Shown here in pieces: positions 1 through 64,000 of a stretch of 64,000 nt of DNA. The notes below the pieces were generated by a model. It worked only from the letters and a program-made list of their open reading frames with translations. It searched no databases and was not told where the DNA came from. The DNA comes from a virus: IMG/VR virus record IMGVR_UViG_3300035682_001186, positions 1 to 64,000 of that record; one strand, written 5' to 3'. Each line of letters starts with the position of its first letter. The stretch's first letter is position 1. The position numbers and the translations under genes are program-made.

Positions 1-2959
1 GTAATATCATATGACTTGGTGGAACAACAACTTGAGTTCCAGTTAAGTCATTAGTAATACCACTTGGATAATAGATACCAAGATATGTATTACGTGTTAC
101 AAGACCTTGTTCACCAGTACTTGATGCACCAGCTGTATTGTTTGTCCAGTCAAAGATTGATTGACCATTTGCTACTAAACGTAATGGTGTATCACCAATA
201 ATGTATGCAGTTTGACCGCGATCATTATTTAGTGTTACCATGTTAGGTTGTAACTCTGGATATTGAGGTGTTGCCATTAAGTTAAAGAATGTATCTTCAT
301 CACGAAGTTGTGTTGAAGTATCAATTGTTGTCTTAAGAGCTTTAACAATCATATTACGTTGAGCACTACGACCCATATATGGGGCACCATTTGTCTGTAA
401 ACCACTTACGCTAACCCATGCATTTGTTTCTTGTGGCAATGCTTCGTCTGGGAATGTTGTTCCATTAAAGTAGTTAACCATAAACTCTTTAATGTTATAA
501 CCACTACGACGAGTATTGAACAACAATGTACCTTGTGGATACAATTGAGAATCAGGAGCATCAATATCTAAATAGTTACTTGTTAATAAACTAACAATTG
601 TTGGAATCGGATCATCAATTGGATTTGTAGTTCCATTAGTTGCCCAACGAGCATCTTGGAATAAAATACCATTTTCTGTTGTCTGATCTGTATTGTCAAT
701 TAAAACCCATTGATCTTCGCCATTAACATTCTGCCAACGACTGATTACTGGATAATTTTCTAAATCATTAGAATCAATCCACAAATCACCATATACTAAT
801 ACACTGTTATCGCTTTGAGTTGTTGGTGCAGTTGCTGAAATGATAGGACCAGCTGGATCAGTACTAGGAGTACCAGATGCTTGTGGTAAACCATCAGATG
901 CATAACTTATATTTTTATAACCAGTCCATACTCCACCAACGTTAGTCATAATATCAACTTGATTGACAACGCTATAATACCATGGAGTTCCATCAGTTGG
1001 AATTGTTACTGGTGCGATTAGATTTGGTGTATAATTGAAAATTCTCCAATTACTTAACTGTACTGAATATTGTGGTGTTGCAAAATTTGCATACCATTGT
1101 ACACCTGTTATATTACCTCCCCCGCCAACTGTAGTAACTTGAACAGTATATGGATCAATCAAATAACCACCACCGTCAATTTCCAATAAATCACCAACAG
1201 CATAAGAAGAACCACCACCAGCTATTGTAAATGTAGGAATATATCCAAATGTAGTTACATACAATGAAGCACCGGAACCAGAACTAGACACATTGATTGC
1301 TGGGAAGTATGAATAACTAATGGTTTTAAATGGTCCCCATTTAGCACCTACACAACCTGTTGGAGTAGTAACATCAGTATTAATTGTAAATCCTGCTGCA
1401 GTAACTGCCGATGCAGGACTAATTACACCATTATCATTCATAATAATAACTCCACCTTCAGTATGAGTTAATACGATTGATCCAGTTGATGAAACTTGAG
1501 CCGTAGTATAAGGAATATTGGCAGATGTCCATGCGGTTACAAAATCTGATGCATCTAAAGTTCCAGAACTTGGCATTGTAACTGTATATGATACACTTAA
1601 ACTTGCTGAACTTGGAGTACTAACATAAACTTCAAATGTTGCATTATTTGCAAATGTTGGTGCGGTATTTGTTCCAACAAATACAGCTTCTCCAATACTT
1701 GAACGTTCAAACAATTGTAATGGTGATGAATTTGTCTCTTCATCAAAATCATACTGAGCGTATATTGATCCAGCGGGAATTGCTTGTCCACCAGAAGAAT
1801 CTAATGAATTACTAATAACCCAATCACTAGTAGATAGTGGGCAACTCTTAGCAGAGAATGTAGCAGTAGATGCGCTATATTTACTAATAACAATGTTAGT
1901 ACCTAAATTTGGAGAGTTTGTTTTAACCCAAACTGATCCTGTTGGATGAGGTTGACTATCAGTTGACTTCCATAATGGTTGTTGAGCATTGGTACCATAA
2001 ACAAGTTTTGGAGAGTAATATGTCTTTGCAGTAATTCCCAAACTTGTTAATGTCGCCGAAGTGCTTCCACTTCCAATAATTACAGTTGATCCATTATCTT
2101 GAAATATTTGTAATCTTCCATCAATATTTAGAGCTGTAACACCTAAAATATTGGCCCCGTTAATTTCCCCAACAACACCATCAACTGTGTTATTTGGACT
2201 CACTGGAACTGTTACAGTATTACTATTGATTATAATACTTCCCGCAGTTACTGTTACTGGAGTAGCAGTACCCTGAACTGTTGGCCAACTATTTTTCCAA
2301 GAGTGACCCCCAAGAACAACCCATTCATTATTTGAATTTTTAAACCAATAAGTATAATAACTTGATGGAGATCCATACTGTTCTGTCAATACCATAGCGT
2401 AATCGCCAATATTTCCAATATATTGTTGTGGTTGACCATCAGAACTAGCAACGTCAGCCACATCTTCAATAACGATTGGACTAATTACAGAGAATGTTCC
2501 TGTTGCCGAATTGAATTGAAACATACCCCATGTACTGGTAGTTGTATTCAACCAATAAGATCCATCTACTGGAGGTGCACTTGGACGTCCAGTTTGACCA
2601 ATATAATCAGCTAAGTTAATATTGGCACGAATTACATAACATAGATTACTTGTTCCAAGAACTGAATAAGCGGCAAATAAACCGTATTCATTTAGTTCAT
2701 AACCTTGAATTGCTGTTCCATCAGTTGTCTTATAGAAAAATGGTGTTCCAAAGAAACTTACCAAATCACGTTGACTTGTGACTCTGTATAGTTTATTAGC
2801 ATTGGCTGCCAATGTTCCGGGAGCAATTGCTGTTCCAGAAGGATCAGGTTTGTTTTGTGCGGTTGCCATGATAATAAGTGGAACCGATGCTGGTGGTGCA
2901 GGTAAGTATTGACTTTGGTCAATAATGGTGATTTCTACACCAGGCGATTCTAGAGCCAT
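1..2959 (-). CDS. 18: Contractile tail sheath protein, gp18-like (3' end beyond window)
   Basis: Sheath subunit that polymerises around the tail tube and contracts at infection. The reading frame starts at an ATG at 2959 (complement of 2957-2959) behind a good AGGAG site and stays open for 986 codons to the left edge, so the C-terminus is missing. The N-terminus has the family signature SPGVEI at about residues 5-10, followed by a Val/Ile-rich strand and a D-L-V-x-x-F-G-x-P stretch (residues ~65-75) typical of gp18 and FI-type sheaths. It is already much longer than T4 gp18 (659 aa), so it carries Ser/Thr/Gly-rich insertions, probably surface domains on the sheath. It is transcribed from a late-type box at 3028-3035. 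Family assignment is by motif recognition; the extent of the insertions is inferred. Confidence 0.88.
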   Translation of the reverse strand, partial: MALESPGVEITIIDQSQYLPAPPASVPLIIMATAQNKPDPSGTAIAPGTLAANANKLYRVTSQRDLVSFFGTPFFYKTTDGTAIQGYELNEYGLFAAYSVLGTSNLCYVIRANINLADYIGQTGRPSAPPVDGSYWLNTTTSTWGMFQFNSATGTFSVISPIVIEDVADVASSDGQPQQYIGNIGDYAMVLTEQYGSPSSYYTYWFKNSNNEWVVLGGHSWKNSWPTVQGTATPVTVTAGSIIINSNTVTVPVSPNNTVDGVVGEINGANILGVTALNIDGRLQIFQDNGSTVIIGSGSTSATLTSLGITAKTYYSPKLVYGTNAQQPLWKSTDSQPHPTGSVWVKTNSPNLGTNIVISKYSASTATFSAKSCPLSTSDWVISNSLDSSGGQAIPAGSIYAQYDFDEETNSSPLQLFERSSIGEAVFVGTNTAPTFANNATFEVYVSTPSSASLSVSYTVTMPSSGTLDASDFVTAWTSANIPYTTAQVSSTGSIVLTHTEGGVIIMNDNGVISPASAVTAAGFTINTDVTTPTGCVGAKWGPFKTISYSYFPAINVSSSGSGASLYVTTFGYIPTFTIAGGGSSYAVGDLLEIDGGGYLIDPYTVQVTTVGGGGNITGVQWYANFATPQYSVQLSNWRIFNYTPNLIAPVTIPTDGTPWYYSVVNQVDIMTNVGGVWTGYKNISYASDGLPQASGTPSTDPAGPIISATAPTTQSDNSVLVYGDLWIDSNDLENYPVISRWQNVNGEDQWVLIDNTDQTTENGILFQDARWATNGTTNPIDDPIPTIVSLLTSNYLDIDAPDSQLYPQGTLLFNTRRSGYNIKEFMVNYFNGTTFPDEALPQETNAWVSVSGLQTNGAPYMGRSAQRNMIVKALKTTIDTSTQLRDEDTFFNLMATPQYPELQPNMVTLNNDRGQTAYIIGDTPLRLVANGQSIFDWTNNTAGASSTGEQGLVTRNTYLGIYYPSGITNDLTGTQVVVPPSHMIL

Positions 2960-3027
2960 TGTTTTCTCCTAAAATTTAGTATTACAACGATTAAATGTCA
3001 GCACTATGCGTGACAGTTTCATAATAA

Positions 3028-3035
3028 TATTTATC
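3028..3035 (-). promoter_or_regulatory. Late promoter box for tail sheath
   Basis: The minus strand reads GATAAATA, close to the T4 late -10 octamer TATAAATA. It lies about 68 nt upstream of the sheath ATG, leaving a normal leader with an AGGAG site. The same octamer recurs before most transcription units here. Confidence 0.6.
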
Positions 3036-3065
3036 TAAATTTAGAAAAAGTACTCTGTTACTGAT

Positions 3066-3096
3066 CTCTACTAGTAGAGTTACTTTTCAAAGTAAC
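3066..3096. repeat. Two adjacent palindromes between divergent promoters
   Basis: 3066-3079 is a perfect 14-bp palindrome (CTCTACT/AGTAGAG). 3079-3096 is an 8-bp inverted repeat (GTTACTTT, 2-nt loop, AAAGTAAC) that runs directly into the plus-strand late box. They could be protein-binding sites or RNA hairpins. No T-run follows them, so they do not look like terminators. Confidence 0.5.
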
Positions 3097-3103
3097 ATAA
3101 ATA
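3096..3103 (+). promoter_or_regulatory. Late promoter box, leaderless type, for HNH protein
   Basis: CATAAATA on the plus strand ends 6 nt before the ATG at 3110. With T4 late spacing (octamer at -13 to -6), transcription would start 1 nt before the start codon. There is no Shine-Dalgarno site between box and ATG. Confidence 0.5.
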
Positions 3104-3109
3104 GTCATT

Positions 3110-3454
3110 ATGAATAGACCGTTATGTACTGTTTGTAATAAATTACCAAGAGCAGCCGCCTATTATCGTAATGATAAACGATATTATCGCAGTCGTTGTG
3201 AAAGTTGTATCAGAAAAAATAAACAACTAAAAGCCGCTGATCCTCGTTGGAAGATTCGCGGCTATAAAAAGAAAACACATTGTGATCTTTGTAATTTTAA
3301 AGCTAGATATACTAATCAAATTCTAGTTCATCATATTGATGGTAACTTAAATAATTGTGAATTAATCAATTTACGTTCAATATGTTTAAACTGTGTTGAA
3401 GTTGTTAAACGAAATAATACTACTTGGAAAATAGGGGATTTAACAGTTGATTAA
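3110..3454 (+). CDS. Small HNH/zinc-ribbon protein of T4-like phages
   Basis: 114-residue protein with two zinc-binding halves: C6xxC9 with C30xxC33, then a CDLC knuckle leading to VHHIDGNLNN, NLRSIC and CLNC, the His-His/Asn/Cys arrangement of HNH nucleases. Likely a small DNA-cutting or DNA-binding protein. I recognise this as a gene found in marine T4-like phages, but its exact role is not known to me. It is on the strand opposite its neighbours, between divergent late promoters, and its 3' end overlaps the dNMP kinase gene by 35 bp tail to tail. A degenerate relative lies at 46257-46574. Start chosen at the only in-frame ATG after the late box; there is no ribosome site. Confidence 0.75.
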   Translation: MNRPLCTVCNKLPRAAAYYRNDKRYYRSRCESCIRKNKQLKAADPRWKIRGYKKKTHCDLCNFKARYTNQILVHHIDGNLNNCELINLRSICLNCVEVVKRNNTTWKIGDLTVD

Positions 3455-4079
3455 TTTGACTATATAAGTCATCTATTGTACCATCATTATCTAAAATAGC
3501 ATCAAAATTAGTACCTATCCAAGAAGTTTCACTAACATGAATTTTATAATTATCTAAAAATGATTTGTTACTTGCCCATGATAAGTTTTTAGTAGGTCCC
3601 TTATTCACTATTTCAGCTGCATGATACCATTCTGGATCAGGTCCACGATGAGTTCTGATAACCATACCACCCGCATCTTTAATAGATTTTATTTCATTAG
3701 GAAATCTTACATCTGAGATTACAACATTATCTGATATCGTGGCAAGTTTATATTCTACGCTATGAATCCAAATATTGTCGTGAAAGGCTTTACGTGCCAC
3801 TTCTGTTCCCCAATATTGTAGAACCCAACGTGGAGTTAAATGTGGCATATTGAGCTTATTTGCCCACCACTTATCTACCTTCTCTCTCCAATCTCTACTT
3901 TCTGTGGTTCTACCCTCAAGTAGTTCACGATCCCAGCCAAATATAGCAGAGACAGCATCTTTTAATGTACCAGCGAAACTTATTCTTCTGAATCCGTGTA
4001 CGTTTACTAGATAATCAGCAACAGTATCTTTCCCGCTACCCTGAAATCCACATACACCTACTATAATCTTATTTGACAC
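3420..4079 (-). CDS. 1: Deoxynucleoside monophosphate kinase, gp1-like
   Basis: Phosphorylates dNMPs to dNDPs for phage DNA synthesis. The 219-residue protein (T4 gp1 is 241) has a Walker A loop GFQGSGKDT at residues 11-19, the gp1-type stretch ISFAGTLKDAVSAIFGW after the first strand, and an Asp-Val-Arg-Phe-Pro-Asn motif (residues ~122-127) of the dNMP-kinase family. The start is GTG at 4079, preceded by GGAG at 9-12 nt; no better ATG is in frame. Its end overlaps the convergent HNH gene by 35 bp. It is placed downstream of the gp13-like gene, so it may be made late as well as from read-through. Confidence 0.87.
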   Translation of the reverse strand: MSNKIIVGVCGFQGSGKDTVADYLVNVHGFRRISFAGTLKDAVSAIFGWDRELLEGRTTESRDWREKVDKWWANKLNMPHLTPRWVLQYWGTEVARKAFHDNIWIHSVEYKLATISDNVVISDVRFPNEIKSIKDAGGMVIRTHRGPDPEWYHAAEIVNKGPTKNLSWASNKSFLDNYKIHVSETSWIGTNFDAILDNDGTIDDLYSQINQLLNPLFSK

Positions 4080-4138
4080 AGTATCTCCACAATGAAATAT
4101 TATTGTAATACTATGTTAATGATTAGTCAAGTGTCGGA

Positions 4139-4894
4139 TTATCCAATTACCCAAGATAGTGGTTCAGAACCATCTACATAGGCTTTGAGTTCATCAATTA
4201 GAGCAACTTGTAATGCCGCACCTTCGGCTTTCATGGCAGCACCATTCAATGTTGTTCCACCCTGCGGACCAGCTATTGTACCAAATTTTTCACGAGCTTC
4301 ACCAATGGTAAGTTTACATTGGGCTAATGTCCAACTTGTAATCCAATTACCAATATTAGGGTCTTGAAGTAATGTAATTTCTGGCTTCATATTGTCAGTC
4401 CACAATAGAATTCTTTCACCAGTACCTTTAAAATCACGAACAAATTGAATCTCTTTTGTTACTGGATTAAATGTATAGATAACATATCCACCAAACATAC
4501 GTGCAGCTAATTCAACATATTGTGCATAAAAGTCATATGTGGCTAATCCACCAGCATAATTGTAGTTTAACAAATATGTATTTAAAATCGCTGATGAAAA
4601 TGGATCAAATGATGTAGCACTTGGTCCAGTTTCTAATCCAACAGTTCTACGAAATGCTTGTCTAACTCTAGTTACTTCTTGTGGTAAAATATAGGAATTT
4701 TGATTGGCTTGAACTTCTAATAACATATATGATTCTTCATATGCATTTTGACCACGTTGACGATATGTAGAAATAGCATAGCGATAAGCAGCCTCGTAGT
4801 GTTCAGGATCTAATTCTAGATCAATAATACCATCACCAAGACGATATCTGATACTATTAAATAATTGTTGTTTTAATTCTACGAGATTAGCCAT
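4139..4894 (-). CDS. 13: Neck protein, gp13-like
   Basis: Probable head-completion/neck protein joining head to tail. The 251-residue protein begins with the pattern LRxxLG..I.dvELdpeHyexAyrYAisxYRqRG, which matches the N-terminal helical region of T4 gp13 (RRLGAPIINVELTPDQ...). It also has a central YVxLAARMFGGYVIYTFNP segment and a C-terminal amphipathic helix region (LAQCKLTIGEAREKFG) comparable to gp13. T4 gp13 is 309 aa. It is transcribed from the late box at 4920-4927 through a short leader containing an imperfect hairpin (CTATC/GATAG at 4904-4917). Assignment rests on remembered sequence pattern, so it is moderate; another head-tail connector is possible. Confidence 0.6.
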   Translation of the reverse strand: MANLVELKQQLFNSIRYRLGDGIIDLELDPEHYEAAYRYAISTYRQRGQNAYEESYMLLEVQANQNSYILPQEVTRVRQAFRRTVGLETGPSATSFDPFSSAILNTYLLNYNYAGGLATYDFYAQYVELAARMFGGYVIYTFNPVTKEIQFVRDFKGTGERILLWTDNMKPEITLLQDPNIGNWITSWTLAQCKLTIGEAREKFGTIAGPQGGTTLNGAAMKAEGAALQVALIDELKAYVDGSEPLSWVIG

Positions 4895-4919
4895 AAAAAT
4901 ACCCTATCATAAGATAGAG

Positions 4920-4927
4920 TATTTATC
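4920..4927 (-). promoter_or_regulatory. Late promoter box for gp13-like gene
   Basis: The minus strand reads GATAAATA, 25 nt upstream of the ATG at 4894. The short predicted leader contains a 5-bp hairpin (arms 4904-4908 and 4913-4917) next to the weak ribosome site. Confidence 0.6.
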
Positions 4928-4942
4928 AAATATTAAGTTGAA

Positions 4943-6154
4943 TCAATAAGCTTTCAGAATAATTAAATTATCACTAGTACGACCATTGGGTTGAGCCTGT
5001 ACAGCATTAATCTCGGCAAAAACTTTACGACTTGAAGGTTTTCCACCAGACATTAATTTCTTTAGAATCTCGGCTGGTTTACGTAGAGTTTTAACTCCAC
5101 TTTTCATAGAATCATACCCAATAATAGTTGTACCTTTGATTCCAAGAGTACCAATATGATCATCAGCAATGTAATAATGAAGTTTACGTTTGGCAGTATC
5201 ATATGCCCATACTTCTGTGGCATTAATAATCTTACTAGGATGAACACTGACAAGTTTAAGTGTTTCTTCTGACTTCTGATACTTCATTTTTGAAGCTTGT
5301 TTCTCTGGAGAAACTGGTTTACGAGCACGAACTGCTTTTGATGCCTTTTTAACCGAAACATAACTACTTAAACTAGCCAATACGGCTTCACAAAACTTAA
5401 TAACTGCCTTGATTTGTGTTTTAGTATAATGAGAATAGGCTTCATTGAGTTGTTTGTCTTTTCCCGTTTGTACTTCTTGAAACTCAGCCAATTTACGCTT
5501 CCATACATCAGTCAAAATAGACATATGTTGTGGCATAATATTACGTTCAGTTAACATTCCAACACTATTAACGTCAATATTAACAGGTTTTGCACCAAGA
5601 ATAATGAAATCGTCTAACCAACCTTCAATTTCTCCCGCAACTTCACGAGTACGCTCACGCATAATTTCTTGAATGTTTGGGCGATTTGATGAAATCGTTT
5701 CTACAACTTGTGGTGCAGTGGGACTAACTACTTTTGGTTTTGAGATTGATTCAATCAAGCGATTTAATTCATTAGTCAAACGAGTAGTTTCTTCAGTTGA
5801 AAGATTTAACCCACGCATGTACATACGTGCCAACCAACCTAATGTTGGCATAATTTCACGTTCTTCCACTTTACTTAATAATTTGGAAAGTTCTTTTCTA
5901 TCAGTTTTTTCGGCATAATCAATTAAAAAATCTTTAGAATTTTTAACACTACAGAAACGACTATACCAATTAAATGACATTCCTAATGCCAAAGACCGAT
6001 TATCTGAATCGGGTTGTGTCACAAACATAGGTTCTGTGCCATAATACTGAGTATCAGCGTCTTTTGGCTTAAAATCCGAAACAATTGTTCGTTCAGTAGA
6101 CGCTAAGACTTTTTTAGTAGATGCTAAAACTTTTTTAGTAGATTTTGTGGCCAT
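4943..6154 (-). CDS. Conserved phage protein of unknown function
   Basis: 403-residue protein that I cannot assign. The start is taken at the ATG at 6154 (MATKSTKK) because the eight upstream codons run into the divergent promoter region and have no ribosome site. The N-terminus has a tandem KKVLAST repeat encoded by two ~21-bp direct repeats. The middle (residues ~80-280) is mostly helical and charged. A Lys/Arg-rich segment follows (~270-300: SVKKASKAVRARK), and the last ~100 residues look like a beta-rich domain (VWAYDTAKRKLHYYIADD, IGTLGIKGTTIIGYDS). No signal peptide or membrane segment is visible. Its place between neck genes and a late-type box at 6200-6207 suggests a late, possibly virion-associated protein; this is inference. 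Confidence 0.7.
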   Translation of the reverse strand: MATKSTKKVLASTKKVLASTERTIVSDFKPKDADTQYYGTEPMFVTQPDSDNRSLALGMSFNWYSRFCSVKNSKDFLIDYAEKTDRKELSKLLSKVEEREIMPTLGWLARMYMRGLNLSTEETTRLTNELNRLIESISKPKVVSPTAPQVVETISSNRPNIQEIMRERTREVAGEIEGWLDDFIILGAKPVNIDVNSVGMLTERNIMPQHMSILTDVWKRKLAEFQEVQTGKDKQLNEAYSHYTKTQIKAVIKFCEAVLASLSSYVSVKKASKAVRARKPVSPEKQASKMKYQKSEETLKLVSVHPSKIINATEVWAYDTAKRKLHYYIADDHIGTLGIKGTTIIGYDSMKSGVKTLRKPAEILKKLMSGGKPSSRKVFAEINAVQAQPNGRTSDNLIILKAY

Positions 6155-6199
6155 TTTATTCTCAAATTTAAGTAACAAAGTACATTATACTATAAACGG

Positions 6200-6207
6200 T
6201 ATTTATT
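6200..6207 (-). promoter_or_regulatory. Late-type box for the 4943-6154 gene
   Basis: The minus strand reads AATAAATA, about 45 nt upstream of the ATG at 6154. It is divergent from the plus-strand box at 6222-6229. Confidence 0.4.
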
Positions 6208-6221
6208 GTCAAACGTTTTTG

Positions 6222-6229
6222 GATAAATA
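6222..6229 (+). promoter_or_regulatory. Late promoter box, nearly leaderless, for neck/structural gene
   Basis: GATAAATA ends 7 nt before the ATG at 6237. T4-type spacing would give a leader of about 2 nt, and no ribosome site stands between box and ATG. Confidence 0.5.
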
Positions 6230-6236
6230 CTTAACT

Positions 6237-8102
6237 ATGCCAAGACTCAGCCTATATCGTCCAACCCAATCAAATGATTATTCATTTTTTGATAAAACAA
6301 TCAAAGAGATGTATACTGTCGGTGCAACTGATCTTTACATACACAAATATTTAGGCACCAATAATCCGGTTAATAATGACGCTACATTGCCTACCTATGA
6401 TAGTACTAATCCTACAAATATTCAAGATTTACTATTCTTAGAAAACCGTGATCGTAAGTATGATAATAATATTTATAGATTACGTGGACATTATAATGTC
6501 CAGAATTTAGACTTTGATCTAAGTCAATTTGGTTTATTTTTAACCAGTGATGTTATTTTCATTACCGTTCATTATAATCAAATGATTGATATCATTGGAC
6601 GTAAATTAATGGTTGGTGATGTATTTGAATTACCACATTTAATAGATTATCATCCGCTTAATGATACAATACCAATTGGTTTACGTAGATATTATCAAGT
6701 AACTGATTCAAATTATGCCAGCGAAGGTTTTAGTGCCACTTGGTTCCCACATATGTGGAGAATTAAATGTGAACCATTGGTCAATAGTCAAGAATTTAAT
6801 GATATTCTTAAAGATCCAATTAACAAAGATAATTATATTGGTGATTGGGATTCAACTACTTCATATGAAGTTGGATATACAGTAACATATGGTGATAAAA
6901 TTTATACTCCAATAAGATCAGTACCGGCAGGAGTTAGTCCTCCAGATCCATCGTTTTGGGCTGTCAGTGATGAACAAAATTTAATAGATATTATATCTAC
7001 TTACAATAAGAATATATCTATTAACAATGCCGTTATAGAAGAAGCTAAACGTGTATTACCAAAAAGCGGATATGACTTGAGTAATTTATATATTGTTCCA
7101 ACATATATTGATAATCAACCAGCACCACCAATTAATGTTGTAGTACCATTTAATACAAATTCAAATATTGTGGCAGCTTCATTAAAGATTGTTAGAAATC
7201 CAATGTATCTTAATGCTAGTCCAGTTCTTAGATTAAATCCAGTTGCAAAAAAGGCATTTAAAGCGTTTAATGTACTATCTCTTCAAATTGGAACAATAAC
7301 ACCAAAACTTAGTGAAACAGGTAGTGGTTTAGTACATTCAGATATGGCACTAATTACTGCTACCATATCTGAGAACATTACTGGCCCGTATGGTACAGCA
7401 GATAATACTTATGCCGAAGCAGATCAGTATGTTAATTCAACATTAAAGAATTTATTGGCTGTACCAGCCAATAGTTATAGAGTTACAATTCAAGGTATAT
7501 TAGATAATGATGTAAGTATTGGGTTGGTTATAAGAGCCACAGTGTTTAGTGCTAATGGTACATCAACTAGTGTATGGCCTAGTAATACTACAATTGTTGC
7601 CGTTGATTCAGATACAAACACATTAGTAGTTAGTAATCCTACTGGGGTTATTATACCAGTTGGAACTTCAATTGAAGTTAGTTATAATTTTACTGGTACT
7701 GTAACTCCAGTAATGGATTATAGAGCCGATGCTGATCCACAATTTAGTTATATTGCAAGAAGAAGTCCTCGTGACTTTGGATGGGTTAATGGATACTTAA
7801 CTGGTGATGATCAAGCTCCAAATGGAGAACCATATCAATCAGGAATTGTATTTCCAGCTACACCTTCAATTGGACAATATTTCTTACGTATAGATTATCT
7901 ACCACAACAATTGTATAGATATGATGGATCTATGTGGGTTCACATTAGTTCAAATGTCAGAACTGATACTGCATTTAGTGACACAGATCAAAGTCTATTA
8001 TCTGGATTTATCAATAATGATGCGGTTACTATGACAAGTACAGGTCAAACTGTACCACAACAACAAAGCCTATCAAATGTCTTACGTATACAACCAGACT
8101 GA
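6237..8102 (+). CDS. Neck/virion structural protein, possibly gp14-related
   Basis: 621-residue structural protein of a type I recognise from T4-like phages (start MPRLSLYRPTQSNDY, then IQDLLFLENRDRKYD at residues ~60-75). Residues ~90-190 contain FDLSQFGLF, a GDVFELPHL loop and an MWRIKCEPLVNSQEF strand. This order (FG strand, VGD, FP/LP, EPL) resembles the core of neck protein gp14, but the protein is over twice the length of T4 gp14 (256 aa), with a ~400-residue C-terminal extension. The start at 6237 is preferred over an upstream ATG at 6147, because that ATG lies inside the divergent gene and upstream of the late box. It is followed by gp15-like, consistent with a neck/tail-terminator cluster. 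Confidence 0.62.
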   Translation: MPRLSLYRPTQSNDYSFFDKTIKEMYTVGATDLYIHKYLGTNNPVNNDATLPTYDSTNPTNIQDLLFLENRDRKYDNNIYRLRGHYNVQNLDFDLSQFGLFLTSDVIFITVHYNQMIDIIGRKLMVGDVFELPHLIDYHPLNDTIPIGLRRYYQVTDSNYASEGFSATWFPHMWRIKCEPLVNSQEFNDILKDPINKDNYIGDWDSTTSYEVGYTVTYGDKIYTPIRSVPAGVSPPDPSFWAVSDEQNLIDIISTYNKNISINNAVIEEAKRVLPKSGYDLSNLYIVPTYIDNQPAPPINVVVPFNTNSNIVAASLKIVRNPMYLNASPVLRLNPVAKKAFKAFNVLSLQIGTITPKLSETGSGLVHSDMALITATISENITGPYGTADNTYAEADQYVNSTLKNLLAVPANSYRVTIQGILDNDVSIGLVIRATVFSANGTSTSVWPSNTTIVAVDSDTNTLVVSNPTGVIIPVGTSIEVSYNFTGTVTPVMDYRADADPQFSYIARRSPRDFGWVNGYLTGDDQAPNGEPYQSGIVFPATPSIGQYFLRIDYLPQQLYRYDGSMWVHISSNVRTDTAFSDTDQSLLSGFINNDAVTMTSTGQTVPQQQSLSNVLRIQPD

Positions 8103-8126
8103 TTTATAGTTTAGTTGATATCGTCT

Positions 8127-8134
8127 GATAAATA
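8127..8134 (+). promoter_or_regulatory. Late promoter box for gp15-like gene
   Basis: GATAAATA stands 22 nt before the ATG at 8157, with an AGGAAA ribosome site in the short leader. Confidence 0.6.
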
Positions 8135-8156
8135 TTAACATCTCTAGGAAATTTTA

Positions 8157-9539
8157 ATGGCAGCTTACTTTTATGACGAACAAATAAAGCGTTTTTTATT
8201 ACAATTTGCACGCATATTCAGCGAATGGAGTGTGACTTTTGGCACCGATCCAGCTGGTAATACAATTTATCATAGAGTACCTATTATATATGGTGATGGT
8301 AGTCGTCAAGCCGCCACTATTATCGCTAATAACTCGGCAAGTAATATGCCTAGTGCTCCTCAAATTGTTTATTATATTTCTGGTCTAGAATATGATCAAA
8401 CTAGAACACAAGATCCAACATTTGTAGATGTAACAAGTGTCAGACAACGTGCTTTTAATCAAGAAACTGGAGAATATGAAACTGTACAAGGTAATGCATT
8501 TACAGTAGAACGCTTAATGCCTGTGCCATATACTCTCAGAGTCACTGTAGACTTTTGGACTACTAACTATCAACAAAAACTTGAATTAATTGAACAAATG
8601 GCTGTATTGTTTAACCCAAGTTTAGAAATACAAAGCACAGATAACTTTTTAGATTGGACCAGTTTAAGTGTAGTATATCAAGATGGTCTTACATTTACTA
8701 GCAGAGCAATACCAATTGGAACTGGTAATCCCATTGATGTATTGACTTGGAAATTTTACATGCCAATTTGGATCAGTGCTTCAGTTAAAGTTAAAAAACT
8801 TGGTATCATTCAGAAAATTATTGCCAGTATTTATAGTGGAAAAGCATTGAGTGATATTCAAGATGATGATTTGTTATTGGGTACTAGACAAAAGATTACA
8901 CCATATGGATATCAACTATTATTGTTAGGTGATAATTTACAAATTTTACCAGCCAATAATCCAAATCAACCACCTAATACTTCATATGAAGTACCAACAG
9001 AACCACCAGGAACTGTATTTTGGCATAGTGTATTAAACGTATATGGTGTAATAAGACCCGGAGTTAGTATGATAGCTTTAGAAAATCCATATCTAAGTAC
9101 AGAAATCATGGGTACTATTGATTATGATCAATTTGATGATAGTTTGTTAACCTATAATATTGATCCAGATACTTTACCACAAAATACATTGGATCCAGTT
9201 GATAGTATTATTGATCCAACTCAAAAATATCCAGGAGAAGGTTTACCATCATCTATTTCTGGTCAACGTTACTTAATTGTTGCTGATATACCACATCAAA
9301 TAACATATAATTCACTACCCAATGCTTGGCCTGGATTAACCACTGGCGCAATCGCTGGGTCTATTATTGAATATGATGGAACTGAATGGTTTATTAGTTT
9401 TGATACTACTCAAATACAAGTTATGCAATTTGTAACCAATTTAACTAGTGGTGTTCAATATCGCTATATAGCCGATCAAGGTTGGATGAAGAGTTATGAA
9501 GGTTATTATAACCAAGGTGATTGGCGTATTATAATATAA
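8157..9539 (+). CDS. 15: Tail sheath stabilizer/completion protein, gp15-like
   Basis: Forms the terminator ring at the head-proximal end of the contracted or extended tail. The 460-residue protein starts MAAYFYDEQIKRFLLQFARIF, matching the gp15 pattern (YFYN..FRRY..L..LFS), and then has a strand HRVPIIYGDGSRQAA like T4 RVPITYAS. The core (residues ~125-220: LRVTVDFWTTNYQQKLELIEQM, FNPS) also fits gp15. T4 gp15 is 272 aa, so the last ~190 residues are an extension rich in Asp/Pro/Tyr. It has its own late box and an AGGAAA site, and the TAA overlaps the ATG of the Nudix gene. Confidence 0.78.
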   Translation: MAAYFYDEQIKRFLLQFARIFSEWSVTFGTDPAGNTIYHRVPIIYGDGSRQAATIIANNSASNMPSAPQIVYYISGLEYDQTRTQDPTFVDVTSVRQRAFNQETGEYETVQGNAFTVERLMPVPYTLRVTVDFWTTNYQQKLELIEQMAVLFNPSLEIQSTDNFLDWTSLSVVYQDGLTFTSRAIPIGTGNPIDVLTWKFYMPIWISASVKVKKLGIIQKIIASIYSGKALSDIQDDDLLLGTRQKITPYGYQLLLLGDNLQILPANNPNQPPNTSYEVPTEPPGTVFWHSVLNVYGVIRPGVSMIALENPYLSTEIMGTIDYDQFDDSLLTYNIDPDTLPQNTLDPVDSIIDPTQKYPGEGLPSSISGQRYLIVADIPHQITYNSLPNAWPGLTTGAIAGSIIEYDGTEWFISFDTTQIQVMQFVTNLTSGVQYRYIADQGWMKSYEGYYNQGDWRIII

Positions 9540-9967
9540 TGAGTAAAAGACAAGTTAACGGCGTAGGAGTAATGTTTTGCGCTCAATCTACTGGACGACA
9601 TTTATTTTTATTACGTAATGATAAGAATGTACATGTGTGGGGATTACCTGGTGGTAAAGTTGAACGCGATGAAACATTGTTAGAATCTTTACAACGTGAA
9701 TGTCATGAAGAAATAGATTATTGGCCAGAACAAGCTAAGTTATTTCCCATAGAACAGTTTACCAGCGAAGATAAAAACTTTGTTTATCATACATTTTATT
9801 GTATGTTATCAGATGAGTTTATACCAACATTAAATAATGAACATATTGGTTATGCATGGGTAGATGGTAAAACTTATCCAAAACCATTACATCGTGGATT
9901 ATTTGCTACATTGAATTATGATATCATTCAACAAAAAATAGATATAATTCAACAAGCCATTAAATGA
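9539..9967 (+). CDS. Nudix hydrolase
   Basis: Hydrolyses a nucleoside diphosphate linked to another group (substrate unknown; candidates are oxidised dNTPs, NAD, capped RNA or nucleotide sugars). The Nudix box is clear: G-K-V-E-R-D-E, seven residues, then RECHEE, at about residues 38-60, with Asp in place of the usual final Gly (EEID). 142 residues, normal for a minimal Nudix protein. The start is the ATG at 9539, which shares its first base with the stop of the gp15-like gene (TAATG), implying coupled translation. A strong bidirectional terminator follows directly. Confidence 0.85.
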   Translation: MSKRQVNGVGVMFCAQSTGRHLFLLRNDKNVHVWGLPGGKVERDETLLESLQRECHEEIDYWPEQAKLFPIEQFTSEDKNFVYHTFYCMLSDEFIPTLNNEHIGYAWVDGKTYPKPLHRGLFATLNYDIIQQKIDIIQQAIK

Positions 9968-9968
9968 C

Positions 9969-9990
9969 AAAAGCCGCTTAAGCGGCTTTT
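9969..9990. terminator. Bidirectional intrinsic terminator
   Basis: Perfect inverted repeat with arms AAAAGCCGCTT and AAGCGGCTTTT, T-runs on both strands, between the convergent Nudix gene and the 10007-10528 gene. Confidence 0.85.
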
Positions 9991-10006
9991 TGTTGTCAGT
10001 ACTATA

Positions 10007-10528
10007 TTAAACTGTAGGTAACAATAGTATTGGATATAGTCCAGGTGGTGTTAATGAACCAGGTTGTGGAGCGGCATTAGCAGCAACAAAACTTGGATAG
10101 TATGCATCACCCAACTCTAAATTCACTGATGTAACTGGGCTATTAGTAATATTTCCTTGATCGGCAAAAGCCACACAGTATTCATTTGTAACAACAGCAA
10201 GAATAACATTTGCACTTGCCGCGTCTGTTCCAACAATTGTCATTTGACCAGCTGATACTGGAGTAAGACTATTGGTTACATAACAAATTCCTTGTTGTTC
10301 TGGATTTGCAACGTTAGCCACTAGATACTTATATGTACCTTTTTGACGAACAATATAACTTGCTCCGCTGGCATATTGACTAGGAGCATATTCAATATTA
10401 GCGGTAACTTCCAATGTATTAATAGTGGCTACATCACCACCAACGATACCAATATTACCGATTTCTGTCTGATTTGATATACCAATGTCAACAGTAGTTG
10501 TTTTTGCGATTTTTAGTGGGCGACCCAT
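10007..10528 (-). CDS. Putative small virion protein, unknown function
   Basis: 173-residue protein starting MGRPLKIAK, followed by Gly/Val/Thr-rich sequence predicted to be all beta (AATINTLEV, YIVRQKGTYKYLVAN, VILAVVTNEYCVAFAD). No enzyme motif, signal peptide or membrane segment. I recognise the MGRPLKIAK start from T4-like phages, where it is annotated as hypothetical or structural. It has its own late box (10571-10578), an AAGGAAAA ribosome site and a terminator at its end, so it is a single-gene late unit; a decoration or tail-accessory role is inference. Confidence 0.65.
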   Translation of the reverse strand: MGRPLKIAKTTTVDIGISNQTEIGNIGIVGGDVATINTLEVTANIEYAPSQYASGASYIVRQKGTYKYLVANVANPEQQGICYVTNSLTPVSAGQMTIVGTDAASANVILAVVTNEYCVAFADQGNITNSPVTSVNLELGDAYYPSFVAANAAPQPGSLTPPGLYPILLLPTV

Positions 10529-10570
10529 GTTATTTTCCTTATGAATTATAGAGTGTTACTCTGTTATATA

Positions 10571-10578
10571 TATTTATC
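10571..10578 (-). promoter_or_regulatory. Late promoter box for the 10007-10528 gene
   Basis: The minus strand reads GATAAATA, ~43 nt upstream of the ATG at 10528. The leader holds a small hairpin (AGAGT/ACTCT, 10550-10562). Confidence 0.55.
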
Positions 10579-10595
10579 ATTTTGAACCAAAATTA

Positions 10596-11348
10596 CTAGT
10601 TCATGTTTGTAAATTTAGGAGTCATGAAAACCCATGTCATGGTACTAGGTCTAGACTCACAACATAGTAACATTTTATCACTATCACATAAATCAAAAAG
10701 AATGTCAATATAAGGATTTTTAGCACTTTGAGATATAGGATAAACATCATGAGTATCTTTAAATCTTTCTATAATTAAATCTGTAGTCCCAGATATATTA
10801 CAATCATGACTTTCTACAATAACTGTAGATTTAATTAACTCTGGAATCAAATCAAAATCTAATAAAACTCGCTCATGACCTTCTACATCCATTATAATAA
10901 AAGGTCGTTCGCTTTTTTCTAAATAACTACGTATATTTTCAACAGAACAATCTGTATTAAATTGTACATTGTTTATATTATTTTTATTGGCATTTTCTCT
11001 ACAAATAGAGATTGCCGTAGAGTTAATATCAAATAATACACATAATGTATTAGGAAGATTTCTTGCTATTCCCAATCCATAATATCCTTCCGCACACCCA
11101 ATATTGAGAACAACATCAAAATTTTTAACTTTTGTTAACTGATCAATAACAGGATATAATTCATTTTCATAAATTCCTAATAACTTACCAGCCGTATCAC
11201 CATCACCCCAACTAAATTTACGAACAATAGACATTCCAGTAAAGGGACCTTGATAAACTTTACCATTAGTTCTTTCGTAAATAATATCTAACAACTCAGT
11301 CTTACGTTGCCAACCCCATTGAATATAATTGTTTAATGCTTCGCTCAT
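10596..11348 (-). CDS. SAM-dependent methyltransferase of the glycan cassette
   Basis: 250-residue class I methyltransferase. The SAM-binding loop is VLNIGCAEGYYGLGIAR (residues ~78-94), followed by an acidic end of strand 2 (LFDIN) and IIMDVEGHE (residues ~150-158), resembling FkbM-type enzymes that methylate sugar hydroxyls. The start is the ATG at 11348, which overlaps the TGA of the upstream glycosyltransferase by 4 nt (ATGA); an earlier in-frame start is less likely. It is the last gene of the cassette. A sugar or glycan substrate is inferred from neighbours. Confidence 0.78.
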   Translation of the reverse strand: MSEALNNYIQWGWQRKTELLDIIYERTNGKVYQGPFTGMSIVRKFSWGDGDTAGKLLGIYENELYPVIDQLTKVKNFDVVLNIGCAEGYYGLGIARNLPNTLCVLFDINSTAISICRENANKNNINNVQFNTDCSVENIRSYLEKSERPFIIMDVEGHERVLLDFDLIPELIKSTVIVESHDCNISGTTDLIIERFKDTHDVYPISQSAKNPYIDILFDLCDSDKMLLCCESRPSTMTWVFMTPKFTNMN

Positions 11349-12226
11349 TGTACTAACTCCACCCAATATTTAATTACATTAGACCAATCATATAGTTTGG
11401 CATGTTTTTGTGTTTCCAGACATTTTTTACGATATTCTTCTGGATTATCTTTATAATATGTTAATAATTGTTCTGTTTCATTTAAGAAATGTTTTTCATC
11501 TATTGATACTGTATGACCAGTATTACCTGATTTAGATAACCATATTCCCACTGGTGTACTAATTACTAATTTACCAGCAGCACTGGCTTCTAATGCTGGT
11601 AAACCTGCTCCCTCTTCTGTACTAGCAATAATTACAGCATCAACTGTTTTATAATAACCTTGCATAGTTACATAATTGTTATGATATGTTACCGCTGGTT
11701 TAAGATCAAGATTAGTTCTTTGTGAAACTTCTTCAATTAACCAATAACGCTTGATATCTTTATGAATAGCATTATCACTAATAGTTCCGGAATAACCAAT
11801 AGTTTTTAATTCTATACTTGGCTCACTAACAAATGATTCATAGTTAATACCAATTGGAACTACCATTGGAACTCTATCAATATTAAGTAATATACTTTGT
11901 TCAAGTAACCAATCACTAACTACACCATAATTATGTAAACGTTTTCTATTATCTGGAGAAAATATATTTAAATGATGTAAGTCACGAACTGCATGTGCTA
12001 CTACTATACATTTTTCTGGGACAATACCAAATTTGTCAATCAATAAAGAAATACCATAAGGATTAGCAACAAAGTAATCAATATTGTCGCTTAATTCCTG
12101 AATTTCTTGTTTATTATAATTTATATTCCATGATAGAACAGTAGCGTTGACTTCATGTTCAAATAGATACTTAGTTAATTCATAATGAATTACACCGAAA
12201 GCCCATTCAGGCTCGGTGTAAAACAC
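11345..12226 (-). CDS. Glycosyltransferase, GT-B fold (GT4-like)
   Basis: 293-residue glycosyltransferase. The C-terminal nucleotide-sugar domain carries an EX7E motif (E-GAGLPAL-E, residues ~208-216) followed by ASAAGKLVISTPVGIW, typical of retaining GT4 enzymes. The N-terminal acceptor domain is short (VVAHAVRDLHHL). It starts with GTG at 12226, whose first base is the last base of the preceding stop (TAGTG), so translation is probably coupled. Cytoplasmic, no membrane segment. Donor and acceptor unknown. Confidence 0.83.
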   Translation of the reverse strand: MFYTEPEWAFGVIHYELTKYLFEHEVNATVLSWNINYNKQEIQELSDNIDYFVANPYGISLLIDKFGIVPEKCIVVAHAVRDLHHLNIFSPDNRKRLHNYGVVSDWLLEQSILLNIDRVPMVVPIGINYESFVSEPSIELKTIGYSGTISDNAIHKDIKRYWLIEEVSQRTNLDLKPAVTYHNNYVTMQGYYKTVDAVIIASTEEGAGLPALEASAAGKLVISTPVGIWLSKSGNTGHTVSIDEKHFLNETEQLLTYYKDNPEEYRKKCLETQKHAKLYDWSNVIKYWVELVQ

Positions 12227-13386
12227 TATTCTTTTTTTTTACTTTCATCTACTCTGAGATGTTCAAGATGTGTAGGATATGCTTTGTATAACCAATCAAG
12301 ATTTTCTCTTTCTGGATGATCTTGATACCAACCTTTTCCTTCATGAACATCTAATACCATTTGAAAATATTCTTCATACATTGGTGCAACTTTATCTAGT
12401 GTAAAGTTCTCGGCATAATCACGACAATTACGTGGATCAATTTTATCAATGTTTTTGGCTGCCCAAACAAATTGATCAAATGTACGACAACGATATCCAG
12501 TTACACCATGAATATTGTTTTCAACAAATGAACCCCAATCACATGTGATTGTTGGTGTTCCAGACATAAGTAATTCAACTTGAACTCCACCAAACGGTTC
12601 TATATATTGACTAGCAATAAAAGCACCTTTGGCATTAGACATTAAATCTTTACGTTTTTCAACGTCAGCATATCCAACAAATTCTACATGTGGCGGGAAT
12701 GTACGACCCTCAGGATTTTGACCCGCAATAATCAATTTAGCACCAATTTCACCTGCTACTTGAACTGCAATATCAACACCTTTGCCACTATATACTCGAC
12801 CTAAGAATAAGAAGTAATCTTGTTTCTTTTCTTTAAATTCAAAGTCATCTGGATCAAAGTAATTAGGTATAACTACATCATACCAATCTTGCTTACATGT
12901 ACCAACTGCATCAAGACCATAATAGGCATGATAGATAGCATAACTTTCAAAAATCTTCCAACGTGCCCAATGACCGCCTGCATATCCAATACCTGGTTCT
13001 ACACAAATCAAATCTGGATGAGCATCACATACTGGTCTTGTACCAGAACCCCAAAATGGTAAAATAAAATCATTTGGTTGTTTACGTTTACCCACTTCTT
13101 CAATGGCATTTTTAAAGAATGTTTGATAAGCATGATCACCCATATCATACGTGAAGAAGTTTGTTCTCCAATCATAATCACCATAAGCGATTTTAAAATC
13201 TTCATTAGTTAGTACTGACACATGTTCAGTACATATTAAATCACTATCTTCATGACCATAGTGAATAACTGTATGACCACGTTCAGTCATCATTTTACCA
13301 AACTTAACTACTTTTTGTGTATAGGCACAAGCGTTAAATTCTTTACTACTTACCGTGTGCGGTAATCCTAAGATATGAAAGCGCAT
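12226..13386 (-). CDS. Glycosyltransferase, GT-B fold (GT4)
   Basis: 386-residue GT-B enzyme. The C-terminal domain has [19 protein letters not shown] (residues ~196-214), then a clear EX7E motif in [18 protein letters not shown]. The N-terminal domain begins [11 protein letters not shown] with the usual GxH-like loop. A C-terminal Glu/Lys tail is present. It abuts the kinase/nucleotidyltransferase gene with no spacer (TAA then ATG). Transfers an unknown sugar; cassette context implies virion or fibre glycan synthesis (inference). Confidence 0.85.
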
Positions 13387-14190
13387 TTATTTTAGTCCCA
13401 TTTTTTTACGAATTTGTGTACCACTAATACTAGTAATGTTTTCATCAAAATATTCTTCACCACTAGTATATCCAACACCACGACCCCAACCAATATGTAC
13501 AATATTTGGAACAACTTGTATTTCATATTGACCCTGATATAATGGATCTAAATCTTTACGAATAAAGTTTTTAACTTGAGTAACTGCAAATGGATTACTA
13601 TCATTCCAACCCTGTACATCACGAATTTGAATTACTACTTGACCAGATTTTTCTAACAATCTTTCAAATAAGGCACGATGACCTTCATGCCATGGTTGCC
13701 AACGACCTAACATTTGTACTGTTTCTTTTTTCCAATCAAATACTGGTCTACGTTGATTATTTAAAATTTTCAAAGCAATATATTCACACCATTTGTTGGC
13801 ATCTTGTTCAGTAACTCTAAAATCATAAATTTCAGGTTGAATAAAAACTTTGTTAGTATCTTCAAACCGACCTTGTTCAATAGTATCTACCCAAATAGTC
13901 CAATCAGCTTTAAAGTTATTACGCATTTCTACTAATGGTGCAACGAAATCACAAATAACATAATCGGCAGTTGACTTTTCAGCCAATTCTGCCATACGTA
14001 AACTTTGACGAATACGACCTGTTTCAGTGAAATCCCAATCGTTAAACTTTTTTCTAACATCATCAGCATTAAACCATTCTACAGTAATGCCCATGCCTTC
14101 ATATTTAATATCCTGAAGATAATTCTTGAGTGATATTGCCAATGTAGTTTTACCTGCACCAGGCAATCCCATAATTAATATCTTTTTCAT
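13387..14190 (-). CDS. APS-kinase-like / HxGH nucleotidylyltransferase fusion
   Basis: 267-residue two-domain enzyme. The N-terminal half is an adenylylsulfate-kinase-like P-loop kinase: Walker A GLPGAGKT (residues 8-15), FNADDVRKKF in place of DGDNxR, then IRQSLRMAELAE and VICDFVAPLVEMR, as in CysC. The C-terminal half (residues ~155-267) has GRWQPWHEGH (HxGH, residues ~160-169) and SISGTQIR near the end, the two motifs of adenylyl/cytidylyltransferases and, loosely, of ATP sulfurylase. The domain order is that of PAPS synthetase. With two sulfotransferase genes nearby, PAPS supply is an attractive role, but a sugar-kinase/NDP-sugar role cannot be excluded. Ribosome site AAGG. Confidence 0.75.
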   Translation of the reverse strand: MKKILIMGLPGAGKTTLAISLKNYLQDIKYEGMGITVEWFNADDVRKKFNDWDFTETGRIRQSLRMAELAEKSTADYVICDFVAPLVEMRNNFKADWTIWVDTIEQGRFEDTNKVFIQPEIYDFRVTEQDANKWCEYIALKILNNQRRPVFDWKKETVQMLGRWQPWHEGHRALFERLLEKSGQVVIQIRDVQGWNDSNPFAVTQVKNFIRKDLDPLYQGQYEIQVVPNIVHIGWGRGVGYTSGEEYFDENITSISGTQIRKKMGLK

Positions 14191-14204
14191 GTTAGACCTT
14201 TTGA

Positions 14205-14426
14205 TTATTCTGATGGTTGATCTGTTTGTTTTGCGGCGTCAATAGCGGTCAATTGTTGATTAGTTTGATCAACAATAACTTGTCTTAATGGCCAGACACC
14301 AGTTTCAGTTGGTAATTTACCAAGTGCATTAACAACTGCATTAATTTGTTCAAAATTCAATACTAATTGAATAATAACTGGGTCTGGTTGTTGTGATACT
14401 TCTGGTTGTTGTGTTTGTTCTGTCAT
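14205..14426 (-). CDS. Small conserved phage protein
   Basis: 73 residues: a Gln/Pro-rich N-terminus, then IIQLVLNFEQINAVVNALGKLPTETGVWPLRQVIVDQTNQQL, a helical pattern (VNxVxNALGxLP) seen in small hypothetical proteins of many tailed phages, often near tail genes. No function is known to me. It sits between a sulfotransferase and the kinase gene with gaps of 9 and 14 nt, so it is part of the same transcript. Ribosome site AAGGAAAC precedes the ATG. Confidence 0.65.
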   Translation of the reverse strand: MTEQTQQPEVSQQPDPVIIQLVLNFEQINAVVNALGKLPTETGVWPLRQVIVDQTNQQLTAIDAAKQTDQPSE

Positions 14427-14435
14427 GATGTTTCC

Positions 14436-15335
14436 TTAAAGTTGTTTGTTTAATCTAGGTAACGATTTTGTTACAGTTGATTGTTGTCTGACGATATTAT
14501 TTATATCGCTTGAATTGATCCAATTTAATTGTTTACGTAAATCATCAAACCCATCCTTCCAAAAAGTAGATGATGAATATTGATGCCATAAATCATTTGG
14601 TAAAATTGGTCTACGTTGTTTAAATTCTACACGCTTTCTGACTTTATGTAATCCTTCAATCTTGACACCAACATCAAATTCATCATATGAATCTTCTACA
14701 TTATTAAAATCATGTTCAAACCATGATTCTCCAAGAAAATTATAAATCTTCTTCATAACTATTAATGGATTTTTAACCAAATCATCATATTCAACATAAC
14801 AAATTTGATCACGTTCATTACAAAATAATGATTGTTTAACATTTGCTAATGGCCCAGCAACATATCCAGTAAAATTAGGTAAATTACCCATTAACATATT
14901 AGTTCGTTCATATACAGATAAATTCGGTTGATGATGATATAATGCTTTAACTGTATATGGATTCTTAGCATTCAATTGTTCAAAACTATCTAAAATCCAT
15001 GGTATTTCTCTAATACATATAATCATTTTAAAATCTGGATATAAATCTTTTAATAATGATGTGGCTCCAGACCAACCACGATTCGTATTAAAACAAACTT
15101 CATTACTTTCATTATAAAATGTATCAAATATATTTCTAATAATTTCTTTACGTTTTTCAATTGTAATAGTAGTATCTATTCCAACAGATGTATTAGTAGA
15201 ATCTATAATTGCAGTTGCATATCCTTGTATTACATCACTGATACCAGCAGTAAATCTAGGATTTTGTTTTAAAATTGCACTTAATAGTGTTGTTCCACTA
15301 CGAGGCAATCCAGATATGAAATTATATTTTCTCAT
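14436..15335 (-). CDS. Sulfotransferase family protein 1
   Basis: 299-residue PAPS-dependent sulfotransferase-like protein. The 5'-phosphosulfate loop is GLPRSGTTLL (residues 9-18). The 3'-phosphate region is MIICIREIPWILDSF (residues ~103-117), and YVEYDDLVKNPLIVMKKIYNFLG (~185-207) is the characteristic family segment. The family moves sulfate from PAPS to a hydroxyl or amino group of a glycan or other acceptor. It shares one base with the stop of the carbamoyltransferase (TAATG), so translation is coupled. Substrate inferred to be a glycan from the neighbours. Confidence 0.84.
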   Translation of the reverse strand: MRKYNFISGLPRSGTTLLSAILKQNPRFTAGISDVIQGYATAIIDSTNTSVGIDTTITIEKRKEIIRNIFDTFYNESNEVCFNTNRGWSGATSLLKDLYPDFKMIICIREIPWILDSFEQLNAKNPYTVKALYHHQPNLSVYERTNMLMGNLPNFTGYVAGPLANVKQSLFCNERDQICYVEYDDLVKNPLIVMKKIYNFLGESWFEHDFNNVEDSYDEFDVGVKIEGLHKVRKRVEFKQRRPILPNDLWHQYSSSTFWKDGFDDLRKQLNWINSSDINNIVRQQSTVTKSLPRLNKQL

Positions 15336-17029
15336 TATTTACTAATTAGTTTTCCAATTTCTGGCAAATACAAATAATTAATATCACTATTCAGAATAGT
15401 TACAAAAGCATCAACTAAACTTTCTACTAATGGTTGACCAGCTAAATTAAAACTTGTATTCATTACCATTGGAATTTGTGTTCTATTATAAAATGCTTCA
15501 ATCAAACGATAGTAATGTAAATTTTGTGCTTCAGTAACAGTTTGAACACGACATGTATTATCTACATGACATACGGCAGGAATTTCATTTACTTTATCTG
15601 GCCAAACATTAACTGCATACATCATAAATGGACTTGATTTCATTCCAGCCATATCAAACCATGTTGAAGCATGTTCTTCCATAACACTACCAGCAAATGG
15701 TCTAAACCATTCTCTACGTTTAACTTGATTAACAAAATCTTTACCATCTACTCTACGTGGATCAAATAATATTGAACGATTACCTAATGCTCTTGGTCCA
15801 GCTTCCGCGGCCCCTTGAAATAAAGCAACAATATTACCATCATCAATCAATTGTGCTACAGTATCATATGTTACATCTGATACTTTAAGATTTGGTACTT
15901 GTTGTAATAAATTATCTAACTGATCATAGTTTGGATGTACACCAAGATATACACTAGTTAACTCTCTTAATTGTACTTCATTTGAGTGATTATGCCAAGC
16001 ATATTTGGCTAAACCAATAGCAGTTCCACCATCATGTGCAATTGGATCAATATAGAAATTAATATCGGGAAAATGTTTAACATACTTATAATTGGCCACA
16101 CAGTTTAAACCAAATCCACCACTAATAATAATATTACGTTCACCAGTAATATCAATTGCCTTTTCAATAAGAGCAATCATTTGTTCTTCAGTTTGTCTTT
16201 GAATCTTATATGCCAAATTCTTATCAATATCACGACATAATGAAAAATCATTATGCCATTCTTTTGGATCATTAAATCGTTTTAAGTATGGATTATGATT
16301 CTCGTCAATATGTGCACCAGCAGGATATCTAGGAATCAATAAGTTCTTATTACCTTTTCCATTAATAAAGAAATCTGGAATATCTACATCTTCTGTACCA
16401 TATGGACTTAGACCCATAGTTTTACCAGCTTCAATAAATCCAAAACCAAGATAATCTGATACGGCCTCATAGGCTTTAGTAATGGTTACAGTATTATCAA
16501 ACTCTTGTATACCATTATCATAGTACATGGCATTACCATCGCTATAACGCTTGTATACAGCGTTAAACTCATGTGGATATGAACAGTAGTAAATTGATTC
16601 AGTTTCGTATCCAGATGCAATTGGACCATTTTCTCCAATTTGTTCTTGATGTACTGAACCAGCACCATCTACAATTACGGCTGCAGCAGTATCAAAACCA
16701 CTACTATAAAAACTGGCACTAGCATGACCCAAATGATGTAAATGTCCAAGATTTGTTACTTTAACATTTGGACAACTTTTTCTAACCAATGCTGTATATG
16801 GATCTTCTCCAGTCCATGGTAATTGTGGTAATTGTGAATTAGTACCACCAATAATTAACTCATCAACTACATGATTATTCAATACATGAACAATAGCCTT
16901 AAATGGATTACCATCATATTTACTTCTAGATAGTCGTTCTTCTTCTGTATAGTATACTAATTCACCATCAACTACTAATGCCGCTGATCCATTATGTCCT
17001 GGATTAATTGCTAAAATTGTATATCCCAT
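15335..17029 (-). CDS. Carbamoyltransferase, NodU/CmcH family
   Basis: Transfers a carbamoyl group from carbamoyl phosphate (via carbamoyl-AMP) to a hydroxyl, usually of a sugar. The 564-residue length matches the family. The N-terminal Kae1-like domain has LAINPGHNGSAALVVDG (residues ~5-21), metal-binding HLHHLGHASASFYSSGF (~97-113) and VDGAGS. An ISGGFGLNCVANYKY segment is at ~300. The C-terminal YrdC-like domain has AAEAGPRALGNRSIL (~407) and NTSFNLAGQPLV (~523). All key histidines and the GPRALGNRS motif are present, so it should be active. One-base overlaps on both sides place it inside the cassette operon. Confidence 0.92.
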   Translation of the reverse strand: MGYTILAINPGHNGSAALVVDGELVYYTEEERLSRSKYDGNPFKAIVHVLNNHVVDELIIGGTNSQLPQLPWTGEDPYTALVRKSCPNVKVTNLGHLHHLGHASASFYSSGFDTAAAVIVDGAGSVHQEQIGENGPIASGYETESIYYCSYPHEFNAVYKRYSDGNAMYYDNGIQEFDNTVTITKAYEAVSDYLGFGFIEAGKTMGLSPYGTEDVDIPDFFINGKGNKNLLIPRYPAGAHIDENHNPYLKRFNDPKEWHNDFSLCRDIDKNLAYKIQRQTEEQMIALIEKAIDITGERNIIISGGFGLNCVANYKYVKHFPDINFYIDPIAHDGGTAIGLAKYAWHNHSNEVQLRELTSVYLGVHPNYDQLDNLLQQVPNLKVSDVTYDTVAQLIDDGNIVALFQGAAEAGPRALGNRSILFDPRRVDGKDFVNQVKRREWFRPFAGSVMEEHASTWFDMAGMKSSPFMMYAVNVWPDKVNEIPAVCHVDNTCRVQTVTEAQNLHYYRLIEAFYNRTQIPMVMNTSFNLAGQPLVESLVDAFVTILNSDINYLYLPEIGKLISK

Positions 17030-17961
17030 TATCGTACCTTTTTCTCAATATCTGCAACAATAGTATTAAACATATCGTCTAGTTCTTTTGTTGTAAAATT
17101 AATTGTTCCTTCATTTAATCTATTACTTAAAGTGGCATCTAATCCGGCAATACGTATTGGTGTATATTTTCTAACTTGTTGTGTTTCAATGATTTTAAAA
17201 TAATCTGGATAACTAGTATTGATTGGAAATGTACTACCAAAAATTACAGTACCTGGAGTTCCAACTGCACGAGCCATATGTTGACCTACACTATCACATC
17301 CAATAAAATAATCGGCTTCTTGAACCAATGCACCCCATTGTCTAAGATCACATGTATATTTTTGTGATACTGTATCTTGTTTCAATTGAAAATCTGGTTC
17401 ACCAAAGAAAATAGTATTATATCTCATGGCAATTTTCTTAACAAGATAGAGATAATCTTTCTGACTTAAACTACGTGATTCTTCATCAAATACACCTTGA
17501 CGATTATCTATTTTGGCACCGCGACCAAATGGTTGAAAGATTACTGTTTTTTGTTTTTTCTGTGCAGCTTTCAAATCTTCAAGTGTATTCTTTGCTACCA
17601 TAACTTCTTGTTGATTAAATTTAAGAACTGGTATACCTAAATCACTATGATCTTTAGTATTATTAATTTCTCTATCAAATCCTTCTACTAAACTAATCTC
17701 TTGTCTAAAATAAGCTGGACAACGATATGGTTCTGGTGTAATAATTTGATCTGCATTTTTAATTACATTGTCAAATACACCTTTAGTATCAATTCCATAT
17801 GTTCTGTCTTGTAGTTCTGGAATACCCCAATATAAGAAATCCCATGCGGCTACCATAACTGCCCAATCAACATCTGGATTTAATTTACCAAATTTAATAA
17901 GTGCTGGAATTGCTGCAATTGCACGACCAGCACCACCATCAATCCAAAATATCTTTTTCAT
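17029..17961 (-). CDS. GT9-like glycosyltransferase (heptosyltransferase family)
   Basis: 310-residue GT-B enzyme like ADP-heptose:LPS heptosyltransferases. The N-terminal loop is DGGAGRAIAAIPAL (residues 8-21), in the place of the GxGD loop. The donor-binding domain carries FQPFGRGAK and ADYFIGCDSVGQHMARAVGTPGTVIFG (~215-241), the D-S-x-x-x-H-x-A signature of GT9. A ribosome site AAGAGAG precedes the ATG at 17961 and a 63-nt gap separates it from the upstream gene. The donor need not be heptose. Confidence 0.82.
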   Translation of the reverse strand: MKKIFWIDGGAGRAIAAIPALIKFGKLNPDVDWAVMVAAWDFLYWGIPELQDRTYGIDTKGVFDNVIKNADQIITPEPYRCPAYFRQEISLVEGFDREINNTKDHSDLGIPVLKFNQQEVMVAKNTLEDLKAAQKKQKTVIFQPFGRGAKIDNRQGVFDEESRSLSQKDYLYLVKKIAMRYNTIFFGEPDFQLKQDTVSQKYTCDLRQWGALVQEADYFIGCDSVGQHMARAVGTPGTVIFGSTFPINTSYPDYFKIIETQQVRKYTPIRIAGLDATLSNRLNEGTINFTTKELDDMFNTIVADIEKKVR

Positions 17962-18024
17962 TGTTTAACTCTCTTATAATAAAACTTACTATTATTTACA
18001 TCATAACAATGACATTCAAATATT

Positions 18025-19416
18025 TTATTTGTACCAAAACCAAACATTAGATTGTGTAAATCTGATCTCATTAGTAATATTATTCTTTTGTCTAAACTCA
18101 TTAACTGCTTGATTTACTGCTGGTAAATTCCAATCATGACCAGCAAATATACCACCTGTTTTGACTTTATCCCAATAATTATCTAAATCTCTAACTACTG
18201 CTGAATAACTATGATCACCATCAATAAAGATATAATCTAAACTTTGATCTGGTATATAGGATGCTGCCGTAGTAGCATCCATTTCTAATAATTCTATTTT
18301 ATCCATATATGGATTTAATAGATTCATAGCATATTCACGCCATTGATCTACCATTGATTGTGTAACTGGTCCCCACCAATCCATATATGGTGTCCAACTA
18401 TCAATAGCATATACTTTACTAATCTCTGGTGCCAAATCAAAGAAATGTCTAAGAGTATATCCTTTACAAACACCTAATTCACATCCGATAAGATCAGTAC
18501 CTAACTCTTTGATATATGATAGTAAACCATATGCCGATACGTCTTTCAATGATACTATACTATTTCCATCTCTAACTGATAATAAAGTTTTAATCATTTC
18601 AGTTATTGTACTATTTTCTAATAAATATTTTTGAACAATTGGTTGAGGTTGTCCACCTACTAGTAACAGATTTGATAAATCTGATCCCCATTTTTCAATG
18701 AATCTATCAAAATATATTTTGTCTCTTTGTTTAGTTTCATCAGAGGTTTCACCACTGTCCCATAATGATTTACCTTGAAAATGTAATAGATATGATTGTG
18801 TAGTATATTTGACATTGAATCCTAATTGAATTGCACGAATTCTATAATCAACATCTTCACCACCACCTACACCAAAACTTTCATCAAATAATCCTATCTT
18901 AGAATATATCTCATAAGGTAATCTAAATGCATAAAATGGCATTAATAATCTTTCATAAAATCCAGCTGGATTAAGTTGTTTATGTCGTCTAACAATATCA
19001 CTTAAAGTATAAAAATTATTATCAAATTGATTCATTGACATTGAATTTGTCAATGTTAATTGATCTGTAGTATATTCATGTGTTTGATTACAACTAGATA
19101 TAACAATAACATTATTATGTTGAGTTAATGGTTGTAACCAATTTTCAGTAAAAACAATATCATTGTTTAGAATAATAAGATCCTTACCATCAGATATACT
19201 AATAATATCATTGATATTTTTGGCAAAACTTTTTGGTTGTTCATTGACAATTACAGTAACATTTGGTCTTTGAGTAGTAACTATCTGATCATTATCAATC
19301 AAGTAAAATACATCATTTGATTTTAATTTAGTAAATCTAAAAAAACTTGAAATAGCCAAATCAGTATAATGATCAGACTTTTTTGTAGTGATCATTAAAA
19401 ATACTATTGGTCTCAT
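18025..19416 (-). CDS. GT2-like glycosyltransferase fused to a methyltransferase
   Basis: 463-residue fusion. Residues 1-~225 form a GT-A (family 2) glycosyltransferase: LIILNNDIVFTENWL (NND as the metal-binding DxD, ~75-90) and FGVGGGEDVDYRIRAIQLG (~180-198, the ED catalytic motif). Residues ~275-463 form a class I methyltransferase: LIGCELGVCKGYTLRHFF, VYAIDSWTPY, LDYIFIDGDHSYSAVVRDL and GGIFAGHDW, matching the Methyltransf_24 type. One protein would therefore add and methylate a sugar. The start overlaps the stop of the upstream sulfotransferase by 4 nt (ATGA). Confidence 0.83.
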   Translation of the reverse strand: MRPIVFLMITTKKSDHYTDLAISSFFRFTKLKSNDVFYLIDNDQIVTTQRPNVTVIVNEQPKSFAKNINDIISISDGKDLIILNNDIVFTENWLQPLTQHNNVIVISSCNQTHEYTTDQLTLTNSMSMNQFDNNFYTLSDIVRRHKQLNPAGFYERLLMPFYAFRLPYEIYSKIGLFDESFGVGGGEDVDYRIRAIQLGFNVKYTTQSYLLHFQGKSLWDSGETSDETKQRDKIYFDRFIEKWGSDLSNLLLVGGQPQPIVQKYLLENSTITEMIKTLLSVRDGNSIVSLKDVSAYGLLSYIKELGTDLIGCELGVCKGYTLRHFFDLAPEISKVYAIDSWTPYMDWWGPVTQSMVDQWREYAMNLLNPYMDKIELLEMDATTAASYIPDQSLDYIFIDGDHSYSAVVRDLDNYWDKVKTGGIFAGHDWNLPAVNQAVNEFRQKNNITNEIRFTQSNVWFWYK

Positions 19417-20213
19417 GATTTATTCCAAAAATCCAATTTCATATCTGTATATAATTTTGTCAATTCTTTACCAATGACTAATTCTGGTTCTGGACTCACT
19501 CGTTCCATTACTGATCTGACATCATGTAATCCATTTAAACCACCATGATAATCATCATTTTCTAACATTGATTGCATATTATTAATATCAACTTGATATG
19601 TTTCTATACCAATAAATTCACAAATTCTATTCATTGTATATTGACTGTTATTAACAATATCATTATATTCAACAATACACATATCAATGTCAAATGAATT
19701 GTATCCCATTCTGAAACTTGTATATGGATGATTGATATATTTTTCCCACAATATACGACAACGATTTTTGTTATTGATTGCTAAATTATTGTCAATTAAA
19801 TCTTGATCTACAAATGTAATTTTATCTGAATTTTTATTAATCAACAAGATGTAAGATGATAGAATTTCTGGTATACTTCTAGCCGTACAGATGATTTTTG
19901 GTTTTGATCCTAATGCATTAATCATTAACTTACCGTGTCTAGGCCATAATCTATTTTTATCAATGATAACAGGTTTGTCTATATGATGATAGGCACCTGC
20001 GATCATACCATTTATAATATTTCCGTATTGATCTGGATGTCTGTTGACATATGCAGCTGAAATATTATTCCAATTATTGTCAATGATTTCTATTAAATCA
20101 ATAACTGGACTAGTAGTACTGGAATGAATTAATGGATGTTGATTTAATAACGATCCTAGAACAGAACTTCCTGATCTGGGAATTCCGGACATCATAATAA
20201 ATTGTTTATTCAT
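19413..20213 (-). CDS. Sulfotransferase family protein 2
   Basis: 266-residue PAPS-dependent sulfotransferase-like protein, divergent from the one at 14436-15335. The phosphosulfate loop is SGIPRSGSSVLGSLL (residues 9-23). KIICTARSIPEILSSYI (~106-122) is the 3'-phosphate region, and CIVEYNDIVNNSQYTMNRICEFIG (~180-203) is the family C-terminal segment. ATGA overlaps on both sides place it in the operon. Two different sulfotransferases imply at least two sulfation sites or acceptors (inference). Confidence 0.82.
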   Translation of the reverse strand: MNKQFIMMSGIPRSGSSVLGSLLNQHPLIHSSTTSPVIDLIEIIDNNWNNISAAYVNRHPDQYGNIINGMIAGAYHHIDKPVIIDKNRLWPRHGKLMINALGSKPKIICTARSIPEILSSYILLINKNSDKITFVDQDLIDNNLAINNKNRCRILWEKYINHPYTSFRMGYNSFDIDMCIVEYNDIVNNSQYTMNRICEFIGIETYQVDINNMQSMLENDDYHGGLNGLHDVRSVMERVSPEPELVIGKELTKLYTDMKLDFWNKS

Positions 20214-20917
20214 AATTGTTTTTTCATTACTGGTAAGATTGGTTTAGTAATGTGAACTGTTTTATTATACCATTTTTCAAAGTCACCTGTAAACTTATAT
20301 GGACCAATATGATTACAAGTGATTTCTTGATCTAACCAAATTTTAAATCCACCATCTTTAAGTTTATTAAATGCATGAATATCTTCACTAATCATTTGAT
20401 CTACACCGGCGACATTTTGAATCACAACATCAAATATCATTCTACGTTCTTTGTCGTCTTTTGGATCCATATATGATTTACTTACGTCCCATAAATGTTG
20501 CATGGCAACTTTACTAAATTTTACAAACCCAGTACCAAGACCATCAACTTCAATTAATTTAGTTATTGGATCTCGTGGTTTCTTCTGTAATTGTCTAACA
20601 ACATATTCTTCTTTATCACCTTTTTTGCGATAGGTACCACCTACTACATCAACTGGATAATCTAATAGTTTGAAAAATTGTTCTGGTTGCCATTCAATGT
20701 CACTATCAATCCAAACTAAATCATCTACATTAGATTCTAAGGCAACATGAATAGTATCATTACGTGCACGTTGAAGTAATGCATCAAAACTTACCCACAT
20801 AGGTATAATTTCAATATCACGTTTAATAGCCATTTTAATAGTGTTCATTAAAGCATTGACATACCAAACATCAATTCTACCATCATAACATGGTGTGCCA
20901 ATCATTACTTTACGCAT
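20210..20917 (-). CDS. Glycosyltransferase, GT-A fold
   Basis: 235-residue GT-A type transferase of a kind common in T4-like phages: IGTPCYDGRIDVWYVNALM (N-terminal strand), then DDLVWIDSDIEWQPEQF (residues ~67-83, DSD as the metal-binding motif), GLGTGFVKFSK, and SEDIHAFNKLKDGGFKIWLD with a downstream CNHIG (catalytic acid and metal His). Single compact domain without membrane segments. It overlaps the upstream gene by 13 nt and the downstream gene by 4 nt. Confidence 0.82.
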   Translation of the reverse strand: MRKVMIGTPCYDGRIDVWYVNALMNTIKMAIKRDIEIIPMWVSFDALLQRARNDTIHVALESNVDDLVWIDSDIEWQPEQFFKLLDYPVDVVGGTYRKKGDKEEYVVRQLQKKPRDPITKLIEVDGLGTGFVKFSKVAMQHLWDVSKSYMDPKDDKERRMIFDVVIQNVAGVDQMISEDIHAFNKLKDGGFKIWLDQEITCNHIGPYKFTGDFEKWYNKTVHITKPILPVMKKQL

Positions 20918-21801
20918 AATTCACCAAAAAATTTATTCCATTCTGTTTTACGAATATTCCATGAATATCTTAGATTGAACCAATCACTTTGTTCTAATAG
21001 ACCTTCACTGGAATAATTATTTATAGCGTCATTTAGAGCTTGAGAATAATTGTGTGTGAGTTCTTGTCTATCATCACTATAGTCTACATATGTGGCATAG
21101 TCATCACACGTTTCGGATAATGCCCCATAATTAGTTGTTACTATACGACAACCAGCTGCGCCGGCTTCAATAGCGGATAAACAACTTGTTTCTTCATATA
21201 TACTTGGATAGGCTAATATATGAGATTGTTGAAGTGCATATCTAACTGCCTGATTCATACCAAAACCTTTATAGATAACATTTTTCATTGTACGACAACG
21301 ATGAAACAATTGTTCTATATGTGAATTAGTGGCATATCCTTTACCATAGATAATATTGGATGAATAGACTGTCAATTCAACATCCGATCTGTTGAGTAGT
21401 TGAAAAGCGTCTAGTAATACTTCTAATCCACGATTAGGCATACTGGTATAAATCAATCTTATTTTATCAGTTGGTTTATATTTAAATTCAATATCTTCAA
21501 TGGCATTTCTGATAACTAGATTTTTAGATTCATCTACTGGAAATCTATTTTGAAATTGATTTTTTTGCCATTCAGATACATAAACAAATTTATCTATATT
21601 ATCGGTAAAATTTTTATATAACATACCGATAATATTTTGTTGATCGTATGATAGATGTTGCCAAACAATGTTTGCACGATTTGGATCTATTAGACCTTCA
21701 TAACAAACAGAAACAATCAAATTGATCTGATCAGACCAATCTGTTCCTGTATATTTAATTAAGTTATTGTAAAGTAATTCTGTTCCGCCGATAGGTTTCA
21801 T
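20905..21801 (-). CDS. Glycosyltransferase, GT-B fold (GT4), first gene of cassette
   Basis: 298-residue GT4-like protein: KPIGGTELLYNNLIKY at the N-terminus, IYTSMPNRGLEVLLDAFQLL (~117-136, start of the donor domain), YPSIYEETSCLSAIEAGAAGC with an EX7E motif (E-TSCLSAI-E, ~208-216). It is the first gene of the 10.6-21.8 kb cassette. No good Shine-Dalgarno site precedes the ATG. Instead the start codon lies in the right arm of an 8-bp hairpin (21795-21821), so translation may be controlled. A weak late-type box is at 21853-21860. Confidence 0.82.
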   Translation of the reverse strand: MKPIGGTELLYNNLIKYTGTDWSDQINLIVSVCYEGLIDPNRANIVWQHLSYDQQNIIGMLYKNFTDNIDKFVYVSEWQKNQFQNRFPVDESKNLVIRNAIEDIEFKYKPTDKIRLIYTSMPNRGLEVLLDAFQLLNRSDVELTVYSSNIIYGKGYATNSHIEQLFHRCRTMKNVIYKGFGMNQAVRYALQQSHILAYPSIYEETSCLSAIEAGAAGCRIVTTNYGALSETCDDYATYVDYSDDRQELTHNYSQALNDAINNYSSEGLLEQSDWFNLRYSWNIRKTEWNKFFGELCVK

Positions 21802-21821
21802 ACATATATTTAATATGAAAC
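21795..21821 (-). promoter_or_regulatory. Hairpin covering the start codon of the first cassette gene
   Basis: Arms GTTTCATA (21795-21802) and TATGAAAC (21814-21821), 11-nt loop. In the minus-strand transcript the ATG at 21801-21799 is inside the 3' arm. Confidence 0.5.
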
Positions 21822-21852
21822 TTAGTGACAGAAAATTAAAATTTAGATGATT

Positions 21853-21860
21853 GATTTATA
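21853..21860 (-). promoter_or_regulatory. Possible late promoter of the glycan cassette
   Basis: The minus strand reads TATAAATC, one mismatch from T4 TATAAATA, ~52 nt upstream of the first cassette ATG. Weak evidence; it lies just before the end of the upstream gene. Confidence 0.3.
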
Positions 21861-21873
21861 AAAATATGTGACG

Positions 21874-22113
21874 CTATGAGGCGGGCGGATTTATAGGTTC
21901 ATCAGTATCCAAAATTCCATTCAATTTCCACAGTTCTGTATGTTCAAAAATTTGATCTACTGGATACGCTTGTACTGCTTCCCAAATAATTGAGGTTCCA
22001 TCATATGGAGTTCCAATAATCAGATTATTTTCTTCATCTGTATCTGCATTCAATCCAACTGCAGTATGTTCAGGGTTGGCCCAAAACATTGAATGTATTT
22101 GTTTAATTTTCAT
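21874..22113 (-). CDS. Small conserved protein downstream of fibre gene
   Basis: 79-residue acidic protein starting MKIKQIHSMFWANPEHTAVG, with a compact alpha/beta-looking core (NNLIIGTPYDGTSIIWEAVQAYP) and an acidic, Pro-rich end. I do not know its function; small proteins of this sort next to fibre genes are sometimes fibre chaperones, which is only a suggestion. Start at 22113, directly after an AAGGAAAT ribosome site 14 nt downstream of the fibre gene's stop; longer in-frame upstream sequence lies within the fibre gene and is rejected. Confidence 0.68.
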   Translation of the reverse strand: MKIKQIHSMFWANPEHTAVGLNADTDEENNLIIGTPYDGTSIIWEAVQAYPVDQIFEHTELWKLNGILDTDEPINPPAS

Positions 22114-22126
22114 TTTAATTTCCTTT

Positions 22127-24319
22127 TCAAGAGGGTGATCTAACAATATTTGCACCAGATCCCAAAATAAAAAATTGAAATCCGTTGTAATATGAATATA
22201 TAGGATATTGAGATGATCCAAAAGCTGTAGTGAAGTTAGGTCTTAAAACCCATGTAACTGCGTCTGTTGATGTAGCGCACGTGCCAAGTAATCCGCTAGC
22301 AATAAAAAAAGATCCAGTCCAACCAATTGTGGTTATGTTTTGTGTAGTTACCGCTGCAAGACCAGGCCGCGCTGTCCAAGAAATTCCATCAATTGACGAA
22401 ACACAACTACCTTCGGAACCGACTACCACTATCAGAGAACTGTTCGTGCTTACAGCAATAGAGTTCGGGGTCATTGTTGACGATGAGTAGGCTGCGTTGA
22501 ATGCAGTAGACCGATTTGTCCAAGTAATACCATCAGGTGATGTACTTAACGCTCTGCTAGATGAACTTAGTCCATTAGTAAGAATAAATAAGCCTAATGT
22601 GGGACTCCATGCTAATGCATGCCCGTTGGCAAAGTTTGCTTGGAAACTAGGAAATCCAGGAGATGAGAATGTCCAAGTAATACCATTGGTTGAACGAACG
22701 ACTCTAGGGCTGGAGCCGCGCGATTCGCCAACTAAAAATGTTGTTCCATTCCACACCAAATTAGTAGTAGATGACGAGAGGAAACTGGTAACGGAAGTAA
22801 AACTGTTTGAACGAGTCCATGTAATTCCATCAGGAGAATAACAAGCAAAACAAGTTTCGCCTGATCCCTCCAGACCAGTTGCAACATAATTTATTCCATT
22901 ATAATTAATAGATTTAAGACTTGCCAAAGAAGTGGTGTTGGTTACAGCAATTGCTGCTAAACCAGGTTGTGAAGTCCATGTACTTCCATTGTTTGTTGAT
23001 GTGGCACAAGTACCATTATTTCCAACAACAACTGTCAATCCCGTCGATGAATTTCTTATAATACCAGATACGGTCATGGCTAAATTTCCAAGTGACCCAA
23101 TTGGAAATGTGGTCCCATCTGTTGATCTATAGTATAGTCCGATAGAACCAGTATATGATATCTGACTTGATGATCTAGAAAGTTGTGCTGGTGACTGAGT
23201 AGTAGAAAAAGTTACTCTGGTTGTCCAATTAACTAAATCTGTTGATGTTGCAATTCGCTGTTGCGAAACAGCTACGTAAGTTGATCCCAATTTTAATATA
23301 TCAAACTGTCCCCCAATAGCACTAGTAGACATTTTTGTATAATTGATTCCATCAGATGTGTAAACAGTTGGGTATCCAGGTGTTCTGCAAAAGGTTATAT
23401 TGTCATATGTTATTGAAGCTGGACCACTTGGGGTCCCAAAGTCGGCTGTTCCATAAGCAGTAGCACATCCAGACCTATACGCCCAAGTAATACCGTCATC
23501 AGATGTAATTGCTATCATTTGATAAAAACTACCAGAACCGTTTGAAGAGTAGCCAAAGCTTATAAAACGACTTCCATTCCAAACACATCCCCAACCGCCA
23601 ATCTTAGTTCCACCATTATTTGGAGCTAAAGCAACTTGTGCAGCATATGACGCTGATGAACTTGTCCACGTAATACCATCAGTGGAATACGCTGCAGCGC
23701 CGCCATATGCAACAACACACCAACGGGTTAAGCTAGAAGAATATGCCATCTGTATATTGTTTGGTCCGAACGCGCCAAATACTGCTGCCAAAGTGCCTGA
23801 GGTCCATGTTACACCATTATTTGAAGAATAGAAATATAATGGTGTTAAAGGTGATGTAATAACCCATCTACCATTAGCAAAGTAAAGTCGTTGTTGCAAG
23901 GTGCGGGCGAGTAAACTGTTAATATTAGGTAATTCATTTAGATTACTTGAAACCGTATTCCAATTAACTCCATCCGATGATGAACGAATAGTCCAATTTG
24001 GTGCTGAAAAACTCAAAGCTAAAAATATAGATCCATTCCAAGCCGTATTATTAATATTTGATGTAACATCTGATACTGTGAAGTTTGTTGAAAAATTAGT
24101 TAGATTTGCAAAAGTTTGCCCAAGAATACCGGCATTAGTACCATAAAAATTAGAGATACTAATTGCGCCAGAGCTTGGTACTGCGCCATTAGTTCCAGAT
24201 ATGCCAGTAGCTACTAAACCTCCTCCGGCATAGTATTCGCTTAAACTGATTGGGTTAGTTCCACCAAATTCAGTTTGTATATCATTTAATGATAATGCAC
24301 CAGTAGTTGGTAATGTCAC
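22127..24319 (-). CDS. Tail fibre with Asp-box (beta-propeller-like) repeats
   Basis: 730-residue fibre. The N-terminus (PTTGALSLNDIQTEFGG, ISLSEYYAGG, VPSSGAISISNFYGT) is an attachment module common in tail fibres of T4-like phages. The rest contains about eleven copies of an S-x-D-G-x-x-W motif (for example SSDGVNW, STDGITW, SPDGITW, SIDGISW) at roughly 40-70-residue spacing, the Asp-box of sialidase-type beta-propellers. No catalytic sialidase residues can be picked out, so a carbohydrate-binding role is more likely. It starts with GTG at 24319 after AAGGATACAGAAGC, nearly the same initiation region as the neighbouring fibre gene. Confidence 0.78.
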   Translation of the reverse strand: MTLPTTGALSLNDIQTEFGGTNPISLSEYYAGGGLVATGISGTNGAVPSSGAISISNFYGTNAGILGQTFANLTNFSTNFTVSDVTSNINNTAWNGSIFLALSFSAPNWTIRSSSDGVNWNTVSSNLNELPNINSLLARTLQQRLYFANGRWVITSPLTPLYFYSSNNGVTWTSGTLAAVFGAFGPNNIQMAYSSSLTRWCVVAYGGAAAYSTDGITWTSSSASYAAQVALAPNNGGTKIGGWGCVWNGSRFISFGYSSNGSGSFYQMIAITSDDGITWAYRSGCATAYGTADFGTPSGPASITYDNITFCRTPGYPTVYTSDGINYTKMSTSAIGGQFDILKLGSTYVAVSQQRIATSTDLVNWTTRVTFSTTQSPAQLSRSSSQISYTGSIGLYYRSTDGTTFPIGSLGNLAMTVSGIIRNSSTGLTVVVGNNGTCATSTNNGSTWTSQPGLAAIAVTNTTSLASLKSINYNGINYVATGLEGSGETCFACYSPDGITWTRSNSFTSVTSFLSSSTTNLVWNGTTFLVGESRGSSPRVVRSTNGITWTFSSPGFPSFQANFANGHALAWSPTLGLFILTNGLSSSSRALSTSPDGITWTNRSTAFNAAYSSSTMTPNSIAVSTNSSLIVVVGSEGSCVSSIDGISWTARPGLAAVTTQNITTIGWTGSFFIASGLLGTCATSTDAVTWVLRPNFTTAFGSSQYPIYSYYNGFQFFILGSGANIVRSPS

Positions 24320-24346
24320 GCTTCTGTATCCTTATCTAATTAGAAT

Positions 24347-24946
24347 TTATTTCAGAAATTTGCACTTCAAATTCTTTAATAAATTCATTATTAAACCAAT
24401 CATAGTAGTACTTTTAACATTTTTACTCTTAAGTTCATCAATTTCTGTCTTGAGTTCAACAATTGATGCAAATGACAATGCTACTAATTTTTCATAATCA
24501 ACTGCTAATGTACCATCTTCACGAGTACGAACGGCTTGTGGAAACACTGACTGTACATCTTGTGCTATAACACCAAAGTCTGACTTTTGAACAAAATAAC
24601 CGTCCTCACCTCCGCGTTGTGCAACATAATCATCAGTCCAGTCAAATGTTTTACCACCAATCGCTGATACTTTATTAAGAGCATCGGGAATATCTTGAAT
24701 GTTCTCTTTAAATTTACGATCTGAAGAGTAAAAAGCAATTATATTATTAGTAGAACGAATCTCTCCAGTGGTCTGGACCACATTGTTAATATTCATCAAA
24801 ACTTGTGATGAAGTCACAGTGGTGCCGCCCACAGCCACTTGCTTGTACAATGTATTTGTACTGGCATCAAACCATTCATCACCCAGCTGTTGACTAACAG
24901 GCTGGGTGTTTGCAGTACGATTTACAATATACGGTCTGCTGCTCAT
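24347..24946 (-). CDS. Tail fibre protein with S74 intramolecular chaperone
   Basis: 199-residue protein. A short N-terminal segment (MSSRPYIVNRTANTQPVSQQLGDEWFD) contains the GDEWFD motif common in phage fibre tip proteins. From residue ~76, SSDRKFKENIQDI begins a peptidase S74 / endosialidase-type trimerisation chaperone (KTFDWTDDY, FGVIAQDVQSVFPQAV, AVDYEKLVALSFASIVELK), expected to help fold the trimer and cut itself off at the Ser before DRKFK. A C-terminal coiled coil follows. It is short for a fibre, so it may be a tip or adaptor. AAGGATACAGAAC ribosome site. Confidence 0.84.
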   Translation of the reverse strand: MSSRPYIVNRTANTQPVSQQLGDEWFDASTNTLYKQVAVGGTTVTSSQVLMNINNVVQTTGEIRSTNNIIAFYSSDRKFKENIQDIPDALNKVSAIGGKTFDWTDDYVAQRGGEDGYFVQKSDFGVIAQDVQSVFPQAVRTREDGTLAVDYEKLVALSFASIVELKTEIDELKSKNVKSTTMIGLIMNLLKNLKCKFLK

Positions 24947-24958
24947 TGTTCTGTATCC

Positions 24959-27838
24959 TTAAGCCTGACTTTCTGTCCAACCTAAACGAGCATTGACTGA
25001 GTTAGTTGCAACTGCTGTAATATTAGTAGCACACAATGTCAACACATCTGGTCCATCTGGATACTTACCCTGGTCGGCTGTGGGCACGTTGTTGTTTAGA
25101 CCACCGCCTAGAATACTAGTTCCCAAGTCTCTAACTCCATCCAAAGCTGTAGTAGTTACACCCGGAGTATTGGTAAAGAATCCAAAAATGTCTTCGCCAC
25201 CTGATATAGTCTGTCCACTAGCATGAAATGCAATCTGACTCAAACTAGATCCACCTAAGTTTTGAAATGTTCCAGCACTAAGACGACCATTAAGACGACC
25301 CGTAATCAACAACGACACACTAGCACCTGTACTATAAACCCCGCATTGTTTTAACACCAACTGCATACGATTTTGAAGTTCGCGTATGCCCATGGTACCA
25401 ACAAGACCAGAGTCTACGCTAGGCGATACACGTAGACTGATTAGTGGTTGTGTGACACCTGCGCCAATGTTGGTAATGGCATTTCGCATACCTGCCACGA
25501 ATTCAAATTGCTTGTCATCGTCAAACCCACCATCCATAATTACTGAACTACCCCAGTGATTGATCGCAGGCGCAACTTGCGGACTGTATTGTTCTACTTT
25601 GACAGGCGCTGTTGCACTGAATGTAAATGTAGTGGCAACTCCTGTTCCACCCCCACCAGTAAGACCACCAGGACCAGTTAGATTGATGACATTTCTCGTT
25701 AGACCAGTAAATGTAGTTGCTGTTTTACCAGTATAGGATATGTACTCTATAGCACCAGTTGTGGCTGATGCAATGACTGCCAACACTCCCGATGGTGCAA
25801 AAAATGTAGTATCAGCCACACTCATGCTTGCCGTAATACCAGATGTCAAGGTTGCTGTCAAATATGTGTAATAAGGCAAACTACTGGTTTCGTATCTGGC
25901 CGGCAAGTTACCCGACCGGAAATAGGCTTCTGTGTTGAGGTTATTGTTGATTATACGATGACAGTAAATCACTTCGCCACGATTATTTTTAAATCCAAAT
26001 CTCACAGAACCAGCACCATACCAGCTGTAATCCATGTAAAGCATCTGAATACGAGCCAAGTTAATGTTGTAAAGACTGGCCCCTGTTCCATCACAGCGAT
26101 CAATGTTCCAGTTGGTCTGTGCAAAACGTGTGTCTACCGTTCTACTGATTACACAGTTAATAGCTGTAGCACCACGATATTCTGGGTAAATAGTCATACT
26201 GGTATCTGATGCTATATGTTGTATAATGTAGCTTTGTCCACGTATTACAATAAAATCGCCTGGCTTAAATTCACTAGAAAACTTAGTTGAAGTGCCTGTA
26301 ACAGTGGGACTGTCTTGAGTCACTGATGATGTTCCAGATGTTTGCAGAGTACTACTGCGTCGTACTACCCACAGAGTTTGTCCATCAAATTCAAAAAATG
26401 CTCCATTCTGACTGTCAAACATGCCTACACGAATTGGACCTCCATACCAAGAATTTGGAGCCACAGTAATATTGTTACCAGTGGCAGGTGTTGCTGACGG
26501 AGTACTTAACGCTGTAAATGTAAAAACATAAAAATTTGTAACCGCAGTTACAGTAAATGTTCCATTGTAAGCAGTTTGATCGGCTCCAGTGATAATCACT
26601 GTAGCACCAACTCCTAGACCATGACTCAGACGAGTGGTTACTGTTACTGTAGCGCCAGAACTGGTTATGTTGTTTATTGTCAGATTTGGTTTCAGAATAG
26701 TTCCAGTACTGAACTGTATGGCTTTACCAGACTGATAGCGAAACTGTCGGCGTGACTGACGTATAACTTGACCGCCGTGATATGGAAGTTGATTACTACT
26801 TTGTACTCCTCCATCAAAAGGTCTGTGTTCTATATAACCCAGAGTTCTAGTATAAAGTGAAGCGTTGAGCACTGCTGTAATTGTTCCGGTAGCTGTACAA
26901 GCAAAAGTAAATGTGTTTGCAGTGGGTGTGGTGGCCACAGTCCAACTGGAGTTTAGTCTACCAGTAGCACCTGTAGTACCTATTATGAAAATACCACTGC
27001 CTACTCGTAGTCCATGTGGATTGGTGGTGGTTACTGTGCCTATAGTACCATTCAACACAATAGAATTAGTAGCAGCAGGAATAGCAGCACCTGTGAAAAA
27101 GTCTGCAATAAACAAATAAGTTTTAGTAGCATCAAACAAAGCTGCGGCCGGACTTGTGACTGCGCTATAGGTAAAGCTAGTGTTGGTTGTTACACTTTCT
27201 ACTATCCAATATCCGTCAGCATTAGCAGTATCTAGCGTACCTTGTATGAATATGGGTCTGCCTACAGTAATACCAGTGGTGTTATTGATAGTCACTGTGA
27301 CTGTGGTGGTACTGGCAGTCACGTTGGTCATGGTATAAGAACCTGAAGCGCCACGATATGTGGGTACGCTGGCCACGTTGCTGATACCCTGACTGGAATC
27401 ATAGAATGATGATGGACGATTGTTTACAAGAGTTTGACTTTCCCATTTAGTTGGTTGAATACCATATTCAAAGTCGGTATCAATCAAGGCTTGAGGTGTA
27501 CTGACTCGTAACTTGTCTACAGGATCTCTAAGAGTTTCGTTGGGTTTAACTTCGTAGTAACTTTCTTCAACCATGACAGAAATTTTATCAGTACTGTTCA
27601 TAGCCGTGGTGTTATACGCCAACACAATGGTGGTAGTTTCTAAACCAGTGGTTGAATCCACCGCGTTAACATAACTACTAGCACCTAGACTTGGGTCCGA
27701 AAAATTATAGATCACTGTATCGGTAGTGGTATTAGTGATCAACAATAGTTGTTCTCTACGAATATTTTTACCGATAACTTGTACTGTACGAGTTCCTGGG
27801 GTAAAAGTATATCTTTCAATTATAACGTTCTTTGCCAT
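24959..27838 (-). CDS. Large virion structural protein (fibre/appendage), GC-richer than neighbours
   Basis: 959-residue protein starting MAKNVIIERYTFTPGTRTVQVIG, similar to a large structural protein of T4-like phages that I cannot name precisely. Residues ~160-450 hold repeated beta domains with the phrase GLGVGATVIITGA/TVTVTTRLSHGLGVG-like strands (Ig-like or fibre-knob repeats). The C-terminal half has YIIQHIASDTSMTIYPEYRG and INHWGSSVIMDGGFDDDKQFEFVAGM, then conserved structural segments. No enzyme motif. The gene is visibly richer in G+C and uses more C/G-ending codons than its neighbours, suggesting recent transfer. GGAG ribosome site before the ATG. Confidence 0.72.
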   Translation of the reverse strand: MAKNVIIERYTFTPGTRTVQVIGKNIRREQLLLITNTTTDTVIYNFSDPSLGASSYVNAVDSTTGLETTTIVLAYNTTAMNSTDKISVMVEESYYEVKPNETLRDPVDKLRVSTPQALIDTDFEYGIQPTKWESQTLVNNRPSSFYDSSQGISNVASVPTYRGASGSYTMTNVTASTTTVTVTINNTTGITVGRPIFIQGTLDTANADGYWIVESVTTNTSFTYSAVTSPAAALFDATKTYLFIADFFTGAAIPAATNSIVLNGTIGTVTTTNPHGLRVGSGIFIIGTTGATGRLNSSWTVATTPTANTFTFACTATGTITAVLNASLYTRTLGYIEHRPFDGGVQSSNQLPYHGGQVIRQSRRQFRYQSGKAIQFSTGTILKPNLTINNITSSGATVTVTTRLSHGLGVGATVIITGADQTAYNGTFTVTAVTNFYVFTFTALSTPSATPATGNNITVAPNSWYGGPIRVGMFDSQNGAFFEFDGQTLWVVRRSSTLQTSGTSSVTQDSPTVTGTSTKFSSEFKPGDFIVIRGQSYIIQHIASDTSMTIYPEYRGATAINCVISRTVDTRFAQTNWNIDRCDGTGASLYNINLARIQMLYMDYSWYGAGSVRFGFKNNRGEVIYCHRIINNNLNTEAYFRSGNLPARYETSSLPYYTYLTATLTSGITASMSVADTTFFAPSGVLAVIASATTGAIEYISYTGKTATTFTGLTRNVINLTGPGGLTGGGGTGVATTFTFSATAPVKVEQYSPQVAPAINHWGSSVIMDGGFDDDKQFEFVAGMRNAITNIGAGVTQPLISLRVSPSVDSGLVGTMGIRELQNRMQLVLKQCGVYSTGASVSLLITGRLNGRLSAGTFQNLGGSSLSQIAFHASGQTISGGEDIFGFFTNTPGVTTTALDGVRDLGTSILGGGLNNNVPTADQGKYPDGPDVLTLCATNITAVATNSVNARLGWTESQA

Positions 27839-27840
27839 TT

Positions 27841-28518
27841 TTATTCATCTCCTAGTGCGATTGTTTCTGGGGCAAACGGGTACCTGCGTGTTTGAATTGT
27901 TGACGAATTATCAGTAATAATTATAGATGATTGATCGCCAATTGCTGGCGAATTATAAATGATAACATTACTACTAACTGAATCACTTTTAATTCTAAAT
28001 CCTCTCCAACTATCATAGTCTACAAACCAAGGCCAAGTTAATTGTGTTACATATGGTGCCAAAGTTTGCCCACCTACTGTGACACTTACATCTTTACTAT
28101 TTACAATATTTGTTACATTAGATTGATTATTTTTCAACGAAAACACTGAAGTTACATTGTCAAATTGATTTGATATATCATTAAGAACTACATTCAGATT
28201 AGGCGTAATCAAATTACCATAAATTTCTACATTACCGCCATATTGTGTCATTCTAATAGTGCTATTGGCAAATACTTCAATGATAGGTATACCAGATACA
28301 TCATTGACTGAAAATATAGTACCAGTTAAACTATTTGTTATTGACAATAACTGACCTGCTGTTCCACTAAAACTTAACGTTCCATTACTATCTGGAAGAG
28401 TTGTAAGTGTAATATTTTGAGCAGCAAGTGTAGAATTAGCCCCACTAAACACAATAGTTGGATCAGTAGTTTGTCCTATGTTTGGAGTAATTACTATATT
28501 TTTGTCTGAATTTGCCAT
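27841..28518 (-). CDS. Putative fibre/appendage protein
   Basis: 225-residue beta-rich protein: VFSGANSTLAAQNITLTTLPDSNGTLSF (fibre shaft-like), then GNVEIYGNLITPNLNVVLNDISNQFD and a TVGGQTLAPYVTQLTWPW segment known to me from virion structural proteins of T4-like phages, ending FRIKSDSVSSNVIIYNSPAIGDQSSIIITDN. No catalytic motif. It ends 2 nt before the 959-residue structural gene and is driven by a triple tandem late box, so its product is likely needed in quantity (inference). AGGAT ribosome site. Confidence 0.65.
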   Translation of the reverse strand: MANSDKNIVITPNIGQTTDPTIVFSGANSTLAAQNITLTTLPDSNGTLSFSGTAGQLLSITNSLTGTIFSVNDVSGIPIIEVFANSTIRMTQYGGNVEIYGNLITPNLNVVLNDISNQFDNVTSVFSLKNNQSNVTNIVNSKDVSVTVGGQTLAPYVTQLTWPWFVDYDSWRGFRIKSDSVSSNVIIYNSPAIGDQSSIIITDNSSTIQTRRYPFAPETIALGDE

Positions 28519-28535
28519 TCTTTATCCTAATGCAT

Positions 28536-28569
28536 TATTTATCATATGTATTTATCATATGTATTTATC
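28536..28569 (-). promoter_or_regulatory. Three tandem late promoter boxes
   Basis: The minus strand reads GATAAATA three times at 28536-28543, 28549-28556 and 28562-28569 in a 13-bp period. The last two units share the sequence TATTTATCATATG. They precede the structural genes 27841-28518 and 24959-27838. Confidence 0.65.
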
Positions 28570-29245
28570 ATATTCCATAACGTGATCTTAAGGCTGTAAA
28601 GTTTGTTTGTATCTCTGTAAAACTCAATCCTCTATTATATATTAGCGCAGTTGCAATATCTCCCTGAAGATATTCTGTTGAATATGTTTTTGCAACTTGA
28701 ATTGTAGTTGAGGTTACATTATGTGAAGTTGGAGTATCACTACCAACATTAGTAGTATTTGCCCATACTCTTCTATTGGTCCCATCAAATTGTGCTGTTG
28801 CCATAAACCAAGTTCCCACAGACAATCCTGCATTATTATTTGTAATTGCAAGATCATTATTCCACCAATAATGTGACAAATATCCAAGAGTACTGGTATA
28901 AGTTCTTAATGCATTTGATTGATTATTTGTATCAAATCCACCAATGGACATAATACCTTTACCATCTGTCCAAGATCCAGTAACTCTTACCCAACAAATC
29001 ATAGTATAAGGAGAATTTCCTGTGGGTATTGATGCACTCCCATCACCAGTAAAGTATCCAGTTAAACCTGTTGAAAAATATCCAGAACTGTTCCAAGTTG
29101 GTGAATTAGTTAAAGTTAAATTATTTCCATTACCACTCAGATCAGTCCAAGTTGTACCTGTACCTGGATAACTTCTAATGTTTGCAGCATCCACACACAA
29201 ACTTAGTCCATTGGTTATTATGTAGGGTCCATCATACGCACTCAT
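28568..29245 (-). CDS. LamG/concanavalin-like fibre protein 1
   Basis: 225-residue laminin-G/ConA-like domain protein: GPYIITNGLSLCVDAANIRSYPGTGTTWTDLSGNGNN at the N-terminus, YTMICWVRVTG, GTWFMATAQFDGTNRRVWANTT, and IATALIYNRGLSFTEIQTNFTALRSRYGI at the end. This jelly-roll family usually binds carbohydrate. It is the shortest of three tandem paralogues and overlaps the upstream one by 4 nt (ATGA). Likely an adhesin tip or fibre decoration; no enzymatic residues seen. Confidence 0.8.
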   Translation of the reverse strand: MSAYDGPYIITNGLSLCVDAANIRSYPGTGTTWTDLSGNGNNLTLTNSPTWNSSGYFSTGLTGYFTGDGSASIPTGNSPYTMICWVRVTGSWTDGKGIMSIGGFDTNNQSNALRTYTSTLGYLSHYWWNNDLAITNNNAGLSVGTWFMATAQFDGTNRRVWANTTNVGSDTPTSHNVTSTTIQVAKTYSTEYLQGDIATALIYNRGLSFTEIQTNFTALRSRYGI

Positions 29246-30546
29246 ATTCCAAATCTCCCTCTTAATGCATTAAAATTCTGAGAAATTTCTGGAGCTGATA
29301 ATGTTCGGTTATACATTTTCATATTGGCTACTGAATTCTTAGAGTATAACAAATAAAAACTAGCTCCGGGAGCAACGTTTTGAGTTTTTCCCAACCAAAG
29401 TTGATTACTAGTGAATACTCCTGAGACACTGGTTACTGTTGTTGATCCTGATCCAAGTGGAGATCCGTTGATATAGGGCGTAAATACATTACCTGATCTA
29501 GTTACTACTATTTGATACCAAGATCCTTGATTTATTTGAGCCCCAGTATCACCTAGAGTCCATGATGCACAAGTAGGACCAGCTGATCCATTCCATATTA
29601 CATATGACATTACAGTAGCAGTATACATAAATCCAGCGTGATATCCAGAATAAAGTGCTAACGTACTAGAACCTTCAGTTACATCACCGTATCCTCCAGG
29701 ATTTCTATCATCTATTCTGAACCAAACTTCCCAAGTATGATCATTATACAAAAAGTTAGTAACAGATAATGGACCTGATGTACTAACAAAAGACCCTCCT
29801 CCATCTTTTGGTATAGCGGCAGTACGAGTAAACTGCATATAACTATTTGTAGTATTAATATAATAAGCATTATTACCATAACTATCCGACATGTTATATC
29901 CGCCAATCGTATCTATTATATTGGTTGATCTAACAGTAGTAGTGGCTGTTGTTGCAGTATATTCATTCATTGACGAATTAAGTTCTAGTTGTGATCCATA
30001 TAGATAAACTGATCCAGTTGAATTTAAGTATATCTGCCATCTTAATACACTATTTGCTGCAATTGTTCCTGTTACGGTAGTATAGATTCTATACCATCCA
30101 TCTGCATAAGATACTGAATAACCAGTGGCAGTCCCGTTTGAAATCACTCCTGTACTGGGAGTAAAATTAAAACTAAAAGGTTGAGTTGAGCTCCCAAGAA
30201 AAAACGCAGCTAAAGTAATGGTTGTTGGTGGAGTGCTGGTTGCTTTGACAAAAACAGACAAGGTAACAGTTCCAGTTCCCGACAAACTGACATCTTGATA
30301 TATACTATCTCCAGAAACATATGAACTTGTAGCTAATGTATCGGCGTTTAATTGAAAATCAAGTGGATTTGATGTGGTATTTTGAGTTACTGTTACATTA
30401 GGTCCAATTGTAGCCCATGGACTATTAACGAATTGATCTGAATATTTTAATAAGTTCTGAGCAGGATTGAAACTTTTTATATTAGCAAAATCGTAGTTGG
30501 CTAATAAACTGTTTGTTATTACTGATGGAGAATGATTTAATCCCAT
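29242..30546 (-). CDS. LamG/concanavalin-like fibre protein 2
   Basis: 434-residue paralogue: N-terminal VITNSLLANYDFANIKSFNPAQN, an inserted carbohydrate-binding-like beta domain (residues ~20-200: VTLSVFVKATSTPPTTITLAAFFLG, GWYRIYTTVTGT), then the LamG domain (HTWEVWFRIDDRN, SWYQIVVTRSGNVFTPYINGSPLG) and the shared C-terminus NMKMYNRTLSAPEISQNFNALRGRFGI. The insertion resembles CBM-type domains that often accompany LamG. TAATG overlap with the upstream gene implies coupled translation. Confidence 0.8.
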   Translation of the reverse strand: MGLNHSPSVITNSLLANYDFANIKSFNPAQNLLKYSDQFVNSPWATIGPNVTVTQNTTSNPLDFQLNADTLATSSYVSGDSIYQDVSLSGTGTVTLSVFVKATSTPPTTITLAAFFLGSSTQPFSFNFTPSTGVISNGTATGYSVSYADGWYRIYTTVTGTIAANSVLRWQIYLNSTGSVYLYGSQLELNSSMNEYTATTATTTVRSTNIIDTIGGYNMSDSYGNNAYYINTTNSYMQFTRTAAIPKDGGGSFVSTSGPLSVTNFLYNDHTWEVWFRIDDRNPGGYGDVTEGSSTLALYSGYHAGFMYTATVMSYVIWNGSAGPTCASWTLGDTGAQINQGSWYQIVVTRSGNVFTPYINGSPLGSGSTTVTSVSGVFTSNQLWLGKTQNVAPGASFYLLYSKNSVANMKMYNRTLSAPEISQNFNALRGRFGI

Positions 30547-31735
30547 TATATTCCATACCTTCCACGAAGAGCATTAAAGTTTTGTGAAACTTCAGTAGCA
30601 GTTAATGCCGTGTTATAAAATTTTGTAGTGGCTATTTTAGAATCTGAATATACTCCGCCACGTTGTCCTATAGTCACTACTTGTGTAGTATTGGTCACGT
30701 TAACTGTTGATTCTATAGAACCAATTAATACTCCATTTCTATAAAAACTCAACGTAGTTCCATTGTATGTTGTGCAGTAACATTGCCAGTTATTGAAAAA
30801 AACAGCATCAGTAAGTGTTGTGCCAACGCTGTTTTGTGTACCAGTTCCAAATCTTTCAGTTGCAACTAAATTAGATCCGGCTGCAACTCCGACTTTGGTA
30901 TAATATAAATTATATCCGTCGCGACCAGTACCAGTATTAGATTCTCTGTTGATGAAACCAGGATAATTGGAGCTGGTATCTGTTCTTGGATACACCCAAA
31001 CTTCAAAGCTATATGCGGATCTATTTAAAAATTGTAATAAACTAGAATTTGGTAAGTTTACACTGGCATTAGTTCCGTTAAATGACAAGTTTCCTTGATT
31101 TGAACCATCATATAATGGATTGTTAGAAAAAGTTCCAGTCAAACCATTGGAAGTTAAATCTCTCCAAAGATTGACATTGGCAGTTGCAACAGATCCAGTG
31201 GTTGTTGTCAATTGAGTGGCAGAAAAACCTGGCTCAATTTGTAGTCCCCAAAAATCTAATACATAATCTCTTGCACCGTCACTTAATAAATCTACAAAAG
31301 ATTTTGCAACAGCGGTAGATACAGCCGAAGATTGTACTCTAACCCATTCTCCTGTTATAAGACTGGAAGTATAATCTGCATTTGGAGTTCCATCTGCTAG
31401 ATCAAAGTTAGTTACACCAATTGATCCTGATACTTTTCTAACATAAAAACTCACAGTCCAGTTACTGGTCCCATTGGGTGTAAATGACGGTAATAAAACT
31501 CTTAATAGACTGTTGCCACCAGATGTACACGTTATTCTAACTGCGGTTGCAGTACCATCTGGCGCCACAATTCCTGTTGTCAATGTTGCATTAGTTGGAA
31601 AGTAGTTTGTCCAAGTAATAGCATTATAGTTACTATAGGATACATAGTTAATTCCACCGTAACTTTTTATATTAGCCGCATCTAAATAAAGAACTAAACC
31701 ATTAGTTACTATTTTAGGATTATAAGCTACTGCCA

Positions 31736-31736
<1 letters not shown>
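30546..31736 (-). CDS. LamG/concanavalin-like fibre protein 3
   Basis: 396-residue paralogue with the same plan as the 434-residue neighbour: KIVTNGLVLYLDAANIKSYG, a ~150-residue CBM-like insertion (NWTVSFYVRKVSG, GEWVRVQSSAVS), a LamG domain (YSFEVWVYPRTDTSSN, WQCYCTTYNGTTLSFYRNGVLIG) and the C-terminus TKFYNTALTATEVSQNFNALRGRYGI. Its start overlaps the stop of the 3584-residue collagen-like fibre by one base (TAATG), so the giant fibre and the three LamG proteins form one translationally coupled operon and may assemble together. Confidence 0.82.
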
Positions 31737-42490
<10,754 letters not shown>

Positions 42491-42544
42491 CTTCGTTTCC
42501 TTTTGGGTACTAGGCTATCATGTTTTAAATATGATTTATCTCTG

Positions 42545-42552
42545 TATTTATC
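42545..42552 (-). promoter_or_regulatory. Late promoter box for giant fibre operon
   Basis: The minus strand reads GATAAATA, ~54 nt upstream of the ATG at 42490; AAGGAAAC ribosome site in the leader. Confidence 0.6.
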
Positions 42553-42585
42553 AGTATGTTATAATTAAATTATTGACATTTTTAA

Positions 42586-42610
42586 TAAAAATAGCGTCTA
42601 GAGACGCTAT
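42586..42610 (-). terminator. Intrinsic terminator after the 42664-46167 fibre gene
   Basis: Stem arms ATAGCGTC and GACGCTAT (4-nt loop, 42591-42610), followed on the minus strand by TTTTATT. A second 18-bp palindrome (ACGTTCAAA/TTTGAACGT, 42647-42664) overlaps the stop codon of the fibre gene. Confidence 0.75.
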
Positions 42611-42663
42611 AATTATGTATTATCAAATATATATTATAACCCAACTACGTTCAAATTTGAACG

Positions 42664-45600
42664 TTATTTTATCTTTCTTATTTCATCAATTTGTTTTTGT
42701 TGTTCCTTAACTGCTTCAATTAAGATAGCAATTAATGGCAAATACGAAACTGATAATCCATTTTCATTTTTTGATACCAATTCTGGTAAAATTTTAGCAA
42801 CTTCTTGAGCAATTACTCCATAAGATTTCTTACCCCATTCTTTCCAATTAAAAGAAACTCCAGTAATTTGATTCAAAATAGTTAACGGACTAACAATATT
42901 TTTAATATTTTCTTTCAATGTTCCATCGCTAGTAGAGTTGACTTCTACAGCGTTTAGTTGACCAGTACTAGGATTAAATGTTAATTTACTACTACTTACA
43001 TATATCGTAGCTAAGCTACCAGTAAAAATATTTGAAAGAGCAGGATAAAATGTATTATTATCAACAGTATCAGTAATTATTGATACCCCAGTACCAGTCG
43101 CTCCAGTTAATCCAGTAGCACCAGTTGACCCAATACTACCAACACCACCAGATAATCCAGTGGCACCTGTAGCGCCAGTAAATCCAGTTGATCCATCAAA
43201 TCCAGTAGAACCGTCAAATCCAGTAGCACCCGTACTTCCTATAAATCCAGTAGCCCCCTGTAATCCAGTAGCTCCCTGTAATCCAGTAACACCAGTAGCA
43301 CCTGTTGATCCAGTAAATCCAGTTGATCCATCAAAACCAGTAGCGCCGTCAAATCCAGTTGATCCAGTAAATCCGGTAGCTCCATCAAAACCAGTAGCAC
43401 CAGTAGATCCAATATCACCTTGAACTCCAGTGGCACCGGTAGATCCGTCTAATCCAGTAGATCCTGTGGCTCCAGTAAATCCAGTAGCACCTATGTCGCC
43501 CTGAACTCCAGTAGCACCAGTGGCTCCATCTAATCCAGTAGCACCAATATCACCCTGTAATCCAGTAGCACCAGTAGATCCGTCTAATCCGGTAGCACCT
43601 GTGGCTCCATCTAATCCAGTAGCGCCAGTGGCTCCGTCAAAACCAGTGGCACCTATATCACCCTGAACTCCAGTAGCACCAATATCACCCTGTAATCCAG
43701 TAGCACCAGTGGCTCCGTCAAATCCAGTAGCACCAATATCACCCTGTAATCCAGTAGCACCAGTGGCTCCGTCAAATCCAATTGGTCCAGTGGCCCCATC
43801 AAATCCAGTAGCACCTATGTCACCTTGAATTCCAGTAGCTCCAGTGGCTCCGTCAAATCCGGTAGCACCTATGTCTCCTTGAATTCCAGTAGCGCCAGTT
43901 GATCCATCTAATCCAGTAGCACCAGTAGCGCCATCAAATCCAGTGGCACCTATGTCGCCCTGTAATCCAGTAGCACCTGTGGCTCCGTCAAAACCAGTTG
44001 CCCCAATATCACCTTGAATTCCGGTTGCGCCAGTGGCTCCATCAAAACCAGTAGCGCCAGTGGCACCATCTAATCCAGTAGCACCAGTGGCTCCATCAAA
44101 ACCAGTAGCACCTATATCACCTTGAACTCCAGTTGCGCCAGTTGATCCATCTAGTCCCGTGGCTCCAGTAGAACCAATAAATCCAGTAGCACCTATGTCA
44201 CCTTGAACGCCAGTTGCTCCTGTGGCGCCTGTATATCCAGTAGCACCTGTATATCCAGTTGGACCCACAATAGTTCCAACATTGACCCAAAGTGTACCAT
44301 CATAAACCCATAAATTACCAGTAGCTTGATCTATAACTCCATTTCCAAGTACTGCAGATGGAAATGCAGCATTAAGTGTTGTTTGTGGATTATTAGGAGG
44401 ATCAACGTTTACATTTGGTACTGATCCTATTATGGAAACTGACGTACCTGCTACTCCAGTAGCACCAATATCACCTTGAATTCCAGTGGCACCAGTGGCA
44501 CCGTAACCAGTAGCACCTGTGGCTCCAGTTGATCCATCTAGTCCTGTTGCGCCAGTGGATCCTTCAAAACCAGTAGATCCAGTGGCTCCGCTTCCTGTAG
44601 CACCGATGAATCCAGTGGCTCCGATAAATCCAGTGGCTCCATCTAATCCAGTAGCGCCAGTAAATCCAGTAGCACCTGTACTTCCAGTGGCTCCATCTAA
44701 TCCAGTGGCACCCGTAGAACCAGTAAATCCAGTGGCTCCGTCAAATCCAGTAGCACCTGTACTACCAGTAGCACCTGTAAATCCAGTACTTCCTGTAAAT
44801 CCGGTACTTCCGGTAAATCCAGTACTTCCGGTAAATCCAGTTGATCCAGTAGCACCTGTGGCTCCAGTAGCACCTCTGAATCCAGTTGCACCAGTTGATC
44901 CAGCAGTACCACCACCTCCAGCACCCCAATATAAATTACCTAATCCGTCAGTACTGACTACTAGTCCACTAGCACCACCAGTAATAACTACATTCCCAAT
45001 ATCTCCTAAATTGGCACGAGTATATACTACCAATTGATTTGCCGTAGCAATATTACTACTAGAAATATTTGATGTAACATTACTAGAATCAATATTAGTA
45101 ATGTTTAATGTACTAGTCTCAACATCAAATATAAAATTACTACTACCATCTAATCCGCTTGGTATACTTAAATCAGTCCAACTAGTTCCATTTACACCAC
45201 TGATAATTACGCCGTCTGTTCCAACTATATAATATTCACCACTACCATATATACTATCAATTAAATTACTAGTTGTTCCAGTACTACTAGTAGACCATGA
45301 TGTTGCACCATTGTTACTAGTGATTTGAATTCCATTATCGCCAGCTGATACCAATGTAGGTATAGTTGATACAGTTGCCAACGTAATTGTATTAAGATTT
45401 TCAACAGTTCCACTAATTGATGATGTCCATGTTATACCATCAGAACTGACAATTACTGTACCATTATTTCCAGTTGCAATATAATTGTCACCATCAAATA
45501 CCACGCTATTTAAATTATCAACAACTCCACCATCTTGGATAATCCAATCTATTGCGTCTTCACTTAATAATATTGTACCAGCATTACCAACTACAACATA

Positions 45601-46167
45601 TATACCATTGTCTACATCATAAGCAATACCACGTAAATTTTCTAATACTCCAGTAGCCTGTAAAGTCCAAGTAATAGCATTTAAACTAGTTAATATTGTT
45701 CCATTTTCACCAACCGCAACATATAATCCAGTAATATCAGTATAATATACTCGTAATAAATTTTCTGTTGTTCCGCTTGTTTGTACTGTCCATGTAGTGG
45801 CAATATTACTACTTGTGATAATAGTACCATTATCTCCAACTGCAATAAATCCTAATGGTGTTGGAGTTACTGAATTTATTGGTTGATTAACTGGACTAGT
45901 TTGATTACTGTAATTTATTCCATCTGTACTGTAAAAATATCGTAATGGTGTACCAAATATTACCCATGTACCGCTATTATAAGCAATTGTATCTAGATTA
46001 TTTGTGGCCGCAAATTGAACTGCGCCTGGTGGTGGAGCCGCAGTTCCACCGGATCCTAAACTATATAGTTGAGTAAAGTTTTCATTAATCTTTTCAAACG
46101 CAAGTCTTAGAGGATCGCCATTACCATCGTTTGACGAAGCTCCAATGTTAATAATTTGTTGTGCCAT
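42664..46167 (-). CDS. Collagen-like tail fibre with Asp-box repeats and S74 chaperone
   Basis: 1167-residue fibre. The N-terminus [34 protein letters not shown] is a common virion-attachment module. Residues ~50-340 hold Asp-box-like repeats ([21 protein letters not shown]) alternating with [18 protein letters not shown] strands. Collagen-like Gly-X-Thr segments follow at ~44.48-44.91 kb and ~43.09-44.26 kb, split by a domain with [19 protein letters not shown] and [14 protein letters not shown]. The C-terminus is an S74 autoprocessing chaperone ([38 protein letters not shown]) with a terminal coiled coil. Transcribed from the box at 46188-46195 and ended by a hairpin terminator. Confidence 0.88.
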
Positions 46168-46187
46168 GCTTTATCCAGTTATAGTAA

Positions 46188-46195
46188 TATTTATC
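46188..46195 (-). promoter_or_regulatory. Late promoter box for collagen/S74 fibre
   Basis: The minus strand reads GATAAATA, ~21 nt upstream of the ATG at 46167, divergent from the box at 46244-46251. Confidence 0.55.
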
Positions 46196-46243
46196 GTATT
46201 ATATTTAAATTAATCGTCAAAACTAGGGTCCCATGACTTATAA

Positions 46244-46251
46244 CATAAATA
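46244..46251 (+). promoter_or_regulatory. Late promoter box, leaderless type
   Basis: CATAAATA ends exactly 5 nt before the ATG at 46257. With T4 late spacing the A of ATG would be the first transcribed base. No ribosome site is present. Confidence 0.5.
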
Positions 46252-46256
46252 TTATA

Positions 46257-46574
46257 ATGCTAAAACAACAATCTATCAGACCCATGTGTAAAGAATGTAA
46301 TAAATTACCATCAAGACCAAATGGTCGTAGTGTAAGTGGATATCAGCGATGGCATACTTTATGCAATCATTGTGCAAAATTAAAATATACCAAAAAGAAA
46401 AAAGATTCAAAGTGCAATATATGTAACTTTGAATCAATTGATAGTTGTCAATTATGTTTGATTAATGGAGAAACTATCTGCCAAAATTGTAACGCCCTCA
46501 GATTGAAAAATATCAAAAAGAGGGCGGAATTAACAGTGGATGCCACCATTGATTGGAGTAATATCAGATTGTAA
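46257..46574 (+). CDS. Zinc-ribbon protein, degenerate relative of the 3110 HNH protein
   Basis: 105 residues with four CxxC knuckles (MCKECNKLPS, LCNHC, CNIC, CQNC) in the same order as the HNH protein at 3110-3454. The HNH catalytic stretch VHHIDGNLNN is replaced by LCLINGE, so nuclease activity is probably lost and a DNA-binding role is possible. The start at 46257 is chosen because it lies 5 nt after the late box; an ATG 24 nt upstream would precede the promoter. Opposite strand to its neighbours; its stop abuts the convergent 46575-48038 gene. Confidence 0.65.
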   Translation: MLKQQSIRPMCKECNKLPSRPNGRSVSGYQRWHTLCNHCAKLKYTKKKKDSKCNICNFESIDSCQLCLINGETICQNCNALRLKNIKKRAELTVDATIDWSNIRL

Positions 46575-48038
46575 TTAGTCTAAATCAACAACCCAACCAC
46601 CAGTTTTAGAATCAAAATTAGCCATTAACGTATTACCAGATGCAAATGGAGATGAAACTTTCATAACCGGACGTCCATAATTATCTAATGTAATGCTACC
46701 AGCTTGAACTGTCTTCATACCTAACTGTTGACCAGTTCCACTATTGATAAAGTTAACTTCAATCTCACCATTACCATAAGTTTCATTCATTTGTTTACTT
46801 TCATATTCAGGTTTACGAATATCTTTTGTTGGATAATCAATATCATCATTACGTGACTGATGATCATCAGGATCATAATCTTGATAACCTCTACCACGAC
46901 GACCTTGTTCACCCTTACGCATTGAATGATCAGTATAACTAGAATTTCTAGCTCTAGGTGTCTTTTTATCTGTTGGTGCACCTTGTTGTATTTTTCCACC
47001 ACGTGCTAAGAAATCTTCTACATCACCTTCATTAAGACCAATATATGTCATAAACTTTCTACTATTAAAACGTGAATTATTACTTTCAAAAATCTTACAG
47101 TGACGCTTAGCTAAAATCTTACGATTATTTTCAGGTAATGTTTTGAGAATATCAGCTACTTGACGAAATTTGTTAAGTCTAACACCTTCTGCCAATGCAC
47201 CTTTCTTCAAATGAGCAATAAAAGATTTTAATGTTCCTTCTGGATTACTAGTCTTATATTTCTTGTAGTTTTTTGCAAAATTAGGATGTTTTGGATCCCA
47301 TTTATCATATCCTTCATCACTGTCACTGACAGATTTTTCACGAGTAGAAGAATTCCCTTCACCAGACTCTGACAATTTATCTTTACAATCAGCTACCATT
47401 TGTTTTAATTCGGCACGATCACAATCAGGATGCATTTTACAAATTTCTGCTACAGTTTTTCCATCTTTACACATTTTTTTAATATGTGCCATTGATGGTA
47501 ATTTTCCAGTTTTAGATTTTACTGATTCAAATTGATTGCTACGTGTATTACTATCAGATTCTTCATCGTCTACACCGTTAATATTGTCCCAGTATTCTTC
47601 TGCTTCTTCTGAGCTCAGAAAAATCGCCCCGTTGCGTCGCATCGCATTTGCAACAAAATCATCTTTCTCCATAGACATTGCTTGATTTATAAGCCAACGC
47701 TTCATAGCGCCTTCATCTAAAGTTTGTGAATTATCGTCTTCCATATTTTTATATTCAAACATGACATAATCAGCAAAAATCTTTTCTACAGTTATACCAT
47801 TTTCTCCACTAAAGAACATACCAGCTGGACCACCATCTGTAATTCCAAGTTTATCTTGAATATATGCGGCAGCGGCATCAAGTGCTTCTTCAGCTAAACT
47901 TTCTGGATCTTGATGAGTATCTTCTACATCTTCAGATACTTTCTCTTCAATACTTTCATTTAAATTAATTTTTTTACCTTGATCTACTGACTCAATTAAA
48001 TCTAGCATTGATCTCATACGTGTTTGATTGTCTAACAT
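46575..48038 (-). CDS. Putative head-packaged protein with capsid-targeting-like N-terminus
   Basis: 487-residue, highly charged protein of unknown function. The first 30 residues are nearly identical to those of the next gene and hold LIE|S and LNE|S, fitting the T4 gp21 protease rule (Leu/Ile-x-Glu before a small residue), as in capsid-targeting peptides of T4 internal proteins. Residues ~170-220 have a Cys-rich helical segment (KMCKDGKTVAEICKMHPDCD); residues ~235-420 are basic and disordered-looking (RGRGYQDYDPDD); the C-terminal ~70 residues look beta-rich (IEVNFINSGTGQQLGMKTV). Position downstream of the capsid genes and a late box support a virion-internal role, which is inference. Confidence 0.7.
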   Translation of the reverse strand: MLDNQTRMRSMLDLIESVDQGKKINLNESIEEKVSEDVEDTHQDPESLAEEALDAAAAYIQDKLGITDGGPAGMFFSGENGITVEKIFADYVMFEYKNMEDDNSQTLDEGAMKRWLINQAMSMEKDDFVANAMRRNGAIFLSSEEAEEYWDNINGVDDEESDSNTRSNQFESVKSKTGKLPSMAHIKKMCKDGKTVAEICKMHPDCDRAELKQMVADCKDKLSESGEGNSSTREKSVSDSDEGYDKWDPKHPNFAKNYKKYKTSNPEGTLKSFIAHLKKGALAEGVRLNKFRQVADILKTLPENNRKILAKRHCKIFESNNSRFNSRKFMTYIGLNEGDVEDFLARGGKIQQGAPTDKKTPRARNSSYTDHSMRKGEQGRRGRGYQDYDPDDHQSRNDDIDYPTKDIRKPEYESKQMNETYGNGEIEVNFINSGTGQQLGMKTVQAGSITLDNYGRPVMKVSSPFASGNTLMANFDSKTGGWVVDLD

Positions 48039-48060
48039 GTTAGTATCCTATATTATACTG

Positions 48061-48068
48061 TATTTATC
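48061..48068 (-). promoter_or_regulatory. Late promoter box for the 46575-48038 gene
   Basis: The minus strand reads GATAAATA, ~22 nt upstream of the ATG at 48038. The promoter-to-start region is similar to that of the paralogous gene at 48083-48412, as if duplicated with it. Confidence 0.6.
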
Positions 48069-48082
48069 TTTTTTAATAATAT

Positions 48083-48412
48083 TTAAAAATCGTCATTAGG
48101 TGGTGCATCACCATTATGTTGAGCATCAACTTGATGTTCAATATACTCAACAAAAATGTCAAGTACTGTTTCAGCATTTTCGTCACGAAAATATTCATAA
48201 GCAATTTCTTCATCTTCTTCAGATACTTCTAATGCATCTTGAATGTATCTTACTGCTGCACTAAGTGCTTCTTGTGCAAGTTGACGAGGATCAGAACCAC
48301 TATCTTCAGATAATTCTTCACCAATACTTTCATTTAATTTGAGTTTTTTACCTTGATCTACTGATTCAATTAAATTTAACATTGCTCTCATACGTGTTTG
48401 ATTGTCTAACAT
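48083..48412 (-). CDS. Small acidic paralogue with the same capsid-targeting-like N-terminus
   Basis: 109-residue acidic protein. Residues 1-30 (MLDNQTRMRAMLNLIESVDQ, then GKKLKLNES) match the upstream 487-residue protein at protein and DNA level. The following ~60 residues (LAQEALSAAVRYIQDALEV) are also related to that protein's residues ~48-65, so it is a partial duplicate lacking the long basic region. The same putative gp21 cleavage sites are present. It has its own late box at 48435-48442. Function unknown; an internal head protein is suggested. Confidence 0.68.
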   Translation of the reverse strand: MLDNQTRMRAMLNLIESVDQGKKLKLNESIGEELSEDSGSDPRQLAQEALSAAVRYIQDALEVSEEDEEIAYEYFRDENAETVLDIFVEYIEHQVDAQHNGDAPPNDDF

Positions 48413-48434
48413 AGTAGTATCCTATAATATATAA

Positions 48435-48442
48435 TATTTATC
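48435..48442 (-). promoter_or_regulatory. Late promoter box for the 48083-48412 gene
   Basis: The minus strand reads GATAAATA, ~22 nt upstream of the ATG at 48412. Confidence 0.6.
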
Positions 48443-48522
48443 TTGATTGATCATATTTGTTGACATTTAATGAATGACAGTGTATAGTTAAAGATTGAAA
48501 AGTAATATTAGTAACAGCGAAA

Positions 48523-48530
48523 GATAAATA
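48523..48530 (+). promoter_or_regulatory. Late promoter box, leaderless type, for HNH endonuclease
   Basis: GATAAATA ends 5 nt before the ATG at 48536, so the predicted +1 is the A of ATG. No ribosome site is present between box and start. Confidence 0.5.
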
Positions 48531-48535
48531 AACAT

Positions 48536-49324
48536 ATGAACCAATTTAACAATACAAAATATACACGATGGTACTATGGTATCATCCAAAAACGAGCCAT
48601 TTTAGATAAAGATTCTCGTGGTGAAATACATCATATTATCCCACGTAGTATGGGTGGCAATGATTCACCTGAAAATCTTGTCAAATTAACTGGACATGAT
48701 CACGCTTGGTGTCATTGGCTCTTGACTAAAATGACTACTGGATCAGCCAAAGTATCAATGATATATGCCTTTAATATGATGGGTGTCTCTGGAGAACATA
48801 TGGAACGTCAGTCATCATATGCTATTGTCAGAGCGTATGAGAAGAACAGAATAGAGTGGAGTAAGAATCATAGTGAAACTATGAGTGAACAATTTATAAA
48901 TGGTCGAGAAATTTGGAACAAAGGTCGTAAAGAAGATCGTCCTGAAGTTTTAGCCAGAGTAAAAGAAGCGGCTCAGAATAGACCAAAATTAACAGATGAA
49001 AAATTAAAAGAAAAAGTAAGAAAGTCAGTTGACACAATGAAGAAAAATGGTACGGATAAACGATCTCAAGAAACAAGAGATAAGCAACGAGATTCTATGA
49101 TAGGGTTAGTTCGTGGGCCGATGAATGACGTTCATAAGAATAAGATTGCCATATCTTGTCGTAAGCCTAAATCAGAAGGACATGGTGACGCTGTTGCTGC
49201 GGCTAATCTAGGTGTTGTTAGTATTAATAGAAACGATGTCGAGAAAAAAGTCAAACAAGATACACTTCAATCTTGGATAGAACAAGGATGGCAACTTGGT
49301 GGTAGACCACGTAAGAAAAAATAG
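48536..49324 (+). CDS. HNH homing endonuclease
   Basis: 262-residue free-standing HNH nuclease. The motif is EIHHIIPRSMGGNDSPENLVKLTGHDHAWCHWLL (residues ~28-61): the HH pair, GG-N, Pro-x-Asn-Leu and the last His of the HNH fold are intact. The C-terminal part is Lys/Arg-rich with helical DNA-binding repeats (KLTDEKLKEKVRKSVDTMKKNG, SQETRDKQRDSMIGLVRGP), resembling NUMOD-type modules. It lies on the strand opposite to the capsid genes, just downstream of gp23, and ends at a bidirectional terminator. Such genes cut intron- or intergene-less alleles to spread; its target here is unknown. Confidence 0.85.
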   Translation: MNQFNNTKYTRWYYGIIQKRAILDKDSRGEIHHIIPRSMGGNDSPENLVKLTGHDHAWCHWLLTKMTTGSAKVSMIYAFNMMGVSGEHMERQSSYAIVRAYEKNRIEWSKNHSETMSEQFINGREIWNKGRKEDRPEVLARVKEAAQNRPKLTDEKLKEKVRKSVDTMKKNGTDKRSQETRDKQRDSMIGLVRGPMNDVHKNKIAISCRKPKSEGHGDAVAAANLGVVSINRNDVEKKVKQDTLQSWIEQGWQLGGRPRKKK

Positions 49325-49330
49325 ACAACA

Positions 49331-49354
49331 AAAAACCCGCCGAAGCGGGTTTTT
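49331..49354. terminator. Bidirectional terminator between HNH gene and major capsid gene
   Basis: 10-bp stem (AAAAACCCGC / GCGGGTTTTT) with a CGAA loop on plus and a stable TTCG tetraloop closed by C-G on minus. The minus orientation follows the major capsid gene. A second hairpin (TATTCAA/TTGAATA, 49364-49384) lies between it and the capsid stop. Confidence 0.88.
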
Positions 49355-49395
49355 GTTTTACTATATTCAAAAAGTTCTTGAATAGTGGTAAAATA

Positions 49396-50592
49396 TCACT
49401 GAAACGATATATTAGTTACCGCGATCTCACCAACGTAGTCAGCAGCATTACCAAAGCTGGATGCTGTGTTTGTCAATTCCACGTAGCCGTATCTCGTCAT
49501 AAACGAAACGACTGGTTCGAATGTTGACGGATCTAGAACAACACCACTGCTCATCAACGGAATGTATGGGCAATAGAATGCAGCTGCGTCTGTTTCTGAA
49601 GAACCCTTATAACCAACTAGAACTGGTGTTCCACTTGGAGCATATGAGTCAACGAAAACGCGCATTGCGTTGTTCAATGTACCGACTAATTTTGTATTAG
49701 TAGGTGCTTCGAATGTACCTTCTGTAGTACGGGCAAAAGCTGATGTTGTAGCAGACTGAAGAACAGTCAGCATTTCTGAAGAAACAACACACCAGTTACC
49801 AGCGCCACGACGAGTACGTTGGGCGATTAGGTTAGCAACACGGTTAATTAGAACAGCTAAAGCAGCGTGTTCGTCACCAACGTATGTAGCGGTACCAGAA
49901 ACGGTAGCTTGGTTATATGTAAACTCAGTAGCAGCCAATTGACGTAATGAAAGAAGAATTTCTTGGTCGATTTCAGCAGTAATTTCTTGTGCTAAAGCGG
50001 CCATGATTTCGGCTTCAACGTCGATACCATGCATTGATTGTGCGTCTTGTGCAGCTTCGAATGTCCAACGAGCTTGTAACTTACGGCTCTTGGCTTCGAC
50101 AGCTTGACGTAGAATCTGTACAGAGATTGCTTTTCCGCCGTTACCTTCAAGAGTAGCGGTTGGAGCTGCGGTATAACTGTTTGCTGTATTATCGCTAGAC
50201 TTTGTACGTGAATACGCTTGAGCGATCAAGAATGGTGATAGAGCTTCGTCACCAGCCACAACCGAAGTTTGAGCTGCTGAATTGTCTGTCAAGTTTTGAG
50301 CATAGCGAACACGTAGTGTATGAATCTGTCCAACTGGACCAGTCATTGGTTGAACACCAATTAACTCGTTAGCGATAACAGTAGGCATAACACGGCGAAT
50401 AACTGGAAGAATGACACGATTTAGTGTGGCAATATTACCAGCGGTTGTAGTTCCAGCATTACTTTCAGAAAGTAGTTGCTTTTTGGTGTTTTCTAAAATA
50501 ACACCCATTGATGAGCGGCGGACGCCTTTGAGACCTTCAAGGAGGGCTTCTTTGGTTTCATTCCAGCGGCTCTCTAATAGTACTTTTGACAT
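49396..50592 (-). CDS. 23: Major capsid protein, gp23-like
   Basis: 398-residue HK97-fold capsid subunit. The N-terminal ~50 residues are a helical propeptide-like region with several gp21-type sites (LLE|S, LLE|G, LLSE|S at residues ~38-43), the last directly before SNAGTTTAGNIATLNRVILPVIRRVMPTVIANELIGVQPMTGPVGQIHTLRVRY, the strongly conserved gp23 N-arm and E-loop region. The C-terminal part carries PYIPLMSSGVVLDPSTFEPVVSFMTRYGYVELTN, also typical. It is shorter than T4 gp23 (521 aa) and like the compact gp23 of marine T4-like phages. GGAG ribosome site; terminator after it; last gene of the 20-67/68-21-22-23 module. Confidence 0.95.
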   Translation of the reverse strand: MSKVLLESRWNETKEALLEGLKGVRRSSMGVILENTKKQLLSESNAGTTTAGNIATLNRVILPVIRRVMPTVIANELIGVQPMTGPVGQIHTLRVRYAQNLTDNSAAQTSVVAGDEALSPFLIAQAYSRTKSSDNTANSYTAAPTATLEGNGGKAISVQILRQAVEAKSRKLQARWTFEAAQDAQSMHGIDVEAEIMAALAQEITAEIDQEILLSLRQLAATEFTYNQATVSGTATYVGDEHAALAVLINRVANLIAQRTRRGAGNWCVVSSEMLTVLQSATTSAFARTTEGTFEAPTNTKLVGTLNNAMRVFVDSYAPSGTPVLVGYKGSSETDAAAFYCPYIPLMSSGVVLDPSTFEPVVSFMTRYGYVELTNTASSFGNAADYVGEIAVTNISFQ

Positions 50593-50621
50593 TTAATTAT
50601 CTCCTGTTAATAGTATGTCGA

Positions 50622-51725
50622 TTAAAGCCCTGCCAGACGCTTGATATCAATCACGTTATCACGTTCTTGGGTCTCAACTTCTGTTTTCTTGGCAGATTTA
50701 TCACCAGTAATTGCTACACTTTCAGAGATCATTTGTTTTTTAGCAACTGGTCTTTGTTCTGTTAATGTATTCAATACTGCTGGTAGATACTTGTCGAATG
50801 CGCCTTTCAATTTTGGTGTTTGGACGCTTTCTAGTAAGTTCTTCATTACATGGGCTTTGTCTTCATTTAGTGTTCCGAGTAATTCACTCATAGTACGTTC
50901 ACGAAGGTTACTTTCTTTAATAATGCGAACTTCACGGTTTTTACTTTCTACTAAACGTTGTGATTGTTTAGCAGTTTCGATAGATTCAGCTAATTGTTGA
51001 TCTTTTTGATCTAAGATTGCTAGAAGTTTACGTGTCTCTGCTTTTTCGTTCAAGTGTGTTGAACTAAATTCAGCGGCAAATGCTTCAAACAAACGACGAC
51101 CAAATGTGTTTTCATTTGCACTTTGGATGTCTTCTTTCAATTGACTGATTTCGCCTTTTAAATGTGTACTGATTGCTGAACTAACTTTTCTTGCACTTTC
51201 AGCTACAAATTTAGCTTTAAGTGAATCAAGTTGGTGTTTAGCTTCTGCAACTAATTTGACCTTGGCTTCTACTACAGCACGTTTGTCAGTTTCAAATTCG
51301 CCAATTTCACGGGCTAGAGCATTTACTACGAATTGTTCTAGTTTACCACGGGCTTCCATTTGAACTTTACGATCATTACGTAATTCTTTGATTTCTTCGG
51401 CTAGTTTAGTAACCATAAATTCATTGAATTTTTGTACATTTTCACGTAATTTAACTTGTGCTTTGACACGATCTTCATTCATTGCTTGTCTTTCTGTTTG
51501 AAATTCTGTAATTTCACCAGTTAGACCTTCAGTAACCATCTTATCAAGGGCTTCTACCATTACGTTCTTGTCATGCTCATATTTCTGTGCGAATTCCTCT
51601 CGGAGTTCTGAACGAACTTGTTCGCGAGCTTCGTTTAATTTTACTTCCCATGCCTCATTAATGGCTTGGGCTGTATCTTCAGTAACGATTCCGCTTTCAA
51701 GTAATGGTTTGATGGCATCAAACAT
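50622..51725 (-). CDS. 22: Prohead core scaffolding protein, gp22-like
   Basis: 367-residue internal scaffold, mostly one long charged helix/coiled coil (Glu/Lys/Arg/Ala-rich from residue ~20 to ~330). Pattern MFDAIKPLLESGIVTEDTAQAINEAW at the N-terminus and FDKYLPAVLN...ISESVAITGDKSAKK near the C-terminus match the gp22 family. It contains putative gp21 sites (LLE|S). It is degraded during head maturation in T4. AAGGGG ribosome site and the 29-nt gap to gp23 keep the T4 order 21-22-23. Confidence 0.9.
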   Translation of the reverse strand: MFDAIKPLLESGIVTEDTAQAINEAWEVKLNEAREQVRSELREEFAQKYEHDKNVMVEALDKMVTEGLTGEITEFQTERQAMNEDRVKAQVKLRENVQKFNEFMVTKLAEEIKELRNDRKVQMEARGKLEQFVVNALAREIGEFETDKRAVVEAKVKLVAEAKHQLDSLKAKFVAESARKVSSAISTHLKGEISQLKEDIQSANENTFGRRLFEAFAAEFSSTHLNEKAETRKLLAILDQKDQQLAESIETAKQSQRLVESKNREVRIIKESNLRERTMSELLGTLNEDKAHVMKNLLESVQTPKLKGAFDKYLPAVLNTLTEQRPVAKKQMISESVAITGDKSAKKTEVETQERDNVIDIKRLAGL

Positions 51726-51737
51726 TGATATCCCCTT

Positions 51738-52379
51738 TTATAATTTCAATTCCTTGATAAGACGAACTACTTCATCTTTCAAGAATTTTTGAACTCTAGC
51801 ATCCTTGTCCAAATTTGTACCTTTTAAGTTTTCTAAAACACGATGGCCATTTTTCATGTTCATCAATGATTCATAAATTGCTTTTGGGTATGCATTTGGA
51901 GCACTGGGTTGTGCCACGATGTCCACAGTAACTATTTCAAAGTCACTGACTTTGCCTGTAGCTTCATCAACGTTACCGCTGCCTCTACTACTAACGCCGA
52001 GTTTGACTCCATTCTCCAACATGGTGGCAGCTAACTGTCCCATGGGAGTTGGAATAATTTTTAATTTACCGAAACCATTAGCGCCATCCATCCACATTTC
52101 TGTAATGATATGACTAACTCTATCTAAATTGATTTTTAAATCATCTGGGTGATCGATTTCACCCAATACTGAGTTACCGCTTCGGATTTGTTCGTTTAAG
52201 GTTACTACGGCTTGTTCAATTTCAGGAACGGGGTAAACACGCTCATTTGCGTTCTTCACCCCACCCTGGATAAAAATTCCTCTCATATAAAGAGATTTTT
52301 TATCACCTTCTTCCTTAACTGATTCGACTATGAGGTTCGCTCTGTCGAATGTTAAGTTCTCTCTAAGATACAAAGCCAT
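51738..52379 (-). CDS. 21: Prohead maturation protease, gp21-like
   Basis: 213-residue serine protease (T4 gp21 is 212 aa) that processes scaffold and capsid proteins after Leu/Ile-x-Glu. Conserved blocks: YMRGIFIQGGVKNANERVYP (residues ~31-50), LGEIDHPDD with the catalytic His (~72-80), and GVSSRGSGNVD with the catalytic Ser (~127-137), then FEIVTVDIVAQPSAPNAYP. All catalytic residues are present. AAGGATAAGG ribosome site; directly between the core gene and gp22. Confidence 0.94.
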   Translation of the reverse strand: MALYLRENLTFDRANLIVESVKEEGDKKSLYMRGIFIQGGVKNANERVYPVPEIEQAVVTLNEQIRSGNSVLGEIDHPDDLKINLDRVSHIITEMWMDGANGFGKLKIIPTPMGQLAATMLENGVKLGVSSRGSGNVDEATGKVSDFEIVTVDIVAQPSAPNAYPKAIYESLMNMKNGHRVLENLKGTNLDKDARVQKFLKDEVVRLIKELKL

Positions 52380-52393
52380 TTATACCTTATCCT

Positions 52394-53221
52394 TTAAATT
52401 CTACGCTTGGTAGTGCGACGGCTTTCTGGAACCGCACTGCGCTCATTTGTACCACTAGCCTGTGTTTTAGTTGGCTTAGGAGCACTTTCACCTTTACCTG
52501 AACCGTTGCTAGCATCGCCACCAACTTTGTTCTTGAATGATCCAGCACCTTTAACTTCTGTTTCGCCTTTAGCGCCATAATTTGTTGGCTTCTTTGGGCT
52601 AGTAGGAACTGATTCTGAACTACCACTAAAATTAACTGGCTTTGATGCCATACCTTTTTGACCACTGTTAGCATCTACTGTACTTTTCTTTGATGAACCA
52701 TCGGCGCCGTCAGTGTGTGTTACTGAAACCTTTTTTAATTCAACGGCTTCCATAACGTCACTTTCTTGGTCGTCTTTATCATCCATTTGACTACCAAATT
52801 CTTCTTCGTCACCACCGAATTCTTGTTCAAATTCAGCCATTAATTGGTCAAGTTTGTCTTCAAGATCAACAACACGATCTTCAAGTTCTTCTTCTTCGTA
52901 TTCTTCACCTTCTTCATCACCGTCTAGTTCAACTTCATCGTCAAACTCATCTTCTTCACCATCAGTATCATAGTCGCCGTCCATTTCTTCATTATCCATG
53001 AATTCATCGTCGTCTTCCATCATTCCTTCCATTCCAATTTCTTCACTACCCATTTCATCAGAAACTTCGTCCATCATACCTGTTACTTCATCTTCACTAA
53101 TTAATGATTCATAAATATCACGAGATTTTTCAACTACAATCTCATGAAATAATTGTTCTGCTCTTTCATTGTCTTCATTGATAATAAGATCAATAAGTTT
53201 TTCAAATTTTGCTGTAGACAT
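52394..53221 (-). CDS. 68: Prohead core protein, gp68-like
   Basis: 275 residues. The N-terminus FEKLIDLIINEDNERAEQLFHEIVVEKSRDIYESLI is the recognisable gp67/gp68-type helix with a gp21-type site. Residues ~42-160 are extremely acidic (runs of Asp/Glu/Met) and end in a short coiled coil (LEDRVVDLEDKLDQLMAEFEQEF). The last ~110 residues are Ser/Thr/Gly/Lys-rich and probably disordered. Acidic prohead-core protein cleaved during maturation is the expected role. AGGAGAT ribosome site; order 20-(67)-68-21 as in T4. Confidence 0.82.
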   Translation of the reverse strand: MSTAKFEKLIDLIINEDNERAEQLFHEIVVEKSRDIYESLISEDEVTGMMDEVSDEMGSEEIGMEGMMEDDDEFMDNEEMDGDYDTDGEEDEFDDEVELDGDEEGEEYEEEELEDRVVDLEDKLDQLMAEFEQEFGGDEEEFGSQMDDKDDQESDVMEAVELKKVSVTHTDGADGSSKKSTVDANSGQKGMASKPVNFSGSSESVPTSPKKPTNYGAKGETEVKGAGSFKNKVGGDASNGSGKGESAPKPTKTQASGTNERSAVPESRRTTKRRI

Positions 53222-53274
53222 TTAAAATCTCCTTATGTAAATGGCTTTGTATTAATATTTAGCGAATAGCCAAA

Positions 53275-53300
53275 AAAATAGCGTAATATGTACGCATTTT
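53275..53300 (-). terminator. Hairpin terminator after the 53329-53553 gene
   Basis: Stem AAAAT-(A)-GCGTA / TACGC-ATTTT with a 5-nt loop; on the minus strand it is followed by a run of T (TATTTTTTT). It lies in the 107-nt gap upstream of the gp68-like gene. Confidence 0.6.
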
Positions 53301-53328
53301 ATGGGTTTTTTAAATATATAGTATAAAT

Positions 53329-53553
53329 TTACAAACCGCCGCTCTCGGCTGGTGGGGCACCATATTGTTTTCTGATGTTTTTTAAATCAATCGCTCGTTC
53401 ATAACTTTGAACTTCGTTCATTTTACGAATCTTGGATATCATACCAAGTGTTAATTTGGTTTTGCGTGACTCACCCCATTCTGGTTGAGATTTATCATCT
53501 TCAACATCTTGATATCCTTGAGGTGCATGTGAGTAAAATTCAAATAGCATCAT
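53329..53553 (-). CDS. Small conserved protein at the gp67 position
   Basis: 74-residue protein: LFEFYSHAPQGYQDVEDDKSQPEWGESRKTKLTL followed by a basic helix (ISKIRKMNEVQSYERAIDLKNIRKQYG) and a short Pro/Gly tail. I recognise the YSHAPQGYQDVEDDKSQP stretch from marine T4-like phages, where it is a hypothetical protein. T4 has gp67 (80 aa) between portal and gp68, so position suggests a core component, but the sequence is not acidic like gp67. Two adjacent ATG codons can start it. Confidence 0.68.
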   Translation of the reverse strand: MMLFEFYSHAPQGYQDVEDDKSQPEWGESRKTKLTLGMISKIRKMNEVQSYERAIDLKNIRKQYGAPPAESGGL

Positions 53554-53574
53554 GTTAATTAAAGTCCTTTATGT

Positions 53575-53596
53575 TATTTATCAAATTTGATAAATA
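53575..53596. promoter_or_regulatory. Palindromic pair of divergent late promoters
   Basis: Minus-strand GATAAATA (53575-53582) and plus-strand GATAAATA (53589-53596) form the ends of one perfect 22-bp palindrome, arms TATTTATCAAA and TTTGATAAATA. They drive the 53329-53553 gene leftward and the GIY-YIG-type gene rightward. Confidence 0.65.
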
Positions 53597-53628
53597 CTAT
53601 TGTAGTTCGCGGTGATCAGACCCAACTA

Positions 53629-53647
53629 CTCTAATGCTTATTAGGAG
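53629..53647 (+). promoter_or_regulatory. Hairpin sequestering the ribosome site of the GIY-YIG-type gene
   Basis: CTCTAAT (53629-53635), loop GCTT, ATTAGGAG (53640-53647, one bulged G). The GGAG Shine-Dalgarno sits in the 3' arm, 8 nt before the ATG at 53656. Confidence 0.5.
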
Positions 53648-53655
53648 CAATCAGC

Positions 53656-54357
53656 ATGATTATTTATCTAGTAGTCAAAACTCACAATAAAACCGGTTTA
53701 AAATACTTATGTCAGACAATAAGAGATCCATTTAAATATAAAGGATCAGGAACATATTGGAAACGACATCTTAGAGAACATGGCAATTCTCATTCTACTA
53801 TAGTAATTAAAGAATGTTTAACAAAACAAGAACTCAAAGAATGGGGAATGTATTATAGTAAATTATGGAACATTGTTGATGATGTAGATTCATATAACAA
53901 AAAAACATGGGCCAATTTAAAACCGGAAGAAGGAGACGGTGGAGCGTCTGGAAAATATAGTTCATGTAAAAAACAAGAAGTAAAAAATAAAATTTCTAAA
54001 AGTTTAATAAATCTTGGAAATAATCATCCATCTAGAAATAGAACTTCAGAACAAACAAAAAATTTACGTGACAGAATGAGTGGGAATAATAATTTTGCAA
54101 AGAGAAAAGAAATTAGACAAAAAATATCAGAAAATAATCCAATGAAAAGAGAAGATCAAAAAGATAGACAAAGAGGAAGTAAAAATCCAGCTTATAATTC
54201 TACTCTATTTACTTTTAAACACAAAATTACAAATGAAGTCGTGACATACACATGTCATGATTTCTGTAAAATAATTTTATCAGATAACGATAGACCAAAC
54301 ATTTGCAAATTAATAAAAAACGAAGCAAAATCCGTAAAAGGTTGGATATTAATTTAA
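53656..54357 (+). CDS. GIY-YIG-like homing endonuclease with NUMOD3 motifs
   Basis: 233 residues. The N-terminal ~90 residues follow the degenerate GIY-YIG pattern of phage homing nucleases: IYLVVKTHNKTGLKYLCQT (in place of GIY...YIG), DPFKYKGSGTYWKRHLREHG with the catalytic-region Arg, and ELKEWGMYYSKLWNIV with a Glu, then WANLKPEEGDGG. Residues ~105-180 hold two or three NUMOD3-like DNA-binding repeats (KISKSLINLGNNHPSRNR, RMSGNNNFAKRKEIRQKISENNPM). Inserted on the opposite strand between portal and core genes. Its start has a GGAG site inside a hairpin. It ends 1 bp from the end of the convergent portal gene. Confidence 0.75.
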   Translation: MIIYLVVKTHNKTGLKYLCQTIRDPFKYKGSGTYWKRHLREHGNSHSTIVIKECLTKQELKEWGMYYSKLWNIVDDVDSYNKKTWANLKPEEGDGGASGKYSSCKKQEVKNKISKSLINLGNNHPSRNRTSEQTKNLRDRMSGNNNFAKRKEIRQKISENNPMKREDQKDRQRGSKNPAYNSTLFTFKHKITNEVVTYTCHDFCKIILSDNDRPNICKLIKNEAKSVKGWILI

Positions 54358-54358
54358 A

Positions 54359-56128
54359 TTATACCGGAGGGGGAGTTGCCAATGCACCTGGACTGGCAGT
54401 TTGATCATTAGCACCAACTGGAGCAGTAACTTCTGGAGCTATACCTTCTTCTCCTTCACTATCACTTTCAATATTGTCGGCAGTTTCCAAATCACTATCA
54501 ATATCACCAGTACTAATACCAACACTACGTAAATCAGAACCTTTAGCTTCTTGATCTTCTGGCTCAGATTTCTCTTCTTTCCATAATTTCTGATTTTCTT
54601 TGATTTCTTCTTGACTTAATCCCAAGAATCTTTCCATGGCAAATCTAATACTCATATATGGTAAAGCTGCCATAGTAGTAAATGTCTGAACTCTAGATGT
54701 ATCCAATTCTGATTGACGATAACTAGCAAAGTTTTGTGGTGGAGTAAAGTGAATGTCAAACAATCCACTATCAATATTAAATCCTCTCCAACGCATAAAC
54801 AATTTAAACTCTTCATTGAGTTTTTTGCTCATATAACCTTGTAATCGCTCACAATACTTATTGAATCTAAACTCTTGAATCATAGCGGTACCAACACGAC
54901 CATCACTTAATGGTGTTGGATTATCTTCTGGACCAGTTGGCAAGTAGCTACTTGGAACACGTAAACCACGTGCCAATCTATTATTGAAGTAACGTAAGTC
55001 ATCAATCTCACCCAAGTTTTGTCCACCGGGCATAAGTTCTACACTAGATCCACGACCATCGGCTGTTACTGGGAAGAAATAATCTTCATTTGTTGACAAT
55101 GGATTGTAAGTAGCATCAACAATACTTTGACCACCTTGAATACTTGGAATTCTACGTTGATGAATTTCATCTTTAATACGATTGACAAATGCCATAGCCA
55201 TATTACTTGGCATATTACCAACGTCAATCTTAAAAATTCTACGTTCTGGTGCTCGTTGAACACGATAGATCAGAACCGCATCTTCTAACAATTCTTTTTG
55301 TTTATAAACTTTGAAAATATTTTCTAATACACTTTGACCAAATGGCCAATAGCGATCTAGACCTTCTGTCAATGATAAGTGTACAACATGTTTGGCATCA
55401 ATTGCCATTTCATTAACACCTAAACTAAAACGTGTACCTGTTGTACCATATGGTTCATTTGGTACAGTATATGAATATGGTGCACTATATCCAGCAGTTG
55501 GTGGTTGTGCTTGAAAATCTGTACTGGTCTTTTCTGCTACCGTTAGATTTTGTAAGTTTGGATTGATATCTTTAACTACATATTGTTCTGGTAATTTACC
55601 TGCACTTTCGTTTACAATAACTTTAACTACTTTAGTTGGATCAACCCAAAACAATTTGAATGTTTCTGGATCACGTAGAAATACTTGATCACCATATTTT
55701 ACAGTGTTTCTAAATATTTTGAATGCTCTGACATCCATTTCATTTAATTTACACCATTGTTGTAATTGTTTACCAATCAACTCTACTTCAGTTTGTGTTG
55801 GTTCACCATTAAAGTGTATATCAAATGGAGTTTTGTTATGTTCATTTAACTGTGTAGAAAATTCACTTAAAATATCTAAACATCCATTGATTTCTGGATC
55901 ACAATCCATCATTTCATATTGATTATATCGTTCAATACGATTTGGATGACCAGTATATACTTCTGGTAAACGACTTTGATAGTTTCTAAAGGCAAAATTA
56001 TTATCCCAACCACCTGTTGGTGATTGATTCATACCAGCTCCGCCATTCCAAGAACCTTCGTTACTGTTGGCTCCTGAAATTGGACTTAGTGATCCGTGTT
56101 TATTAGTAAATTTTTTCTTGTATGACAT
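54359..56128 (-). CDS. 20: Portal vertex protein, gp20-like
   Basis: 589-residue portal subunit (T4 gp20 is 524 aa) forming the DNA entry ring of the head. Recognised by NRIERYNQYEMMDCDPEINGCLDILSEFSTQ (residues ~62-92), GDQVFLRDPETFKLFWVDPTKV, YRVQRAPERRIFKIDVGNMPSNMA (~286-309), FFPVTADGRGSSVELMPGGQNLGEIDDLRYFNNRLARGLRVPSSYL (~352-398) and FNKYCERLQGYMSKKLNEEF. These are gp20 family blocks in order. The C-terminal ~80 residues are acidic and Pro/Ala-rich. Late box at 56149-56156. Confidence 0.95.
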   Translation of the reverse strand: MSYKKKFTNKHGSLSPISGANSNEGSWNGGAGMNQSPTGGWDNNFAFRNYQSRLPEVYTGHPNRIERYNQYEMMDCDPEINGCLDILSEFSTQLNEHNKTPFDIHFNGEPTQTEVELIGKQLQQWCKLNEMDVRAFKIFRNTVKYGDQVFLRDPETFKLFWVDPTKVVKVIVNESAGKLPEQYVVKDINPNLQNLTVAEKTSTDFQAQPPTAGYSAPYSYTVPNEPYGTTGTRFSLGVNEMAIDAKHVVHLSLTEGLDRYWPFGQSVLENIFKVYKQKELLEDAVLIYRVQRAPERRIFKIDVGNMPSNMAMAFVNRIKDEIHQRRIPSIQGGQSIVDATYNPLSTNEDYFFPVTADGRGSSVELMPGGQNLGEIDDLRYFNNRLARGLRVPSSYLPTGPEDNPTPLSDGRVGTAMIQEFRFNKYCERLQGYMSKKLNEEFKLFMRWRGFNIDSGLFDIHFTPPQNFASYRQSELDTSRVQTFTTMAALPYMSIRFAMERFLGLSQEEIKENQKLWKEEKSEPEDQEAKGSDLRSVGISTGDIDSDLETADNIESDSEGEEGIAPEVTAPVGANDQTASPGALATPPPV

Positions 56129-56148
56129 ATCTCATCTTCAATGTCTAG

Positions 56149-56156
56149 TATTTATC
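56149..56156 (-). promoter_or_regulatory. Late promoter box for portal gene
   Basis: The minus strand reads GATAAATA, ~20 nt upstream of the portal ATG, in the 30-nt gap after the tape-measure-like gene. Confidence 0.55.
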
Positions 56157-56158
56157 AA

Positions 56159-58366
56159 TTAAGCCATTGTTGCTTGCATTTTCTTTTTAGTCATTGAGTT
56201 ACTTGATTCTAGTAAATCAATTAAAAGAGCAAATTTATCATTAAGATTCATAGACATATTTTCTATATGTTTATTATCTTGAGTTGCAATATTCAATGAT
56301 CCTGGTAATGATCTTTGAGAAACATTTGTTCCTTTGTCAGATTGATCGGATTCATTTGTATTTTGTACAATTCCACCGGTGTTAGCTGCAAAACCAGTAT
56401 CAGATATTAATTCAGACTGAGGTGTGGCTGAGGGAGATTGCGGTAAATTATTTTTTGGAGCAACAGATGTTGCCGCAACAGTTGGTTTACTTGTTGAGCC
56501 AGTAGATGCACTGGAGTTTGTCGCAGATGATGTTACTGCCGATGCTGCTGTTGGAGCTGCAGGTGATGTTACTGTCGAAGCTACTGCAGTAGATGGAGTT
56601 ATTTGAGTTGTTGATGAAGTTTTTGGTTGAGTTGGATTATTTTTTTGATATTCTTCTATCTGTAATCTAGTTGTTTCATCAAAATCATTTATATTTTTTC
56701 TTTTTTCTTCTATTTCATTGGCATAATTTTTTATTTTTAAATTATGTTCTTGTTTTTTCAATTCTGCTAATTTTTCGTCATACTTTTTTAAAAGTTTTTT
56801 TGATTCATCATCAACTGAAGTGCCCATATTAGTAATCAAAGATTCTAATATATCTTTTTCTGTTGGTGGTTTTAAATTTCTAATTTCTTTTTGAACACTG
56901 TTTAATTCTCGCTGAATTTCCAAAGATTTTGGTCCTCCTTTTCCAACCATCTTAGCTAATTCATCCATAAAATCTTTCATTGTATCGCTCATAACATTCA
57001 TCAATGTTGCAACGGTTTCACTACTAGTAGCTAATTGTTCCATTCTAATACTAGTATCTCTCATGTATGTTTTAGTATCTGCGATTTCAGTATTTAAACC
57101 AGTAGATTCTGCTGCAATCTTTTTATTTTTATCTAATTGTTCCTCATATTGTTGTTTAGTTAATCCATCTTTTTCAGTGATGAATTTTTGCATTTGAGTG
57201 TATACTGCATATAATGGATTATCTGAATTTATTACGCCGACTGTTTTTTCTGCATAAGATACCATTCTTTTATACGTGTCAATCGTTTTTTGAACTGCCT
57301 GAAACTCGTCTATTTTTCCAGATGTTAAATCTTTTGTAAGATTCATCATATCGGTTCCTGCTGCTGCCATCTGACTAAAAAAATCCTTTTCAGCTTGAGT
57401 TCTTCCTATTCCAAAATTAGACAATCCTCCTAAAGTCATTTTTGCTAGTTCTGGACTAGATGCATTTAAAATATGTAAGAAATTTGTTACTGACTTTTTA
57501 ACTGGTTCAGATAAATCTGTTCTTCCTTGTATACCAAATACATATTCAGCACTATCCATTAATTTTTTATTATATTCATCATGTTGTCTGATAGACATTC
57601 CAGTTAAATCTGCTAATGTTTTTAGCTCTAATGCATAATTTTCAGTTATTTTTACAGCATCATCGTCAATTTTAATTTGAGTGCCCTGATATCTTTGTCT
57701 TTGATTTAGTGCACTAATTTGAAATTCTGTAAAATCAGTTGCACTAATTCCTAATCTTTGCATTCGTTTTCTTGTTTCTCTACTATGAATTCCTAAGTCT
57801 TCAAGCTTAGCTCTACCGCCCGCAGCTGAACCTCCAAGTAAAGCGATATCTTTTGAACTTTTAGTGAACAATGTTTCCATTTCTGAAATACTCATTCCTA
57901 ATGAAACTCCAGCTTTTTGCATATCAGTAAAACTAGAAACAACTCCATTCTGACTCATTTTTTCAAATGAAGCATATGCTTTATCCATTGATCTGATCAA
58001 ATGAGCCGCAACAGCGCCAGTTGCTTCGGAAGCTGCTCCAAAAAATGCTCCAATTGGACCAAATATTCCCAAAAAATTTCCCATAGTGCTAGAAACTAAC
58101 TCTACAATTGCCGCTAATGGTTCAAAGCTTGAGCCGCTATTCAATAAACTTTTAGTGAATGTCCCAAACTGAGCAGTTGCGTTTTTGGTAACTCCCTTAA
58201 GTTTTTTAAGCATTTCGGCCGATTCTTCTTCTTCCGCTGCAACTTTTGCAGCATTTGATGTTAAAATCAGATTGGTGTTAGAATTTTTTAATAAAATTTT
58301 ATTAAAACTAGATAACTCACTAATAGTTTGTTCTAATTCTGAATTAAAATTGTCAATTGTGGACAT
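56159..58366 (-). CDS. Tape-measure-like protein, shorter paralogue
   Basis: 735 residues. Helical N-terminus, then a hydrophobic Gly/Ala-rich region (residues ~90-125: MGNFLGIFGPIGAFFGAASEATGAVAAHLI), then FEKMSQNGVVSSFTDMQKAGVSLGMSISEM and LEDLGIHSRETRKRMQRLGISATDFTEFQI, which parallel the 949-residue neighbour, so the two arose by duplication. Residues ~470-600 are charged coiled coil; ~600-670 are a Ser/Thr/Ala/Pro linker; the last ~60 residues resemble the C-terminal tail of the neighbour. No hydrolase motifs. A tape-measure or tail-hub role is inferred from architecture and position. Confidence 0.65.
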   Translation of the reverse strand: MSTIDNFNSELEQTISELSSFNKILLKNSNTNLILTSNAAKVAAEEEESAEMLKKLKGVTKNATAQFGTFTKSLLNSGSSFEPLAAIVELVSSTMGNFLGIFGPIGAFFGAASEATGAVAAHLIRSMDKAYASFEKMSQNGVVSSFTDMQKAGVSLGMSISEMETLFTKSSKDIALLGGSAAGGRAKLEDLGIHSRETRKRMQRLGISATDFTEFQISALNQRQRYQGTQIKIDDDAVKITENYALELKTLADLTGMSIRQHDEYNKKLMDSAEYVFGIQGRTDLSEPVKKSVTNFLHILNASSPELAKMTLGGLSNFGIGRTQAEKDFFSQMAAAGTDMMNLTKDLTSGKIDEFQAVQKTIDTYKRMVSYAEKTVGVINSDNPLYAVYTQMQKFITEKDGLTKQQYEEQLDKNKKIAAESTGLNTEIADTKTYMRDTSIRMEQLATSSETVATLMNVMSDTMKDFMDELAKMVGKGGPKSLEIQRELNSVQKEIRNLKPPTEKDILESLITNMGTSVDDESKKLLKKYDEKLAELKKQEHNLKIKNYANEIEEKRKNINDFDETTRLQIEEYQKNNPTQPKTSSTTQITPSTAVASTVTSPAAPTAASAVTSSATNSSASTGSTSKPTVAATSVAPKNNLPQSPSATPQSELISDTGFAANTGGIVQNTNESDQSDKGTNVSQRSLPGSLNIATQDNKHIENMSMNLNDKFALLIDLLESSNSMTKKKMQATMA

Positions 58367-58384
58367 ATTATTTTCTCATAAAGA

Positions 58385-61234
58385 TTAAGAGGATTTCATT
58401 CTTTCTTGTAATGATATTTTATCATTCATTAAATTTATCATTTCATCAACGTTTGAGTCAATCATACTAATTAAATTAGCTAATAATTTGTCAGATTGTT
58501 TTTGTTTTTTACCATAAAACATATTACTATTACCATCATTATCAGGTATAATCATCATTCGTTCACGACCATGTAATTCAATTAGATACCCAGTACTTGG
58601 ACCATCAAATATACCACCAGTTCTGGCGGTTACTTCTGCATGTATGTGACCGCCAGTCGCTTGGCTAGATGGGTCATTATATTCATCTATTGCTTTTGAA
58701 GCACCTGAATTTTTTAAGAAATCAGTTATTTCTTTACTCATTGCTTTTGATATTTTTCCTCCTCTTGGTACTCCCTGTAAGGTGTAATCAAATGCCAATC
58801 CATCTTTATGTGCTGTAGTGCCTCGTTTCATTGTATCATTGAATGCGCTAAATGTTCCACCAGGATACATATTTTGAAATTTTCTGGCAAGAGCAATTAT
58901 GTTGTTACTCGCTGATCCACCGGCAATTGCTTCTCCTGGATATTTACCACCTATATTCAATCCTTGATAGTCTTTTGAGTTGGCAGCCTGACCATTCTGA
59001 TTATTTTCGTTTTCTTTTGAAATTGCGCTAGAATATATTGAACTTAATTTTTTAGCATAATCTGGATCAGTTGCATATCCAGATTTACCCTGAGCAGCTA
59101 TAGCCTCTGATGCAGTTTTTGCCGCCACCACATCTTTATATCTGGAGTTTGAAGTAAGTAATCTTACATAATCTGCTGCAGATTCATTCATATTACTATA
59201 AGTCATAAATGGCTGGTTTATAGTTACCATTTTACCATTAATAAATTCTTGAGTAGATTGAGAATTCTTTCTTTTTCCACTAAAATCTTTTATACCAAAA
59301 TAGTTATTTCCACCACCTAAACTCTTACCATATCCTGTTTCTAAAGCTGATTGTGTTGCTCCCAACATTGCAATAGCTTCAGGATTTGGAACTCCAGCTT
59401 TTTTTGCTTCTGAATATATTGCAGTATATATATTTTGAAAAAATTCTTTTTGAGGACCCTTAAATGACGGTGATCCGCCAGATTGAGATGAGGATGATGA
59501 ATTAGGTCGCGATCTTTCCGCCTCGGTTTTATATCCTTTTAGTATTTCAAGTTCTAATTTTTTTGCAGCAAGTTCTTTTTCTCTTTTTTCCAAATTTCTA
59601 AGATTAATATTTTCTAATATAATTAAATTTTTAGTATCTTCTATTTCTTTTTTATCAGATTTGTCTACAAAATAACCGCTTTTTCCAGCTGCTTTTCTAG
59701 CATTTATTTTTTCTTGAGCTTTAATTTGTCTTTTATTATATTCAGCCAACTCGGTAATTGAATCTGTTATTTTGTCTCGTACATTATCTTGATCTTCCAT
59801 TACAATTAAAAGTTCAGGTATATTTTTTCCAACTTGATTAAAAACCCCTTTGATTAATGAATTCATTGCCTTAGATATTAATCTCATTGATTTAGTAACC
59901 AATGGAATACTCATTGACAATCTTTGAATTGTCAAATTGTTGTCACCCATGTCAATTCTAGCTCTAGCTAAAGCTTCATCTGTTGTGGTTGGTGGTTTAG
60001 TTTTACCCGCCTGAATCATATCTTCTATATCTTTTTGATTTAATTTGGCAAATTGAGCACCTTTACGTAGTTCAACTGCAACTTTACTATCTAGTGTATC
60101 ACCGGCCATCATTGCTTGATTCCCTATAACCTGTACATTTTTTACATTGGTTCTTTTCATGGTATCTACTACATTATTAACTTGACCCAATGGGGAATTA
60201 ATATGTTTTTGTAAATCTGCTAGAATATCTATGCCAAGTCTACCATAGTGTTGTCTGACAACATCAGCCTCATCTGATGTTGCAATGACTCCTTGTTTAA
60301 GACCAACCATTAAATCTCTAATACCTTTTTCAGTGATTGGTCCAAATGCAAATTTAGTTACTTCAAGTAATTTGTTATCTGCTAGATTTTGTTCTATAGT
60401 TCGTTTTCCTACAAATATTCTATAACTAGCCTCTTCTTGTCTGGCATCAATTTCTTTTTGAACTTCTTCTCTTCGTTCACCAGTCATTATACTTATATCA
60501 GTAATATTGTTTAAATATTGTTTAAATCTTTCAATATGTTTTGCATCAAATTTTTGTCGTTCTCCGGTAATTTTTCTTTCATAATCCATATACTTTATCT
60601 GACTTGCAGCTAATTCTTTAGTCGTAATTCCAAGTAATTGAAAATCTACTCGTGAAGTTAATAATGATCCTGATAATTTTTTAAATTCTTGAATCCCGTT
60701 AAATGCAGTACCACTCCAAGAAGATAATATTTGACCTTGTCCTTCAAGAAGTTCAGATAAATCATTTATTGTAATCATTGTAGATGATGATATATCATCT
60801 ATTTCATCAAAACTACTTACTAAACCACTTTGACTAAGTTTTTCAAATCCAGTATATGTTTTCTCAAATGTTTCAATAGTTGTATTGGCAACTTTTCCCG
60901 CAAGTTTAATTGCCTGACCAACAGCTTTACCAACACTACCAAATTTACTAGCCATACCACTAGCTAGTGATGTTAGTAATGTTATTGTTTTTGTTAACGG
61001 ACCAAAACTACTAGAACCAGTAGTTAAACTTTTTCCAATACCAATTAACTCTTGTCCAAATTTCTCTCCAGAATCAATTAATTTCGCTAATTTTTTCTCT
61101 TGATCTTTTTCTTCATTGATTAGTTTTTGTTGACCACGTTCATAACTTGTCATTCCAGCAGTATTCAAACGAAGTATATCGTTGAAAGACTTTAAATTAT
61201 CAATATTGATGTTATCTAAATTATTATTGGCCAT
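58385..61234 (-). CDS. Tape-measure-like tail protein with glucosaminidase-like and M15-peptidase-like domains
   Basis: 949 residues. Residues 1-~480 are paralogous to the 735-residue neighbour, with a hydrophobic Gly/Ala/Ser segment at ~75-120. Charged coiled coil ~490-570. A Ser/Gly-rich linker at ~575-590 is followed by a FlgJ/LytG-like N-acetylglucosaminidase domain (~600-740): AIAMLGATQSALETGYGKS with the catalytic Glu and NNYFGIKD. Residues ~790-870 look like an M15 D,D/L,D-peptidase: TAHKDGLAFDYT (HxxGxAxD zinc motif) and GGHIHAEV (HxH). A tail of ~70 residues matches the paralogue. It would cut both glycan and peptide bonds of peptidoglycan during DNA entry (inference). Divergent from the frameshifted chaperone gene. 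Confidence 0.78.
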   Translation of the reverse strand: MANNNLDNINIDNLKSFNDILRLNTAGMTSYERGQQKLINEEKDQEKKLAKLIDSGEKFGQELIGIGKSLTTGSSSFGPLTKTITLLTSLASGMASKFGSVGKAVGQAIKLAGKVANTTIETFEKTYTGFEKLSQSGLVSSFDEIDDISSSTMITINDLSELLEGQGQILSSWSGTAFNGIQEFKKLSGSLLTSRVDFQLLGITTKELAASQIKYMDYERKITGERQKFDAKHIERFKQYLNNITDISIMTGERREEVQKEIDARQEEASYRIFVGKRTIEQNLADNKLLEVTKFAFGPITEKGIRDLMVGLKQGVIATSDEADVVRQHYGRLGIDILADLQKHINSPLGQVNNVVDTMKRTNVKNVQVIGNQAMMAGDTLDSKVAVELRKGAQFAKLNQKDIEDMIQAGKTKPPTTTDEALARARIDMGDNNLTIQRLSMSIPLVTKSMRLISKAMNSLIKGVFNQVGKNIPELLIVMEDQDNVRDKITDSITELAEYNKRQIKAQEKINARKAAGKSGYFVDKSDKKEIEDTKNLIILENINLRNLEKREKELAAKKLELEILKGYKTEAERSRPNSSSSSQSGGSPSFKGPQKEFFQNIYTAIYSEAKKAGVPNPEAIAMLGATQSALETGYGKSLGGGNNYFGIKDFSGKRKNSQSTQEFINGKMVTINQPFMTYSNMNESAADYVRLLTSNSRYKDVVAAKTASEAIAAQGKSGYATDPDYAKKLSSIYSSAISKENENNQNGQAANSKDYQGLNIGGKYPGEAIAGGSASNNIIALARKFQNMYPGGTFSAFNDTMKRGTTAHKDGLAFDYTLQGVPRGGKISKAMSKEITDFLKNSGASKAIDEYNDPSSQATGGHIHAEVTARTGGIFDGPSTGYLIELHGRERMMIIPDNDGNSNMFYGKKQKQSDKLLANLISMIDSNVDEMINLMNDKISLQERMKSS

Positions 61235-61269
61235 TTTTGCTCACTAAATAGTGTCTGAATCAGTGCACT

Positions 61270-61283
61270 TATAAGTATTTATT
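61270..61283. promoter_or_regulatory. Overlapping divergent late-type boxes
   Basis: Plus TATAAGTA (61270-61277) upstream of the gp26-like gene and minus AATAAATA (61276-61283) upstream of the tape-measure-like gene; each has one mismatch from TATAAATA. Confidence 0.45.
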
Positions 61284-61314
61284 CTACTATTTTTATCGTT
61301 AAAAAGGAACCAAA

Positions 61315-62139
61315 ATGTTAGCCAATAACCCATTAAAACAGTATTTTCGCCGCCCATGTTTATATTTCAAACTTCCAAGTGAAGGGAAATATTATTTGCC
61401 AGGAGTTGTAGATATTCCGATAAATGGAGAATTGCCTGTTTATCCAATGACCGCTATTGATGAAATGACTATTAGAACACCAGATGGATTATTTAATGGT
61501 GCGGCTGTTATTGAATTGATTAAAAGTTGTATTCCAAATGTGTTAGATCCATGGAAATTAAATAACGTTGACTTAGATGCCGTACTAATAGCTATTAGAG
61601 CCGCTGCAAATAATGGTAAAATGTCTATAGATTCAGAATGTCCATCATGTAATGAAAAAACTGAATATGATATTGATTTGATGCCAATGTTGGCAGATAT
61701 GAAAGATGTAAACTACAATCAAGTATTAAAAATTAGAGAATTAGAAATAAAATTTAAACCATTAACATTTGAAGATACCAATAAAAATGGATTAGATCAA
61801 ATGGATATTCAAAGAGCATTAATGAATTTGGATTCTTATTCAGATGAAGAAAAACAAATTGCAATGAATAATACACTTAAAAAATTAAATGATATGGTTA
61901 TAAAAGTTATATCTGATACCATTGATTATATTAGAACTCCAGAATTAACAGTTACAGAAAAAGAATATATTATTGAATTTTTAAATAACTGTGATAGAGA
62001 AACTAATAACACAATTAAAGATTATAGTATAAAATTACGAGAGGCAAGTGAACTTAAACCAATTAATGTTCATTGTCCTCAATGTCAACATGAATATCAA
62101 CAAAAAATTGTATTAAATGTTACGGATTTTTTCGCCTAA
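61315..62139 (+). CDS. 26: Baseplate hub / tail assembly protein, gp26-like
   Basis: 274-residue protein of the T4 baseplate protein family that includes gp26 (T4 gp26 is 208 aa). Pattern: N-terminal FRRPCLYFKLPSEGKYY and INGELPVYPMTAIDEMTIRTPDGLFNGAAVIELIKSCIP (residues ~38-74), the typical start. Two CxxC knuckles (C109/C112 and C254/C257) may form one zinc site. The last codons GAT TTT TTC GCC TAA contain a TTTTTTC slippery heptamer with a strong stem downstream, so a fraction of ribosomes probably shift to the -1 frame and make a 349-residue product. It is next to the tape-measure gene, as tail chaperones are in other phages. AAGGAA ribosome site. Confidence 0.82.
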   Translation: MLANNPLKQYFRRPCLYFKLPSEGKYYLPGVVDIPINGELPVYPMTAIDEMTIRTPDGLFNGAAVIELIKSCIPNVLDPWKLNNVDLDAVLIAIRAAANNGKMSIDSECPSCNEKTEYDIDLMPMLADMKDVNYNQVLKIRELEIKFKPLTFEDTNKNGLDQMDIQRALMNLDSYSDEEKQIAMNNTLKKLNDMVIKVISDTIDYIRTPELTVTEKEYIIEFLNNCDRETNNTIKDYSIKLREASELKPINVHCPQCQHEYQQKIVLNVTDFFA

Positions 62140-62175
62140 GGCTTCTTAATCTTAATCCTGACGAGATTAGGAAGC
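62127..62175 (+). promoter_or_regulatory. Programmed -1 ribosomal frameshift signal
   Basis: Slippery heptamer T-TTT-TTC in the correct phase at 62127-62133; spacer 62134-62140 containing the zero-frame stop TAA; 12-bp stem GCTTCTTAATCT (62141-62152) with AGATTAGGAAGC (62164-62175), one G-T pair, 11-nt loop. All three elements fit canonical -1 frameshift sites. Confidence 0.8.
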
Positions 62176-62363
62176 TGACAGATGATATGGAAAAGGAACG
62201 TTGGAATATATCCTTCAATGCACAAAAATTGGCTTGGTATATGCGAGGTGGCATTGATTACGTTGATATCTTAAATATGAGTCATATGGAAATTGACAAT
62301 CTAAATGTTATCATTGATGAACATATGGAAACTACTAAGAAAACTAAATTACCATTCTTTTAA
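62133..62363 (+). CDS. -1 frame extension of the gp26-like protein (76 codons)
   Basis: Open frame reached by -1 slippage at 62127-62133: after Phe-Phe it continues RLRLLNLNPDEIRKLTDDM, then a 57-residue helical segment (ERWNISFNAQKLAWYMRGGID, HMEIDNLNVIIDEHMETT) to TAA at 62361-62363. It has no upstream ATG or ribosome site of its own. The only ATG (62187, giving a 58-residue protein) follows a Shine-Dalgarno-like AGGA locked in the stem and 15 nt away. The fusion would be 349 residues. In lambda and many other phages the equivalent extension (gpG-T) contacts the tape measure; that role here is inferred. An independent 58-residue product cannot be excluded. Confidence 0.72.
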   Translation, partial: RLRLLNLNPDEIRKLTDDMEKERWNISFNAQKLAWYMRGGIDYVDILNMSHMEIDNLNVIIDEHMETTKKTKLPFF

Positions 62364-62370
62364 TACAAAT

Positions 62371-62388
62371 GGATGAACTAGTTCATCC
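62371..62388. repeat. 18-bp perfect palindrome
   Basis: GGATGAACT/AGTTCATCC, directly before the terminator of the gp26-like unit; a possible protein-binding site or extra hairpin. Confidence 0.55.
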
Positions 62389-62423
62389 GCCAGTGACCTA
62401 TCGGTACACTGGCATTTTCTTTT
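62389..62423 (+). terminator. Intrinsic terminator after the gp26-like unit
   Basis: Stem GCCAGTG(ACC) / (GGT)A-CACTGGC with a TATC loop, followed by ATTTTCTTTT on the plus strand. Confidence 0.78.
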
Positions 62424-62876
62424 ATGTCTTTGAAATTATATACGTAAAAGATGTTTTGTGTCACTGCTAGCGAGTGATAACGAGCGATGTGACACAATAC
62501 GGGTTGTTGAGCGTAGCGATACAACCCATTACTTAGATATCTATATAAGTAAAATTATTTAACTCACTGAATAAATTACAATCACCCCCCTCTTTTTCTT
62601 CTATTAAACCAGATATTTTCTCTGGGGGAAGAACGTTCGCCGAAGCACCGATAAAACCCTACTACAATTTGTCATTGATCTGTTGACGCAGTAAAATTCC
62701 TTCCGAGAGGATGGTTACGTTTAGAGACTAGTTGCGCTTAGTATTGTCCACGCTTTGGTCTTACTCCACAGACAGTGGTCGGATTGTCTGTAACGTTTCT
62801 AGTTATATTAGACAGGTAATTGTTTGACCTGTGGGCTACATGATGTTTCATGTGCCTTGCTCTGTTTAGTGTAGTT
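62424..62876. other. Noncoding, hairpin-rich region between convergent units
   Basis: No credible gene in about 450 bp. It is richer in G+C than its surroundings and holds several hairpins: TTGTGTCAC/GTGACACAA (62456-62497), GGGTTGT/ACAACCC (62501-62527), ACAGACA/TGTCTGT, ACAGGT/ACCTGT and ACATGA/TCATGT (between ~62768 and 62855). No tRNA fold with a T-arm GTTCGA in the right context was found on either strand. It may encode a structured RNA or be a replication/packaging-related element; the sequence does not decide. Confidence 0.5.
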
Positions 62877-63473
62877 TTAGATTGTGTTTAAAGTGTTGTT
62901 AGACTTGATGTCAGTTGAGTATTTTGTAGATTGTTGATTAGATGAGAGTAGTTTGACCAAATATCCATATCTCTGAAAAAATGGTTCAAACGAGTATATA
63001 TTCCAAGCACCATATACTCTAGTTGAATAGGTTACATGATTTAAATCCATCCATATCCCAGTTTGTTGTTTCTGATGATGTAGAATAGCGGTCTTGGATT
63101 GTACTGCTACATAGCGACCTTTACGATTAAACTTCATTAATAAGATATTGAAATCATCTGGATCACTAGCGGTCATCAATTGATCTATCCACGTTTCTAA
63201 TTGTTTGGATTCGTCAAATAGTTGATGAAATTGAAAATCAGCATAAAACTTACATTCACAATTGAACAATGGAAAACTTTGACCAGGAATAATATCTCCT
63301 TTGAAGTTTCTAATTTGTCCTTCATGTAATATTTGTTTACGATGACTATTAGTGCCACCAGTATAAGCTCCAGAACCAGGCGCTCTCATGAAGTTCTCTC
63401 CATATAACTCTGAGAGAAATTTGGATACTTCACGTTCAAACCCGCTTCCTTTGTTTTTACTTTTACTTGGCAT
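62877..63473 (-). CDS. PD-(D/E)XK nuclease, Holliday-junction-resolvase-like
   Basis: 198-residue nuclease. KNKGSGFEREVSKFLSELYG at the N-terminus carries the conserved Glu of Hjc-like enzymes, followed by RAPGSGAYTGG, then KGDIIPGQSFPLFNCECKFY: Asp, 12 residues, E-C-K as the PD-(D/E)XK active site (residues ~65-85). The rest is beta/alpha with a C-terminal Ser/Asn/Thr tail. The ATG at 63473 is preferred over an in-frame ATG at 63554, because the latter lies inside the gp46-like gene and the extra 27 residues lack homologous character. It is downstream of the gp46-like gene, fitting a recombination/repair pair. Could act as resolvase or as a recombination endonuclease. Confidence 0.75.
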   Translation of the reverse strand: MPSKSKNKGSGFEREVSKFLSELYGENFMRAPGSGAYTGGTNSHRKQILHEGQIRNFKGDIIPGQSFPLFNCECKFYADFQFHQLFDESKQLETWIDQLMTASDPDDFNILLMKFNRKGRYVAVQSKTAILHHQKQQTGIWMDLNHVTYSTRVYGAWNIYSFEPFFQRYGYLVKLLSSNQQSTKYSTDIKSNNTLNTI

Positions 63474-63510
63474 GGTAATACTTATCTCTTTATTGTTAAA
63501 TTTAAATATT

Positions 63511-64000
63511 TTATACTGTTGTTTCTGTAGTAGTTTCATATGATGTGAAACCACCTTCTTTAATAACTTTAAGTACGCTAGACACTCTATTTGTTAGTTC
63601 ATCTCTATGTGATACAAGCCAAACTGATTTGTTACGTCTACGTGCCATATCTTTGAGTAGTGCAATACTGTTTTCAACACCAATAGTATCTAAACCATTA
63701 TCAATCAACTCATCAACAAATAATACATTGATAGGACTGTATAATGATTCGTATACATCTCTGAATGAAAAGGATAGCCCAAGGATCAGTCTATTACGCT
63801 CACCACGACTTAGATTATCAAAGTCTAACTCACGTCCTAGCTCAGTGATTTCAACTGTTAAATCATTCTGAAATACAACTGTATGTGGTAAACCCATGGA
63901 ATCCAAATAAAATGATAGACGACTGTTCAAATAAGTTAAATTTTGTTCAATAATCTTTTTACGAACAAAAGATTTTTTGCTTGTCAATAAGTCTAACAAG
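63511..64000 (-). CDS. 46: Recombination endonuclease ATPase subunit, gp46/SbcC/Rad50-like (5' part beyond window)
   Basis: C-terminal 162 residues of an SMC-type ATPase; the N-terminus lies beyond the right edge. Visible: ABC signature FDNLSRGERNRLILGLSFSF, Walker B INVLFVDELIDNGLD, and the H-loop SVWLVSHRDEL. The coiled-coil arm and Walker A must lie beyond 64000. With gp47 it resects DNA ends for recombination-dependent replication in T4. The sequence is compact after the H-loop, ending SYETTTETTV. The downstream nuclease starts 38 nt after its stop. Confidence 0.9.
   Translation of the reverse strand, partial: LLDLLTSKKSFVRKKIIEQNLTYLNSRLSFYLDSMGLPHTVVFQNDLTVEITELGRELDFDNLSRGERNRLILGLSFSFRDVYESLYSPINVLFVDELIDNGLDTIGVENSIALLKDMARRRNKSVWLVSHRDELTNRVSSVLKVIKEGGFTSYETTTETTV

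Follow-up and report, generated by a model that had tools for sequence, protein, structure and literature searches.

A compact run of about 12 minus-strand genes in a T4-related phage is best read, at a probability of roughly 0.6, as a glycan island next to the tail-fiber genes, of the kind called a "host recognition cluster," that builds a carbamoylated, sulfated, methylated and likely heptose-containing glycan, with the virion as its most likely acceptor. The stable unit of this cassette is a GT9 glycosyltransferase followed by a carbamoyltransferase, and in relatives this pair is linked to heptose-synthesis genes. The cassette lies in the window (the whole 64,000-nucleotide stretch analyzed), which is part of a 109-kb fragment, an incomplete metagenomic contig; the phage is probably jumbo-sized.

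Gene content and genomic setting of the cassette

Profile searches of each gene recovered the enzymes named in the initial annotation (Table 1). The Pfam cut-offs were passed by Methyltransf_31, Glycos_transf_1 (three times), APS_kinase, Sulfotransfer_3 (twice), Carbam_trans_N/C, Glyco_transf_9 and Methyltransf_24, and barely by Glycos_transf_2. All frames are open, and most neighbors overlap by 1-4 nt or abut, as had been described; there are two gaps, 14191-14435, which contains a 73-aa ORF, and 17962-18024. No cassette protein has a strongly hydrophobic span, so glycan assembly is probably cytosolic. The six glycosyltransferase domains announced earlier are present, but they fall into three families (GT4, three; GT2-like, two, with GT2c weakly so; GT9, one) and not into four or more types. 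Both methyltransferase domains were likewise recovered. The slot of the GT2-methyltransferase fusion is occupied by an unrelated FkbM methyltransferase in one relative (L007) and by a protein that looks similar by inspection in another (L010).

Table 1. Genes of the cassette, in order from the first gene (window coordinates)
Feature	Coordinates	Strand	Evidence
GT4-type glycosyltransferase GT4c, first cassette gene	20905..21801	-	Glycos_transf_1 1.6e-13; phrog_2170 5.5e-32
GT2/GT-A-like glycosyltransferase GT2c, weak assignment	20210..20917	-	phrog_1574 4e-22; GT2 Pfam E 0.07, below cut-off
PAPS-type sulfotransferase ST2	19413..20213	-	Sulfotransfer_3 6e-11; GIPRSGS loop, R112/S120
GT2-like domain + class I methyltransferase fusion	18025..19416	-	Methyltransf_24 1.3e-16; Glycos_transf_2 23.5 bits vs cut-off 23.3
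GT9 (heptosyltransferase-family) glycosyltransferase	17029..17961	-	PF01075 23.9 bits, cut-off 22
NodU/TobZ-type O-carbamoyltransferase	15335..17029	-	Carbam_trans_C 4e-59; phrog_1601 1.5e-155; HHLGHA, GPRALGNR
PAPS-type sulfotransferase ST1	14436..15335	-	Sulfotransfer_3 4e-15; GLPRSGT loop, R109/S117
73-aa ORF	14205..14426	-	76% identity in L005; no PHROG match
APS-kinase-fold + NadM-like nucleotidyltransferase fusion	13387..14190	-	APS_kinase 1.6e-9; profile + Foldseek matches
GT4-type glycosyltransferase GT4b	12226..13386	-	Glycos_transf_1 8.7e-14; phrog_3408 6e-202
GT4-type glycosyltransferase GT4a	11345..12226	-	Glyco_trans_1_4 1.8e-9; phrog_18799 1.2e-48
Class I SAM methyltransferase, last cassette gene	10596..11366	-	Methyltransf_31 5.1e-9

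Phage glycosyltransferases near tail fibers are common. The late structural setting claimed for this cassette was confirmed by virion and tail-fiber genes on one side (22-46 kb), followed farther out by genes for the major head protein, protease and portal (49-56 kb), and by sheath stabilizer (gp3-like) and head-tail adaptor genes on the opposite side (4-10 kb). The cassette genes share the strand of the fiber genes within this late structural run and form a variable, glycosyltransferase-bearing island between tail-fiber and neck genes. The carbamoyltransferase cluster of cyanophage S-CAM3 and the corresponding cluster of pelagimyophages (PMC7029224) have the same location. In T4-like pelagi- and cyanomyophages, the host recognition cluster shares with the window its tail-fiber/neck position, glycosyltransferases, rfaE-type genes and high variability; the main text describing it mentions no carbamoyltransferase or sulfotransferase (PMC7029224), and the window adds a carbamoyltransferase, two sulfotransferases and a kinase-NadM-like fusion.

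The region is conserved at ~40-95% protein identity across many viral contigs and is thus not a chance reading, and megablast of the DNA against phage records gave no match. Separate horizontal acquisition of the cassette was considered and found no support in a comparison with the head genes: identity to phage record G001 is 76% for MCP and 70% for the carbamoyltransferase. The T4 late-promoter motif TATAAATA occurred less often than expected by chance and was uninformative, a sigma-70 promoter scan gave no more hits than chance, and a terminator scan (11 observed, 6.3 expected) was not used.

The GT9-carbamoyltransferase pair and its likely link to heptose

Assignment of the carbamoyltransferase to the NodU/CmcH type proved correct: it matches PF02543 and PF16861 as well as TobZ and other carbamoyltransferase structures, and it carries GPRALGNR and, at residues 98-103, HHLGHA, the HHxxHA metal motif of the Kae1-like N domain, which is joined to a YrdC-like C domain. 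Family membership predicts that the enzyme takes its carbamoyl group from carbamoyl phosphate and places it on the hydroxyl of a sugar or alcohol. The GT9 gene lies directly upstream in 27 of 29 viral contigs, an order retained at ~50-95% identity, and also directly precedes the carbamoyltransferase gene in cyanophages S-CAM3 and P-SSM2. The sulfotransferases, the kinase fusion, GT4a/b and the methyltransferases vary among relatives. The suggestion that the cassette is gained or lost as one block therefore failed, with synteny showing the pair kept while other parts come and go. The initial annotation named loss of the sulfate and carbamoyl genes in close relatives, with the rest unchanged, as evidence against its reading; here the sulfate genes belong to the variable parts and the carbamoyl gene is constant.

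What follows the pair points to its sugar. In eight contigs a gmhB-like gene and hldE2 come next, and those contigs that run farther continue with hldE1, a cupin gene and an hldD-like epimerase gene. The one contig of this kind that was checked (L024) gave clear best NCBIfam matches, all below the full-length curated cut-offs, to heptose-1,7-bisphosphate phosphatase (131 bits), rfaE_dom_II (102), rfaE_dom_I (122) and ADP-heptose 6-epimerase (218). In 15 contigs a sulfotransferase gene follows the pair instead of heptose genes, which is the arrangement of the window. Three loci bridge these arrangements: L205 has a sulfotransferase, the heptose set and the order GT9-carbamoyltransferase-gmhB, while L045 and L067 share the order GT9-carbamoyltransferase-sulfotransferase-GT2c-gmhB-GT4c-APSK, with an extra GT2-methyltransferase gene in L067. 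This exchange of heptose and sulfotransferase genes after the pair, together with the loci that carry both, makes a heptose-type glycan most likely. As no heptose-synthesis genes were found in the 109-kb record, we infer the sugar of the window phage from gene linkage in its relatives, and a heptose-type glycan bearing O-carbamoyl, sulfate and methyl groups is the most likely product. A cyanophage gene beside the carbamoyltransferase has been annotated as phosphoheptose isomerase; for the L018 homolog the match is instead to an EcbF-like capsule phosphatase, and GmhA is therefore not claimed.

The GT9 domain match is short (~46 residues) and weak, the nearest NCBIfam models, RfaQ/heptosyltransferase III, also match weakly, and the sequence of this enzyme does not separate heptose from other donors. 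The LPS core of Pseudomonas is known to contain carbamoylated heptose, a modification assigned to WapO (PMC8005017), a carbamoyltransferase that acts beside heptosyltransferases, as in the window pair; WapO belongs to a chromosomal LPS locus, unlike the phage cassette. TibC, a GT-B enzyme resembling WaaC, is a precedent for heptosylation of protein (PMC4358343). The S-CAM3/P-SSM2 LPS cluster with its "Nol-like carbamoyltransferase" resembles the window in neighborhood and in the GT9 gene immediately before the carbamoyltransferase gene, but in the stretch read it has heptose-synthesis genes and no sulfotransferase of the window family, the opposite of the window.

Sulfotransferases and the kinase-NadM-like fusion

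Both sulfotransferases reported earlier have intact PAPS-binding motifs, the 5'-PSB loop PRSG[ST] and the 3'-PB R-x7-S, with PRSG, R and S invariant in an alignment of 35 sequences (ST1, ST2 and 33 homologs), and are predicted to be PAPS dependent. Our literature search turned up no publication on sulfotransferases in phage clusters of this kind, though one may exist. A likeness to the decoration set of rhizobial Nod factors (NodU, NodH, NodPQ, NoeE) had been proposed, and it holds for the NodU family and for the chemistry of sulfotransferase plus carbamoyltransferase acting on a glycan; resemblance to Nod sulfotransferases is marginal at most (NoeE profile, 19.5 bits). The NodPQ parallel does not hold. 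A search with positive controls of the window record and 11 other phage records, which may be incomplete, found neither a CysD/NodP-type gene (PF01507) nor one for ATP sulfurylase (PF01747), and the fusion contains no CysN or ATP-sulfurylase domain, so NodPQ-like sulfate activation was rejected.

The kinase half of the proposed APS-kinase-like fusion was upheld, and its partner is a NadM/NMNAT-like nucleotidyltransferase domain. The 267-aa protein has an APS-kinase-fold domain at about residues 1-145 and a NadM-like domain at about 155-267; profile matches link the former to APS kinases (8e-12) and the latter to NMN adenylyltransferase (6e-8). The best Foldseek matches of the kinase domain are PAPSS1 and APS kinases; its P-loop, D43, R46, F54 and R59 are invariant, the profile alignment ends near residue 95, and a DTN motif lies in the lid region. 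The C-terminal domain has GRFQPxHxGH and ISxTxxR motifs in the alignment, and NadM/NMNAT are its top Foldseek matches (E ~1e-3). Bifunctional PAPS synthetases and SAT-APS kinases share the APS kinase fold, and PAPSS1 the kinase-then-nucleotidyltransferase order, but the second domain in the window, ~115 aa, is NadM-like and by profile not an ATP sulfurylase.

Relatives of the fusion occur in >550 viral loci, and SAR11 chromosomes also carry the two parts, mostly as two genes side by side. The fusion could be an enzyme of NAD or nucleotide salvage with a NadR-like division of labor and no relation to sulfation. We regard this as possible, at somewhat less than even odds. It would fit the profile and fold of the C-terminal domain, the overlap of the fusion gene with a NADAR gene in a Casjensviridae phage, the 56 of 80 viral fusion loci whose retrieved flank has no sulfotransferase gene, and four phage records (G012, G013, G015 and G016) with the fusion and no significant Sulfotransfer_3 match. 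Against it, the N-terminal domain is closest in sequence and fold to APS kinases, not ribosylnicotinamide kinase, and the remaining 24 loci do have a sulfotransferase gene, almost always within 5 kb upstream; in eight loci this gene shares the strand of the kinase and runs up to or into its start. This explanation concerns a single gene and leaves the reading of the other genes as a glycan cassette intact. More doubtfully, the fusion may be a compact PAPS synthetase not recognized before, in which a NadM-type nucleotidyltransferase would replace ATP sulfurylase and the kinase would make PAPS for the adjacent sulfotransferases.

Proposed product, acceptor and alternatives

In the proposed scheme, soluble, cytosolic phage glycosyltransferases would build a short glycan, to which GT9 would add a sugar, most likely heptose, from ADP-heptose supplied by the host here and by the phage in relatives. 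The NodU-type enzyme would O-carbamoylate this sugar, the two sulfotransferases would sulfate the glycan, and the two SAM methyltransferases would cap it; the order of these steps is putative. The acceptor is most likely the late virion tail-fiber or collagen-like proteins encoded by neighboring genes, otherwise an LPS-type glycan of the host. Such decoration would leave the surface altered, by negative charge or masking, and may affect adsorption, superinfection or fiber stability. A 3584-aa fiber protein of the window has Thr at Y in 550 of 652 Gly-X-Y triplets. None of the 17 other records tested has the strict Gly-X-Thr repeat, not even relatives that share the cassette core, and G001 and G002 have Pro/Gln-rich collagen-like proteins instead; Gly-X-Thr collagen is thus unsupported as a general acceptor and was dropped as an obligate one.

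The cassette might instead act late in infection on the LPS core or O-chain of the host. Such a change of the host surface would keep progeny from re-adsorbing to debris and competitors from superinfecting the cell, and virion proteins would be left untouched. GT9 with ADP-heptose genes is typical of the LPS inner core, LPS heptose is carbamoylated in Pseudomonas (PMC8005017), and the pelagimyophage authors favor the host O-chain for glycosyltransferases of the same cluster (PMC7029224). We consider this unlikely, though plausible, and lean toward virion fibers: the genes lie in the late structural run on the fiber-gene strand, a Pfam search of the cassette found no flippase, polymerase or ligase, and two sulfotransferases with several glycosyltransferases exceed the needs of a single masking step, none of these points being decisive.

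T4-like phages often carry modified cytosine, which would favor a role of the carbamoyltransferase and glycosyltransferases in hypermodifying phage DNA against restriction. Phage Nol-like carbamoyltransferases do include a proven 5hmC-DNA enzyme, of the same superfamily as the window enzyme (PMC8670742). The residues and neighbors of the window enzyme nevertheless make this role very improbable for the cassette. Positions equivalent to TobZ W408/G421/R423 set 5hmC-DNA carbamoyltransferases apart (PMC8670742): the DNA enzyme has V/C/T there and the window enzyme F/G/R, which fits the sugar/antibiotic type. DNA-type genes co-occur with thymidylate synthase, and carbamoyltransferase genes adjoining group 1 glycosyltransferases were on unmodified contigs (PMC8670742); the 109-kb record has no thymidylate-synthase-family (PF00303) gene, and in two relatives that have one it is far from the cassette. 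Least credible of all is decaying stuffer DNA without function, as suspected for LPS genes of large cyanophages (PMC3037559): gene content does vary among relatives, but the frames are intact and tightly packed, catalytic motifs are retained in distant relatives, and the GT9-carbamoyltransferase order persists.

Both the link to heptose and the contrast with DNA carbamoylation go beyond the earlier reading of this DNA. The conserved pair, the exchange of heptose and sulfotransferase genes after it and the residue test for DNA carbamoylation together yield a concrete, testable product, a carbamoylated, sulfated heptose-type glycan. Its spread in viral loci and SAR11 genomes makes the kinase-NadM-like fusion a clear candidate for biochemical study. 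SAR11 cells reportedly have neither sat nor cysDNHIJ, while several strains are listed as having cysC (PMC5069961); if the fusion is a compact PAPS synthetase, the paired SAR11 genes would supply PAPS to those cells.

Gene content and genomic setting

By ORF calling, the cassette comprises twelve genes plus a 73-aa ORF on the minus strand, most of them abutting or sharing 1–4 nt. The gene families named in the initial annotation were borne out by Pfam and PHROGs, but two points needed correcting. The glycosyltransferase domains, six in all, belong to three families (GT4 ×3, GT9, and GT2-like ×2) rather than at least four, and the APS-kinase-like protein carries, besides its kinase-like part, a NadM-like nucleotidyltransferase domain. 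The late structural setting was also confirmed, with virion, fibre, and head genes on one side and the sheath stabiliser and adaptor on the other. The virus record is linear (109,270 bp; the window covers its first 64 kb) and is probably a piece of a larger genome, since its major head protein is nearest to those of jumbo T4-related phages, e.g., Phosso, 2.275.O, and PA5oct (65–67%). The cassette is a real, functional-looking glycan-decoration island, and its proposed likeness to rhizobial Nod-factor decoration is an analogy in chemistry only.

Positions of features in the window, at the end of its virus record (L033), and in a compared locus (L119)
Feature	Position	Remarks
Nudix, gp3-like sheath stabiliser, head-tail adaptor	4–10 kb	Opposite flank from fibre/head genes
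Glycan cassette	10596–21801	Minus strand
Kinase-NadM fusion (APSK)	13387–14190
Sulfotransferase ST1	14436–15335
O-carbamoyltransferase (CMT)	15335–17029
Heptosyltransferase-family GT9	17029–17961
Sulfotransferase ST2	19413–20213
S74-like tail-fibre and virion proteins	24–31 kb
Both collagen-like proteins	31.7–46 kb
3584-aa collagen-like virion protein	31736–42490	Gly-X-Thr; Thr at Y in 550/652 triplets in runs (84%)
1167-aa collagen-like virion protein (fibre)	42664–46167	Gly-X-Thr; Thr at Y in 113/183 triplets in runs
Gene resembling a homing endonuclease	48536–49324	Beside major head protein gene
Major head protein, head protease, portal	49–56 kb
Two proteins with radical-SAM-like motifs	L033 573–4261	Flank a 294-aa ORF
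Second NodU-like carbamoyltransferase	L033 4389–5270 (record 108389–109270)	Truncated, at record's end
Kinase-NadM fusion of relative G001	L119 12109–12960	Deaminase-like gene follows; thymidylate synthase nearby

Conservation of the GT9-CMT core

A CMT scan of viral contigs yielded 28 loci, and two others with the full pair (L045 and L067) were added from a later kinase-fusion scan. GT9 was directly upstream of CMT in 27 of 29 tabulated contigs; three of these 27 (L003, L004, and L019) are 98–100% identical to the window. CMT was followed by a sulfotransferase in 15 contigs and by a gmhB-like gene and then hldE2 in eight; where the latter were long enough, hldE1, a cupin gene, and an hldD-like epimerase gene came next. 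In contig L024, the best NCBIfam hits of the heptose genes, clear ones yet under the full-length cut-offs, were to heptose-1,7-bisphosphate phosphatase, RfaE domain II, RfaE domain I, and ADP-heptose 6-epimerase. The heptose order recurs in cyanophages S-CAM3 and P-SSM2, whose GT9 was confirmed by profile.

Bridging loci combine both states: L205 (sulfotransferase, heptose set, GT9, CMT, and gmhB), L045 and L067 (GT9-CMT-ST-GT2c-gmhB-GT4c-APSK, with an extra GT2-methyltransferase fusion in L067), and L099 (sulfotransferase, APSK, and heptose genes). ST2, GT4a/b, the methyltransferase MT1, and the GT2-methyltransferase fusion were conserved in fewer relatives; the slot of the last is occupied in L007 by an FkbM methyltransferase and in L010 by a protein of similar appearance. 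Given these varying neighbours and swapped states, the cassette is therefore a mosaic around a constant GT9-CMT core, instead of a block gained or lost as a whole.

Carbamoylation substrate and glycan acceptor

CMT matches structures of TobZ, GdmN, and other carbamoyltransferases. The MetaGPA study (PMC8670742) identified a phage 5hmC-DNA carbamoyltransferase with three distinguishing positions, equivalent to TobZ W408, G421, and R423; the contigs on which it found carbamoyltransferases adjoining group 1 glycosyltransferases were unmodified. At these positions, the DNA enzyme has V, C, and T and the window CMT F, G, and R; in close relatives of the window CMT, the first residue is F or Y and the other two are again G and R. 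These residues, and the absence of any thymidylate-synthase-family gene within the 109,270-bp record, argue for a sugar as the predicted substrate. The carbamoyl group on Pseudomonas LPS core heptose, assigned to WapO (PMC8005017), would be a fitting precedent. The second carbamoyltransferase has ~28% identity to CMT along the matched stretch; just ahead of it are the 294-aa ORF and two proteins with CxxxCxxC motifs recognized by eye.

We favour virion proteins as the acceptor because the cassette is co-located with, and on the same strand as, the late fibre genes. Direct heptosylation of proteins has a precedent in TibC, a GT-B enzyme resembling WaaC (PMC4358343). No strongly hydrophobic span was found in any cassette protein. 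The authors of a pelagimyophage study prefer modification of the host O-chain for glycosyltransferases of the same cluster (PMC7029224). Among virion proteins, the Gly-X-Thr fibre is an attractive candidate, but it is missing in relatives with the same cassette core. Proline is nearly absent from both collagen-like proteins, and the strict repeat had 381 matches in the virus record and none across 17 other phage records tested.

Sulfotransferases and the kinase-NadM fusion

ST1 and ST2 behave as two distinct orthologous groups. The PRSG[ST] loop and R-x7-S motif were retained across an alignment of 35 homologues; the closest solved structures are tyrosylprotein sulfotransferases, a match too weak to indicate the acceptor.

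The AlphaFold model of the fusion has two confident domains (mean pLDDT 91). With the whole chain, Foldseek found human PAPS synthetase 1 and APS kinases nearest; with the C-terminal domain alone, NadM and archaeal NMN adenylyltransferases (E ~1e-3), ATP sulfurylases of the same superfamily ranking lower. Profile searches agreed (APS kinases, 8e-12; NMN adenylyltransferase, 6e-8). Relatives occur in at least 559 viral loci. Among the best 80, by raw count, the fetched flank contained a sulfotransferase in 24, almost always within 5 kb upstream of the kinase, and none in 56; in eight it abuts or overlaps the kinase start directly. A significant Sulfotransfer_3 match was absent from four of the kinase-bearing records tested.

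The fusion also has other neighbours. In phage contigs L040, L041, L042, L043, and L075, genes that resemble iscU and iscA on sequence inspection adjoin or flank it, and in 14 loci it is close to a DUF2061 gene, which it sometimes precedes. It adjoins a NADAR gene in a Stenotrophomonas phage, and in the relative G001 it lies away from the glycan cassette.

In SAR11 genomes, the two domains are adjacent separate genes in most of 80 fetched loci. On sequence inspection, their neighbours (contigs L139–L202) resemble genes for DMSP demethylase, methylene-THF reductase, and SBP56, and may be read as DMSP and one-carbon metabolism genes. According to published work (PMC5069961), sat and cysDNHIJ are missing from SAR11, and cysC and cysQ appear in the lists for several strains; we infer that this cysC is the kinase domain seen here. 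The fusion may function in PAPS supply or nucleotide salvage. It is the most original point of the island, which is a new version of a known host recognition cluster with unusual chemistry.
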